IMG/VR virus record: IMGVR_UViG_3300007735_000722
Span: 1 to 40,567 of that record
DNA from: a virus
Direction: 5' to 3' (one strand)
Length of the DNA: 40,567 nt
In this document: positions 1-40,567 of the stretch, piece after piece
How positions within the stretch are numbered: the first letter of the stretch is position 1
How the letters are laid out: each line of letters begins with the position of its first letter
Notes under the pieces: model-generated
Database searches by the model: none
What the model was told of the DNA's origin: nothing
Seen by the model: only the letters and a program-made list of their open reading frames with translations
Position numbers and translations under genes: made by a program

Positions 1-127
1 ATGGAGATGCCCCCGCGATGGCACCAGCGCCGGGAGGCCAGAATATTTTTGTGGGAGCAGTAGGAGCGAAGTTCCTCAAGCGTCCAGTAGGTCTTGTTTT
101 CCAGCGATTCCATGCGTGGGGATGTAG
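1..127. repeat. 127-bp terminal direct repeat, left copy
   Basis: Bases 1-127 are identical to 40441-40567, so the window closes on itself and the unique genome is about 40,440 bp. A repeat of exactly 127 bp is the usual overlap left when a de Bruijn assembler run with k=127 closes a circular path. It therefore shows circularity or circular permutation rather than a proven physical terminal repeat. The repeat lies inside the N-terminal part of a minus-strand gene (start codon at 113, equivalent to 40553). Confidence 0.95.
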
Positions 128-149
128 TTATTTGTATGTAATATGGCAA
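121..149 (-). promoter_or_regulatory. Candidate promoter of the early minus-strand operon
   Basis: On the minus strand TTGCCA (149-144) is followed after 17 nt by TACATC (126-121). The ATG of the first early gene (113, equivalent to 40553) begins 7 nt after that hexamer, with no Shine-Dalgarno between them. If this is the promoter, transcription would start at or next to the start codon, giving a leaderless mRNA. An alternative TTCATT-17-TATTAC pairing a little upstream is also possible. Confidence 0.4.
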
Positions 150-159
150 GAGATATTTT
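132..159 (+). promoter_or_regulatory. Candidate promoter of the integrase unit
   Basis: TTGTAT (132-137), a 16-nt spacer and TATTTT (154-159) lie in the AT-rich divergent region. A start near 167 would give a leader of about 30 nt to the gene at 197, and the palindrome at 178-192 would lie inside that leader. It overlaps the opposing early promoter, so the two units could exclude each other. Confidence 0.3.
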
Positions 160-177
160 TAATGAACCACAAACTAC

Positions 178-192
178 GCACACTTTGTGTGC
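178..192. promoter_or_regulatory. Perfect palindrome, candidate operator
   Basis: GCACAC-TTT-GTGTGC is a perfect 6-bp inverted repeat with a 3-nt centre, ending 4 nt before the ATG at 197. Its symmetry and position suit an operator for a dimeric repressor, for example the ribbon-helix-helix protein encoded immediately downstream. In RNA it could also form a small hairpin at the start codon. Confidence 0.45.
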
Positions 193-196
193 ATAA

Positions 197-508
197 ATGG
201 TGAATAACAATAATTCAAAAAAAGTTGCTTCCACCTACAAAAGATGGCACTTTGATTCTATGAAGAAAAAACAAGATAGACCCTCGTATTCCACGGTTGC
301 CTCGGTTCGTCTGACCAAGGCAGAGCGGGATGCCTGGATTAACCACTCGGACCGGCTGGGGTTATCCTCCAATCGGTTCTTTGCCAAAGCCATCACGGAC
401 TACATCGCCATGATCGAGCAGCCTCCGGGCCAGCCGATCAAGGTGCCAGCGTTCCTTGCCTACTGCCGCTCCGTTCTCCACGGTGGCGACAGCTTTCTCA
501 AGGAGTAG
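197..508 (+). CDS. Ribbon-helix-helix (Arc/CopG-like) DNA-binding protein
   Basis: A 103-aa protein. Residues about 33-70 read as a ribbon-helix-helix: a short beta strand (VASVRL), then two helices with an acidic/basic pattern (TKAERDAWINH and SSNRFFAKAITDYI). The first 30 residues are basic and disordered-looking. No Shine-Dalgarno precedes the ATG at 197; a second ATG at 260 would still keep the domain. It sits 5 nt upstream of the integrase and beside a palindrome, so it is a candidate autoregulator, lysogeny repressor or excisionase-type factor. The fold is inferred from pattern only. Confidence 0.65.
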   Translation: MVNNNNSKKVASTYKRWHFDSMKKKQDRPSYSTVASVRLTKAERDAWINHSDRLGLSSNRFFAKAITDYIAMIEQPPGQPIKVPAFLAYCRSVLHGGDSFLKE

Positions 509-513
509 TCGCC

Positions 514-1599
514 ATGGCCTGTCTCATCAGGGTCGGCAAGTTCATCCACGTCCAGTACACGGACTGCGGTAGGTTAAAACGGGTTTCCACCCGCATTCAG
601 CACAATGGGCTGAAGACCTATCCCAAGATGGCTTTGGCCATCCTTGCTAAGTACCAGTTAAGTGAGGCGGGTGTCAGGCATGGCATGAAGGAACAGACCG
701 CCATGGTGCCGGTGGATGACGCCGTTGAGCGGTATATGGGACACCTGGAGGGCAAGTTAAGCCGGGGGAAGATCGTGGAGCGCAGCCTTAACAACGCCCG
801 CCATCGGGTACCCATCCTTGCCGAAAAGCTAAAGCAAGCCGGTATCCGCTTTATTCAAGACGGCCACAAGGCCAACTGCGCCAAGTTTATGTCCATCCTT
901 TCCAGCGAGTACGAGGATTCCACCTGCGTCCATTTTGCCCACATCCTTTCGGCCATGTGGAACCTCTACCTAAAAGACGATGTCAACCCCATTGAAATGC
1001 GGAACTGGTGGCATCACAAGGATGTCATTCCAGAGCTAAAGCGCAAAGATCGGGCGGTCATTTCCAACGAGGATTGGGCCATTATTGAGGAGGAGCTAAA
1101 GACCGCAGATCCCAGGGTCCGCTTTGTATGCACGGTTGGCCATTATACCGGGGCAAGGCTGATGGCCTGCGCCAACATCCTTGTAAACGACTTTGACCAC
1201 GAAAAGCACACTCTGACCCTGCCGGAGTCCAAGCGGTTACGGGTGACGGTTGGATGCTGCGACCAGTTGGCCAGCTTCTTGTTGGATTGGCCCACCAAGG
1301 AAACCCGCTTTATCGAGCAGGTAAAACCCAACGTGATGTCGGCGGCGGTTACTGGCTTTTTTAAGCGCCTTCGGCGTAGTCACCCTGGCCGGTTTGTGGG
1401 CATTTCCCACCATTCCTTCCGCCGTACCTTTATTACCCGCGCCTTTGAGCTTGGCATCCCCAAGGCTCACTCCATGGAGCTGGTCGGCCACAAGCAGGCC
1501 GCCACACACGACCTCTACAAGCAGAAGGTGGATGGCGTGCTGGTGGCGGCTGCCCAGCAGATCGCCGACTCATGGAGCATACACAAAAACATTCACTAA
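514..1599 (+). CDS. int: Tyrosine recombinase / phage integrase
   Basis: A 361-aa integrase catalysing site-specific recombination between phage and host attachment sites. The catalytic set is visible: R215 (TGARL), K240 (PESK), H300-x-x-R303 (HSFR), H326 (VGHKQ) and nucleophile Y335 (DLYKQ). Residues about 65-175 form the SAM-like core-binding domain, and the first 60 residues a possible arm-binding domain. AGGAG at 501-505 gives a well-placed Shine-Dalgarno 8 nt before ATG 514. The last codons lie within a 20-bp repeat that recurs at 1821-1840, and the non-coding stretch after the gene is the likely attP. It shows that the phage is temperate or derived from a temperate one. Confidence 0.93.
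   Translation: MACLIRVGKFIHVQYTDCGRLKRVSTRIQHNGLKTYPKMALAILAKYQLSEAGVRHGMKEQTAMVPVDDAVERYMGHLEGKLSRGKIVERSLNNARHRVPILAEKLKQAGIRFIQDGHKANCAKFMSILSSEYEDSTCVHFAHILSAMWNLYLKDDVNPIEMRNWWHHKDVIPELKRKDRAVISNEDWAIIEEELKTADPRVRFVCTVGHYTGARLMACANILVNDFDHEKHTLTLPESKRLRVTVGCCDQLASFLLDWPTKETRFIEQVKPNVMSAAVTGFFKRLRRSHPGRFVGISHHSFRRTFITRAFELGIPKAHSMELVGHKQAATHDLYKQKVDGVLVAAAQQIADSWSIHKNIH
1578..1597. repeat. 20-bp direct repeat, copy 1 (3' end of integrase)
   Basis: CATACACAAAAACATTCACT spans the last codons of the integrase gene. It matches 1821-1840 in 19 of 20 positions in the same orientation. The pair brackets the region where attP is expected, so these may be integrase arm-binding sites or the two ends of a past integrase-mediated exchange. 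Confidence 0.85.
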
Positions 1600-1839
1600 A
1601 TGGCTGTCCAAATGTGGCTCAAAAGATGTCAAAATGTCGTTCTTTGTTCTACTTTGTCAGAGACGACGAAGACTAATTTGTATTCATAAGAGATACATCG
1701 GCCTCGGCCTCTAGACGACAGCGCCAGACGGTTTTCGGGACTATTAAAATTTGTAACCGATTGAATATCAAGAACAGTTTTTCAAAAAATGAGGCACTAC
1801 ATAGGTAGCTTTTTTAGCTTCATACACAAAAACGTTCAC
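1600..1839. other. Non-coding attP candidate region
   Basis: About 240 bp between two convergent genes (integrase on plus, a 50-aa ORF on minus) with no credible reading frame. It is AT-rich in the second half and ends in the second copy of the 20-bp direct repeat. It also carries GTAGCTTTTTTAGCT at 1805-1819, whose exact reverse complement occurs at 25307-25321. Its place directly after the integrase is typical for attP. I could not identify a tRNA-like core that would reveal the host site. Confidence 0.5.
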
Positions 1840-1840
1840 T
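1821..1840. repeat. 20-bp direct repeat, copy 2
   Basis: CATACACAAAAACGTTCACT differs from 1578-1597 by a single A/G. Its last base is shared with the stop codon of the minus-strand 50-aa ORF (1842-1840). Each copy thus abuts the 3' end of one of two convergent genes, 243 bp apart start to start. Confidence 0.85.
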
Positions 1841-1992
1841 CACGTTTTGCGTAAAAAGTCTGCCAGCAATCCAAGGGGGTTAAGTTTGTCGGCTACTTCC
1901 GGGTGGGCATCCAGCCACGCCACCGCCTCATCAAAGCCCTGCACCTTGGCCAGACCCTCCTCCAGCGCCACTTGCGCCTCTAGAGGCGTCAC
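1840..1992 (-). CDS. 50-aa protein translationally coupled to the PD-(D/E)XK gene
   Basis: The GTG start (1992-1990) overlaps the TGA stop of the upstream nuclease gene (1991-1989) in a GTGA arrangement, so it is probably translated by re-initiation. The product begins MTPLEAQVALEEGLAKVQGF and has amphipathic, Ala/Leu/Glu-rich helices and a basic C-terminus (FLRKT). I do not recognise the family. Its coupling suggests a partner of the nuclease, such as an inhibitor or specificity subunit, but that is inference. It has natural composition and no competing frame, and is too short for most gene finders. Confidence 0.6.
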   Translation of the reverse strand: MTPLEAQVALEEGLAKVQGFDEAVAWLDAHPEVADKLNPLGLLADFLRKT

Positions 1993-2369
1993 AGGTCGCT
2001 TAAAATGCGCCAGGACGAGCCGGTGCGGGGGTAGAGCTTCTTACTGGATGTCCGGCATTCGCTGACCCTAAAGAGCCAATAAAGGTCGCTGTCCAAGGCG
2101 TAGCATACGATCCAATCCACGTCGGACTTGTAATACTTGAACTTCACCTTATCGCCCTTGCAGGTAATAAAGCGGTAATGCGCCCGCCTAGATTCCATGC
2201 CCGTGGTAGTCTTGACCTGCACCCGGTGAAACTTGCCGTTCCTTTCGGCCACTAGGTCATACCCGGCGTAGTCCTCAATCGGCGTCAAAACCTGGTACCC
2301 GTTCTGAAGCAATGCCGCCGTGACTTTAGCTACCCCCACGGCTCCTATCTGGCGGTTGGATAATTTCAT
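1989..2369 (-). CDS. PD-(D/E)XK endonuclease-like protein
   Basis: A 126-aa protein. The N-terminus (KLSNRQIGAVGVAKVTAALL then GYQVLTPIEDYAGYDLVAE) and the QVKTT motif resemble the I-Ssp6803I-type PD-(D/E)XK endonuclease family. Likely active-site residues are D38 (GYDLV), Q51 and K53 (QVK). That family includes intron homing enzymes and many free-standing phage and bacterial nucleases. No intron is visible here, so it is more likely a free-standing nuclease (homing, superinfection or defence role). The ATG at 2369 has no clear Shine-Dalgarno. It faces the integrase across the attP candidate and is divergent from the secreted protein at 2407. Confidence 0.7.
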   Translation of the reverse strand: MKLSNRQIGAVGVAKVTAALLQNGYQVLTPIEDYAGYDLVAERNGKFHRVQVKTTTGMESRRAHYRFITCKGDKVKFKYYKSDVDWIVCYALDSDLYWLFRVSECRTSSKKLYPRTGSSWRILSDL

Positions 2370-2370
2370 G

Positions 2371-2400
2371 TTGCGCCGTGGTCGTCCAATGCACTACACT
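2371..2400 (+). promoter_or_regulatory. Candidate promoter of the secreted-protein gene
   Basis: TTGCGC (2371-2376), an 18-nt spacer and TACACT (2395-2400) end 6 nt before ATG 2407. With that spacing transcription would start at or next to the start codon (leaderless). The monocistronic plus-strand gene, flanked by minus-strand genes on both sides, needs its own promoter. Confidence 0.45.
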
Positions 2401-2406
2401 TTAGGC

Positions 2407-2853
2407 ATGAAGACAAAAACAGGGCTGGTTATGCTGTTGGCTCTGTCCGTGTCCTTGGCTTGCGCCAACGACACCCTTAAGCAAATCAAAGAAACCCGCA
2501 TTAGGAATGGGTGCGACGAAGATCCACGCATGGCCGATTTCTGCGCCGCCGTTTATGACGGTCCGGGTCCAATTATCATTATTGATTCTGAAAACGCCGT
2601 GACTCGCCGTGGGCTTATCAATCGGTCTGGTGATGTTTACAACACGCCAGAGGGTCCAACGATTAAGGCTGGCAATGTCTGGCTTGGGCCGGATGGCAGA
2701 ATCACTACTGAAGCCTTGCAGGCATTTATCCGAAACAAGGGCAGGGGATTTTCGGCCAAGGCCGAGGACTCCTATGTTGGCACCGGCAGAACTGCCGTGG
2801 TTTCTGGAGGTGCGGTTCTTAAAACAGAGCAACACAAGAAGGATAAGGATTAA
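2407..2853 (+). CDS. Secreted protein with signal peptide, function unknown
   Basis: A 148-aa product opening with a Sec signal peptide: basic MKTKTG, a hydrophobic core (LVMLLALSVSLACA) and a probable cleavage after ACA. The mature part has two conserved-looking cysteines (NGCDEDPRMADFC), followed by a strand-rich region ending in a charged tail (EQHKKDKD). I do not recognise the family. It is a lone plus-strand gene with its own promoter between minus-strand units, and its stop overlaps the stop of the lysozyme-like gene (2850). This is the layout of a moron: a gene expressed from the prophage, for example in superinfection exclusion or host envelope change. That role is inference. Confidence 0.7.
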   Translation: MKTKTGLVMLLALSVSLACANDTLKQIKETRIRNGCDEDPRMADFCAAVYDGPGPIIIIDSENAVTRRGLINRSGDVYNTPEGPTIKAGNVWLGPDGRITTEALQAFIRNKGRGFSAKAEDSYVGTGRTAVVSGGAVLKTEQHKKDKD

Positions 2854-3767
2854 CCAAAAGTCGCCAGCAGGTTCCGCGCCCGGCTTTCTAGCCCAGGCAA
2901 AAACTTTCTTCGTGCAGGGTTGGCTTGCGCCTTGGCCTGTTCGCCGTCTAGGTAGGCCACAATCGCCCGCTTTTTGACCTCCCGAAGATTGGCTTGTCCA
3001 AGCGCCGCTAGGGTCTTTGGCCCAATCACGCCATCGGGTTTAATGTTAAAACCCATATCGGCCAGCCCTTGCTGGATGTAGCGGGTCGCCCCGCCAAGCC
3101 CACGGTGGAAGGCAAGGTCTTGGGCGAACCCCTGCATCTCCTGGGGCAACTGATTGACCAGCGGAGCCGTGTAGGCCCGCACATACTTGGCCGCTGCCAG
3201 CGCCCGTTGTTCCGGGGGAAGGGAGGCAATTTCCTTGGCGGCTTGCGGGTGAAAGCGGTTATTGATTCCGGCTACTTCATAAGTCCCACCCTCATCTCCG
3301 TCTGGCAACTGGTAAACCATAAGATTGCCTTGTTTATCCTTGCGCCCCTCCCACTGAATTGTTGAGCGCATGGCCACGTCAATCAGCGGGTCTTGTGTGG
3401 AAGTTGAATTAACTCCCTGCATGGGTGAGGAAGGAAGGGCATCCAGTTTTTGATTGGCCTCTCTTTTGAGCAGGTCTAGCGAAGCATCCGGCGTCATAGT
3501 TGGCTGGCCTGGTTCAATGCCAGCGCTGGCTGGGTCGGCTGGGGTGGCCAGCCCTCCGGGGAAGTCAATCATCTTGCGACGCGGCCTGCCCTGGGTGACG
3601 GGCGTTTCGGCTATGGCTGGCTCGGATTCCTGGGGTAGAGGTATCTCCGGCTGGATTTCCTTGGCGATTTCTTGGTCTCTCATGCGGTTCTCCAATATGG
3701 CGTACATACTCTCCCGCATTTCGGGAGTCAGCACGTCGCGGCTGGGGTTGGTTCGGAAGGTGGCCAT
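2850..3767 (-). CDS. Lysozyme-like virion or lysis protein with peptidoglycan-binding end
   Basis: A 305-aa protein. Residues 1-125 are a Pro/Glu-rich linker. Residues about 126-235 resemble glycosyl-hydrolase-108-type muramidase domains (TIQWEGRKDKQG, then DGDEGGTYEVAGINNRFHP); E140 is a possible catalytic acid. Residues about 240-265 (NIKPDGVIGPKTLAALGQ) match a short peptidoglycan-binding repeat common at the end of such lysins. No signal peptide or TM is seen. It overlaps the ejection protein upstream by one base (TGATG-like junction at 3767) and ends the late operon. Either a virion-associated wall hydrolase that opens the cell during entry, or the endolysin; no other endolysin candidate is present. 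Confidence 0.65.
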   Translation of the reverse strand: MATFRTNPSRDVLTPEMRESMYAILENRMRDQEIAKEIQPEIPLPQESEPAIAETPVTQGRPRRKMIDFPGGLATPADPASAGIEPGQPTMTPDASLDLLKREANQKLDALPSSPMQGVNSTSTQDPLIDVAMRSTIQWEGRKDKQGNLMVYQLPDGDEGGTYEVAGINNRFHPQAAKEIASLPPEQRALAAAKYVRAYTAPLVNQLPQEMQGFAQDLAFHRGLGGATRYIQQGLADMGFNIKPDGVIGPKTLAALGQANLREVKKRAIVAYLDGEQAKAQANPARRKFLPGLESRARNLLATFG

Positions 3768-6700
3768 TAGCGTTCCCTAATCCTTAACTCCCTTGCAATG
3801 GCCTCGCGTTTGCGAAGCTCGTCAGGGGTAAGGGTGTCCTTCATGGTTTGGCGAAGATCCTTGGAAATCTGGTAATCGGTATATTTGTTCTTTGAGATGG
3901 CCAACGCATTGGCCTCCGAGATGCCACCGGCCCGCATGGCCGAGATGGCCTCGGAGCGAGACAGGCCCAACATCATGGCGGCGTGGTAATCTTGGTTGGC
4001 CTCGTCAAATAGATTGCGTCTGCGCTCATTCATTTTCTGGCTGGCAGCCACGATGCGCTCACGTTCAACCGTCCCGACTGCTCCATACTCTTCCGTGAAG
4101 AGGCGGCTTACATCCGACATTTGCGTGTTGAATCTGGATGCCTTGCCCTCCAATGCCTTTGAAATGTTTACGCTTTGCGGCCTTATTCCAAGCAGGGCGG
4201 AAAGTTCTTCTGATGGATTGTACACGCGCCCATAGCGGGAAACGGTGGCATCCGGCCTGTCGGTCAAAGCATAAAAGACCCTGCGGAGCTGGGAGGCAGT
4301 AGCAGGTTCGTTTTGGCGAAGCACATAAGACAGCGTGTCCAAAGTCTGATCCAGCCTTGTGTCTTGCGGGTTTCTGATCTCACGCCCCTGCGGTGTCTTT
4401 CCGTAGTAAGCCGAAACAACGCTGTTAAGCAGAATGCTTGGTCCGACATAAGCCTCAAGGAACTCCTTGGTTGCACCAAAAAACGAGTCATCCAAATCCT
4501 TGCCAGCCATTACGGCCTGTGCCGGGCCACGGATAATTTCGTATGGGTCGGTATAGGAAATGTCCACATATCCGATTTCGCCATCCTCGGAACCGGTAGG
4601 CATCAGCGTTGCATTTTTCTGGTACTGCGGGACAAACCGACGGAGCGCATTAACCTTTCTTTCGTTGAATCCTGCCGCATACATCCCAAGCCTTGCCACG
4701 CCGATGGCAGTTGCGCCTGCAACTATTGTCCCAAGCAACCTTTGAAATCCGTAAAATCTTGTTAGTGGCGTGTTGCCTTTGCCAGCTATGTCTTCGGCTG
4801 CATACCGAAGCGACCAGTAACTCCCACGGATCATCTCGGATGGCCACGAAATAAAGTTTCCGATAAAGGGCTGAAGCCGCAGTAATTTGATGGCCTTGGG
4901 AACGCGGGAATAGGTTGGCCTGGTATTTTTCACACGCTCTGCCGCAATGACTTCTGCTTCCTGCCTGGAAAGCCCGCGTGCCTTCATCAACATATTTGTT
5001 TCGGACTCCCATCCCATCAGCTTAAAAAAGTTGTCACCAGCCCGGTAGGTGGTGTTGCCAAAATTAACCAGACCCCGCCCAGCTCTCTGGGCAGCGTTGC
5101 CAACCTTGCCGGAAATCCGCTCGGCAAAACGGATGGCATCGCCCTCGTAACGCTGGGCATCCTTGAGCATGCGAATGAACTCCTGGTAAACAGAATTGTC
5201 ATAAACACCTAGCTGGGTGGCGCGTTTTAGGTATGCGCGGGCTTCCGGGGTGTCCATTTTTGGCATACCCCATTCACCCCAAATAGAGCGCAGCGCCTCG
5301 CCCCTGCCGGTAAAAGCAAAGTTTCCGTTTCGTATTTCAATTAAAACATTGGCAAACGGGTTGCGGAACTGCGCCTGCACGCTGCCAACAGTCTTGCCCC
5401 ACTTGACCGCAGCGTTGGCCATGGAGAAAAGCTCAAAAACCGTGTTGCCGCGAACCACGGGGTCAAAGGATTCTAGCGCCTTGACCAATTCTGGCTCGGC
5501 GTAAAGACCGTTAAGCGGGGAGCGTGTTTCCGACCCTTCGGCAGCAATCATCCTAGTGGCGTTACCCGTCGGCTTTTCAAAAAAGAATCCATTGGCCAGC
5601 CCGTAGTCCTTGAGCTGGGTCAACATCCGCTGGGTTTGGTAGAGGTGAATCATCTTACCGGCAGAACGGGCATAGTTGATGACCGGGTCGGTATATTCAC
5701 CCATTAAAAACCTGATTTCTGGCGGGATACTTTTTCTGGCCTTGGTAACGCCCAAGTCCTTGCCAATGGATGACGCCCGCATAACGGATTCAATCGGCGT
5801 GTCCCTGCCTTCTTCTACCAGTTCTTTGATTCGTCCAGTAACTTCAGCCTCGGTGGCGTTGGGGTTGGCCGCCTTGATTTCGTCACGCACAAATTTCTCG
5901 GCCTTGGCGTAGGCCACGGGGTCGCGCTTTTTGAGCAAATCCACCGTGAACTTTGGATTGTCGAATTTCTCGTAGGAACGGGTTAGGTATTCCCCCTTCC
6001 GACCACGGACCATCTCGGCTTTGTCGTTTTCAAATATCCCAGACTGAATCAATCCTTCTGATAGGTTGTCCAGTTGCCTTCGCATCTGCACGGCGATGGG
6101 TTGCAAGGATTCCGGCAGCACGGACACGTCTCCACGTCCAAGCATGAAAGCATCCAGTCCAGCCGTCTGTTCTGGCGTAAGCTGTGGCTTCCCATTGATT
6201 TTCCTTGCCTCAGTTGCCAGATCACGAAGGGTAAAATCAACCTGCTTGAGCATGGCCTGGGTTTGCGATCCACGGCCTTCCATCAAATCAAACATTTGCT
6301 TGGGCAGGTCGCCCTTGGTGGTCAAATAGCGCTTGGCAAACTCCGCAGGCTTGGTGGCCAGTCTGGCATCCACAAAACCAGCCTCACCTTTCTTGCCGAA
6401 TGGGCGGGGAATGGAGGATTTTTGGCTGGCTGCAAATTTGCCAAGTTCGGATATTAACTTTTCGCCGTAAACCTCTGGTTCTCCAGATCGCTTACCATAA
6501 ATGTCTCGATCCTGTTCAATGGCATTTTCATATTTATCAAGCGCATTTCTTAGACTTTTTGTCCCTTTTACATCCTCGGCATCTAAAATATTTCTCAATT
6601 CATTTGCCACGTCTCTCTCTGTCAAATTCTCTTCAGCAAAATCAAACTTGTTATACAGCTCCTTAATTTTATCTGCGCCAGTGCTGGGCTGAATTGTGCC

Positions 6701-8053
6701 TTCACTCATTTTTGGACTGACGAAAGTTTCTTGTGTCCTATCCGTCAACGCCAGCCTTTCTGTGGTTGGCAACTGATTCCTTGGCGTGATGGTCGGGCCT
6801 TGGCTGACCAGCTCACCCTGCAAGCCGCGAGTGTCGGGGATAATGGCCGAGCGGTTAATGCCTTGGGATTCGGTTGAGAAAATGTTTTGCCTTGGGGCTG
6901 GCTGATCCAGCTCAAGGCTTTGTTGCATTTCGGTGGTTACACCTCTGCGTTGCACCTCTCCCGTGTCGTCCATGGTTCCACGCACATTTCCACGCACGCC
7001 CGACTGCGGAAGCTCTGGCGTCCTTTGGACAACCGGGTTGGGTCCGCGTCTGCCTTGCAGAAGGTTGGTTTCGTCCACCGGCGGTGTGCGGAAGGTGGGT
7101 GCTTCCAATGTGGTTTTGTCTACGGCACGCCTACCCATAACATCTACGATAGTTCGCTGCGCCCGCTGGAAATCCTGCATCGGCATTCCTTCGGGTGAGC
7201 CTTTTTTCATCTGGTTAAGAATGGAAAGAAGATCGTCGGTATCTTTAAGGCTGCCTTTGCCGTCCATGACCCTCTGGAACAATCCGCGTGCCTCGTCCCG
7301 CGTGTAATTGGCCACCCTTGTGTTGGCCCCGTATCCGGCAAACAAAGTGTTTAAAAGTGCGCCCGTGGCGACTGAGGCGGGGGTGATTTCCTGGCCAGTA
7401 ACGGCACGGAAGGCGGTGTCCACGCCAGCTCCGATGACGGCGGCTGGAGCAAGCAGTCTTGCCCCCTGCTGGACGGCGGCTTTTCCACCCTCGGCTTTAG
7501 CAATCGTTCCAAGCGCCGTGGCGGTTCTGGCGACAGCGGGCGTGGCTGATCCGGCAATTCCGGCAACTTGCCCACCAGCGGCATAGCCTGGAGCCAGTTC
7601 TGCTGCTTCGGTTAATCCTGGCGCAAAGGTCTCAATTCCTTTCTTGGCCAAGGCATCCACGCCCACTTGCGCGGCGGCGGCACCCGTAAGACCAATAAGG
7701 GCTTTGGGTACCGCTGGGATAGGAAGCGCACTGGCGGCGCGACCAACCAATGTGGCGGCGGTTCCAGATAGTCCTCCACGAATAGCGCCTTCGGCAACGG
7801 CCTTGGCCTTGGTTTCTAGGTCAGGCTGAACAGCGTTGGCCACAAAGGCGTCAACTTCCTTGGCCTGTTCCTCGGTAAACTCGCCACGGTAGGAAGCCTC
7901 ACGCTTTACGTCATCAGCCCAATTCAGCGCAATGCGGCGTTGTTCTGGATAGGAAAGTTTTTGGAACTCCGGCAGCGAGCTTACCTCGCTCCAAGAGGGG
8001 ACTTCGGCTACCGGCTCGTCCTGCTCTGTTACTTCAGCTTTGAGCGTAGCCAT
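3767..8053 (-). CDS. Giant internal virion / DNA-ejection protein (1428 aa)
   Basis: The largest product of the genome, in the position of podovirus core proteins (T7 gp16-like analogue by location, not by recognisable sequence). Residues about 20-70 carry a conserved-looking motif (LPEFQKLSYPEQRRIALNWA). Residues about 85-235 are Ala/Gly-rich and hydrophobic, suggesting membrane association. Residues about 455-540 form a charged helical segment with distinctly AT-rich codons. Residues 900-1428 are helical with aromatic patches. It begins 24 nt inside the upstream gene (8029) without a clear Shine-Dalgarno. It probably helps move DNA through the envelope at infection. No catalytic motif is obvious. 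Confidence 0.7.
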   Translation of the reverse strand: MATLKAEVTEQDEPVAEVPSWSEVSSLPEFQKLSYPEQRRIALNWADDVKREASYRGEFTEEQAKEVDAFVANAVQPDLETKAKAVAEGAIRGGLSGTAATLVGRAASALPIPAVPKALIGLTGAAAAQVGVDALAKKGIETFAPGLTEAAELAPGYAAGGQVAGIAGSATPAVARTATALGTIAKAEGGKAAVQQGARLLAPAAVIGAGVDTAFRAVTGQEITPASVATGALLNTLFAGYGANTRVANYTRDEARGLFQRVMDGKGSLKDTDDLLSILNQMKKGSPEGMPMQDFQRAQRTIVDVMGRRAVDKTTLEAPTFRTPPVDETNLLQGRRGPNPVVQRTPELPQSGVRGNVRGTMDDTGEVQRRGVTTEMQQSLELDQPAPRQNIFSTESQGINRSAIIPDTRGLQGELVSQGPTITPRNQLPTTERLALTDRTQETFVSPKMSEGTIQPSTGADKIKELYNKFDFAEENLTERDVANELRNILDAEDVKGTKSLRNALDKYENAIEQDRDIYGKRSGEPEVYGEKLISELGKFAASQKSSIPRPFGKKGEAGFVDARLATKPAEFAKRYLTTKGDLPKQMFDLMEGRGSQTQAMLKQVDFTLRDLATEARKINGKPQLTPEQTAGLDAFMLGRGDVSVLPESLQPIAVQMRRQLDNLSEGLIQSGIFENDKAEMVRGRKGEYLTRSYEKFDNPKFTVDLLKKRDPVAYAKAEKFVRDEIKAANPNATEAEVTGRIKELVEEGRDTPIESVMRASSIGKDLGVTKARKSIPPEIRFLMGEYTDPVINYARSAGKMIHLYQTQRMLTQLKDYGLANGFFFEKPTGNATRMIAAEGSETRSPLNGLYAEPELVKALESFDPVVRGNTVFELFSMANAAVKWGKTVGSVQAQFRNPFANVLIEIRNGNFAFTGRGEALRSIWGEWGMPKMDTPEARAYLKRATQLGVYDNSVYQEFIRMLKDAQRYEGDAIRFAERISGKVGNAAQRAGRGLVNFGNTTYRAGDNFFKLMGWESETNMLMKARGLSRQEAEVIAAERVKNTRPTYSRVPKAIKLLRLQPFIGNFISWPSEMIRGSYWSLRYAAEDIAGKGNTPLTRFYGFQRLLGTIVAGATAIGVARLGMYAAGFNERKVNALRRFVPQYQKNATLMPTGSEDGEIGYVDISYTDPYEIIRGPAQAVMAGKDLDDSFFGATKEFLEAYVGPSILLNSVVSAYYGKTPQGREIRNPQDTRLDQTLDTLSYVLRQNEPATASQLRRVFYALTDRPDATVSRYGRVYNPSEELSALLGIRPQSVNISKALEGKASRFNTQMSDVSRLFTEEYGAVGTVERERIVAASQKMNERRRNLFDEANQDYHAAMMLGLSRSEAISAMRAGGISEANALAISKNKYTDYQISKDLRQTMKDTLTPDELRKREAIARELRIRER

Positions 8054-8700
8054 GTCGATGCTGCGCCCGTCTGGGTCGCCGGGGTTGGTTCTGCTCCTTC
8101 GGGTTCCGAGCCTAGCGGGATGCCGTAAGTTTCACTTTCGGTCTGAATTTTTCCACGCTCTTCATCAATCGCTTTTTGGTTCGGTCCACCAAAAGAAAGC
8201 GGTCCAAGACGAACGGGCGTCTTGCTTTGTTCTTCTTGTATCTTTCGTTGTGATGCGGCAATTCTGGCTAACGCATTTTTTTCGTCTGCATCGGCTTTAA
8301 GCATTTCTACCTGTGCCTTCTTCTCGGCGCGGGTCATGGCAAATGTGCTAAGTCTTTTGGCTAGGTCTGGGTTGGATTGGGCGAGCTTTCTGATATTGTA
8401 ATTTTCACCGCCGATATTGACATCAAGATCAGGGTATTCGGCCTCAAACCTTTTCTGTTCAAGATTTCTGGCTACTAACTCATCACGCATATTTTGTGCC
8501 GCCAGCTTTCTTGACTGCTCTGCTTCAAGTGCAGCTCTCGCCGCCGCCACGCTGGCCTGTCTTTCACCGGTCAGGCTTCCAAATAATCCACGAACGGTTC
8601 CGCGAAGCGGATCAGTTGGGTCTTCTGTGACCATGGAGGCGCGCTGGTCGATATTCTTTTGCCTAATGCTTTCCACCAAATCTTCGTCCATTTCGGCCAT
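8029..8700 (-). CDS. Ejection-module protein, coiled-coil (223 aa)
   Basis: Charged, Ala/Glu/Lys-rich protein with long predicted coiled coils at about 50-100 and 125-165 (AAARAALEAEQSRKLAAQNM; TRAEKKAQVEMLKADADEKN). The C-terminus is Pro/Ser/Thr-rich. An AAAGGA Shine-Dalgarno lies about 9 nt before ATG 8700. It sits between two large presumed internal virion proteins, so it probably belongs to the ejection apparatus. No enzymatic motif was seen and no family recognised. Confidence 0.6.
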   Translation of the reverse strand: MAEMDEDLVESIRQKNIDQRASMVTEDPTDPLRGTVRGLFGSLTGERQASVAAARAALEAEQSRKLAAQNMRDELVARNLEQKRFEAEYPDLDVNIGGENYNIRKLAQSNPDLAKRLSTFAMTRAEKKAQVEMLKADADEKNALARIAASQRKIQEEQSKTPVRLGPLSFGGPNQKAIDEERGKIQTESETYGIPLGSEPEGAEPTPATQTGAASTWLRSKLK

Positions 8701-8703
8701 AAA

Positions 8704-10587
8704 TTAAAATCCTTTCGGAAAGAGCGAGCCAAAGATGCTTCCAAAACCACCAGCAATAGAGGCAAAGTTTTGTGCTGGGCTACGATAAGAACCAGCAATC
8801 GCCCCGACCTGACTCCCGTACATGGACGCCTGGGCGTTCTGCATGGTGTTGTAGATCGACGCTGCCGTCTGCGCCCCCTCAAACCCAGCGTTGGGGTTGA
8901 CAAACTGATAGGGCTGAACCTGGTTGGCTACATTGGAAAACCCGCCGGTGGCCGCATTGTTGGCGTTGATATAGTTAAGGAAATTGGCGTTCTGGTTGGC
9001 AACCCGCTGGTTGGCTAGGTTGTAGGGACTGACGCCACCGGCGATAAACTCATTGGCCGCTCCAAGGCGGGAAAGGTTGAGGGCTTGGGTTAGCGAGGTG
9101 TTTCTGGCCGCCGCATCTCCACGGCTTTGTCCGGAGCCAAGGAAGGAAGCTGCCGCGCCATAGCGGGCCATTTTCCTTTGCTCACCGGCAAGGCCGGTCT
9201 GCATGGCTTCCTCGACTGCCGGGCCAACCCCAAAAATGTTGCCTCGCGCCGTTTGGGCTGCCCGCACGCCCTGTTCAACATTGCGGCGGACTTCCTGGTC
9301 CATGGTGGAACCAAGCCGTAGCTGGTTGACAGCCTCGTCCTCCAAGGCTCCACGCAGCTCCTCAGTGCGGGGATCAGTGGTGGCGCCGAGCGGCTGAGTG
9401 GCAAGGTCTCGGAACTGGCCGGAAATTCCACGGGCAGAATCAAGCATGGCAGGGTCAATGGTGCGAATCTGATCCAGCGCCCGTTCTTCGGGAAGCCGAA
9501 GCGTCTCGCGGAAAGAGGAAATGGTGTCAGCCCCGATGTCGCCTGGATTGTCAAAAATGGACTTGGCCGAGGTGATGTCGGAGGTCACATCGGAAATATC
9601 CTTGGAAAGCCTGTCGATGGTGGCCTGGGTTGACTTTAACCTTGGGTCGCCTGGAGCCAGTGTGGCTTTGAAGGAGTTGGCTTGGTCAAGCTGGCTGCGT
9701 AAATCCACCAGCGCCTCGTTTCCAAGGTTATAAACGCTTTGGGCCTGGTTGCGCCTAGCGTTGATAAGGTCGGAACGAATCTGGTCGTCGGTGACTTGGC
9801 TGTTGAGTTTGCCAAGCAAGGTGCTTTGCCCAAAGATGCGGTCGCCGGAAAGCCCGGCCAAACCTGCATCCACTCGGCCAACCCTGGCGTCAGGTGCCCC
9901 ACGGCGATTAACCACATCGGTCACGCCAAGGCGGTTAAGTGATTCGGAAAGGTAGGGGACGGCCTCGTTGGTGTCGGCGGTCAGGCGGCGTAGCGTGTCC
10001 TGCTCGGTAAGCAGGCGATTTAATTCCGCCTTTTTATCAACCTTAATTGGAGTAAAACCGTCCTTGTCCAAACCCTTGGATCGAAGATCCTGCACGCGGA
10101 CTGTTTCAATCTGCTTGAGGACAGAATTGATGGCCGTCTCGGCGTCCCCGATATTTCTGACCACCTGCTTGGCGTTGGGTCCAAGATCCTCGGAATCATA
10201 GTCGCGCACCTGCATGGCCAGCCTGCGGATGGTTTCGCGGTCGGTCTTGTTGATGTTTTCAACGCCAAGATCGCGCACTTTCGCGGTAATGGTGTTAAAG
10301 GCGTTGACAGCATCGACAAAATTATTGGCTTCCTTAAACTCCAGCTTGGGTTGCTCAAAATTATATTTGTCGGTGGCTGCGGAAAGATTGACGTTGCCCT
10401 TTTTATCGGTGAACGATTCCGGCTTGAGTTTGTAAATTTCAGAAATGACTGCTTTTTGTGCGGAAGGTTCGTCAAACTTCTGCTTGGTTCCATTGCCGGT
10501 GATAAACCTGTCTAAGTTTCCAAGACCTAGCTGGGTATATTTATCCCGAAGCTCGGCAACCGTTAAAGGAGTGGGCTTGGTTGCCAT
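8704..10587 (-). CDS. Internal virion protein (627 aa, helical and Asn/Ala-rich)
   Basis: Residues 1-400 are dominated by coiled-coil heptads and short acidic repeats (RSQLDQANSFKATLAPGDPR, then STQATIDRLSKDISDVTSDI). Residues about 430-627 are Gly/Ala/Asn-rich with repeated AGG, QNAN and NAATGGFSN runs and end in FGSIFGSLFPKGF, a hydrophobic, possibly membrane-active tail. The start ATG shares one base with the TGA of the upstream gene. Position between tail nozzle and giant core protein points to an ejected core protein. No enzyme motif is visible. Confidence 0.6.
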   Translation of the reverse strand: MATKPTPLTVAELRDKYTQLGLGNLDRFITGNGTKQKFDEPSAQKAVISEIYKLKPESFTDKKGNVNLSAATDKYNFEQPKLEFKEANNFVDAVNAFNTITAKVRDLGVENINKTDRETIRRLAMQVRDYDSEDLGPNAKQVVRNIGDAETAINSVLKQIETVRVQDLRSKGLDKDGFTPIKVDKKAELNRLLTEQDTLRRLTADTNEAVPYLSESLNRLGVTDVVNRRGAPDARVGRVDAGLAGLSGDRIFGQSTLLGKLNSQVTDDQIRSDLINARRNQAQSVYNLGNEALVDLRSQLDQANSFKATLAPGDPRLKSTQATIDRLSKDISDVTSDITSAKSIFDNPGDIGADTISSFRETLRLPEERALDQIRTIDPAMLDSARGISGQFRDLATQPLGATTDPRTEELRGALEDEAVNQLRLGSTMDQEVRRNVEQGVRAAQTARGNIFGVGPAVEEAMQTGLAGEQRKMARYGAAASFLGSGQSRGDAAARNTSLTQALNLSRLGAANEFIAGGVSPYNLANQRVANQNANFLNYINANNAATGGFSNVANQVQPYQFVNPNAGFEGAQTAASIYNTMQNAQASMYGSQVGAIAGSYRSPAQNFASIAGGFGSIFGSLFPKGF

Positions 10588-11048
10588 CAGATTACTCCAG
10601 TGCGCGGAATGTTTTGAAGGTAGTTAATCGGAGGAAGCCCAGCATTGGCCTGCACGTCCGAGGGCACCGACCCCATCGGGGAGGAACCGTAAAGACGGGC
10701 AAAGGCAGCCGTGTTCTGGTCGCCAAGCCCACGGTTAAGCGAGAAAGCGGCAGGCGACATTTCAAACTGCCTCCGCATGGCTTCCAGTGTACGTTGGGGT
10801 CCAAGCTCGCGCTCGGTTTGTAGGCTGGCCTCGGCAAGCCTGCGGGTGTCCAAAGCCTGCAATTCTGACTCAAGCTGACGCTGGCGTGGCTGGTAGCGTT
10901 CCCGAAGCCGTGTTTCAAGTGCGGCTAAATCGGGCTGCTTTTGGATATAGGTCTCAAGGCTTGACCTGTAAAAGAGGTCGTTTGCCTTGGCCGCCTTCAT
11001 AGGATCGGGCGGGGGAGGGGGGGCAGGGATGGAAGGACCGCCGCCCAT
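10587..11048 (-). CDS. Proline-rich N-terminus ejection-module protein (153 aa)
   Basis: Starts at ATG 11048 with MGGGPSIPAPPPPPDPMKAA, a glycine/proline-rich opening common in small podovirus virion proteins of this block. A long basic/acidic helix follows (residues 35-100). Longer upstream starts would run through the GNAT-like gene in another frame and are not credible. It is the first of four consecutive ejection-module genes read toward 2850. Function inferred from position. Confidence 0.6.
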   Translation of the reverse strand: MGGGPSIPAPPPPPDPMKAAKANDLFYRSSLETYIQKQPDLAALETRLRERYQPRQRQLESELQALDTRRLAEASLQTERELGPQRTLEAMRRQFEMSPAAFSLNRGLGDQNTAAFARLYGSSPMGSVPSDVQANAGLPPINYLQNIPRTGVI

Positions 11049-11050
11049 GT

Positions 11051-11473
11051 TTAAGCCAGAGCCTTTCTCATAAAATGATCGTAGTCGTAAGCCTTTCGTT
11101 TGCCGTTGCGGTTGAAATTGATCGTCCTGCGCCGACCAAATCTGTCCATAAATATGACCAGCAGGCACTTAAGGTAGTCGCTTGAACGACAGCCATTACC
11201 AAATGAACTACTAGCAGACCCCCAAGACTCGGCAAGTCCACACACGGTTAGATCCACAAAAACGTCATCCCCGGACTCTTCGTGGATATAATGGGAAGGT
11301 TCTGTCCCGCTTGGCACACACCTTGCCAATGTCACACCGACAATCTCATCGGAATCCTTTTTTCGAACCACCCCCATCAAACCCTTGCGTTGAAACCAGC
11401 CAACCCATCCGCGAAAGTTAGGCCACATGGACTCAGGAACCCCGCTTTTCTCCAGGTACTCCACCGCCGTCAT
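11051..11473 (-). CDS. GNAT-like internal virion protein (140 aa)
   Basis: Starts at ATG 11473, overlapping the stop of the nozzle gene as ATGA. The C-terminal pattern FMDRFGRRRTINFNRNGKRKAYDYDHFMRKAL, read in parts as GRRRTINFNRNGKRKAYDYD, resembles the acyltransferase-like proteins found next to tail nozzle genes in podoviruses. Whether it binds acetyl-CoA is unclear: no clean Q/R-x-x-G-x-G/A motif is seen. Likely a virion or assembly protein keeping a degenerate GNAT fold. Confidence 0.5.
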   Translation of the reverse strand: MTAVEYLEKSGVPESMWPNFRGWVGWFQRKGLMGVVRKKDSDEIVGVTLARCVPSGTEPSHYIHEESGDDVFVDLTVCGLAESWGSASSSFGNGCRSSDYLKCLLVIFMDRFGRRRTINFNRNGKRKAYDYDHFMRKALA

Positions 11474-13323
11474 ACGGTTTTTTCCACTTGAATGGTATCA
11501 GGGTTGGCGGCTGCTGAAATTTGACGAACCGCAAACTGGCCAGCCTCGCAAGTAATGGAAATGTTGAGCGTTCTCCATTTGTCGTATTTGCGAAGGTCGC
11601 TCGCAAGTTTTCGGTTGGTGGAAAGCGGAAGCACGGCTGGAAGTACAAAGGGAAGCGTGAGGGATGCAGAGGATACGTTTAGGTTGGGTTCGCTTGAAAC
11701 ATCGCCAGTGTCGGTTTCGCGCTGAATGGAAACATCCACATCGGTTGCAAAGGATCGGTCAAAAATGATTTCGTAATGGCTTCCGTGCTTAAATCCAAAT
11801 GGGTCTCCAAAATTCATATCACGGGTGCGAATTGAGCTTGTGTAGTCTGATCCGCCATCCTGGTAATCCGTAGCCAGCAGGCTTGTGACTGGCTTGTATC
11901 CGTTATACTGCGTAATAATGCCGGTATATCCTTTGGCCATAAGACGCTTTCCAAGGCTGGCAAAATTGGTCTGACAAAACTGCAACACGTCTGGGGTCCA
12001 GGTTCCCTCAAAGGCGTTTAGGATTGTGTTATAGACAAGGATGGTGTCGTTGAAATCGTTTGAACCAGTAGGAAATGCCACTAAGTAGCGATTATCGTGA
12101 AATATGGCCGTTGAGTTGCCGATTGAAGGAGGGTTGATATTGGCAATCACGTCTTTGACAATTTCAGAAATGGGCAATCCAACGGTGGTAAAATCGTCCG
12201 CAGCGGACCTTTTGACCGTCCTAATGCCATCGGTAGAAAGAAAGAAAATGTCTGAATTGACCTGTACGGCTGTGCGCTCTGCCGCACAACCCACCGTGGT
12301 TGAGATGATCTCGACCACCCAATCGGAAGCCGAGGTCATGTCAGGTGGGATCGTAACCTGGAAAATCTTTGATTTCTTAAAAACAATCAGACGGTTGGCA
12401 TAAAAGGGTACAATCGCTGTGATTTCATCGCCGTCATCCCCGCCAACAATGATGGAATTGGCATCGTCCCATACCGAGGCATCCAGAATATCTGAGGCAT
12501 AGATGGTGTTTCTGTTCTGGCCAGAGCCAACTCCGATGAGCCTGTTCCCAACCACGGCAAGAAGGCGCATGGCGGTTGGGGGTGGTGATACCCTTGCGGT
12601 TGCGGTGGCTCCGCTTCCGTCACCGCTGATGACTACGGATGGGGATGAGGAATATCCGGCTCCGCCATCTGACACCGTGACTCCAGTTACCGCACCCCCA
12701 GCCACGCTGGTTTGGGCAATCGTCGGGTAGGTTCCACCAAGCTGGGGTCCGCCCACGCTGGCAGTGGCCGTTGTATAGCCAGTTCCGCCACTTGTCACCG
12801 TTATGGATCTTAGCTTTCCACCCTGTCTTTTGGCTGTGTTTCCATCCCAAACATAAAGCGGGCTGCTCCCATCAACCAAATAAAGAAGGTTGTTAAACTG
12901 AGCCATGTTGACCGAGTTGGACGCAGCATTGTCAAAGCTGTTGGCCCATTTCCTTGTTTCCAAACCCCATGTTGAGGTTGCCGAAGACCATGAAAGTGTC
13001 GCTGGCTGGGTAGTGGCAATGCCGCTGGTTTCTATGGTGTGCAATCTTCCATTGGCCACGGAAACAAGCTGCTCAAGGTTATAGGTGTCAAAGTAGAAAA
13101 GCCCGCCCACCGAAGATGTGCTGCTGGTGGCCGTGGTGTTGAAATTTGCGAACCCGTAGCGAGTCTCAATTTGCCCCTTGGGCGACAGCGTCATGTTCTC
13201 CATGCGAGCCACCTGGTTTTCGGCCAAGGTATCGCTCTGGAGTCCGCTGGCCTGACCGCCCGTAAAATTACGGATTCCGTCAAAGGCCAGCAAATCGTCG
13301 AGGTTTGGGTTATAGTACGGCAC
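11470..13323 (-). CDS. Tail nozzle-like protein with inserted GxGY repeat domain
   Basis: A 617-aa product read directly after the adaptor gene, as nozzle (gp10/gp12-like) genes are. The opening (DGIRNFTGGQASGLQSDTLA, then NQVARMENMTLSPKGQ) and repeated strand-turn units (FNNLLYLVDGSSPLYVWDG; GNRLIGVGS) suit the beta-propeller nozzle fold. Residues about 169-247 (nt 12583-12819) hold two copies of an ITVTSGGTGYT / VTVSDGGAGYS unit ending in SGDGSGATATA, a surface beta-repeat inserted in the propeller. GTG start at 13323 with GGAGG 7 nt upstream. Confidence 0.7.
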   Translation of the reverse strand: MPYYNPNLDDLLAFDGIRNFTGGQASGLQSDTLAENQVARMENMTLSPKGQIETRYGFANFNTTATSSTSSVGGLFYFDTYNLEQLVSVANGRLHTIETSGIATTQPATLSWSSATSTWGLETRKWANSFDNAASNSVNMAQFNNLLYLVDGSSPLYVWDGNTAKRQGGKLRSITVTSGGTGYTTATASVGGPQLGGTYPTIAQTSVAGGAVTGVTVSDGGAGYSSSPSVVISGDGSGATATARVSPPPTAMRLLAVVGNRLIGVGSGQNRNTIYASDILDASVWDDANSIIVGGDDGDEITAIVPFYANRLIVFKKSKIFQVTIPPDMTSASDWVVEIISTTVGCAAERTAVQVNSDIFFLSTDGIRTVKRSAADDFTTVGLPISEIVKDVIANINPPSIGNSTAIFHDNRYLVAFPTGSNDFNDTILVYNTILNAFEGTWTPDVLQFCQTNFASLGKRLMAKGYTGIITQYNGYKPVTSLLATDYQDGGSDYTSSIRTRDMNFGDPFGFKHGSHYEIIFDRSFATDVDVSIQRETDTGDVSSEPNLNVSSASLTLPFVLPAVLPLSTNRKLASDLRKYDKWRTLNISITCEAGQFAVRQISAAANPDTIQVEKTV

Positions 13324-13334
13324 CGTAAACCTCC

Positions 13335-14030
13335 CTACTCAATTTCGCTGCGGTAAAGCTCCCCCTGGGCGCTTGGCGTAATTTGCTTAATACTTCCAAC
13401 CTGGCTCAGTTCATAGCTGGCCATGGCGGCAAGGTCGGCATTGGCTGTCTGAACAACACTGGCAGCCTTCTCATACTGGCGCTCACGTTGCAGTGCATCG
13501 GCATGGGTGAGGTCAAGAATGACCTGGTGGCAATGGGGGAGGCGAAGTTCGTCTTCCAGCGCATTGTTGGATGGAGGGAAATCAACAACGTAGTTATTGC
13601 GGGTAAGGCATTTTAGCTTTTCGACAACCTTGAGGCTGGTGGTGCCGGATGTTTCCAGCATGGGATAAAGGTCAAGCTCTGCCGTACCTCCGGTGTTTCT
13701 TCCTTTAAAATAAAAGCTGTTTGGAGTTCCCTTGCGGTCGGCGTCAAGCAGGTCGGCGTCCTGAGAAATAATGGTGGGTAAATCCAGCGCCATCAGTTCC
13801 TCATCCCCATAGGCCACGGCCAGCGGGGTCTCTACATTGGAGCCAAGGGTTACGGTGCGGGTGGAACTTGAGACTGAGTAGGTCGAATGTGTCACCGTCT
13901 CCCTCCATGGGGCAAAGTTCCACACACGACGGTAGTTAAGAGATGCCGACTTCTTTAAGAATGTTGCGGTGTCAGAATCGGTTTTACCGATCTTTTCACC
14001 GGCAAAGGTGGCAATTTCAGACAGGGTCAT
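13335..14030 (-). CDS. Head-tail adaptor (T7 gp4-like)
   Basis: A 231-aa protein opening MTLSEIATFAGEKIGKTDSD and followed by SLNYRRVWNFAPWRETV, a pattern typical of gp4/gp11-like adaptor or stabiliser proteins that close the portal and receive the nozzle. Residues 150-231 contain helices with an HADALQRERQYEKAASV stretch, the usual amphipathic helix of these adaptors. GGAG lies 7 nt before ATG 14030. It overlaps the 88-aa gene upstream by 14 nt. Confidence 0.7.
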   Translation of the reverse strand: MTLSEIATFAGEKIGKTDSDTATFLKKSASLNYRRVWNFAPWRETVTHSTYSVSSSTRTVTLGSNVETPLAVAYGDEELMALDLPTIISQDADLLDADRKGTPNSFYFKGRNTGGTAELDLYPMLETSGTTSLKVVEKLKCLTRNNYVVDFPPSNNALEDELRLPHCHQVILDLTHADALQRERQYEKAASVVQTANADLAAMASYELSQVGSIKQITPSAQGELYRSEIE

Positions 14031-14283
14031 TGGATGGCTCCTCGGTTATGGGTGAAACGAAAACATCATTGATCGGATCATAGGTGTCACCGATCCCGGC
14101 ATACTTGCCTCGAAAGTTTGAATTATAGGAGGTCTGAACCCAGTTTCCACCAAGCAGCCGGTTGCAAAAGACGCGCCCGACCTGTTCCACCTCGTTGCCG
14201 TTCTCGTCTGCCGTATCCTTATTGGCCACGACGATGACCCGCAAAACGCGGTTTTCTTGGTCGATTTGGGCGAAGTGAGCCAT
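14017..14283 (-). CDS. Small phage protein, possible tail or virion component (88 aa)
   Basis: Begins MAHFAQIDQENRVLRVIVVA, followed by ETADENGNEV-like acidic segments and a NRLLGGNWVQTSYNSNFRGK motif. This pattern (F-A-x-I-D-x-x-N-x-V-x-x-V-I-V then GGxWxQTSYN) is common in small marine and freshwater phage proteins of unknown function encoded beside fibres. It lies between the glycine-rich fibre gene and the adaptor. No catalytic motif. Confidence 0.65.
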   Translation of the reverse strand: MAHFAQIDQENRVLRVIVVANKDTADENGNEVEQVGRVFCNRLLGGNWVQTSYNSNFRGKYAGIGDTYDPINDVFVSPITEEPSNDPV

Positions 14284-14285
14284 AA

Positions 14286-15110
14286 TTAGCTTAGGGGGTA
14301 TCTGATTATTACAATACCAGATCCTCCGTTTCCTCCATCAAGCCCACCCGTTCCACCCCCACCTCCACCTCCGCCAGTATTTGCTGAACCATTGGTTGCG
14401 GCAGCATTTGCTCCACCATTCCCACCACCACCTACTCCACCAGTTCCAAATGAGGATGACTGACTCCCGCCACCACCACCGCCTGAATATGTCACAGAAG
14501 ATCCAGACGTTGAGTAGGCATTTCCTGATCCAGCCGTATAATTTACATCCGAACTAATGTTAGGGCCAGCCGACCCCATCCCTCCACCACCAGCTCCAAG
14601 CCCAACAGCACTTCCAGTTCTATCGCCACCCTTGAAGCCCTGCGATGCCGTTCCGCCAGCCACAAATGACGTGGCTCCACCAGATGCCCCGCCTCCGCCT
14701 CCACCGCAACCACCGTTGCTACCTGCCGTGTTTGAAAGACCTCCTCCGCCGCCGCCAGTTCCGATTGAAATTGTTCCAAGGGAAGAGTTGTTTCCATTTC
14801 CACCAGATGCCGTATCCACCTTGGCTCCTCCGCCGCCAACCGTAATAGTGTAATTTCCAGCGGAAATTGAAACTGATGTTCCAAACGAAATCCCACCACC
14901 CCCTCCTCCACCGCCTCGTCTTGCGCCGCCAGCTCCTCCGCCTGCCACCACAAGGGCTTCAACGGTTCCGCCCTGATTTACAGTAAATGTTCCAAGACTT
15001 GTAAACGTGTGGATGCGAAAACCACCAACATCCGTTTCAGTTCCACCTGCGGCAACCACGCCGCGCCTGGCGCCAACAAACCCAAGATTTCTTAATCCAA
15101 GCGTGTTCAC
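14286..15110 (-). CDS. Glycine-rich tip or adhesin-like fibre protein (274 aa)
   Basis: Residues 1-60 end in GGFRIHTFTSLGTFTVNQGGTVEALVVAGGG, quoted here as a pattern: a short beta domain leading into a long tract in which glycine is about half of residues, with runs of four to eight Gly separated by Ala, Ser, Thr and Asn. The C-terminus is GSGIVIIRYPLS. Such poly-Gly tracts can pack as polyglycine-II bundles, as in T4-type gp38 adhesins. The GTG start (15110) overlaps the TGA of the upstream fibre as GTGA. Probably receptor binding. Confidence 0.65.
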   Translation of the reverse strand: MNTLGLRNLGFVGARRGVVAAGGTETDVGGFRIHTFTSLGTFTVNQGGTVEALVVAGGGAGGARRGGGGGGGGISFGTSVSISAGNYTITVGGGGAKVDTASGGNGNNSSLGTISIGTGGGGGGLSNTAGSNGGCGGGGGGASGGATSFVAGGTASQGFKGGDRTGSAVGLGAGGGGMGSAGPNISSDVNYTAGSGNAYSTSGSSVTYSGGGGGGSQSSSFGTGGVGGGGNGGANAAATNGSANTGGGGGGGGTGGLDGGNGGSGIVIIRYPLS

Positions 15111-16018
15111 GTCTGTACGGCGTAGGCCGCCACCGAGTCGGCCTCGGTTGCGCCAAACGACGTAACCGACAGAACAGCCGTCTTGCTTGCGGCAATGGAG
15201 GTTGGCTTGGCTCCGACAAAAATCCAGTTGGTTGGGAACGTAAGATTTCTGGCCGTTCCATCCGATGTGATACGAACGGTCAGGCTTCGACCGTTGCCGT
15301 AATTAGAGGCCGTGTAAGTGATATTTCCGCTAATGGCATGGGTCAAATATCCCTGGCCGGAAAAATCCAGATTTTGCGTTCCGCTGGCAGTAGCCAGCGT
15401 TGTGACATTGATGGCTGCGTTTTTGGCCGTGATGATTTCGCTGACTGTGGCCGTTGACGAGGTCAGCGTTTGGACGGTTCCAGATGTGGAATTTACGGAA
15501 CCAGAGAATGTTCCTCCGGTAATTGTGGCCGTTGACGAAGTAAGGGTCTGAATGGTTCCGCTGGTAACATTGGCCGCCGTGGATGTGGTGGTTCCTGCCG
15601 TAAGGGTTGGCACGGTTCCACTTGTAAACGTGGCTGCCGTTCCAGTGGTTGTTCCAATGGTGGAGTTGTTTGAAACAAGTGTCGGGATTGTCCCGGTTGT
15701 GATCGTGGCATTGGTCAAAACCAGCCGCGTGCCGGTGGCAGTGCCATAAGAAAGTTGTCCAGCAAATTGGGCATTGGTATATGTCCCGGCAGAAAGGGCA
15801 TCATCAAACAATTCCTGCACGGTGACACTCTTTGCGTTGACCGTGTCGTCGGTGTCAGCAATGAGGAGCTTGTCGGCAGTGGATACAGTGGAAAGGTTTG
15901 GCTGGTCGGTAATAATTGCTGCGTAGATGTCTGCTCCATCAACCAGATTATGCAGGGCAGCCGAAGTTACTGTGCCACCAGTAGCAAAGGTCTGGGAGCG
16001 GTTAAACTTGATGGCCAT
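15107..16018 (-). CDS. Tail fibre protein with Thr/Ser/Gly repeats (303 aa)
   Basis: N-terminus MAIKFNRSQTFATGGTVTSA, then a helical stretch. Residues about 110-200 contain a degenerate 20-24-residue repeat (TFTSGTVPTLTAGTTTSTA; VTSGTIQTLTSSTATI), typical of trimeric beta-helical fibre shafts. A C-terminal domain from about 215 (LDFSGQGYLTHAISGNITY, then FPTNWIFVGAKPTSI) looks like a compact tip found at the end of many phage fibres. Read between another repeat fibre and the glycine-rich protein. Confidence 0.7.
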   Translation of the reverse strand: MAIKFNRSQTFATGGTVTSAALHNLVDGADIYAAIITDQPNLSTVSTADKLLIADTDDTVNAKSVTVQELFDDALSAGTYTNAQFAGQLSYGTATGTRLVLTNATITTGTIPTLVSNNSTIGTTTGTAATFTSGTVPTLTAGTTTSTAANVTSGTIQTLTSSTATITGGTFSGSVNSTSGTVQTLTSSTATVSEIITAKNAAINVTTLATASGTQNLDFSGQGYLTHAISGNITYTASNYGNGRSLTVRITSDGTARNLTFPTNWIFVGAKPTSIAASKTAVLSVTSFGATEADSVAAYAVQT

Positions 16019-16019
16019 A

Positions 16020-16898
16020 TTATGAATACCTCAAGGCTGTTGCAAAAATAGTTCCTGCTGGAATGGTTGCCGTAGTGGTTGCCGCAGTGTTGTAGGCCAC
16101 CCATCTCGCAACTCCAGCCGCCTCTACATTGAAATCAAGGATTGGCCTAGCCACGTTCCCAGAGCTTGTGGTTGATCCAACCGAGTTGACGGTTCCAATC
16201 ACAAGGTCTCCAAGCGTTGCATTAAGGAGAGAGAACGTGCCGGTGCTAACTGCTCCAGCGGTTGTGGATTGGGTAAGAGTGGAAGCTGTAAACGCCGCTG
16301 TTCCGTAGCTTTGTGCAATAAGATTGGAGCCTGTTCCGATGCGAAGCGTGCCAATCGTGGCGGTTCCAGTAGAAGCCGTCAGGTTTGTGCCAAATGTTGC
16401 TGGACCGGAAGCAAACAAGGTGCCAATGGTGGCAGTTCCAGTAGAAGAGGTAATGTTAGACCCAAAGGTTACGTTGCCAGCTACAAGGCCAGAAATTGCC
16501 AGAGTTCCAATCGTGGCTGTACCTGTGGATGCGGTCAGGTTTGTGCCAAAGGTGGCAGGGCCGGAGGCAAATAGGGTGCCAATAGTGGCCGTGCCTGTGG
16601 AGGCCGTAAGGCTCGTTCCAAAAGTGGCCGCACCCGTAAATGTGCTGGTGCTGGCCACGGAAAGGGAAGAGGAGAGGGTGGCTGCGCCGGTAACGGCCAA
16701 AGAAGAGGAAAGGGTGGTGGCTCCGGCGGCATTAAGGGTGCCGGTGGACCTGACGCCAGCGCTGGACAGCTCCAGCGCCGTGGTTGTCCCGTCACCGTCT
16801 TCAATGGCCTGCAACGTGCCGTCAATCCCGCCTGCGTTGACGGTCTTAAGAAGCTGGCCGTAGCTGGTCGAAATGGTCTGATTTTGTAAAGAAGCCAA
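16020..16898 (-). CDS. Tail fibre protein with internal 24-aa and 13-aa repeats (292 aa)
   Basis: After an N-terminal helix (MASLQNQTISTSYGQLLKTV) residues about 60-95 hold GAATLSSSL-type units of about 13 aa. Residues about 95-195 hold four copies of a unit built on TASTGTATIGTLFASGPATF, with high nucleotide identity between copies. These predict a beta-helical shaft. The start is TTG at 16898 with GGAGG 9 nt upstream. The near-identical DNA repeats make the gene prone to slippage or recombination, and to short-read misassembly. Confidence 0.7.
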   Translation of the reverse strand: MASLQNQTISTSYGQLLKTVNAGGIDGTLQAIEDGDGTTTALELSSAGVRSTGTLNAAGATTLSSSLAVTGAATLSSSLSVASTSTFTGAATFGTSLTASTGTATIGTLFASGPATFGTNLTASTGTATIGTLAISGLVAGNVTFGSNITSSTGTATIGTLFASGPATFGTNLTASTGTATIGTLRIGTGSNLIAQSYGTAAFTASTLTQSTTAGAVSTGTFSLLNATLGDLVIGTVNSVGSTTSSGNVARPILDFNVEAAGVARWVAYNTAATTTATIPAGTIFATALRYS

Positions 16899-16900
16899 GG

Positions 16901-17152
16901 TTAGTTACCTCCAAAGCGCGATTTAAGGAAATCCCAGGCGAGGCTCATGCCCGCGCCGACAAAACCAGCTACCACAAGGAGCTTGGTCCGCAAGTGTTCC
17001 AGGCTGGTGACACGGTTGGCCAGATCGCCAAAATTGGAAAGGGAAGTTTCCACCATCCGATAAAGGGTTAGCTGGCGTTCTTCCATCCTAACGAGGCGCT
17101 TGTCAACGTCCTCAATCCTGGCCCGAAGCTCGTACACCTGGTCGGAACTCAT
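16901..17152 (-). CDS. Coiled-coil plus single-TM protein, XhlA-like
   Basis: An 83-aa protein with an N-terminal coiled coil (residues 1-52: DQVYELRARIEDVDKRLVRM and onward) and one C-terminal membrane segment at about 59-76 (LLVVAGFVGAGMSLAWDF), ending in a basic tail (LKSRFGGN). This architecture matches haemolysin XhlA-type membrane proteins that accompany holins in many phages. It lies among fibre genes rather than in the lysis group near 25 kb, so a role as accessory holin, or as a membrane anchor, is uncertain. Confidence 0.6.
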   Translation of the reverse strand: MSSDQVYELRARIEDVDKRLVRMEERQLTLYRMVETSLSNFGDLANRVTSLEHLRTKLLVVAGFVGAGMSLAWDFLKSRFGGN

Positions 17153-17153
17153 G

Positions 17154-17450
17154 TCAGGATCTCTGCTCCAGATATTTAAGGCTTACGGCCAGATGAACAA
17201 CGGCGGCTTCTATGCTGTCCCGGTCTCGTCCGTCGATTACCAGTTGCTTGATTGAGCGGTTGACGGACAGAAGGTGCTTCACCTTGCCGATATACTTTGT
17301 CTCTCTGGACATGGCGTTGCTGGTCTCCGCGCACCTCTCGGCCTCGCAGAAACAGGCGTAGTCGTCCCGCGACAGGGAGAAACGCAAACCCAGCCGAAGA
17401 AGGTACTTGGCCAGGCGCTGCTTCCATGTGGTCGGGAAGAGCCAGCTCAT
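17154..17450 (-). CDS. Hypothetical protein (98 aa)
   Basis: Begins MSWLFPTTWKQRLAKYLLRL and has a basic N-terminal amphipathic helix, a DDYACFCEAERCAETS segment with three cysteines, and a C-terminal helix with alternating charges. Its ATG overlaps the stop of the upstream gene as ATGA, so it is translationally coupled to it. I do not recognise the family. Located between the fibre-tip genes and the XhlA-like gene. Confidence 0.6.
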   Translation of the reverse strand: MSWLFPTTWKQRLAKYLLRLGLRFSLSRDDYACFCEAERCAETSNAMSRETKYIGKVKHLLSVNRSIKQLVIDGRDRDSIEAAVVHLAVSLKYLEQRS

Positions 17451-17767
17451 AGACTAGATGGCACGGGCGGGGCGATGAACTGCACGCTGTCGGCGGCCTC
17501 GTTGGTCGTGGCGGCGAGGATCAGAGCCTTGCAACGCATATACTCATTTCGGCAGGCGGCGATGTAGTTCTTGATGGCCTCGCAACGCTCTGGCGAGTAG
17601 ATGCCAAGGGCGGCGTTTTGCTGGGTGGCTGTGTCGAGGCCAGCGGAGGAAATGGCTTGCGAAACTTTTTCTCTATTTACCTCGATATTAAGCGCAATCG
17701 CTTTTTCAAGTGAGCGCTCATCAATAGTTTTAACCAAAACACTATTTTCAAAAATATATTGCTTCAT
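17447..17767 (-). CDS. Hypothetical protein downstream of fibre tip, possible chaperone (106 aa)
   Basis: ATG 17767 overlaps the TGA of the fibre gene (17764) as ATGA. The first half (MKQYIFENSVLVKTIDERSL) is AT-rich; the second half (AIKNYIAACRNEYMRCKALI) is helical with two cysteines. Small coupled genes immediately after a receptor-binding fibre often encode fibre-assembly chaperones, which is the inference here. No family match recognised. Confidence 0.5.
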   Translation of the reverse strand: MKQYIFENSVLVKTIDERSLEKAIALNIEVNREKVSQAISSAGLDTATQQNAALGIYSPERCEAIKNYIAACRNEYMRCKALILAATTNEAADSVQFIAPPVPSSL

Positions 17768-18453
17768 ATTGTTACATAAAAAAGTGGCCATGCGCTATAT
17801 GAATAATCAATCGCAACGCTTCTGGTTGTTTCTAATCCAGAACTGTAAGCTCTTGCACATGAAAGCGTCTGTCCAGTAAGCAATCCTGCGCTTGTAAAAC
17901 CTGAAAATTGATAAGCCCATCCATTGCCAGATGTAATCGTATTTACGGCATTGTTTGTATTTTGTTGGAGCGCACACCAATAGAGACCGCCTTTTAAAAC
18001 AGCAGATAACCCAGACACTACGACAGCCGCATTGCTGGCGGCTGTTGATACCGTTGCTGCCGTCCCGCTTGCTAAAAGAGTTGTTGGAAGATTGTCTGAA
18101 GATGAATCGTAAATTCCATATCTTACATTTCCGTTATTTTGAGAGAAAAAAGTAAGTCCTATTGCTGTTAGGGTTCCAGAGGGCAAGAACATCGGTGAAA
18201 AAATTGTATTGATTTGAGCATCTCCATAGTTTTGATTTGTCCTTGTATTTGCTCCAATACAACCAATAAGTCTCCCGCTTGCAGATGTTGGTTTAACTAT
18301 TGGTAAATTTGGTACAAATGTTGCGCCGCCAGAAAGAATATGCCTTTCCTCCCCCGCCGCCGGAGCAGGAACCAACCCCGCCGTACCAGCGGCAGAACTG
18401 GTCGCGCCGACCATGTTCGATGCGCTCGCCCCGCCGCCGCCGAAGAAGGCCAT
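17764..18453 (-). CDS. Tail fibre / receptor-binding tip (229 aa)
   Basis: The N-terminus is a Gly/Ala/Ser flexible arm (MAFFGGGGASASNMVGATSS). Residues about 60-229 form a jelly-roll-like domain rich in beta strands, Asn and Thr (GTLTAIGLTFFSQNNGNVRY, then GGLYWCALQQNTNNAV). The distal two thirds use AT-rich codons compared with neighbouring genes, consistent with exchange of the host-recognition domain by transfer. Directly followed by a coupled small gene. Confidence 0.65.
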   Translation of the reverse strand: MAFFGGGGASASNMVGATSSAAGTAGLVPAPAAGEERHILSGGATFVPNLPIVKPTSASGRLIGCIGANTRTNQNYGDAQINTIFSPMFLPSGTLTAIGLTFFSQNNGNVRYGIYDSSSDNLPTTLLASGTAATVSTAASNAAVVVSGLSAVLKGGLYWCALQQNTNNAVNTITSGNGWAYQFSGFTSAGLLTGQTLSCARAYSSGLETTRSVAIDYSYSAWPLFYVTI

Positions 18454-18456
18454 GGC

Positions 18457-19077
18457 TTAACCCTGCCGCCCGATCAACTGGGCGGTGCCGGTGGAGGTGA
18501 TGCCAGCGATTGCGCCGGTGGGAATGAAGCTACCCTCGAAAGTAATGCCTTGGCCGCTGGTTAGCTGGATGCCGTTGGCTGTGCTGGCTGTGCCGTTTGT
18601 GTCAATAAACGCCGTGCCACTGGTGCATTGAACAAGGAGATAGTTGCGGGTCGAGTTAGTGGCAAACAATGTTCCGTTGGTGGTGCCAGCGGTCAGCGTT
18701 CCAATGGTGGTTGTGCCGCGAACCGGGTTTACGTTAACCCGTCCGGTTGTGTCAACGGAAACAGCGCGGAGGTTTGTGCCGTCTGTACCGGCATAAAGGT
18801 TGGCAGTTGTTGGGACAGCCGAGCCGGTGGTTCCGGCAGACGATAGGTTTACATCCAGCCGCCTAGTCGAACCAAAAACGGTGGAGGTAAGGGAATTACC
18901 AGACCCGTCACGGAGGTTGGAATTAGCAGTGCCGCTGGAAACAATAATGCCGTCGGCAACGTCAGCCTGGAGGGTGGTCAACAACGCCTCAATGGCGTCT
19001 AGGTTGACGTTAATGGTCGAGGTTCCGGCAGTAACGCCGGATAGACCCTCGATAATCTGATTTAACTGGCGGCCCAT
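18457..19077 (-). CDS. Fibre or virion surface protein with Thr/Gly/Asn-rich beta structure (206 aa)
   Basis: Residues 1-45 contain a helix (MGRQLNQIIEGLSGVTAGTS, then VNLDAIEALLTTLQADVADG) that could trimerise. The rest is strand-rich with T/G/N repeats and a compact C-terminal domain (GNGIQL-type, GITFEGSFIPTGAIAGITST) seen in many phage structural proteins. Likely a virion decoration or fibre-base protein, judged from composition and place in the fibre block. Confidence 0.6.
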   Translation of the reverse strand: MGRQLNQIIEGLSGVTAGTSTINVNLDAIEALLTTLQADVADGIIVSSGTANSNLRDGSGNSLTSTVFGSTRRLDVNLSSAGTTGSAVPTTANLYAGTDGTNLRAVSVDTTGRVNVNPVRGTTTIGTLTAGTTNGTLFATNSTRNYLLVQCTSGTAFIDTNGTASTANGIQLTSGQGITFEGSFIPTGAIAGITSTGTAQLIGRQG

Positions 19078-19092
19078 CTTGGGGTGGCCCCG

Positions 19093-19338
19093 TTAAACCG
19101 TCCGCTTGTAGAGCGCTAGTCCGCCCCCGTTGGTGAGGCTGCCTGCGGTGATGTCACCCCGAATATCAGCGCCAATACCAACCGTCAGGCCGGTATAGAC
19201 GATTCCATCCACTGTGAGTGAGGCCAGCGTGGAAGTCGAAAACGCCGAGACGGCGTCAAAGTTCCCGCTGAATGAACCCCCCGTGGATACGGTGGTTCCG
19301 CCGTCACCCAGGCCAATGCGCGATAAAACGCGGCCCAT
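19093..19338 (-). CDS. Small structural protein (80 aa)
   Basis: Starting at ATG 19338, MGRVLSRIGLGDGGTTVSTG leads into a Ser/Thr/Gly-rich beta region. Longer starts upstream run through the 66-aa gene in another frame and have Arg/Pro-rich, unnatural composition, so they were rejected. Its position between capsid-side small genes and fibre genes suggests a head or fibre-base component. Family not recognised. Confidence 0.55.
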   Translation of the reverse strand: MGRVLSRIGLGDGGTTVSTGGSFSGNFDAVSAFSTSTLASLTVDGIVYTGLTVGIGADIRGDITAGSLTNGGGLALYKRTV

Positions 19339-19342
19339 GGAA

Positions 19343-19543
19343 TTAGACGTAAACCGGGATGCGGTAAGCGACGCCGTTGAGCGTGATCTTGACCGAGTTG
19401 GCCGAGGTGGCAACGGTGTTGACCGTGCCGCCAGTGGCAATCGTGGTCAGGGCCAGCGCCGGGTCGGTGTTGGCGGTGTCAACGCGGATCGAGCGGCTTT
19501 TGGCCTTGCCTTCCGCACGGATGAAACGCTGTGAATCTCCCAT
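19343..19543 (-). CDS. Small structural protein (66 aa)
   Basis: MGDSQRFIRAEGKAKSRSIR followed by a strand-rich domain (ALALTTIATGGTVNTVATSA, then VKITLNGVAYRIPVYV). GGAAAG lies about 8 nt before ATG 19543. Likely a small virion protein by composition and by location in the late operon. Family not recognised. Confidence 0.55.
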   Translation of the reverse strand: MGDSQRFIRAEGKAKSRSIRVDTANTDPALALTTIATGGTVNTVATSANSVKITLNGVAYRIPVYV

Positions 19544-19548
19544 AACTT

Positions 19549-19824
19549 TTACTTTCCGCCCCAGGCACGTTTGACTTGGTCAGCCGTGTAGGAGCTTTTG
19601 AAGCGAGAGCCTTGTCGGCACTCGTACTTGTAATATCCGCGCATGATGTTTTTTACATGGTCTGAGCCGGGTTCGGGCGCGGATTCACCTACTCCGACCA
19701 AGACCAGTTTTTGAGGCACCGAAAACCTTTTGAGGTGAGAGGGGACGTTGTCCCGCTCGGCCACGCTCCGTTCCAGTTCGACGACTGAGCCGCTTCGGCG
19801 GTCTTCGTACTGGTAAACGGGCAT
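19549..19824 (-). CDS. FmdB-like small protein lacking zinc-binding cysteines (91 aa)
   Basis: The opening MPVYQYEDRRSGSVVELERS resembles the FmdB zinc-ribbon fold (MPxYxYxC), but the cysteine pairs are absent and only one cysteine remains near the C-terminus (KYECRQGSR). Its start codon directly abuts the TAA of the upstream gene (19825). Related small proteins occur after capsid genes in several phages. Zinc binding looks lost; the role is unknown. Confidence 0.5.
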   Translation of the reverse strand: MPVYQYEDRRSGSVVELERSVAERDNVPSHLKRFSVPQKLVLVGVGESAPEPGSDHVKNIMRGYYKYECRQGSRFKSSYTADQVKRAWGGK

Positions 19825-20163
19825 TTAGCCAATCTCCTCGCCCTCGTCGGCCTTCCGCGCCAATTCCCGCATTTTGTCCTCTTCGGACATTTCCGGCTTG
19901 GCTTCTTCGGCTTCGGGCTGGTCAACCATGGCTTCCGCAACGCGGATATGGATGACATCGCCCTCCACTTTCTCAACCGTGCCGGTTAGTTCCACTTCGT
20001 CTCCGGGTTCCGGGGAAGTAGCACCTTCCTCGCTGTCAATCGAAAGCATGGAAGCGGGCAGTTTCACAATGGAACCTTTCTTCTCGGTGGAAGGGGCGGG
20101 GGAGGTTTTATCCTCCCCCGCCTTCCGTGCGGGAGACATACCGATAACTAGCATGGCTCCCAT
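19825..20163 (-). CDS. Acidic small head-region protein (112 aa)
   Basis: Highly acidic second half (EPGDEVELTGTVEKVEGDVI, then KPEMSEEDKMRELARKADEG). The central part reads as one small beta barrel (GDEVELTGTVEKVEGDVIHI). It lies 5 nt downstream of the capsid gene. Internal ATGs at codons 4 and 9 are alternative starts, since no strong Shine-Dalgarno precedes 20163. It could be a head decoration or head-completion factor; this rests on position only. Confidence 0.5.
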   Translation of the reverse strand: MGAMLVIGMSPARKAGEDKTSPAPSTEKKGSIVKLPASMLSIDSEEGATSPEPGDEVELTGTVEKVEGDVIHIRVAEAMVDQPEAEEAKPEMSEEDKMRELARKADEGEEIG

Positions 20164-20168
20164 GAGTA

Positions 20169-21203
20169 TTAGGCGTAGTTGGTCTTGCTGAAGATCACGC
20201 GGTAGAACGCGGAGTTCAGAGCCTTGGCCGTGAAGGCGGACTTGAACGCCACAATCGTGCGCTGACCATAGCGGTCGCTCTTGTCGGGGCTGTCCAGCAC
20301 CGTGACCTTCGGGGCAAACGGAGAACCGCTGGCCGCGATGGAGGTGAGGTGAGGAACGCCAAACGCCTGGCCGCCGAGGAGGATCGCCGCATGGACGCCA
20401 CCGCTGGAGGTCGAGGCCGTGTTGGCACCGCTCGCCGCAGTCCCGAAGGAGAGGGCGTTGGTTGTCTCCGAAACCACCGTCCCGAAAAGACGACCCACCT
20501 CACCCTTAAAGATTTGATCGGGCTTGGAGTAGGACGACACCCGGAGGAAGTCGTCGTCGTTCATCAGGTCGCGGGTAATCTGCGGAGGAGCCACAAGAAC
20601 GTAGCCGTCGCGGATTTTCGGTGCGCGGCTGATCTTGAGCGCCGTGACTGAATCGAGCAGGTCGATGGCAGTCATGGAGCTATTGGCAACCGAGCTGGTC
20701 GCAAAGGTCGTGCCATTCGTTCCGTTTTGAGCGAAACGAGCATAGGCCGCCGTGTTGACCGAGGTGGAGGCTGTCGCCGCCGTGGTGTCCAGCACCAGCG
20801 AGCGGTGGCAGAGGGTGTCGGCAAAGAGAGCCGCGTCCTCGCCAAGCTGCTTGGTCGCCTGGGCGATGTGGTTGAAAAGCTCCACGGCCAGGAGTTGATC
20901 GGACAGGACGATGCTGCTGCCCCAGAATTCCAGGCTGGCTTCAACCGTGGAGAGGGTCAGATCACGCTCGCCGGTGGCGGGCGTGGTGCCGTCAGTCAGA
21001 GCAACGATGTTGCTGATGGAGGGGTTGTCGAAACGGAAGAAACGGATGGTTTTGTTGCCACCGCTCTTCGTCGGGTAGGGAACCTTCTCGGCAAACTGCT
21101 CCATTTGGAGGAGCTGAATCTGCCGTTCCAAGAGCTGCTTGGAAAAGTAGGTCTGTAACTGAGTGATAAGTCCGGCGGGTTGCGCCGTATTGTTAACTGC
21201 CAT
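20169..21203 (-). CDS. Major capsid protein, N4-gp56 family
   Basis: A 344-aa protein with the recognisable N4-gp56 opening: YFSKQLLERQIQLLQMEQFA, then GGNKTIRFFRFDNPSISNIV, LTDGTTPATGERDLTLSTVE and ASLEFWGSSIVLSDQL. The length fits HK97-fold capsid subunits of this family. It follows an acidic scaffold-like gene in transcription order. AGGAA about 8 nt before ATG 21203 is a reasonable ribosome site. This is the firmest marker that the virion is an N4-gp56-capsid podovirus. Confidence 0.88.
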   Translation of the reverse strand: MAVNNTAQPAGLITQLQTYFSKQLLERQIQLLQMEQFAEKVPYPTKSGGNKTIRFFRFDNPSISNIVALTDGTTPATGERDLTLSTVEASLEFWGSSIVLSDQLLAVELFNHIAQATKQLGEDAALFADTLCHRSLVLDTTAATASTSVNTAAYARFAQNGTNGTTFATSSVANSSMTAIDLLDSVTALKISRAPKIRDGYVLVAPPQITRDLMNDDDFLRVSSYSKPDQIFKGEVGRLFGTVVSETTNALSFGTAASGANTASTSSGGVHAAILLGGQAFGVPHLTSIAASGSPFAPKVTVLDSPDKSDRYGQRTIVAFKSAFTAKALNSAFYRVIFSKTNYA

Positions 21204-21236
21204 TGTTAGTTTTTCCTTTTGCCACTAACGAAGGCT

Positions 21237-22208
21237 TCAGCTCCTATCGGCTTCCATGGCCATTCGCAGAAGCTCTCGCCCCTGTTCCTCCGACGTTAGT
21301 TCGTCAAAGGTTTTGATTTTGGCCGGTGCCGACGGTTGGCTCGATGCCGGTGTCGTGGCTTTTCTAAGACGCCCAAGCTCGGCTTCGGCGTCTTTCAGAC
21401 GTTTTTCCAAATCGGATGCGGCTTCCGCTTTCAGTCTCAGCTTGGCCAGCCCCACCGCATCGCTGATACCGGCGGGGTAGTTTCTGAGGATCGCGTGTTG
21501 CTGGAGGAGTTCGCTGACGGCTTTGTACAGCTTGGTCGAGCTGTCCTTCAGTTCCGGGTTGGCTTCAACCTCTTTTAGAAGGTTTTGGTCCCAGGCTGAC
21601 TTTAGCTCGGTTTGGGTGCGGGTTTCCGCTTCCCGGCGATCCTCTTCCTCGATCTCTGCCGCTTTTGCTTCAGCAGCCTTCGCCATTTCGTCGTTTCCGT
21701 CATTGCGATAGCTTTTAGCTGCTTCTCGGTAGTCGTCCGCGCTAAATCTGCGAGAAGACTTTTTTGGAGCTTCCGAAGATGCCTTCTCACCAGCCTGGGT
21801 AGCCTTGGTTTGCAGGGCTTCCCGCTCGGCGGCGAGCCTTGCTTTCTCGGCCCGCAAATCTTCCCACTCCTTTTCAAGACGCGACTTGGCTTTCTCATAG
21901 CGGCTCGGTTTGCGCTCCTCCTTTACGGAGGCCGCATCCGACTTGGATTCGTCCGTTGTTAAAGAACTTGTGGTCGAAGTGGTCTCGGTAGCTTTGGCTT
22001 CCTTGTCCACCGCCCCATCACTAGATGAGGTCTTGGTTTCGGTTTCCGTGGGTAACGCGGGAATTACCTCGTTAGTCTCCGCTTGAGCCGTCTCCGCTTT
22101 GTGTTCGGCGCTGGCTGGTTCACTCTTGGGCTGCCAATCGCGGCCCTCGTCGTGCGCCTGTGCCATCGCCATCACGTCTGCTTCCGACAACTCCTTCACT
22201 TCCGCCAT
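21237..22208 (-). CDS. Capsid scaffold-like protein (323 aa)
   Basis: Strongly charged and low in hydrophobic residues, with a Ser/Thr/Glu-rich disordered N-terminus (residues 1-100), a long coiled coil (about 100-220: KSRLEKEWEDLRAEKARLAA and onward) and a C-terminal helix (FDELTSEEQGRELLRMAMEA), the usual design of phage scaffolding proteins. It lies immediately upstream of the capsid gene. AAAGG precedes ATG 22208. Confidence 0.75.
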   Translation of the reverse strand: MAEVKELSEADVMAMAQAHDEGRDWQPKSEPASAEHKAETAQAETNEVIPALPTETETKTSSSDGAVDKEAKATETTSTTSSLTTDESKSDAASVKEERKPSRYEKAKSRLEKEWEDLRAEKARLAAEREALQTKATQAGEKASSEAPKKSSRRFSADDYREAAKSYRNDGNDEMAKAAEAKAAEIEEEDRREAETRTQTELKSAWDQNLLKEVEANPELKDSSTKLYKAVSELLQQHAILRNYPAGISDAVGLAKLRLKAEAASDLEKRLKDAEAELGRLRKATTPASSQPSAPAKIKTFDELTSEEQGRELLRMAMEADRS

Positions 22209-22262
22209 TTTCGACCTTTCTATACACCCAGACCAAAGCGGTCAGACTTGGGCAAGGGGTAG

Positions 22263-22586
22263 TTAATCGACGATTTGTTCATCGTCTCCGGCTGAATCGC
22301 CAAACAAGCCGGGCGAGTTGGTTGGGGAGCAAAGCGACTCAAGGGTCGCAACTGCCCCACGGAAACCCATAGCGTACCCACACGACTGTGCAAGTGCGTC
22401 AGGGTTTTTCTGAACTGCGCTAGAGTTTTGTCTAACGGTTAGGTTCAAAAGGATCTTGGAAAGTTTGCGTCCGGCTGGGGTCTGAAGGAATGAGGTCAGA
22501 GCCTTCCCGTCCTCGTCAGTCCACTTTGGCTCGTCAACCCACTCCTGGTTTTTAAGGAAGGCCACTAACGCACGCAGTTTCCTCAT
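22263..22586 (-). CDS. Hypothetical protein between methyltransferase and scaffold (107 aa)
   Basis: ATG 22586 overlaps the methyltransferase stop (ATGA). The sequence MRKLRALVAFLKNQEWVDEP opens a helical protein whose C-terminus is acidic (GDSAGDDEQIVD). The central part (AVQKNPDALAQSCGYAMGFR) resembles small podovirus head proteins of unknown function. No enzyme motif. Confidence 0.6.
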   Translation of the reverse strand: MRKLRALVAFLKNQEWVDEPKWTDEDGKALTSFLQTPAGRKLSKILLNLTVRQNSSAVQKNPDALAQSCGYAMGFRGAVATLESLCSPTNSPGLFGDSAGDDEQIVD

Positions 22587-23113
22587 AGGACAATCCCCCA
22601 GCTATCGCCCTCAAAGAAAGTGAACTCGGTCTTTTCGCCAAACACGTCCCGTAGCGCCTGCTGGACGGAGTTGAAAGACAGGTCATGCCCGGCCAACACG
22701 CACCCCTTCTTAATCTTTGGCAGATAGAGTTCCAGATCGAGCTTTACGCCTTCATAGCGGTGGTCTCCGTCCACATAGACAAAATCCAGACTCTCATCCT
22801 CAAAATAGACAATCGCATCCTTGGAGGTGGTGCGGATGCAGCGCACATGGTCAAGATCCTTGGTGCGCTCCTTCCAGGCCGAATAAACCCACTTCATCGG
22901 GGCTTGGTGGCTGGCCACGTCATCCTTGTCGTAGCCGTTCATCCACGGGTCAATCGAGACAACTTCCTTAAAATACTTGGCCAAAATCACGGTGCCTTCA
23001 CCCCCGTAAGCGCCAATTTCGACGGCTTTGCCATTGGCACCCTTTTGGTTGGCCCAACAGCAAAGAGCGGAAAGCCCGCGCTCCTGCACGGCGTCCCGCA
23101 TCGCGGGTATCAT
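22583..23113 (-). CDS. SAM-dependent methyltransferase, class I (Methyltransf_24 type)
   Basis: A 176-aa product with a clear Rossmann-type SAM site: motif I AVEIGAYGGEGT (30-41), motif II VVSIDPW (51-57), and DFVYVDGDHRYEGV (110-123), the hallmark DGDHxYxxV of class-I sugar or small-molecule O-methyltransferases of the Methyltransf_24 group. The start directly follows the portal stop (TAAATG). A methyltransferase inside the head gene block is unusual. Substrates may be glycans or proteins; DNA is less likely because no catalytic DNA-MTase motif is present. Confidence 0.8.
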   Translation of the reverse strand: MIPAMRDAVQERGLSALCCWANQKGANGKAVEIGAYGGEGTVILAKYFKEVVSIDPWMNGYDKDDVASHQAPMKWVYSAWKERTKDLDHVRCIRTTSKDAIVYFEDESLDFVYVDGDHRYEGVKLDLELYLPKIKKGCVLAGHDLSFNSVQQALRDVFGEKTEFTFFEGDSWGIVL

Positions 23114-24973
23114 TTAGGCCGGAACCGGCGCTGCCTCTGCCGGTAGAGGTTGACCCTGTTCTGGCTGTGCCTTGGCGTCTGCCTTGGCCGCATCACGAAG
23201 CTGCTTTTGGATAGCGCGGGATGTGTTGGGGTCGGTCTGTTCCAGCGCGGCCAAGTGTTGCTGGAGGTGCTGGAGTAGCACTTGCACGGCGCTGGGGTCG
23301 AGGGGCTGCTGCCGAAGCTGGGCAGCCTGCTGAAAGGCAAAAAGAACGCTGATATGAACCTTGTGGTCGTCGGTTGGCTTGACGTTGACCGGGAAGCCGG
23401 TGGCCAACATAGTGGCAATCTCATTGGCTTGGTCTTCGGCTTGGTCTCCGCTGCCAGCCTGCGGGTCTTGGAAGAGGCGTCTGACAAGGCTGGGGTCGTC
23501 CTGTTCCAGCACTGACTTAACCAACTCGCCCTGATTGACGAAGCTGTTTCCGCCAAACATTTGCATTCTGGCGACTGCCTTTTGAAGCGAGAACTGGCGG
23601 TTGATGAAGTCCAGCCCGCCCTTGGGTTCAATCGAATACTGGTCGTGAATGCCGTCCGGCACCATCTGACCCGTCTCGTCGGCATAGCGGTAAAACAAGT
23701 CTTCCTTGTTGTACTGCACATAAAGCCGCCAAGCCTGCTTGAAGAGGCGAGCCAAGCTCATGCGGAAAATGCGGTTACGAAGGTCGCTTGAAGAAGCGGA
23801 TTGATTCTGGATGGCGGCAATCTCGGTTGCGGTCTTGCGGTCAGCCACCTGGAACTGCGAGCCGGTGCCAAAGTCGGGATTGCCCATGCGCTGCTCGGCC
23901 AAGAGGCGTTCCTCAAGCATGAGTTTCTGAAAATCAAACGGAGGCTGGCTGAATTGAACCGGCTTTAGCCCTTGGGGTAAAATCTGCCCCGGCACCATCT
24001 TGAGGTTGGCCGTGTTTAGGCTGATGGGGTTCTGTGCTTCAAAAACGGGTCGGTTGGCCAGCTCAACGTAGTCAGCCAGGGAATTTTTGAGTTTGTTGAT
24101 TAGGTTCTCGCTGGGCAGCAGGATCTCTGCCACTCCCCTGGGCGAGTACCAACCGCCCCCTGTTATCTCATAGGGGAAATCTACAAAACAAGGTTCACCA
24201 TGAGCGTATGGTAAGGTGAACTTGGTTCTAACATCGCTCTCCACGTCCAGCGGGCTGTATGTCTCAACCAGCCATCCGTCCTTGGACGGAGTGTACATTT
24301 CCCAAAGAACAATCCTGTCCTTTTCCTTTTCCTCGGTAATCCCCTCACGCCGGAAAATCTCAGCCTGCACCTCAGTAGGCACACCCATCTGGTCGCTGGT
24401 GCGCCCGCTGATTCGGTCAATCAGCTTGGCGTCCTGTTTATAGGCCGGGTTGGCCTTGTAGGCGTCCACACTCAGACGCAGCACATGGACGATGTAATCA
24501 GCCTTGGCTAGTTCCTTGGTGTAGTAGGGGACGATCAGGTGGAAGGGGTCGATGGCCTCAAAGCGCACCCGCTTGTTGTCCTCGTCCCAAACGGACTTGC
24601 AGATCCCGCGCCCGTAAAGGAGCAGGTGGTCGATGACGGAAACAATCTCGCTCTGAAAATTGCTCCTTTCCCGCATCTGGAAATCAAACCAGCGCTCGGC
24701 TGACACCGTGATCGGGGCAAGCTGCTGGCGCATTGGGACGAAGCTCGAAAGGATGTCGTTGCCAATCGCACTGTTGACGAAGCTGGGTTTTAGTTTTTCT
24801 ATTGCCGTGTCAATAAGCTGGACGTGCAGGTCGGCGGCAGTCGGCCAAGGCTTAACCTTGCGACGAACCCCGAAATAGCGGGCTTGATAGAAAAGTCTTT
24901 GCCGGGTCTCCCAGGTCTCGCGCTGGGTGAGGCTGGTCAAAACGCGGGCGTGGTAGTCGGTGCGGCGGCTCAT
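23114..24973 (-). CDS. Portal protein (619 aa)
   Basis: Forms the dodecameric ring at the capsid vertex that docks the terminase and tail. Recognisable portal-type segments include FYQARYFGVRRKVKPWPTAA near the N-terminus, LLLYGRGICKSVWDEDNKRV (a wing region), EITGGGWYSPRGVAEILLPS and a Gln-rich C-terminus (QAAQLRQQPLDPSAVQVLLQ). Size and place between terminase/lysis genes and scaffold suit a podovirus portal. ATG 24973 overlaps the lipoprotein stop (ATGA). Confidence 0.8.
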   Translation of the reverse strand: MSRRTDYHARVLTSLTQRETWETRQRLFYQARYFGVRRKVKPWPTAADLHVQLIDTAIEKLKPSFVNSAIGNDILSSFVPMRQQLAPITVSAERWFDFQMRERSNFQSEIVSVIDHLLLYGRGICKSVWDEDNKRVRFEAIDPFHLIVPYYTKELAKADYIVHVLRLSVDAYKANPAYKQDAKLIDRISGRTSDQMGVPTEVQAEIFRREGITEEKEKDRIVLWEMYTPSKDGWLVETYSPLDVESDVRTKFTLPYAHGEPCFVDFPYEITGGGWYSPRGVAEILLPSENLINKLKNSLADYVELANRPVFEAQNPISLNTANLKMVPGQILPQGLKPVQFSQPPFDFQKLMLEERLLAEQRMGNPDFGTGSQFQVADRKTATEIAAIQNQSASSSDLRNRIFRMSLARLFKQAWRLYVQYNKEDLFYRYADETGQMVPDGIHDQYSIEPKGGLDFINRQFSLQKAVARMQMFGGNSFVNQGELVKSVLEQDDPSLVRRLFQDPQAGSGDQAEDQANEIATMLATGFPVNVKPTDDHKVHISVLFAFQQAAQLRQQPLDPSAVQVLLQHLQQHLAALEQTDPNTSRAIQKQLRDAAKADAKAQPEQGQPLPAEAAPVPA

Positions 24974-25233
24974 TCGGCGTTTTTGCGGCCAAGTTCCAAG
25001 GAAAGGTCGTTGACGTAGTGAAGCGCACGCCTAGCCCACTCACGGACGGCGGGGGAGGACTGACGCACCTCGGCGTAGGCGGGGTCGGTCATCAAAGTCT
25101 CAACGGCTCCTGTCGTATTCGTTACCGGGGGCTGAGTTGTCGCGCAGCCACCAAGGGCGAGGGCCGAGGTCAGTATCAATGGCCTTGCGATTCTCGCGCC
25201 AAGCCTGCTCAAGCTGACCAATTTTTCGGTCAC
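24970..25233 (-). CDS. Spanin-type lipoprotein (o-spanin/Rz1-like), overlapping
   Basis: In a frame overlapping the upstream 63-aa gene, a signal sequence of arginines and a hydrophobic core (ARIARPLILTSALALGGC) ends in the lipobox LGGC, predicting an acylated cysteine and outer-membrane anchoring. The mature tail is about 58 aa (TTQPPVTNTTGAVETLMTDP and onward). I chose GTG 25233; TTG codons at 25221 and 25212 or GTG 25284 are alternatives, so the start is uncertain. With the 63-aa membrane protein it forms an Rz/Rz1-like overlapping pair that would fuse inner and outer membranes at lysis. Confidence 0.65.
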   Translation of the reverse strand: MTEKLVSLSRLGARIARPLILTSALALGGCATTQPPVTNTTGAVETLMTDPAYAEVRQSSPAVREWARRALHYVNDLSLELGRKNAE

Positions 25234-25291
25234 GGAATCCAGGCACAAAACGAAGCAGACCTGCCAAAATCTCCAGAACTGCACGAATCAC
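25100..25291 (-). CDS. Small N-terminal membrane protein, i-spanin-like (63 aa)
   Basis: GTG start at 25291 with AAGG upstream. Residues 4-19 (AVLEILAGLLRFVPGF) form a hydrophobic helix; the rest is charged (RDRKIGQLEQAWRENRKAID), with a WWLRDN motif near the end. A lipoprotein is encoded in another frame across its 3' part, the genetic layout of Rz/Rz1. At 63 aa it is short for an i-spanin, so membrane disruption function is inferred from context. Confidence 0.55.
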   Translation of the reverse strand: MIRAVLEILAGLLRFVPGFRDRKIGQLEQAWRENRKAIDTDLGPRPWWLRDNSAPGNEYDRSR

Positions 25292-25304
25292 TCTGCCTTG
25301 GTTA

Positions 25305-25321
25305 GTAGCTAAAAAAGCTAC
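25305..25321. repeat. GTAGCT-AAAAA-AGCTAC palindrome
   Basis: A perfect 6-bp inverted repeat with a 5-nt A loop in the 33-bp gap between the holin and the i-spanin-like gene. Its right 15 nt recur in reverse complement at 1805-1819, beside the attP candidate. It may be an RNA hairpin or processing site within the late mRNA; no terminator-like T run follows on the minus strand. Confidence 0.5.
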
Positions 25322-25324
25322 CGC

Positions 25325-25495
25325 CTACTTAATATGAAGGCCGAGGGTTTTGAGAAAGTTGACCACCTTTTCCAGCACCGAGTCATCGGCGGGGGTCGGG
25401 GTCAATTTGACGATCAGACGGGCGGCGATGACCACCGCACCCACGGCGGCAACAACACCCTCCCAATTTGCGGTGATCCAGTTCCAGATTTGCAT
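25325..25495 (-). CDS. Putative holin (56 aa, one TM)
   Basis: MQIWNWITANWEGVVAAVGA begins a single hydrophobic helix (about residues 11-29), followed by LTPTPADDSVLEKVVNFLKT, a tail resembling small phage holins (TPTPxDD then amphipathic helix). GGAGG lies 6 nt before ATG 25495; the longer upstream start overlaps terL in another frame and was rejected. It heads the lysis group between terL and portal. Confidence 0.6.
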   Translation of the reverse strand: MQIWNWITANWEGVVAAVGAVVIAARLIVKLTPTPADDSVLEKVVNFLKTLGLHIK

Positions 25496-25496
25496 T

Positions 25497-26948
25497 TTAG
25501 CCTCCTGCGTCAAAACCCTGAAGGACAGGGTCGGTTGTGTGCATCTCGCACAATGTTTTGAAACTTGGTCGTTCCACGGGAAAAACCAAGTCCCACTTGT
25601 GACTACCACCCTCTAGAGCCAGTGCAAGTGCGTCAGCCTTGTCGGGCGAGTTAATGCCACGGGCTTTCATGGAATCCTTGCTCTCCACTCCCAGCTTGCC
25701 CTTGCTATTGGTAATACTGCGCCTGCAAGTCAACTGAGCGGTTAGCTCCTCGTCGTCAGGCAAAATGATTTCGGAAGCCTCAATCTTTTTGGCCATCCCG
25801 TACCAAAGCTCGGCTGCTCGGTTGGAGTAGGCATCGGAGTCGTAGGCGCTTGAGCCGAAGTTGACCCGGTTGACATCCCATCCTGACTGAGCCAAGGCAT
25901 CGCACATAGGCAGCCCCAAGCCGCTGGCGTCAGCATAGATGTTGGACGGTTCCAGCCCCGCCTTCTTAAACTCAACAATGAACCGCCCAACCGCGCTCAT
26001 AGTGTCCCGCTCCCGCCAGGCGATGATGGGAAGAATTTTGTTACCGTCCCTTACCACTAGCACGTTGCAGTCCCCGCCTGCGGCAAAGTCCACCCCAGCC
26101 ACCCGTGCTTGCCCCGGCTTAAAGTCGGGTGGGCTATTCAAGCAGGCTTGAAGCTGGTTAAAACCGATTACAAGGCTGTCGCCGTCTATGTCCATGAACT
26201 CGCCGTACAGAATAGAGCGGGTGAGGGGATGCTTCTCACCATACTTGGCTATGACTTCAGCGTGGTAGCTCTGGGGGATATGGGGGCAGTCTGAAGCAGT
26301 AACGGCGTGCTGTTTCCAGAGTTGGGCTTCCTTTGTAAAGGCCCGATAGAAAGCCCCGCTGGTCGCCCCTGGGCTAGAGGCAATCAGTAGCCGGGTAGGC
26401 TGACAGCGGGTGATGGCCTCAAAGATACCGTCCGATACGGTCTTGGCCTCGTCCACCACAATCAGAAGGGGATGGCGGGTGTGGTCTTCGGCGTGCCAGC
26501 CTTCTGCGCGACCAGGATCAGTCGCGCTAAAGCCGATAATGCGACTCACCATACCGCCAACATGGTTGTAACGGATCTCGCCAGAAGTGACTTCCCACCC
26601 CGGACCCAGCTTGGTGACAAGGCTACGCATGGAAGGCCAGAGCTGGGATTCGGTCTGTCTGAACACACCGGCTGTCGTGATGGAAAGTGATTTCTGATAA
26701 CAAAATGCGTGCCAGAGAAGTGAGGCGGCAATTACGGTGCTGGTCTTGCCAGAGCCGTTGGCGGCGCGAAGGGCTACTCTGGCGTTTACAGGCTCAATGT
26801 CCCGTAACACCTTGGTCTGCCAATCGTAAAGGTTGATCCCAAGCAGATGCTTCGCAAAGCCAGTGGGCTTACGAAGTGAGTTAAGAAACTCTAGTTGCTT
26901 GTTACGTTCCTTCTTGGCCTTCGCTGTTCGTGGCGCTTGTGCTTGCAT
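25497..26948 (-). CDS. terL: Large terminase subunit
   Basis: Packaging motor ATPase and nuclease, 483 aa from ATG 26948 (AAAGGG 5 nt upstream; the longer start overlaps terS out of frame). Visible: adenine-binding YDWQ (41-44), Walker A RAANGSGKTS (61-70, K68), Walker B LLIVVDEAK (160-168, D166/E167), coupling motif near TRLLIASSPG (185-193), and an RNase-H-like nuclease beginning GVDFAAGGD (285-292, D287) with further acidic residues at YADASGLGLP. It overlaps terS by 47 nt. It cleaves concatemers and drives DNA into the prohead. Confidence 0.9.
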   Translation of the reverse strand: MQAQAPRTAKAKKERNKQLEFLNSLRKPTGFAKHLLGINLYDWQTKVLRDIEPVNARVALRAANGSGKTSTVIAASLLWHAFCYQKSLSITTAGVFRQTESQLWPSMRSLVTKLGPGWEVTSGEIRYNHVGGMVSRIIGFSATDPGRAEGWHAEDHTRHPLLIVVDEAKTVSDGIFEAITRCQPTRLLIASSPGATSGAFYRAFTKEAQLWKQHAVTASDCPHIPQSYHAEVIAKYGEKHPLTRSILYGEFMDIDGDSLVIGFNQLQACLNSPPDFKPGQARVAGVDFAAGGDCNVLVVRDGNKILPIIAWRERDTMSAVGRFIVEFKKAGLEPSNIYADASGLGLPMCDALAQSGWDVNRVNFGSSAYDSDAYSNRAAELWYGMAKKIEASEIILPDDEELTAQLTCRRSITNSKGKLGVESKDSMKARGINSPDKADALALALEGGSHKWDLVFPVERPSFKTLCEMHTTDPVLQGFDAGG

Positions 26949-27552
26949 CAGAACCCTTTTTATTTTTGGCCGAGATTTGAAGGGGGGGTATATGTGTGGC
27001 TGGCGTGGGCGGGGGGATGGCCGGGGGGCGTGGTGGTGTCGGTCTCTTAGAATAGCGTCGAACCTTGCGAGTTTTTTCCTTCTGTTGTCTATCCACCGAC
27101 AACTTCTTTGGTTGATCTTCAATGACTTGTGCTTGGATTGTCACAGAATCATTCACTGATTTTGGTGGGGCGATGTTTAAACCTGCAAGCATTTGCGCGA
27201 GTTGTGGCGTTGCTCCGTGAGCGATGGCACCAGCAACCTCAAGCCTGGAATTTGGAACTGCATAATGATAAACTCTTTCCGCAAGCCAGGCTTTTGCTTG
27301 CCAGCTCTTTTCGCCAGCAAGTTCAATAGATCGAAGAAGGCTTATTTCGTGTTCTTTCCGTGCCTTTTTTATTTCTGCCCCAAAGGCTGGGCGTTTTGTC
27401 ACCCATCCTTGGATTGTCTTTGGTTCGAGACCCACAAGTTCACCAGCCTTTTCCATAGTGAAACCAGACCGACAGGCATCAATAATCTTCTTTGCCACAT
27501 CGGCACAAAACGCTGTGGGTCTTCCAATTTTCGAGTTTGCTGGCAATTCCAC
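26902..27552 (-). CDS. terS: Small terminase-like DNA-binding protein
   Basis: A 216-aa product from GTG 27552. Residues 15-60 contain a helix-turn-helix (GFTMEKAGELVGLEPKTIQG), then a helical region with SWQAKAWLAERVYHYAV (82-98), a pattern of terminase small subunits. The C-terminus (about 150-216) is basic and Pro-rich and shares DNA with the terL start. No Shine-Dalgarno precedes the GTG, but an extended -10 sits 7 nt upstream. First gene of the late operon. Confidence 0.75.
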   Translation of the reverse strand: MELPANSKIGRPTAFCADVAKKIIDACRSGFTMEKAGELVGLEPKTIQGWVTKRPAFGAEIKKARKEHEISLLRSIELAGEKSWQAKAWLAERVYHYAVPNSRLEVAGAIAHGATPQLAQMLAGLNIAPPKSVNDSVTIQAQVIEDQPKKLSVDRQQKEKTRKVRRYSKRPTPPRPPAIPPPTPATHIPPLQISAKNKKGSDASTSATNSEGQEGT

Positions 27553-27559
27553 CCAAATA

Positions 27560-27568
27560 CAATTAGCA
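27560..27568 (-). promoter_or_regulatory. Extended -10 of the late operon
   Basis: TGCTAATTG (568-560 on minus) matches the TGn extension plus a -10-like hexamer TAATTG, ending 7 nt before the GTG of the small terminase gene. No convincing -35 is seen, as is allowed for extended -10 promoters. Position predicts a leaderless or near-leaderless late transcript. Confidence 0.4.
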
Positions 27569-27591
27569 CAGAAAATAATTAAAAATACCTA

Positions 27592-27619
27592 TTGACTACG
27601 CAAGCGGAATGCGTACATT
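27592..27619 (+). promoter_or_regulatory. Promoter of the plus-strand small-gene island
   Basis: TTGACT (27592-27597), a 16-nt spacer and TACATT (27614-27619) give a strong sigma70-like promoter. The ATG at 27627 starts 7 nt after the -10, predicting leaderless translation. It is divergent from the late promoter, and a perfect inverted repeat occupies its spacer. Confidence 0.6.
27597..27615. promoter_or_regulatory. Operator-like inverted repeat inside the promoter
   Basis: TACGCA-N7-TGCGTA is a perfect 6-bp inverted repeat starting on the last base of the -35 and ending on the second base of the -10. A dimer bound here would block RNA polymerase. The centre-to-centre half-site spacing (13 bp) suits a dimeric HTH repressor. 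Which phage or host protein binds is unknown. Confidence 0.5.
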
Positions 27620-27626
27620 GGTTTTT

Positions 27627-27947
27627 ATGAAAAACAAAAACAAAGCCGAAGGCAACACGGCTCAAGATGTCGCCTATGAAGCCGGGACCATCGCCGAAGG
27701 TTTTATTTCGGCTACTTGCCAGCACGAAGAATGGAACGAGGCGAGCGAAGTTCTTTGCCGATTGGTCGAGAATATCGCTACGCCAGAATCACTCCGAAAC
27801 CTTGGTGATCTGCTTCACGAAATCGCATCGGAATCCGAGAGGCTGACAACCGATGCGGAACACGAAGCCGAAACCACCGAGAGACTTTGCAACGCAATCA
27901 GCAAAAATCTTTCGGCTAGATACGACAAATTTGTTGGGAGGGGATAA
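27627..27947 (+). CDS. Hypothetical acidic helical protein (106 aa)
   Basis: From ATG 27627: MKNKNKAEGNTAQDVAYEAG, then long helices rich in Glu/Ala (HEEWNEASEVLCRLVENIAT; SESERLTTDAEHEAETTERL). Probably soluble, helical and dimeric. An ATG at 27609 overlaps the promoter and is unlikely. First gene of the repressible island. Family not recognised; a small acidic early protein could be an inhibitor of a host factor, but that is speculation. Confidence 0.6.
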   Translation: MKNKNKAEGNTAQDVAYEAGTIAEGFISATCQHEEWNEASEVLCRLVENIATPESLRNLGDLLHEIASESERLTTDAEHEAETTERLCNAISKNLSARYDKFVGRG

Positions 27948-27949
27948 CG

Positions 27950-28213
27950 ATGACTCAAAAACAATACGAAAAGAAAATGGAATCCTATGGATTTGGCATT
28001 GGAGGAACTGGCGGGAATTGCACAGCATTCTGGCGTGATTTGAGGGTTGGCCAGAAAAAATATGAAGTTTTAATTGCCAATGAGTGCGAGGTTCCAAATG
28101 TCGGCGAGGATGCATTCGCTGAATTTACTGATGAGGATGGGAACAGCATTTGGTTCAAACTTGAAGATCATAATGCTGTTCTTGAGTTCGCTAGAACTCT
28201 CGAAACAAACTAA
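27950..28213 (+). CDS. Hypothetical protein (87 aa)
   Basis: A strong GGGAGGGG precedes ATG 27950. MTQKQYEKKMESYGFGIGGT and the following EVLIANECEVPNVGEDAFAE describe a small alpha/beta protein, acidic overall. It starts 2 nt after the preceding stop, so it is in the same operon. No family recognised. Confidence 0.65.
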   Translation: MTQKQYEKKMESYGFGIGGTGGNCTAFWRDLRVGQKKYEVLIANECEVPNVGEDAFAEFTDEDGNSIWFKLEDHNAVLEFARTLETN

Positions 28214-28238
28214 AAACAAGAAAGGAAAAACAAAAACA

Positions 28239-28484
28239 ATGAGTGCATTATATGGAACATTGAAGGGAGCAAGGGGAATGGCCACTAGGTGCGGTCATTC
28301 CGAACTAACAACTCACTCGGCTTGCTGGGATGGAGCCGTTCGAGTTGATCTTAAATATGACAAGAAAACCAAAAAAACAACCTACTCAATCAGCCTAGTT
28401 CCGTGGCAAGGATCTGGAGAAGTTCGCCAGATTGCCAATGGGGTTTTTGGCGAGAGTGTAGATCAAACAACCACAAGAGAATGA
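28239..28484 (+). CDS. Hypothetical protein (81 aa)
   Basis: Starts at ATG 28239 after an AAAGGA site. MSALYGTLKGARGMATRCGH, then WDGAVRVDLKYDKKTKKTTY, indicates a small strand-rich domain. Longer upstream start overlaps the previous gene in another frame and was rejected. Its stop overlaps the start of the next membrane ORF as ATGA. Confidence 0.65.
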   Translation: MSALYGTLKGARGMATRCGHSELTTHSACWDGAVRVDLKYDKKTKKTTYSISLVPWQGSGEVRQIANGVFGESVDQTTTRE

Positions 28485-28579
28485 CAACTCCAATCATATT
28501 TGCCCACGGAATGATCCTCGGAGCCTTCTTGGCTTCGTTCTTCTTTGTCGTGGGTCGGATGTGCGAGCGGAAAGACTGA
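28481..28579 (+). CDS. 32-aa single-span membrane peptide
   Basis: ATGA-coupled to the upstream gene. MTTPIIFAHGMILGAFLASF and FFVVGRMCERKD give one hydrophobic helix (about residues 4-25) with a basic cytoplasmic-type tail. Function unknown. Coupling and natural composition support it as real. Confidence 0.55.
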   Translation: MTTPIIFAHGMILGAFLASFFFVVGRMCERKD

Positions 28580-28589
28580 TCGACCCTCG

Positions 28590-28620
28590 ACCCTCCATTC
28601 GTTCCAGCCGTGTGGAGGGT
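28590..28620 (+). other. Intergenic RNA hairpin
   Basis: ACCCTCCA (28590-28597) pairs perfectly with TGGAGGGT (28613-28620) around a 15-nt loop, in the gap between two genes of the island. No T tract follows, so it is not a standard terminator; it may protect or process the mRNA. Confidence 0.45.
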
Positions 28621-28676
28621 AGAGGTTTGACCGAGTGGTTAAGCCTAATGAAAACAAAACAAGAAAGGGAAACAAA

Positions 28677-28994
28677 ATGACAAAATCAAAATGGTACAAA
28701 ATTGGCAACCAGCGTGGTTATGATGAGGGATTGGACTCATTCCCTCGAACCGATTGGATGGACAAGAAAACAGCCTTGGCCACGGCTCACAAAGTTTTGG
28801 AGGGAGTCGAGTACGGATATATTGAGTGCCGGAATCCATTGTCGGGAGAGTGGGCTGGTGAATCGCTGGTTGAGATATTTGGCAGAAATCCCACGGAACA
28901 AATGATGGAGAATTATGAAAACGGATTCCGTGATGGATTTTATTTGGCATTGGTGAGCCAAGCAAAAAACGAAAAGCAGAAATTCCAAAACTGA
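28677..28994 (+). CDS. Hypothetical protein (105 aa)
   Basis: Starts at ATG 28677 behind AAGGGA. MTKSKWYKIGNQRGYDEGLD, then WMDKKTALATAHKVLEGVEY, PLSGEWAGESLVEIFG and ENYENGFRDGFYLALV show a paired G-Y-D-E-G / G-F-R-D-G-F pattern that suggests an internal structural duplication. Small soluble alpha/beta protein. Family not recognised. Confidence 0.65.
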   Translation: MTKSKWYKIGNQRGYDEGLDSFPRTDWMDKKTALATAHKVLEGVEYGYIECRNPLSGEWAGESLVEIFGRNPTEQMMENYENGFRDGFYLALVSQAKNEKQKFQN

Positions 28995-29010
28995 ATTTGA
29001 GAAATATCAT

Positions 29011-29169
29011 ATGAAAATAATCCGATTGGCGGACATTCACGACAAACTGATGTCGTTGCTTGACCAAGAAAACCGAGAAAACCGGGCAACCAATGGCGAG
29101 GTTTTAAGCATTGATGAGGATCGGCTGTTGAGTGCTTGTGCCGATTACCTTAACGAACTTATGCCCTAA
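29011..29169 (+). CDS. Hypothetical protein (52 aa)
   Basis: MKIIRLADIHDKLMSLLDQE, then VLSIDEDRLLSACADYLNEL: a compact acidic helical protein with natural composition. No strong Shine-Dalgarno (GAGAAATATC upstream). It continues the plus-strand series without a competing frame. Function unknown. Confidence 0.5.
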   Translation: MKIIRLADIHDKLMSLLDQENRENRATNGEVLSIDEDRLLSACADYLNELMP

Positions 29170-29258
29170 CAACTCCAGCCAAGTTCCATCCTTGGCTGGT
29201 TTGCCTTGCCACGCATACGCAAGCCGATAGGAGTTGAAATGCCGGTTGGATCTACGCC

Positions 29259-29536
29259 AACAAACGGTAGCCTGGACAAATGGCGGGAGCGCCAAGCGGT
29301 AGCATGTCTTGACAATAAACGGGAGCGCAATGACAGAAGACAAGAAAAAGATCATCAGCGATTATATGGCGTACCTTGGCAGCAAGGGAGGCCGGGTTAC
29401 TGGAGCATCAAAGGCTCGCAGTTCGGAGCAGGCCAGGAAGGCTGTGTTGGAGCGCTGGAAACGGTATCGCAAGGCCAAGGAAGCCGCTGCTAAAGGCGGG
29501 AGCGATAACAAACAGTAGCCTAACAAACGGTAGGCC
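29259..29536. repeat. AACAAACGGTAG / GGGAGCG repeats flanking a small gene
   Basis: AACAAACGGTAGCCT (29259-29273), AACAAACAGTAGCCT (29507-29521) and AACAAACGGTAG (29522-29533) share a 12-bp core. Before the gene two imperfect tandem units (about 29261-29293 and 29294-29328) each run from CAARCGGTAGC to GGGAGCGC; after the gene GGCGGGAGCG recurs at 29496-29505. The repeats thus bracket the gene at 29330-29518, like cassette boundaries or protein-binding arrays. Confidence 0.7.
29330..29518 (+). CDS. Small basic protein with GSKGG motif (62 aa)
   Basis: ATG 29330 follows GGGAGCGC. MTEDKKKIISDYMAYLGSKG continues to GRVTGASKARSSEQARKAVL and a basic Trp-containing tail (ERWKRYRKAKEAAAKGG). Small proteins with MxxLGxKGG...ARKAxxxRW patterns occur widely on phages and mobile elements; they look like nucleic-acid-binding peptides, function undefined. 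It is flanked by the AACAAACGGTAG repeats. Confidence 0.6.
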   Translation: MTEDKKKIISDYMAYLGSKGGRVTGASKARSSEQARKAVLERWKRYRKAKEAAAKGGSDNKQ

Positions 29537-29699
29537 AGCTATTTACCAATACTTACGCAGCAGGCACGGTTGCCAAGTGGTCGTTCAAATACTTTAAGCA
29601 CCCCGCTATCCTCTACTTGCCGTGCTGTAATCCTCGTTTTTAAGGCCATCCTGGCGCGATTACGTGGCATCCTGGTGGTTTTTTTAACTACTCTTGTAG
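29519..29699. other. Convergent intergenic region
   Basis: About 180 bp between the end of the plus-strand island and the end of the minus-strand early unit. After the repeat copy at 29522-29533 it contains CATCCTGG twice and a TTTTTTT run near 29680. A weak GCCA-TCC-TGGC hairpin about 25 nt before the T run could act as a plus-strand terminator. I see no gene here. Confidence 0.4.
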
Positions 29700-29954
29700 T
29701 CACGGCGTCTTATCCGCTAGGGCTTTAATCTTGGGTGCATGAGCTATTAGGAAGTCGCCAAGGTCGCCCAAGTCGTCAATAAGGGCGTTGAGGTTGGCCT
29801 CATAAACCTCATGGGAGCAGTTGGCCAGCACGTCCCCAAAGAAGCGGTCCACTAGGCCAAGGCTGGTATGGAGGCGCTTGTTCTCGGTTATGAGAAGAGC
29901 GATCCATTCGTGAGCCAGGTCGAGCCGGGCATCCTTGCTAAGTTGCGAATCCAC
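29700..29954 (-). CDS. Hypothetical helical protein (84 aa)
   Basis: GTG start 29954, overlapping the 3' end of the 44-aa gene. MDSQLSKDARLDLAHEWIAL, then ITENKRLHTSLGLVDRFFGD and a C-terminus rich in Leu/Asp helices. AAGAAGG lies immediately before GTG, which is too close, so the start is provisional; no in-frame upstream start exists before a stop. Last gene of the unit after the origin. Function unknown. Confidence 0.5.
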   Translation of the reverse strand: MDSQLSKDARLDLAHEWIALLITENKRLHTSLGLVDRFFGDVLANCSHEVYEANLNALIDDLGDLGDFLIAHAPKIKALADKTP

Positions 29955-30072
29955 CCTTCTTGGCTTTCATCATTTTCCAGACCCGCTTGCTGATGGTGCT
30001 TTTCGCCTTGGGTCTGGATATGCCAAGGCGTTTCCTTCGGTTCATGTTTGCGTACAGGCCGGGGCGTTTCAT
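29938..30072 (-). CDS. Small basic phage protein (44 aa)
   Basis: MKRPGLYANMNRRKRLGISR, then PKAKSTISKRVWKMMKAKKG: very basic. The K-R-P-G-L-Y-A-N opening is a pattern met in many small phage proteins, often near replication or packaging genes, and of unknown function. An extended -10 sits 7 nt before its ATG with no Shine-Dalgarno, so it probably heads its own leaderless transcript. Confidence 0.6.
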   Translation of the reverse strand: MKRPGLYANMNRRKRLGISRPKAKSTISKRVWKMMKAKKGGFAT

Positions 30073-30079
30073 TTCGACG

Positions 30080-30088
30080 AGTTTAGCA
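30080..30088 (-). promoter_or_regulatory. Extended -10 of the post-origin unit
   Basis: TGCTAAACT on the minus strand (88-80) has the TGn extension and a TAnnnT hexamer, and ends 7 nt before ATG 30072. The layout is the same as at the small-terminase gene. A TTTTGT at 17-bp spacing upstream could serve as -35. Confidence 0.4.
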
Positions 30089-30102
30089 TTCAAAAGAACT
30101 AC

Positions 30103-30206
30103 ACAAAATCGGCAGATATTCTCAACCCGGACAGGCGGCGAAGCCCGCCCCGAAGGGCGGGGCGAAATCTTGTTTCGCCCGCCTGCCTTGGAATATCTGG
30201 TTTTGT
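30103..30206. repeat. Nested 100-bp inverted-repeat structure
   Basis: From outside in: ACAAAA (103-108) with TTTTGT (201-206); CAGATATTC (113-121) with GAATATCTG (191-199); CAGGCGG (132-138) with CCGCCTG (179-185); then CCCGCCC-CGAA-GGGCGGG (144-161), or alternatively GGGCGAAA-TCTTG-TTTCGCCC (160-180); offsets are +30000. The DNA could extrude as a cruciform, or the RNA could fold as a branched structure. It lies in non-coding DNA beside three iterons, as at many replication origins. Confidence 0.85.
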
Positions 30207-30224
30207 TTCATTTATATTATAGGT

Positions 30225-30289
30225 GGTGAAACAGAGTAGGAGGCAAACTGGTGAAACAGAGTAGAACCCAAACAAGTGAAACAGAGTAG
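30225..30289. repeat. Three 15-bp iterons with 25-bp period (probable origin)
   Basis: GGTGAAACAGAGTAG occurs at 30225-30239 and 30250-30264, and AGTGAAACAGAGTAG at 30275-30289: start positions exactly 25 bp apart. A partial inverted copy, GTTTCAGCACC, follows at 30300-30310, and CTGAAACGCACC at 30383-30394. An AT-rich stretch (TTTATATTATA at 30211-30221) adjoins. Iterons, an AT-rich melting zone and an adjacent helicase gene are the parts of an iteron origin. The whole non-coding block is 30073-30393, otherwise empty of genes. Confidence 0.75.
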
Positions 30290-30393
30290 GCCGGTCCCCG
30301 TTTCAGCACCCCTTTTTACCATTTTAGGGCTATGTTTTTCAGCCCCAAAAACTGCCCACTAAATACCCCCAAATGGGTATATCTGAAACGCAC

Positions 30394-31806
30394 CTAAAAC
30401 GGCTTGTCGGCAGCCTTGTAAACATCCCCAAACTGCGTGCTGTCCTTGGTAATTCTCTTGGCCTCTACCAACCTCTTTAGGTACCTAGTCAGCGTGGGCT
30501 TGGGCATATTCATCTCTGTCTTGGCCTTTTCAGCCAGCTTGGCGTAAGTCGTCCCGCCCGGCTCAATCAGCGCAATCAATTCATTCTGGTCAAACTTGTG
30601 CTTGTCGTTCGTCTTTAGGTCGTCTGGGTTCTCTTCGGGAGCGTAGGTCATCAGCGGATAACTCCACTTCACGCAGAAGGGATCTACCGGCTTAAAGTCC
30701 CTAACCGTGGCCTCCACCACAAACACCCCATCCTCCTGATGGTGAGAGAGTACCAGAATGGTGTCCGGGTCTCTGGCAAACACCCCGGACCCGCTCATCC
30801 TGTCTATGCTGCTCTTCTTGGTGCTATCCCCCTTGGCAAAGTGGTGGCCAAAAATGACCGCCACATTTCCCTCTACCGCAATCTTATCCATCTCATTCAT
30901 CAGCTCTGCCATGTCCCCGGCGCTGTTCTCATCCTTGCCGCCGTAGAGCTTGTAAATCGGGTCAAAGATGACCACGTCATATTCCTTTTTGGCCAGCTTC
31001 TCTATGATCTTAGGCCGTAGCTTGGCCAAGTCTGCCGAGTATCCCCGCAGGTTCCAGATATGCAGGTTGGACGGCATCTCAATCCCCTTGGCCTCGCATA
31101 TCTTTCTTAGCCTTGCCCGGAAGCTCCACTCCTTGATCTCAAAGTTGATAAACAGCACCCGCGCTTCCCGCGTGGCAAAGTTCCACCATTTGATTGCCTT
31201 GGCCAGACTGATGGCCAGGTCCATGAGCGTCCAGGTCTTCATGGATTTGCTGGTGCCGCCCAAGACCATCTTGCATCCCTTGTGAAGCAGTCCCGCAATC
31301 AGCTCGTCGGGTTCGGGTATGTCGTGGCTGTCCAACTCCGTGGCTGATTGAATGTCGGGTAGTCCATTCCTCGAAAACCCAAGCGTCCTGACCTTGTCCA
31401 CCAGCCCTCCGGCCACCTTGTCGATGTCGGCCTCCTTGTCCTCAACTGCCAACAAAGCCGCATAAGCTGACTCTTGGATGCGCCTTCTGGCTGCCGCCCG
31501 CTTTAACCTATCTAGCCAGAACCCAAACGTGGCTACTGCAACTGACCCGCAAAGCACCTTCTCGCTGAATAATCCAACTGCCCCGCTGCCCAGCTTCTCG
31601 GTGACGTGTTGCCCCATGGCGACTGCGTCCAGCGGAACGCCTTTTTTAATTGCCTTGGCCACCTCCTTGCCCACGGGTTGCCAGTAGTTATCCGGGTTGG
31701 TCAGTCCCTCCCGGTCCCGCTCTAGGAGCGTTGGCTCGGTAAATACCGCCGACAGCACCGACCATTCGGCGTCCTCATCGCGGGCGGGTTGATAGTTGGG
31801 GTTCAT
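30394..31806 (-). CDS. Replicative helicase, RepA-like (RecA-fold ATPase)
   Basis: A 470-aa protein. Residues 1-140 resemble a DnaB-type N-terminal helical domain. The RecA/AAA_25 core follows: Walker A GGTSKSMKTW (183-192, K190), Walker B YDVVIFDPIYKL (276-287), then FGHHFAKGDS (319-328) and the SGSGVFARDPD arginine-finger region (338-348). Residues about 405-465 form a winged helix (LTRYLKRLVEAKRIT). This is the architecture of RSF1010 RepA-like hexameric helicases and related phage proteins. The ATG overlaps the stop of a 37-aa ORF, and the iteron block lies immediately downstream. It likely unwinds at that origin. Confidence 0.82.
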   Translation of the reverse strand: MNPNYQPARDEDAEWSVLSAVFTEPTLLERDREGLTNPDNYWQPVGKEVAKAIKKGVPLDAVAMGQHVTEKLGSGAVGLFSEKVLCGSVAVATFGFWLDRLKRAAARRRIQESAYAALLAVEDKEADIDKVAGGLVDKVRTLGFSRNGLPDIQSATELDSHDIPEPDELIAGLLHKGCKMVLGGTSKSMKTWTLMDLAISLAKAIKWWNFATREARVLFINFEIKEWSFRARLRKICEAKGIEMPSNLHIWNLRGYSADLAKLRPKIIEKLAKKEYDVVIFDPIYKLYGGKDENSAGDMAELMNEMDKIAVEGNVAVIFGHHFAKGDSTKKSSIDRMSGSGVFARDPDTILVLSHHQEDGVFVVEATVRDFKPVDPFCVKWSYPLMTYAPEENPDDLKTNDKHKFDQNELIALIEPGGTTYAKLAEKAKTEMNMPKPTLTRYLKRLVEAKRITKDSTQFGDVYKAADKPF

Positions 31807-31916
31807 AAAATTACATCCGGCTTTGTTTCATGCCTTGGGAACAAGAGCGGGGCGGGAGGAACCTCGACCGCTTGCCGCATAAAAACCCAGGGTTGCAGGA
31901 TCTCCCTGCACACCAT
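31803..31916 (-). CDS. 37-aa ORF coupled to the helicase
   Basis: From ATG 31916, MVCREILQPWVFMRQAVEVP and onward ends in TGA overlapping the helicase ATG (ATGA), like the rest of this operon. No Shine-Dalgarno is apparent. It fills an otherwise non-coding gap of 123 bp between the GT9-like gene and the helicase. It could be a coupling leader peptide. Confidence 0.45.
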   Translation of the reverse strand: MVCREILQPWVFMRQAVEVPPAPLLFPRHETKPDVIL

Positions 31917-31929
31917 ACGCCGGTTGAAA

Positions 31930-33048
31930 TTACTTCGTGGCCTGTCCCTCCATCGCCTTCCTGGCCTTCTCCACAATCATGTCCGCCGTGATCGCCCGGA
32001 TTGCGTTGCAGTAAAACTGCGTCCCCTTGGTTCGGTTGGTTGCATCCTTGCACTTGGCTTGTGGTAGCCCCATCTGCGGGTGGCAAGGGGCGTGCGGGCA
32101 GACCTCGCCGACAAAGATGGGGTGCGAGTTGGGGTAATAGAGGCACCGATCCTCTGGGGCGTAGCTACCCCATAGGCTGACCGTAGCTGTATCCAGCCCA
32201 GCGCTGGCGTGCAGCACCGCGCTATCCGGGCAGACCACAAACTCGGCGGCTTGCAGGACGGGGAAAAGGCTTCGGAACTGCGAGGTGCAGTTGAACAAAT
32301 CAAACACCCGCTTGTGTGAGACGCGGAAATCCACCGACGGGCTGGCCCCCACCGGCACCGCATGGAAATCTGGGAAGGCTTCAAGCAGCGCCAGCACCGC
32401 CTCTTTACCCATCTCCGGCGGATAGCTCCTGGTCGGTCCGCTGGCACAGACGTGATAGACAAAGTAAGGCTCTGGTATCGGCCACTTGTTAGCCTTCTTT
32501 AACTCATCCAAATCCGTGGCCACCACCGTCAGCGTGGGGCGCTTGTAAATGGGATCGACCTTGACCTCATCCGTCTCGGCTCCCATCCATCGGTACACGC
32601 GGTCAAAGAAGTTCCCCGGCCCCGTCCCTAGCTCTGTCCCCATGACTTTCCCGCTGAACAAATCATCCAGCGGAACGTGTGCGTCATACATATCCCAAGC
32701 CTCTGCCGTTGGGGGCAGGGGAAGCATCCTTGCGCCCAACCCCCCATAGAGCGTCAGGTTCCTAGCCGGAGCGTAAACGTCCACAATCCCTCCAGACTTT
32801 TCTACCAGGTAACGAATGATGCCTGTCGCCATGATGGCGTCGCCTAGTGCGCCCGCCCGGTACACTGCCGTTGCCCCGCCCACCGACCTGCCCGGATGGT
32901 AGGGCTTGATCTTGTGCGGGCAGGGGAGGAAATCTTGGTTAAACGGATGGCCGCTTAACTCGTCGGGCAGCACATAGGTGGTGAACGGGTAACAGTAGTT
33001 GTTGTCGATCTGGTGAATGCCGGGAGTTTTGTTGACCCACAGCTTCAT
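31930..33048 (-). CDS. Glycosyltransferase family 9-like (heptosyltransferase-like)
   Basis: A 372-aa protein from ATG 33048 (ATGA overlap with the HTH gene). It shows the GT-B pattern of GT9: AVYRAGALGDAIMATGIIRY (61-80) near the N-terminus, and in the C-terminal half FVVCPDSAVLHASAGLDTAT (270-289) and SLWGSYAPEDRCLYYPN, where the donor sugar-nucleotide is bound. A cysteine cluster (CPHAPC, AKC, YC; about 316-346) is added at the C-terminus. Cellular GT9 enzymes add heptose to LPS core. In a phage it may alter host LPS, or glycosylate DNA or virion protein. Confidence 0.75.
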   Translation of the reverse strand: MKLWVNKTPGIHQIDNNYCYPFTTYVLPDELSGHPFNQDFLPCPHKIKPYHPGRSVGGATAVYRAGALGDAIMATGIIRYLVEKSGGIVDVYAPARNLTLYGGLGARMLPLPPTAEAWDMYDAHVPLDDLFSGKVMGTELGTGPGNFFDRVYRWMGAETDEVKVDPIYKRPTLTVVATDLDELKKANKWPIPEPYFVYHVCASGPTRSYPPEMGKEAVLALLEAFPDFHAVPVGASPSVDFRVSHKRVFDLFNCTSQFRSLFPVLQAAEFVVCPDSAVLHASAGLDTATVSLWGSYAPEDRCLYYPNSHPIFVGEVCPHAPCHPQMGLPQAKCKDATNRTKGTQFYCNAIRAITADMIVEKARKAMEGQATK

Positions 33049-33500
33049 CGCCTGCCCCCTTGGTAGCCTTGGTATGGCTGCCAGTTGTGCTTGGCCGCGT
33101 GGCACACCGCCGTGTGGTTACAGCCCCAGGCCCGCGCAATCTGCTGAAATGTGTAGCCCTGCTCCCGCTGGATGCGCCACAAGGCCCACCGCTTTTGGGC
33201 AATGGCCATGCGCCGGTTGCCTCCGCCGGTCCGGCGCTGTCCCCGCTTCTTAAGGCTTGGCCGAATCTTTAACTCCTCTGGCACCACGATGTCGGCCTCA
33301 TCCAGTATCCCGGCGATTACCGTCTTGGCCTGCTCCTCGTTTTGCTGACGAATCACCGCCCGCCCCGTGGCCAGTTCCACTCTGAGTTGCCGCAAACTTT
33401 CCACGGTTTGTTTGAGTTGCAGTTCCAGTTCCTCGTTCTTTCGTTCTGCCTGCGCCACCCGGTAGGTGAGGGTGGAGATGGCTGGGTCGATTGCGTTCAT
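33045..33500 (-). CDS. Coiled-coil plus HTH DNA-binding protein, DnaA-domain-IV-like
   Basis: 151 aa. Residues about 10-60 form a coiled coil (NEELELQLKQTVESLRQLRV); residues 60-85 a linker; 85-105 a basic stretch (KKRGQRRTGGGNRRMA). Residues 112-140 (GYTFQQIARAWGCNHTAVCH) resemble the DnaA domain IV HTH core (IGxxFGxxHTTVxxA). ATG 33500 overlaps the methyltransferase stop (ATGA). Dimeric DNA binding is likely. It is a candidate initiator binding the iterons near 30.25 kb, or a transcription regulator. Confidence 0.6.
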   Translation of the reverse strand: MNAIDPAISTLTYRVAQAERKNEELELQLKQTVESLRQLRVELATGRAVIRQQNEEQAKTVIAGILDEADIVVPEELKIRPSLKKRGQRRTGGGNRRMAIAQKRWALWRIQREQGYTFQQIARAWGCNHTAVCHAAKHNWQPYQGYQGGRR

Positions 33501-34981
33501 TTAGTTTCCTCCTTGTTTGTGGTTGAAAAAGCTACAACCTTGGCAATCCTCTCCCCAATCCACCGCATACACGGAACGGCCATCGAATTGCCCAGAGCCT
33601 TATACCTAGGCCCGTCCGGGCATTGGTCGGCTGGCTTGTTTCGCCAAGGGATCAGCGTGTGTTCGTCGGGAAAGCCCTGAAGTCGCTCGCATTCTTTTGG
33701 CGTCAGTCTGCGGACGGCCATTCTGTCTTTTGGGTTTATCACCCCGCCGGTATGGTTGATGTCGGATCTGGACGATGAGATGGCTTGAGACTTTTCGTTG
33801 ATTGTCTTGTTGTAGCAATCCACGGCCATCACCTTCGCCCCGCTGGTGTTGGTCCCGCCCACCGCCTGCGTCAGTGTTGCGGACACATCGCCGTCGATTG
33901 TTTGGTTGTAAACATCCACGGCAACGGCAACTAGCGGCGTTCCTCGCCCAGTACCGTCCTCGCTGGCATCAAAGCCAACCCCTCGCAACGAATGCGCTAT
34001 GGCGTGCTTGTCGCCCTTGGTCAGAGTTGGTGCCGGATCGCCCGGCTTGCCTACGCCAAGACCGTTGCCCTTGCCGTCCTGCTTGTCGCCGCGCTTGCCG
34101 GCGTTGCGGGTGGCCTGATCGTGGATGGGGATGGCCTGCACCAACCCAGATCCGCCTTGCGAGAACAACTCCTGATTAGAATACCCAATCGCACCAGTGT
34201 TGAAGGATTGGTTGAGTGTGGGATGGACGCCAGATCCCTCCCAGTGTGATTTCTTTTCGGCAACCAAGTCAGTCGCATCTTTGTAGTCCCTAGCCTTCAT
34301 GGCCGATGCGGTTCCATCGTCCGAGTATTCCCCGAACGCCTGCATCCTGAATCCTCCCGCTATGCCACCTGCTCCAACGCCTTCTTGAGCATTGGGGGAA
34401 GCTCCTTGCCCCGCTTCTCGGCTCGGCGGAGAATCCCGGCGCACGCTTTCGGACTCAAATAGAACCTTTGCGGCAAGCTCCCAGTTTCCAAGGTGGCCGA
34501 CAACGAACACACGACGGCGTCTTTGGGCCACTCCGAACCATTGAGCGTCCAAGACCCGGTAGGACCACCCATACCCCAACTCCCCCAACGCCCCGAGGAA
34601 GGAACCAAAATCCCTTCCTCCGTTGCTGGACAGGACGCCGGGGACATTCTCCCAGACAACCCATCGAGGCCGGAGACGTTGAGCGATTTCAAGAAAGGTA
34701 AGCATGAGTCCTCCCCTTGGGTCGTGGAGTCCCTTCCTAAGTCCTGCGACTGAGAAGGATTGGCAGGGCGTGCCTCCGACCAGAAGGTCAACTGATCCGC
34801 TTGGTATATTCCATTGCTCATGTTTGGTCATGTCTCCGTAGTTGGGAACCTCCGGCCACCGATGCTTCAGCACGGCTGCTGGGAATGGTTCGATTTCTGA
34901 AAATGCGACCGGCTCCCATCCAAGCGGCTCCCACGCCACGCTGGCTGCCTCGATGCCAGAACAGACGGAAAGGTATTTCAT
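33497..34981 (-). CDS. DNA (cytosine-5) methyltransferase
   Basis: A 494-aa C5 methyltransferase with motif I SVCSGIEAASVAWEPLGW (5-22), motif IV GGTPCQSFSVAGLRKG (69-84, catalytic C73), motif VI VVWENVPGV (108-116, E111), motif VIII QRRRRVFVVGH (153-163), and motifs IX-X near the end (RRLTPKECERLQGFPD and YKALGNSMAVP). A 250-residue variable target-recognition region, with Gly/Asp-rich insert, separates VIII from IX. ATG 34981 overlaps the upstream stop (ATGA). No cognate restriction enzyme is evident. It probably protects phage DNA from host restriction. A second ORF lies in another frame at 34360-34821. Confidence 0.92.
   Translation of the reverse strand: MKYLSVCSGIEAASVAWEPLGWEPVAFSEIEPFPAAVLKHRWPEVPNYGDMTKHEQWNIPSGSVDLLVGGTPCQSFSVAGLRKGLHDPRGGLMLTFLEIAQRLRPRWVVWENVPGVLSSNGGRDFGSFLGALGELGYGWSYRVLDAQWFGVAQRRRRVFVVGHLGNWELAAKVLFESESVRRDSPPSREAGQGASPNAQEGVGAGGIAGGFRMQAFGEYSDDGTASAMKARDYKDATDLVAEKKSHWEGSGVHPTLNQSFNTGAIGYSNQELFSQGGSGLVQAIPIHDQATRNAGKRGDKQDGKGNGLGVGKPGDPAPTLTKGDKHAIAHSLRGVGFDASEDGTGRGTPLVAVAVDVYNQTIDGDVSATLTQAVGGTNTSGAKVMAVDCYNKTINEKSQAISSSRSDINHTGGVINPKDRMAVRRLTPKECERLQGFPDEHTLIPWRNKPADQCPDGPRYKALGNSMAVPCMRWIGERIAKVVAFSTTNKEETK
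34360..34821 (-). CDS. 153-aa ORF overprinted on the cytosine methyltransferase gene
   Basis: Same strand, different frame, within methyltransferase codons about 54-207. The sequence has the look of a family I know from phages and metagenomes: QLTFWSEARPANPSQSQDLG near the start, then MGGPTGSWTLNGSEW, VCSLSATLETGSLPQRFYLS and SPKACAGILRRAEKRGKELP, ending LPPMLKKALEQVA. Such proteins are annotated near dcm genes. Translation is not proven: the pattern could be a conserved shadow of the methyltransferase motifs (its PSQSQD segment lies over TPCQSF). No good Shine-Dalgarno precedes the ATG; GGAG is about 14 nt upstream. Confidence 0.4.
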   Translation of the reverse strand: MSNGIYQADQLTFWSEARPANPSQSQDLGRDSTTQGEDSCLPFLKSLNVSGLDGLSGRMSPASCPATEEGILVPSSGRWGSWGMGGPTGSWTLNGSEWPKDAVVCSLSATLETGSLPQRFYLSPKACAGILRRAEKRGKELPPMLKKALEQVA

Positions 34982-35181
34982 TTGCACAAATGACACGGAT
35001 GTTTGCCATTCTTAATCTGCTCATCCCGCTTGGCGTACTGCTCGGCTCGCTCCCGGCATTCCTTGGCAATGCGCTTGGCCATGCCGATGCGGGTCAGTGC
35101 CATGCGCGGCTTGTCTTCCTTCACCGACTTCTCAGCTCTGGTCAGGATGTCCTCAATCCAAGACAGGCGCTTTAAGCTCAT
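34978..35181 (-). CDS. Hypothetical helical protein (67 aa)
   Basis: ATG 35181 overlaps the upstream stop (ATGA). MSLKRLSWIEDILTRAEKSV continues as one long charged helix (RMALTRIGMAKRIAKECRER) and ends in HPCHLCK, a CxxC-type pair near the C-terminus. Family not recognised. Its own stop overlaps the methyltransferase start. Confidence 0.6.
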   Translation of the reverse strand: MSLKRLSWIEDILTRAEKSVKEDKPRMALTRIGMAKRIAKECRERAEQYAKRDEQIKNGKHPCHLCK

Positions 35182-35387
35182 GCCGCCCTCACAAACTTCC
35201 CGGTGGTCAGGTCTAGGTTCCATCCGTTGCCCTGGAAGGCGTCATAAAGAAGCTGGTTAATCAGCGTGGCGTTGTGGCCTAGCTCGCGGGGAAAAAGCTG
35301 GCCTGGTTCAACCGCGCTGTCTTTAAGCATCAGCTCAAAAAACTCCACGTCATCGCGTGTGATTAAGCGGTGGCAAAGGAGCTTCAT
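35178..35387 (-). CDS. Hypothetical protein (69 aa)
   Basis: ATG 35387 overlaps the upstream TGA (ATGA). MKLLCHRLITRDDVEFFELM, then GHNATLINQLLYDAFQGNGW and a C-terminal DLTTGKFVRAA. Small alpha/beta protein of unknown role in the coupled early operon. Confidence 0.6.
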   Translation of the reverse strand: MKLLCHRLITRDDVEFFELMLKDSAVEPGQLFPRELGHNATLINQLLYDAFQGNGWNLDLTTGKFVRAA

Positions 35388-35548
35388 GGATGCCTCACTT
35401 CCGTTTCCTGCGTTCCCCACTCCCGCCCGGTGGAGTCGGTGTAGTAGATGTTTCCGTCCCCGTCCTCCTCATGCCTGACCAGCCACTTGCCAGCGGGGAT
35501 GACTTCTCCGCTTGGCACGATGATTGGCTTGGATTCGTCTAGGCTCAT
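35384..35548 (-). CDS. Hypothetical protein (54 aa)
   Basis: ATG 35548 overlaps the upstream TGA (ATGA); longer ORF starts upstream lie over the preceding gene in another frame. MSLDESKPIIVPSGEVIPAG, then KWLVRHEEDGDGNIYYTDST: small acidic beta protein. Function unknown. Confidence 0.55.
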   Translation of the reverse strand: MSLDESKPIIVPSGEVIPAGKWLVRHEEDGDGNIYYTDSTGREWGTQETEVRHP

Positions 35549-35766
35549 GGGTAGTGCGGGGCAGGGGGCTTGGGCATTTCGGTCAGCCCGTAGGTGGCGT
35601 TCTCGCAGCGACGACAATCCTTAAGGTCAAAGTCCAAAACGTCCCCGGTCTGCAACATCACCGTGAAAACCTTGTTGTGGTCGGCCCCGTAATCCGTCAC
35701 AAGGAAGGCCAAGCCCTCGCCCTTGGGAGTCATCAGCCAGACTTCGGGATTGAGTTGCAGCATCAT
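35545..35766 (-). CDS. Hypothetical protein with CxxC (73 aa)
   Basis: Begins at ATG 35766 (ATGA overlap with a 28-aa ORF), with GGAGG nearby. MMLQLNPEVWLMTPKGEGLA leads into a beta domain (FLVTDYGADHNKVFTVMLQT) and KDCRRCENATYG, a CxxC pair. The 122-aa longer reading overlaps two small membrane ORFs and was rejected. Unknown role. Confidence 0.6.
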   Translation of the reverse strand: MMLQLNPEVWLMTPKGEGLAFLVTDYGADHNKVFTVMLQTGDVLDFDLKDCRRCENATYGLTEMPKPPAPHYP

Positions 35767-35849
35767 TTCCCCTCCCGGTTGCACCAGATAATCAAAGCCC
35801 CCAGCACCATTCCGATGAGTCCGCAAAGGCCAACAAGCAGGTTTCTCAT
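35763..35849 (-). CDS. 28-aa membrane peptide
   Basis: MRNLLVGLCGLIGMVLGALI then IWCNREGK: one hydrophobic helix followed by a short basic tail. It is linked by ATGA overlaps on both sides, which is strong evidence that it is translated despite its size. Function unknown. Confidence 0.6.
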   Translation of the reverse strand: MRNLLVGLCGLIGMVLGALIIWCNREGK

Positions 35850-35986
35850 TTGAGCCTCCGCAGTGCCTCAACCAGCCAGCCGATTGCAAAGCAGGCCAAA
35901 AGGAAAACCCCAATCAGCACGCCAAAGACAAGCGCGAGCTTGAAGGTGAGAATGGCAACTGCGCCCATAAACTCTAGGAACGGCAT
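35846..35986 (-). CDS. 46-aa membrane protein
   Basis: A GGAGG site lies 5 nt before ATG 35986. MPFLEFMGAVAILTFKLALV, then FGVLIGVFLLACFAIGWLVE: one long or two short membrane segments, ending in a basic tail (ALRRLK). Its stop overlaps the start of the 28-aa peptide (ATGA). Two adjacent coupled membrane peptides in the early operon may act together, for example in superinfection exclusion; this is inference. Confidence 0.6.
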   Translation of the reverse strand: MPFLEFMGAVAILTFKLALVFGVLIGVFLLACFAIGWLVEALRRLK

Positions 35987-36288
35987 ACATACCTCCCGAT
36001 CACCTTCCGATTGAGGGTCGCCTGATCCACTTTAGCCCCGGCAAGGCGACACCAAAACAGTACCGTCCCGTCCTTGAAATCACGGACCAGTCGTTTGATT
36101 GCCGGGATTTTGCGATAACAAAGACAATCGGAGAGGCGGTGACGCGGTGCGCCGATGACCTTGAGTCCTTTAAGAATCTTCCTGCGATTGAGGAGATGAA
36201 TGTCCAGAATTGCTCTAGTGGCGATTTCGCCCGCCAACTGCTTGTACCTCTCATTGATGTCTCCTTTGGCTAGTGCTTCCGAGTGCAT
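35974..36288 (-). CDS. Hypothetical basic protein (104 aa)
   Basis: AAGGA lies ahead of ATG 36288. MHSEALAKGDINERYKQLAG continues to IATRAILDIHLLNRRKILKG and ends RKVIGRYVCRS. A basic alpha/beta protein. A longer ORF upstream has Gly/Arg/Pro-rich composition and was rejected. It overlaps its downstream neighbour by 13 nt, whose Shine-Dalgarno lies in its last codons. Confidence 0.55.
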   Translation of the reverse strand: MHSEALAKGDINERYKQLAGEIATRAILDIHLLNRRKILKGLKVIGAPRHRLSDCLCYRKIPAIKRLVRDFKDGTVLFWCRLAGAKVDQATLNRKVIGRYVCRS

Positions 36289-36506
36289 TTCTTTTTCCTT
36301 GTGCCAGCCCTGTCCTGGCACCAGTGGGCGTAGGCGTTCCATAGCTCGGCGGCCTGGACGGCCTCGTCCTTGGTCTTGAAAACATCCGTGATTGGGGGAA
36401 GCCCGTTGGCCGGTTCCGCCCCCCAAAGCCGTGGGCCAATCACGTTTCCCATGGTGGTTCTAAGCCTCCACGCCCCGCACTCTTGGACGACCATCACAAA
36501 GGTCAT
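36270..36506 (-). CDS. Hypothetical protein (78 aa)
   Basis: ATG 36506 overlaps the TGA of the XF1762-like gene (ATGA). MTFVMVVQECGAWRLRTTMG, then ITDVFKTKDEAVQAAELWNA, a small alpha/beta fold with a basic tail (GTRKKKCTRKH). Function unknown. Confidence 0.55.
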   Translation of the reverse strand: MTFVMVVQECGAWRLRTTMGNVIGPRLWGAEPANGLPPITDVFKTKDEAVQAAELWNAYAHWCQDRAGTRKKKCTRKH

Positions 36507-36952
36507 ATGCAAACCGCCTCCCAGCGGTATTTGGGTTCTTTGTAAACTTCCTGTTCCTTGCGGCTGCGGTTAGGCCGAGTCCAACTTTGAGCCTTACAAT
36601 CCGCCGCCTTTTTCCATCCGGCTCCGCGCAACGAATCACCGCTTTCTGATTGCAGGGTGTAAGTCAAAATCTTTTGACCACCCATCGCCTGCCAAACCCG
36701 GCGAGCAGCAGAATAAAGAAAAGAACAGGTATTTCTTGGGGCATTTGGCGCTACTACAAGACGAGTAATTTCTGCCTGTAGGGCTTTATCGAGCAGTCTT
36801 GCTACTGGTCGGCCAACGATTACGGCACCCACAAGTTCGCCATTGTGTTCAGCGCCTATTGCAAACTTTCCTCCGTGAGTAGGAGCGTTGTGTCTATGGT
36901 GTTCGCCAACCACCTGATTGGCCTCACGAATTGTGATAGGCACAACCTTCAT
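36503..36952 (-). CDS. XF1762-family protein (GNAT-like acetyltransferase)
   Basis: 149 aa from ATG 36952 (ATGA overlap). MKVVPITIREANQVVGEHHR, then KFAIGAEHNGELVGAVIVGR, PVARLLDKALQAEITRLVVA and FLYSAARRVWQAMGGQKILT, and TYTLQSESGDSLRGAGWK closely match the XF1762 family, which is common in phages and related to GNAT acetyltransferases. The substrate is unknown. It follows the GT8-like gene directly. Confidence 0.75.
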   Translation of the reverse strand: MKVVPITIREANQVVGEHHRHNAPTHGGKFAIGAEHNGELVGAVIVGRPVARLLDKALQAEITRLVVAPNAPRNTCSFLYSAARRVWQAMGGQKILTYTLQSESGDSLRGAGWKKAADCKAQSWTRPNRSRKEQEVYKEPKYRWEAVCI

Positions 36953-37614
36953 CGCCCCATCTCCTTCCACTTGGCGTCGTCGGCTTTGACCGTCTCAATC
37001 AGTTTGTCCATGTCACCCGACTGCCCGGCGTAGTGAATGATCTTGCTGTCCTTGTAGCGATCTAAGCCGAAGTGCTGTTCCACCGAAGTCATGCAGTTGT
37101 AGGCTGGGTCCAGGTCTTCCAGCGTGACGCCCCATAGGTGGGCTTGAATGTTCATCCATGTCTGCTCTCCAAAATGGTTTGGGTGCAGCGCCAGCGGGGG
37201 CATGGAGAAGATTCCGGCGCAGCGGTTGGTTACGACAAAGACGCCGGTATTGACGTAGAAGCGTGGCTCAATATGCCCGCCAAAAGCCTCGGCCAGCTTG
37301 GCCATGCCGGGCTTGCGATCCAGATATGCGCCCTCGTCAAAGGCTTTGAAGCCGTTGCAGTTCTTTCCTATGTCCTCGCAGTCCTTGGCCACCAGCACGT
37401 CCGCGTCAAAGAACGTGATTTGTCCGTAGCCTTTCGTGGCCATGAAGTTTGCAATGATCGACTTGGTGTACTGGTTGGGTTCAGTCAGCGGCTTGGCGAT
37501 GGCCAGAAAATCCTGTTCCGTGCGCTTGGCATAATCCTCCATGCGCGGAGCGGTCAGCTTCAGTAGCTCCTCCCACTTGGCCCCAAAGGCTTGAGTGATT
37601 ACCGCCCGCTTCAT
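36949..37614 (-). CDS. Glycosyltransferase family 8-like
   Basis: 221 aa from ATG 37614 (ATGA overlap). GT-A signs: a hydrophobic strand ending in the metal-binding DxD motif (ITFFDADVLV, D70-A71-D72), then PRFYVNTGVFVVTNRCAGIF (117-136), HFGEQTWMNI (148-157), LDPAYNCM (168-175) and KIIHYAGQSG (191-200), the ordered landmarks of GT8 enzymes. Uses a nucleotide sugar. No DNA-glycosylation partner (hydroxymethylase) is visible, so the acceptor is unclear: LPS, a protein, or modified DNA. Confidence 0.75.
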   Translation of the reverse strand: MKRAVITQAFGAKWEELLKLTAPRMEDYAKRTEQDFLAIAKPLTEPNQYTKSIIANFMATKGYGQITFFDADVLVAKDCEDIGKNCNGFKAFDEGAYLDRKPGMAKLAEAFGGHIEPRFYVNTGVFVVTNRCAGIFSMPPLALHPNHFGEQTWMNIQAHLWGVTLEDLDPAYNCMTSVEQHFGLDRYKDSKIIHYAGQSGDMDKLIETVKADDAKWKEMGR

Positions 37615-37886
37615 GCCATCTCCCAAGTCTTCTGGCAGGCTAGGTCTTGTAATACCTCTGTCGCCTTTTCAACTACATCCAAGGCAGGCGATGTGAGCCT
37701 GTCCCCCTTGGCATCAAACACCCGAAGGTTGTCCACCGTGGCCTCCACCGGCACTTGGGCAAACAGGTGAGGCTTGAAGCCCTCCGGCCCTATGTCCTTT
37801 TCCTCCGTGCGGACATGGACGTCGCCCATCGCCCCATACGAAATGCCTTCGTATTCAAAGTCGCAGTCGATCTCTCGCCATCTCAT
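37611..37886 (-). CDS. Hypothetical protein (91 aa)
   Basis: ATG 37886 overlaps the upstream stop (ATGA). MRWREIDCDFEYEGISYGAM, then DVHVRTEEKDIGPEGFKPHL and a C-terminal helix. Acidic alpha/beta protein. Not recognised. Confidence 0.6.
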   Translation of the reverse strand: MRWREIDCDFEYEGISYGAMGDVHVRTEEKDIGPEGFKPHLFAQVPVEATVDNLRVFDAKGDRLTSPALDVVEKATEVLQDLACQKTWEMA

Positions 37887-38179
37887 AGCCGGGGTAGCTC
37901 CCGCTTAAGCTGCGCCCAGGCAAACAGGCTCCGCACAATAGCCCGCTCCAAGTGGTCCAGCGCCGTCTCCCCGCCGTTGTCGGGCTGCGGGTGATTCAAG
38001 TGAATCTGCATCTGCGCTGTCGCGTTGTGCCGGATGGCTCTTTGAATGTGATAATCAAAAGTTGGCTTATCCTTCTCAAACCACTCTCCGTAAGCCGACT
38101 TGGTTGAGCCAGTACCCATTACCCGCCAGACAATCTCCGAAGCGGCTTCACCTAGTTCGCCTATGGTCGGCGGCGTCAT
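37883..38179 (-). CDS. Hypothetical protein (98 aa)
   Basis: ATG 38179 overlaps the nuclease stop (ATGA); a longer upstream start reads over the nuclease gene in another frame. MTPPTIGELGEAASEIVWRV, then FEKDKPTFDYHIQRAIRHNA and a helix (DHLERAIVRSLFAWAQLKRE). The histidine/acid helical pattern vaguely recalls phage dNTP-pyrophosphatase-like small proteins, but not firmly. Unknown function. Confidence 0.55.
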   Translation of the reverse strand: MTPPTIGELGEAASEIVWRVMGTGSTKSAYGEWFEKDKPTFDYHIQRAIRHNATAQMQIHLNHPQPDNGGETALDHLERAIVRSLFAWAQLKRELPRL

Positions 38180-39006
38180 AGTTCCATTCCTGGTGGGACG
38201 TAGCCCTTGAGCCACGACCAGATTTTGAGCATGTTTTGGAATGCCTTAAATGATTCAATCAAATCCTCCTCATCCCACTGCTTTGTCAAAATCTTAGACG
38301 GATCGTTGGAGGGTAGGACTACCGAGACGCAGGCAATCGGAGTGCCCTCATGCTGGTCGGCGCATTCCCGGTAGCAGGACAATTGGGTGCAGTCGCTTTC
38401 CAGATAGAATGGCTCGTACTTGGGGTTGTGCTTGCGGTTCTTTAGGTCAATCAGCGCATCGCCAATGCCCTTTAGTTTCACAAAGGCATCGCAGCGCCCG
38501 GCGTATCCACGCCCCACCAGCGCCTTCTCGCACCAGTAAGTTTCTTCCACGTTCTCCTTGGCCCAAGCCTTGAACGTGGCGATGTAGGGCTGGAGTGTAT
38601 CTACTTTGCTCGTTGGCTTACCAAGTAAGATGTTCTCCATCTCAACGTGCATATCCGTTCCGTGCTGCGCCGCCTTGGTGGTGGACTCCTTGCTGTCGGC
38701 CACGCACCGCTTGGCGTATTCGGTCAGATCCTCGCCGTCGTTACGGGGCAGGGTGAGGGAGGAGAAAATGGCCTGCTCTACCTTCCATGCCGTGAGGTTG
38801 GGTTTCTCAAGAATGGACAACACCGAAGTGACCGACGGAAGAAGTTTTAACTTCCTTGCGTCGGCCACCGTGGTGTTGCGCTCCTTGCCGTTGGCTCCCA
38901 CGATGACATGGGCGCTCTGGCCGTCCTCGGTGTACCAGTGGCCAGACTCTTCAGTCTTGACCAGCCGGGACGTGGACGGTTCCTTGGCTGTAAGCGTAAG
39001 AGCCAT
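38176..39006 (-). CDS. RecB/Cas4-like PD-(D/E)XK nuclease
   Basis: 276 aa. KAAQHGTDMHVEMENILLG (111-129) with H115 and H120, RCDAF (171-175, D173), ALIDLKNRK (184-192, D187-x-K189) and QLSCYREC (208-215) form the ordered motifs of RecB-type exonucleases (PDDEXK_1 group). The start shares one base with the SSB-like gene stop (TGATG). With the SSB-like and resolvase genes it suggests a recombination/replication module, possibly strand processing for annealing-type repair. No Cys cluster for an iron-sulfur site is evident, unlike classical Cas4. Confidence 0.78.
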   Translation of the reverse strand: MALTLTAKEPSTSRLVKTEESGHWYTEDGQSAHVIVGANGKERNTTVADARKLKLLPSVTSVLSILEKPNLTAWKVEQAIFSSLTLPRNDGEDLTEYAKRCVADSKESTTKAAQHGTDMHVEMENILLGKPTSKVDTLQPYIATFKAWAKENVEETYWCEKALVGRGYAGRCDAFVKLKGIGDALIDLKNRKHNPKYEPFYLESDCTQLSCYRECADQHEGTPIACVSVVLPSNDPSKILTKQWDEEDLIESFKAFQNMLKIWSWLKGYVPPGMEL

Positions 39007-39641
39007 CAGAATGGCACCCCGTCATCACTGGCTTCGTCGTTGGTTACTGCTGCCGTGGCGGGCTTGGCCTTGGTAAATTCCTTGGCGTTGCGGATCTTGT
39101 CTTGGAGCCACTGCGGTAGGATGGAGAAAGCACCGCCTTCGCCCTCCTCAATCTCGTAATACACCGGCTCGTTAAAAGCCTTGGCGGCCTTCATGCCCTT
39201 GGGGAGCTTGGACACTGATGTGATGGCGGCATAGGTTCGGCCAGCCGCCGAGGTCTTGTGAACCACGTTAATCAGCGCGGGCTTACCCAAAAGGTTCTTA
39301 AGGCTAAAGTTCTTGAGTTCTGCGCTAGTAAACGCCTGCCCTCTCCAGCTTTCTAGGAGCTGGCGAAGGCTGGACTTTTCGCCAAGCGACCGGGTTTTTT
39401 CGGTGGAGATAACTAGGGGCTTTTCCACCTTGGTTGTCTTGCCGTTCTCGACCACCTCAAACTCGTCGGTGAGGTCAGACAACTCAAAAGTCAGGCGCAC
39501 CTTGGCCTGCCACTTCTCCTTGCCCTCCCATTCAGAGCGCTGGGTTCCGAGGTCAACCAGGCTGTACAGGGTGGCCCTGTGAGATCCGGCTTCGATGGGT
39601 TTGCGTTCTGTTCTGGTTTCTTCGCTAATGGTTAGACTCAT
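39006..39641 (-). CDS. SSB-like phage replication protein (211 aa)
   Basis: MSLTISEETRTERKPIEAGS, then GSHRATLYSLVDLGTQRSEW, GQAFTSAELKNFSLKNLLGK and PALINVVHKTSAAGRTYAAI describe an OB-like beta domain found in phage single-strand-binding proteins. The C-terminal tip EASDDGVPF is the SSB-type acidic tail (D-D-x-x-P-F) that recruits partner proteins. AAAGGAA lies upstream of ATG 39641. It precedes the RecB-like nuclease. Family assignment rests on pattern and tail. Confidence 0.65.
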   Translation of the reverse strand: MSLTISEETRTERKPIEAGSHRATLYSLVDLGTQRSEWEGKEKWQAKVRLTFELSDLTDEFEVVENGKTTKVEKPLVISTEKTRSLGEKSSLRQLLESWRGQAFTSAELKNFSLKNLLGKPALINVVHKTSAAGRTYAAITSVSKLPKGMKAAKAFNEPVYYEIEEGEGGAFSILPQWLQDKIRNAKEFTKAKPATAAVTNDEASDDGVPF

Positions 39642-39660
39642 GGTTTGTATTCCTTTCGGG

Positions 39661-40095
39661 CTATGGTTTGTTTGGGTTGTTGGTTGGAGTTGAAATTACT
39701 TGGCCTTGAACCACCAATGTGGTTGGATGCACTACATCACCCACAACAGAAGCCCGCTCCATGATGGGAGGGGCTATCTGCCTGGCTAACTCGCACACAT
39801 CGTCGGCGTTCATCAGCACCATCCAATTCTTTGTGCCGTTACGCCGAAACCAGACTGATGGTACTTTTCCTTGTGGTGCGTCCGACATAGCCTGAAAGAG
39901 CCATTTTTCGGGCATTATCTGTTGGCATCTTTTGGCCTCGATGTGGAAGGGGAAGTTTGAGCAAACCACGTCCCCGGAGCCAGCTTCGGGGTTCCCCGCG
40001 TACTGTTGCGTCCTTCTTGCTTTTACCCAGCCTTGGCTTCTTAGATAAGCGGCCAGCTCCCTTTCTCCCCGCTTGCCCTTCTGTCTTGAGTTCAT
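39661..40095 (-). CDS. Holliday-junction-resolvase-like PD-(D/E)XK nuclease
   Basis: 144 aa from ATG 40095: MNSRQKGKRGERELAAYLRS, then YAGNPEAGSGDVVCSNFPFH and IEAKRCQQI. Motifs E11/E13, D42 and E53-A-K55 match archaeal Hjc-like resolvases and phage homologues that cut branched DNA. A TTG at 40116 (TTGA overlap with the frame of the 146-aa ORF) would add seven residues and is possible. Its first half is overlapped by the C-terminal part of the 158-aa ORF. Confidence 0.75.
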   Translation of the reverse strand: MNSRQKGKRGERELAAYLRSQGWVKARRTQQYAGNPEAGSGDVVCSNFPFHIEAKRCQQIMPEKWLFQAMSDAPQGKVPSVWFRRNGTKNWMVLMNADDVCELARQIAPPIMERASVVGDVVHPTTLVVQGQVISTPTNNPNKP

Positions 40096-40315
40096 CGTTA
40101 AAAGCAGGGAAGTCAAACCGCCCCGACCACTCCACTTCGTCCATTTTGTCTTTGAGAATGAACTCGCCCAAGGCTTCGTCCCACGCCGGTGGCGTCATCT
40201 CGCCGTGCAGCTTTTCGGCCAGGAAGTAGGGTAGGGCCAGGCCCAAAGTGAGGGTGTGCCGCTCCCCCCATTCGATCTGCACGGTGCCGTAGGTTAGTCT
40301 TGTGGTTTTGTTCAT
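39839..40315 (-). CDS. Early protein, strong Shine-Dalgarno; C-terminus overlaps the resolvase gene
   Basis: ATG 40315 is preceded by a perfect AAGGAGG (40327-40321) with 5-nt spacing. The first 80 residues are natural (MNKTTRLTYGTVQIEWGERH, then WDEALGEFILKDKMDEVEWS). From about residue 80 the frame runs through the resolvase gene and becomes basic and low-complexity. Either the protein has a long overlapping tail (158 aa), or a stop was lost by a frameshift near 40,100, or the two genes were once joined. Function unknown. Confidence 0.6.
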   Translation of the reverse strand: MNKTTRLTYGTVQIEWGERHTLTLGLALPYFLAEKLHGEMTPPAWDEALGEFILKDKMDEVEWSGRFDFPAFNDELKTEGQAGRKGAGRLSKKPRLGKSKKDATVRGEPRSWLRGRGLLKLPLPHRGQKMPTDNARKMALSGYVGRTTRKSTISLVSA

Positions 40316-40553
40316 GGTCGCCTCCTTGTTTTGTGATTTCATTTGTTTTTGCCACAACTCGGTATGGCATAAGTCGTGGGACAATCGCTGTCCCTTGTAG
40401 GAAATTAAAGATTTCTTTTTTGGCCACCATGCCGTGCCGGATGGAGATGCCCCCGCGATGGCACCAGCGCCGGGAGGCCAGAATATTTTTGTGGGAGCAG
40501 TAGGAGCGAAGTTCCTCAAGCGTCCAGTAGGTCTTGTTTTCCAGCGATTCCAT
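40113..40553 (-). CDS. First early gene; N-terminus spans the terminal repeat
   Basis: The start codon (40553, equivalent to 113) lies in the repeat, so the gene bridges the circular junction. MESLENKTYWTLEELRSYCS, then ILASRRWCHRGGISIRHGMV and KKEIFNFLQG read as a small DNA-binding-type domain (a Trp-containing helix-turn-helix-like segment). After about residue 78 the frame overlaps the next gene and has Arg/Gly-rich, unlikely composition, so the true C-terminus is uncertain. No Shine-Dalgarno; a -10-like TACATC lies 7 nt upstream. Confidence 0.5.
   Translation of the reverse strand: MESLENKTYWTLEELRSYCSHKNILASRRWCHRGGISIRHGMVAKKEIFNFLQGTAIVPRLMPYRVVAKTNEITKQGGDHEQNHKTNLRHRADRMGGAAHPHFGPGPTLLPGRKAARRDDATGVGRSLGRVHSQRQNGRSGVVGAV
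40321..40327 (-). promoter_or_regulatory. Strong Shine-Dalgarno that fixes the start at 40315
   Basis: AAGGAGG on the minus strand (40327-40321), 5 nt from ATG 40315. It is a perfect anti-16S complement, contrasts with the unit-heading gene just upstream that lacks one, and decides the start of the 158-aa ORF over the longer 226-aa reading. Confidence 0.8.
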
Positions 40554-40567
40554 GCGTGGGGATGTAG
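40441..40567. repeat. 127-bp terminal direct repeat, right copy
   Basis: Exact copy of bases 1-127; see the left copy. The genes at the two ends therefore join, and the early minus-strand operon begins just across the junction. Confidence 0.95.

Follow-up and report, generated by a model that had tools for sequence, protein, structure and literature searches.

A RepA/DnaB-like helicase gene followed by a probable iteron-type origin of replication in an uncultured podophage family

The Sulfolobus plasmid pRN1 replicates from a 100-nt stem-loop located 3' of its rep gene, and its Rep protein ends in a winged helix; the same arrangement was noted by its authors, from sequence analysis, in the Bordetella phage BIP-1 (PMC4234260). 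In phage P4 it is the winged helix of the replication protein alpha that itself binds the origin repeats, and the IncQ plasmid RSF1010 employs a separate protein, RepC (PMC4234260). The oriV of RSF1010 combines a RepA-fold hexameric helicase with iterons and with hairpins for single-strand priming (ssiA/ssiB). Streptococcus thermophilus phage Sfi21, whose replication module is of the D5-type primase kind, has a noncoding, repeat-bearing origin 3' of its primase gene.

The locus considered here lies in a virus record of 40,567 bp (the whole stretch of DNA analysed, referred to below as the window), whose genes include those for an integrase, a portal-like protein, the major head protein and a terminase. 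The window contains no tRNA and no Rfam match, and comparison of its 28-34 kb region with named phages at the DNA level gave no close relative, similarity being limited to the methyltransferase gene. Between the stop codon of a helicase gene and the start of a small gene, p44, is a 321-bp gap (Table 1) that, judged from sequence comparisons, is probably an iteron-type replication origin directly 3' of the phage's own replicative helicase gene. An earlier note on this DNA had called the gap the only gene-free stretch of more than 300 bp; no longer one was seen on a greedy, approximate ORF map, but the left edge moves to 30073 because the conserved p44 gene had been overlooked. The p44 product is a basic protein (MKRPGLYANMNRR...) present in all replication-module groups of the family. 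In the window and its relatives an extended -10-like sequence, TGnTAnACT or TGTGGTACAAT, is found a few bases 5' of the p44 start codon, a proximity that suggests leaderless transcription of p44.

Table 1. Features of the putative origin and of the genes discussed with it (positions are those of the window)
Feature	Position	Strand	Basis or remark
p44, conserved 44-aa gene, phrog_25774; bounds putative origin	29938..30072	-	family comparison
p44 extended -10-like promoter, TGCTAAACTCGTCGAA-ATG	30070..30088	-	similar elements also where the replication module is a different one
Putative origin, whole	30073..30393		noncoding 321-bp gap, helicase stop to p44 start
Nested three-way hairpin (cruciform)	30103..30206		folding against shuffles; position conserved in relatives
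6-bp extension of the 9-bp outer stem	30103-30108/30201-30206		fold
Outer stem, left arm, CAGATATTC, 9 bp	30113..30121		inverted-repeat search
7-bp stem	30132-30138/30179-30185		fold
Inner hairpin CCCGCCC-CGAA-GGGCGGG, 7-bp stem 30144-30150/30155-30161	30144..30161		fold
Inner hairpin GCGAAA-TCTTG-TTTCGC, 6-bp stem 30162-30167/30173-30178	30162..30178		fold
Outer stem, right arm, GAATATCTG, 9 bp	30191..30199		inverted-repeat search
Inverted iteron core GTTTCA, left of iterons	30205..30210	-	core count
AT-rich block CATTTATATTATAGG (minus strand CCTATAATATAAATG), DUE-like	30209..30223		relatives' counterparts CCTATATATATA / CCTATAATATAAAA
Iteron 1, GGTGAAACAGAGTAG	30225..30239	+	repeat search, shuffles
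Iteron 2, GGTGAAACAGAGTAG	30250..30264	+	repeat search, shuffles
Iteron 3, AGTGAAACAGAGTAG	30275..30289	+	repeat search, shuffles
Inverted iteron core GTTTCA, right of iterons	30300..30305	-	core count
Extra core copy TGAAAC	30384..30389	+	core count
Replicative helicase with a DnaB_N-like domain, a RepA/AAA_25 core and a winged helix at the C terminus; candidate origin-binding protein	30394..31806	-	profiles, model
HTH protein, initiator candidate of the earlier note	33045..33500	-	not coupled to iterons

In its general plan the locus resembles pRN1 and BIP-1 in that a stem-loop some 100 nt long closely follows the 3' end of the replication gene, whose product has a winged helix at its C terminus. 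However, pRN1 lacks iterons, and its protein joins a prim-pol to an SF3 helicase, whereas the window encodes an AAA_25 protein without prim-pol. The RepA-fold helicase, the iterons and the hairpin recall RSF1010; yet the RSF1010 system (RepA, RepB', RepC) has RepC as a separate iteron binder, while the window has a helicase with winged-helix and DnaB_N-like domains, a single nested hairpin and a repeat spacing of 25 bp. No RepC was named among the window genes scanned in Pfam/PHROGs, no RepB'-type primase for ssi hairpins was found beside the helicase, and no HUH Rep nickase, as used at a rolling-circle double-strand origin, was seen among the window proteins scanned. The likeness to P4 alpha lies in the repeat-binding winged helix, which is proposed for the window; the helicase and primase types differ.

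The three iterons, (G/A)GTGAAACAGAGTAG, start exactly 25 bp apart, as had been reported, and are identical over 14 bases, with a first base of G or A. This is far beyond chance: the longest k-mer present in three copies within the 321-bp gap is 14 nt, compared with a maximum of 7 in 1000 dinucleotide shuffles. The window has no further copy of the 14-mer, even at 2 mismatches, and searches of IMG/VR for iteron pairs, exact and relaxed, returned no other record. Of 23 occurrences of the core GTTTCA/TGAAAC in the window, 7 fall within 30066-30389; elsewhere there are at most 2 per 200 bp. The gap presents two of the features looked for in an iteron origin: at least three direct repeats in noncoding DNA beside a replication gene, and, adjoining them, the AT-rich stretch already pointed out, a DUE-like block that has a counterpart in 72/73 relatives.

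On the other side of this block is the nest of inverted repeats, whose presence is likewise confirmed, with stems of 9 (+6), 7, 7 and 6 bp. Folded as single-stranded DNA, 30095-30215 has an energy of -34.5 kcal/mol (z = -7.3), which none of 200 shuffles equals; folded as RNA, it has z = -4.6. The sequence of the window's own hairpin is present in no other IMG/VR record, so covariation was followed on the hairpins of relatives, of which 73 loci supply 19 distinct sequences, many closely related. Since a MAFFT alignment placed the stem wrongly, pairs were counted on a loop-anchored alignment; this is biased towards structure, and against the control of slid arms, in which 45-64% of stem cells pair, 89% are paired in the true register. 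Double (compensatory) changes are present in 7/9 pairs, and the loop, TCCTTAGTCC, is near-constant.

The adjacent gene encodes an AAA_25-family helicase with a RecA fold (Pfam/PHROGs). A profile made from this protein and 18 relatives matches RSF1010 RepA (1g8y) with E = 3.6e-5, which bears out the earlier description of a RepA-like helicase, and its N terminus matches DnaB. The structure model, of middling confidence (pLDDT 72), resembles DnaB along its whole length and RepA in the core (1nlf, TM 0.69 by target length); the order of its last helices and strands is that of a winged helix. Scanning IMG/VR with the single protein gave no match, and the relatives were recovered by an alignment-based scan. 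No primase gene adjoins the helicase gene in the window. Relatives encode a 309-aa primase-like protein (L049 10749-11678 and relatives) that has the AEP-like motifs VVESD, SLHGWF and QPVRIPG and no significant family match; a structure model of it was poor and was discarded. Occurrence of the hairpin loop TCCTTAGTCC is limited to relatives with a gene for this protein. The window, a contrast of one genome, has neither the loop nor the 309-aa protein and has the DnaB_N-like domain instead, which fits the use of host DnaG by the window phage.

It has been possible to follow the locus through a large podophage family, the loci of which were collected by scans with the head protein (44) and with a glycosyltransferase-like early protein (80). 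Gene order is kept: glycosyltransferase-like gene, replication module, p44, p84. Three replication modules are found in the same slot, namely an AAA_25 helicase, a D5-type primase-helicase, and a primase + AAA_25 fusion. In the 73 loci with an AAA_25 helicase short direct repeats come first, followed by an AT block that is often a palindrome (CCCTTATATATATAAGGG) and after it by a nested hairpin (73/73). The repeats directly follow the helicase stop codon and are of the GTGTCA, CTGTCA or CTTTCA/CTATCA/CAGTCA types, sharing a TCA core with those of the window. The earlier note had named absence from close relatives as grounds for giving up its reading; the letters of the iterons are indeed absent elsewhere, but the architecture is kept. 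With a D5-type module the hairpin is missing from 7/7 relatives and the AT block from 6/7. In G001, a close relative, helicase and gap are both replaced by a module encoding a Prim-Pol/D5-type protein, and the flanking genes are still 65-88% identical. The primase + AAA_25 module (L102 and others) has ACCGCAA four times around TACCCCTTATAGGGGTA. By this comparison the cis element moves together with the replication gene.

Other features of the early region were recorded alongside. The D5-type module of G001 contains a 30-nt inverted repeat, GGGACAGATGGGAC, in a Zn-ribbon-like ORF (L052 4266-4401); this motif is kept in L127 and absent from other D5-type loci. Just before the replication module the window has a glycosyltransferase-9-like gene (31930-33105), also present in relatives L054-L133; a scan found relatives of its product encoded in 311 viral-contig stretches, and a host search of genome contigs with the protein gave no match. 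Two further genes of the early region encode a C5 methyltransferase (33497-34996) and a Mom-like protein for DNA modification (36503-36970), and with the glycosyltransferase-like gene they could possibly form a DNA hypermodification cluster.

A similar arrangement is seen beyond the family. In 12 isolate phages that have a related AAA_25 gene followed by a gap of at least 149 bp (mostly nearest matches plus a few distant ones, a non-random sample with several related streptococcal phages), significant triple repeats are present in 10/12 of these gaps (reached by at most 6/300 shuffles, at least the 98th percentile). Among control gaps from the same stretches, the count is 1/14 at the 6/300 cut (Fisher p 0.0002) and 2/14 at 9/300 (p 0.001). 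In Faecalibacterium phage FP_Lugh and in Aster a CCTATATATAATA block and a GC-rich nested hairpin are present too, arranged as in the family, and Bacillus phage BCJA1c is a further isolate with this layout. Because similar layouts are found in phages of Streptococcus, Enterococcus, Faecalibacterium, Bacillus and Burkholderia, the origin looks less unusual in kind than it had been called. No sizeable gap follows the helicase gene in three distant homologues, those of Yersinia P744, Gordonia GTE2 and Mycobacterium Thonko. The closest full-length helicases, 47-54% identical, come from 33 contigs of other phages (L134-L166), and in the 16 of these that were scanned there are no triple repeats near the helicase gene. 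Here a block of about 100 bp right after the helicase stop is conserved at about 90% or more on average, after which similarity collapses; it may or may not be the origin of these phages. The block contains an inverted pair, GTATTTCATTCAATA / TATTGAAAATAC, and a TAACCC..GGGTTA hairpin.

Taken together, the layout conserved at this position, its exchange along with the replication module, and the reappearance of repeats 3' of the AAA_25 genes of isolates support well the proposal that the gap is an origin. Within the same origin, the iterons might instead be read by a separate initiator, as RepC does for RSF1010; this is unlikely. The candidate put forward earlier, a DnaA-domain-IV-like protein encoded at 33045-33500, has an HTH and a weak match to Bac_DnaA_C (Pfam; 14.5 bits, below the cut-off of 31.5). 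However, its gene is absent from most of the AAA_25 relatives that keep the layout and is present in relatives such as G001, which have the D5-type module and lack the layout, so it is not the partner of the repeats in the family at large and was rejected in that role; in the window phage alone it could still be. A non-exhaustive search saw no other protein that tracks with the repeats.

A different reading of the site is that it is a regulatory junction, in which the hairpin terminates the early operon, and p44 and the genes downstream are transcribed from an activator-dependent promoter made up of the repeats and CCTATAATAT. The site does lie between the early and late modules, the minus strand reads TATAAT next to the repeats, and in some relatives (L057, L059) the hairpin is followed by TTTTTCTG. 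Against this, an extended -10-like element of its own precedes p44 in all groups, including those of the D5 type without repeats or hairpin; neither a σ70 promoter nor a minus-strand terminator (hairpin then T run) scored in the window's gap, where the one terminator match is weak and on the plus strand (30146); the AT block of many relatives is a palindrome and not a simple -10; and similar repeats lie 3' of AAA_25 genes in unrelated phages. That the site is such a regulatory junction is quite improbable.

By the usual convention a maximum of cumulative GC skew marks a replication terminus. The inflection that the earlier note proposed to look for at 30.1-30.3 kb is present, but it has the wrong sign for an origin: in 12/12 genomes, the window included, the maximum lies near the site, and the minimum is 45-60% of the genome distant, on about the opposite side of the circle. 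That the site is a terminus, or another fork-arrest or packaging site, is nevertheless very improbable, since exchange of the replication protein replaces the site as well but leaves the terminase genes in place, and the same skew is seen without the repeats, its shift coinciding with the early/late border. For these last two reasons GC skew is uninformative here and does not support an origin either; an analysis of third positions gave no clear signal either way. The window's skew minimum lies inside a structural gene about 21 kb downstream of p44, and the skew pattern is independent of the replication module.

For the origin that is favoured here, a mechanism can be proposed. The iterons are most likely recognised by the C-terminal winged helix of the helicase, given their position, the precedents of pRN1 and P4 (PMC4234260), and the shared TCA repeat core. 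Helicase molecules would bind the GTTTCA-cored iterons in this way, the adjacent AT block would melt, and the RepA/DnaB-like ring would then load. The hairpin, either extruded or exposed as a single strand, would serve as the start site for priming. In most relatives priming at the hairpin would fall to a separate primase-like protein that has archaeo-eukaryotic-type motifs; in the window phage it would fall to host DnaG, recruited by the DnaB_N-like domain. The primers would be extended by host polymerase.

More tentatively, and with the balance of doubt against it, this may represent a widespread class of phage origin, in which a single RepA/DnaB-like winged-helix helicase acts as both initiator and helicase, loads at fast-evolving iterons 3' of its gene and primes at a co-evolving hairpin, the helicase-origin cassette being exchanged among phages. 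A limited search of the open-access literature found no papers on such an arrangement in AAA_25 phages, which is a weak sign of novelty; the probable origin is new in sequence and a variant in architecture, with clear precedents.

The origins of most environmental phages are unknown. The present comparison offers a positional rule: 3' of a RepA/AAA_25 helicase gene, iterons, an AT block and a hairpin should be sought. The rule applied throughout a large family of uncultured podophages, and the part that concerns repeats applied to most of the isolates sampled as well, making origin prediction testable in ordinary laboratory phages. It also suggests that the usual separate initiator and loader could be replaced by a helicase that contains a DNA-binding domain of its own.
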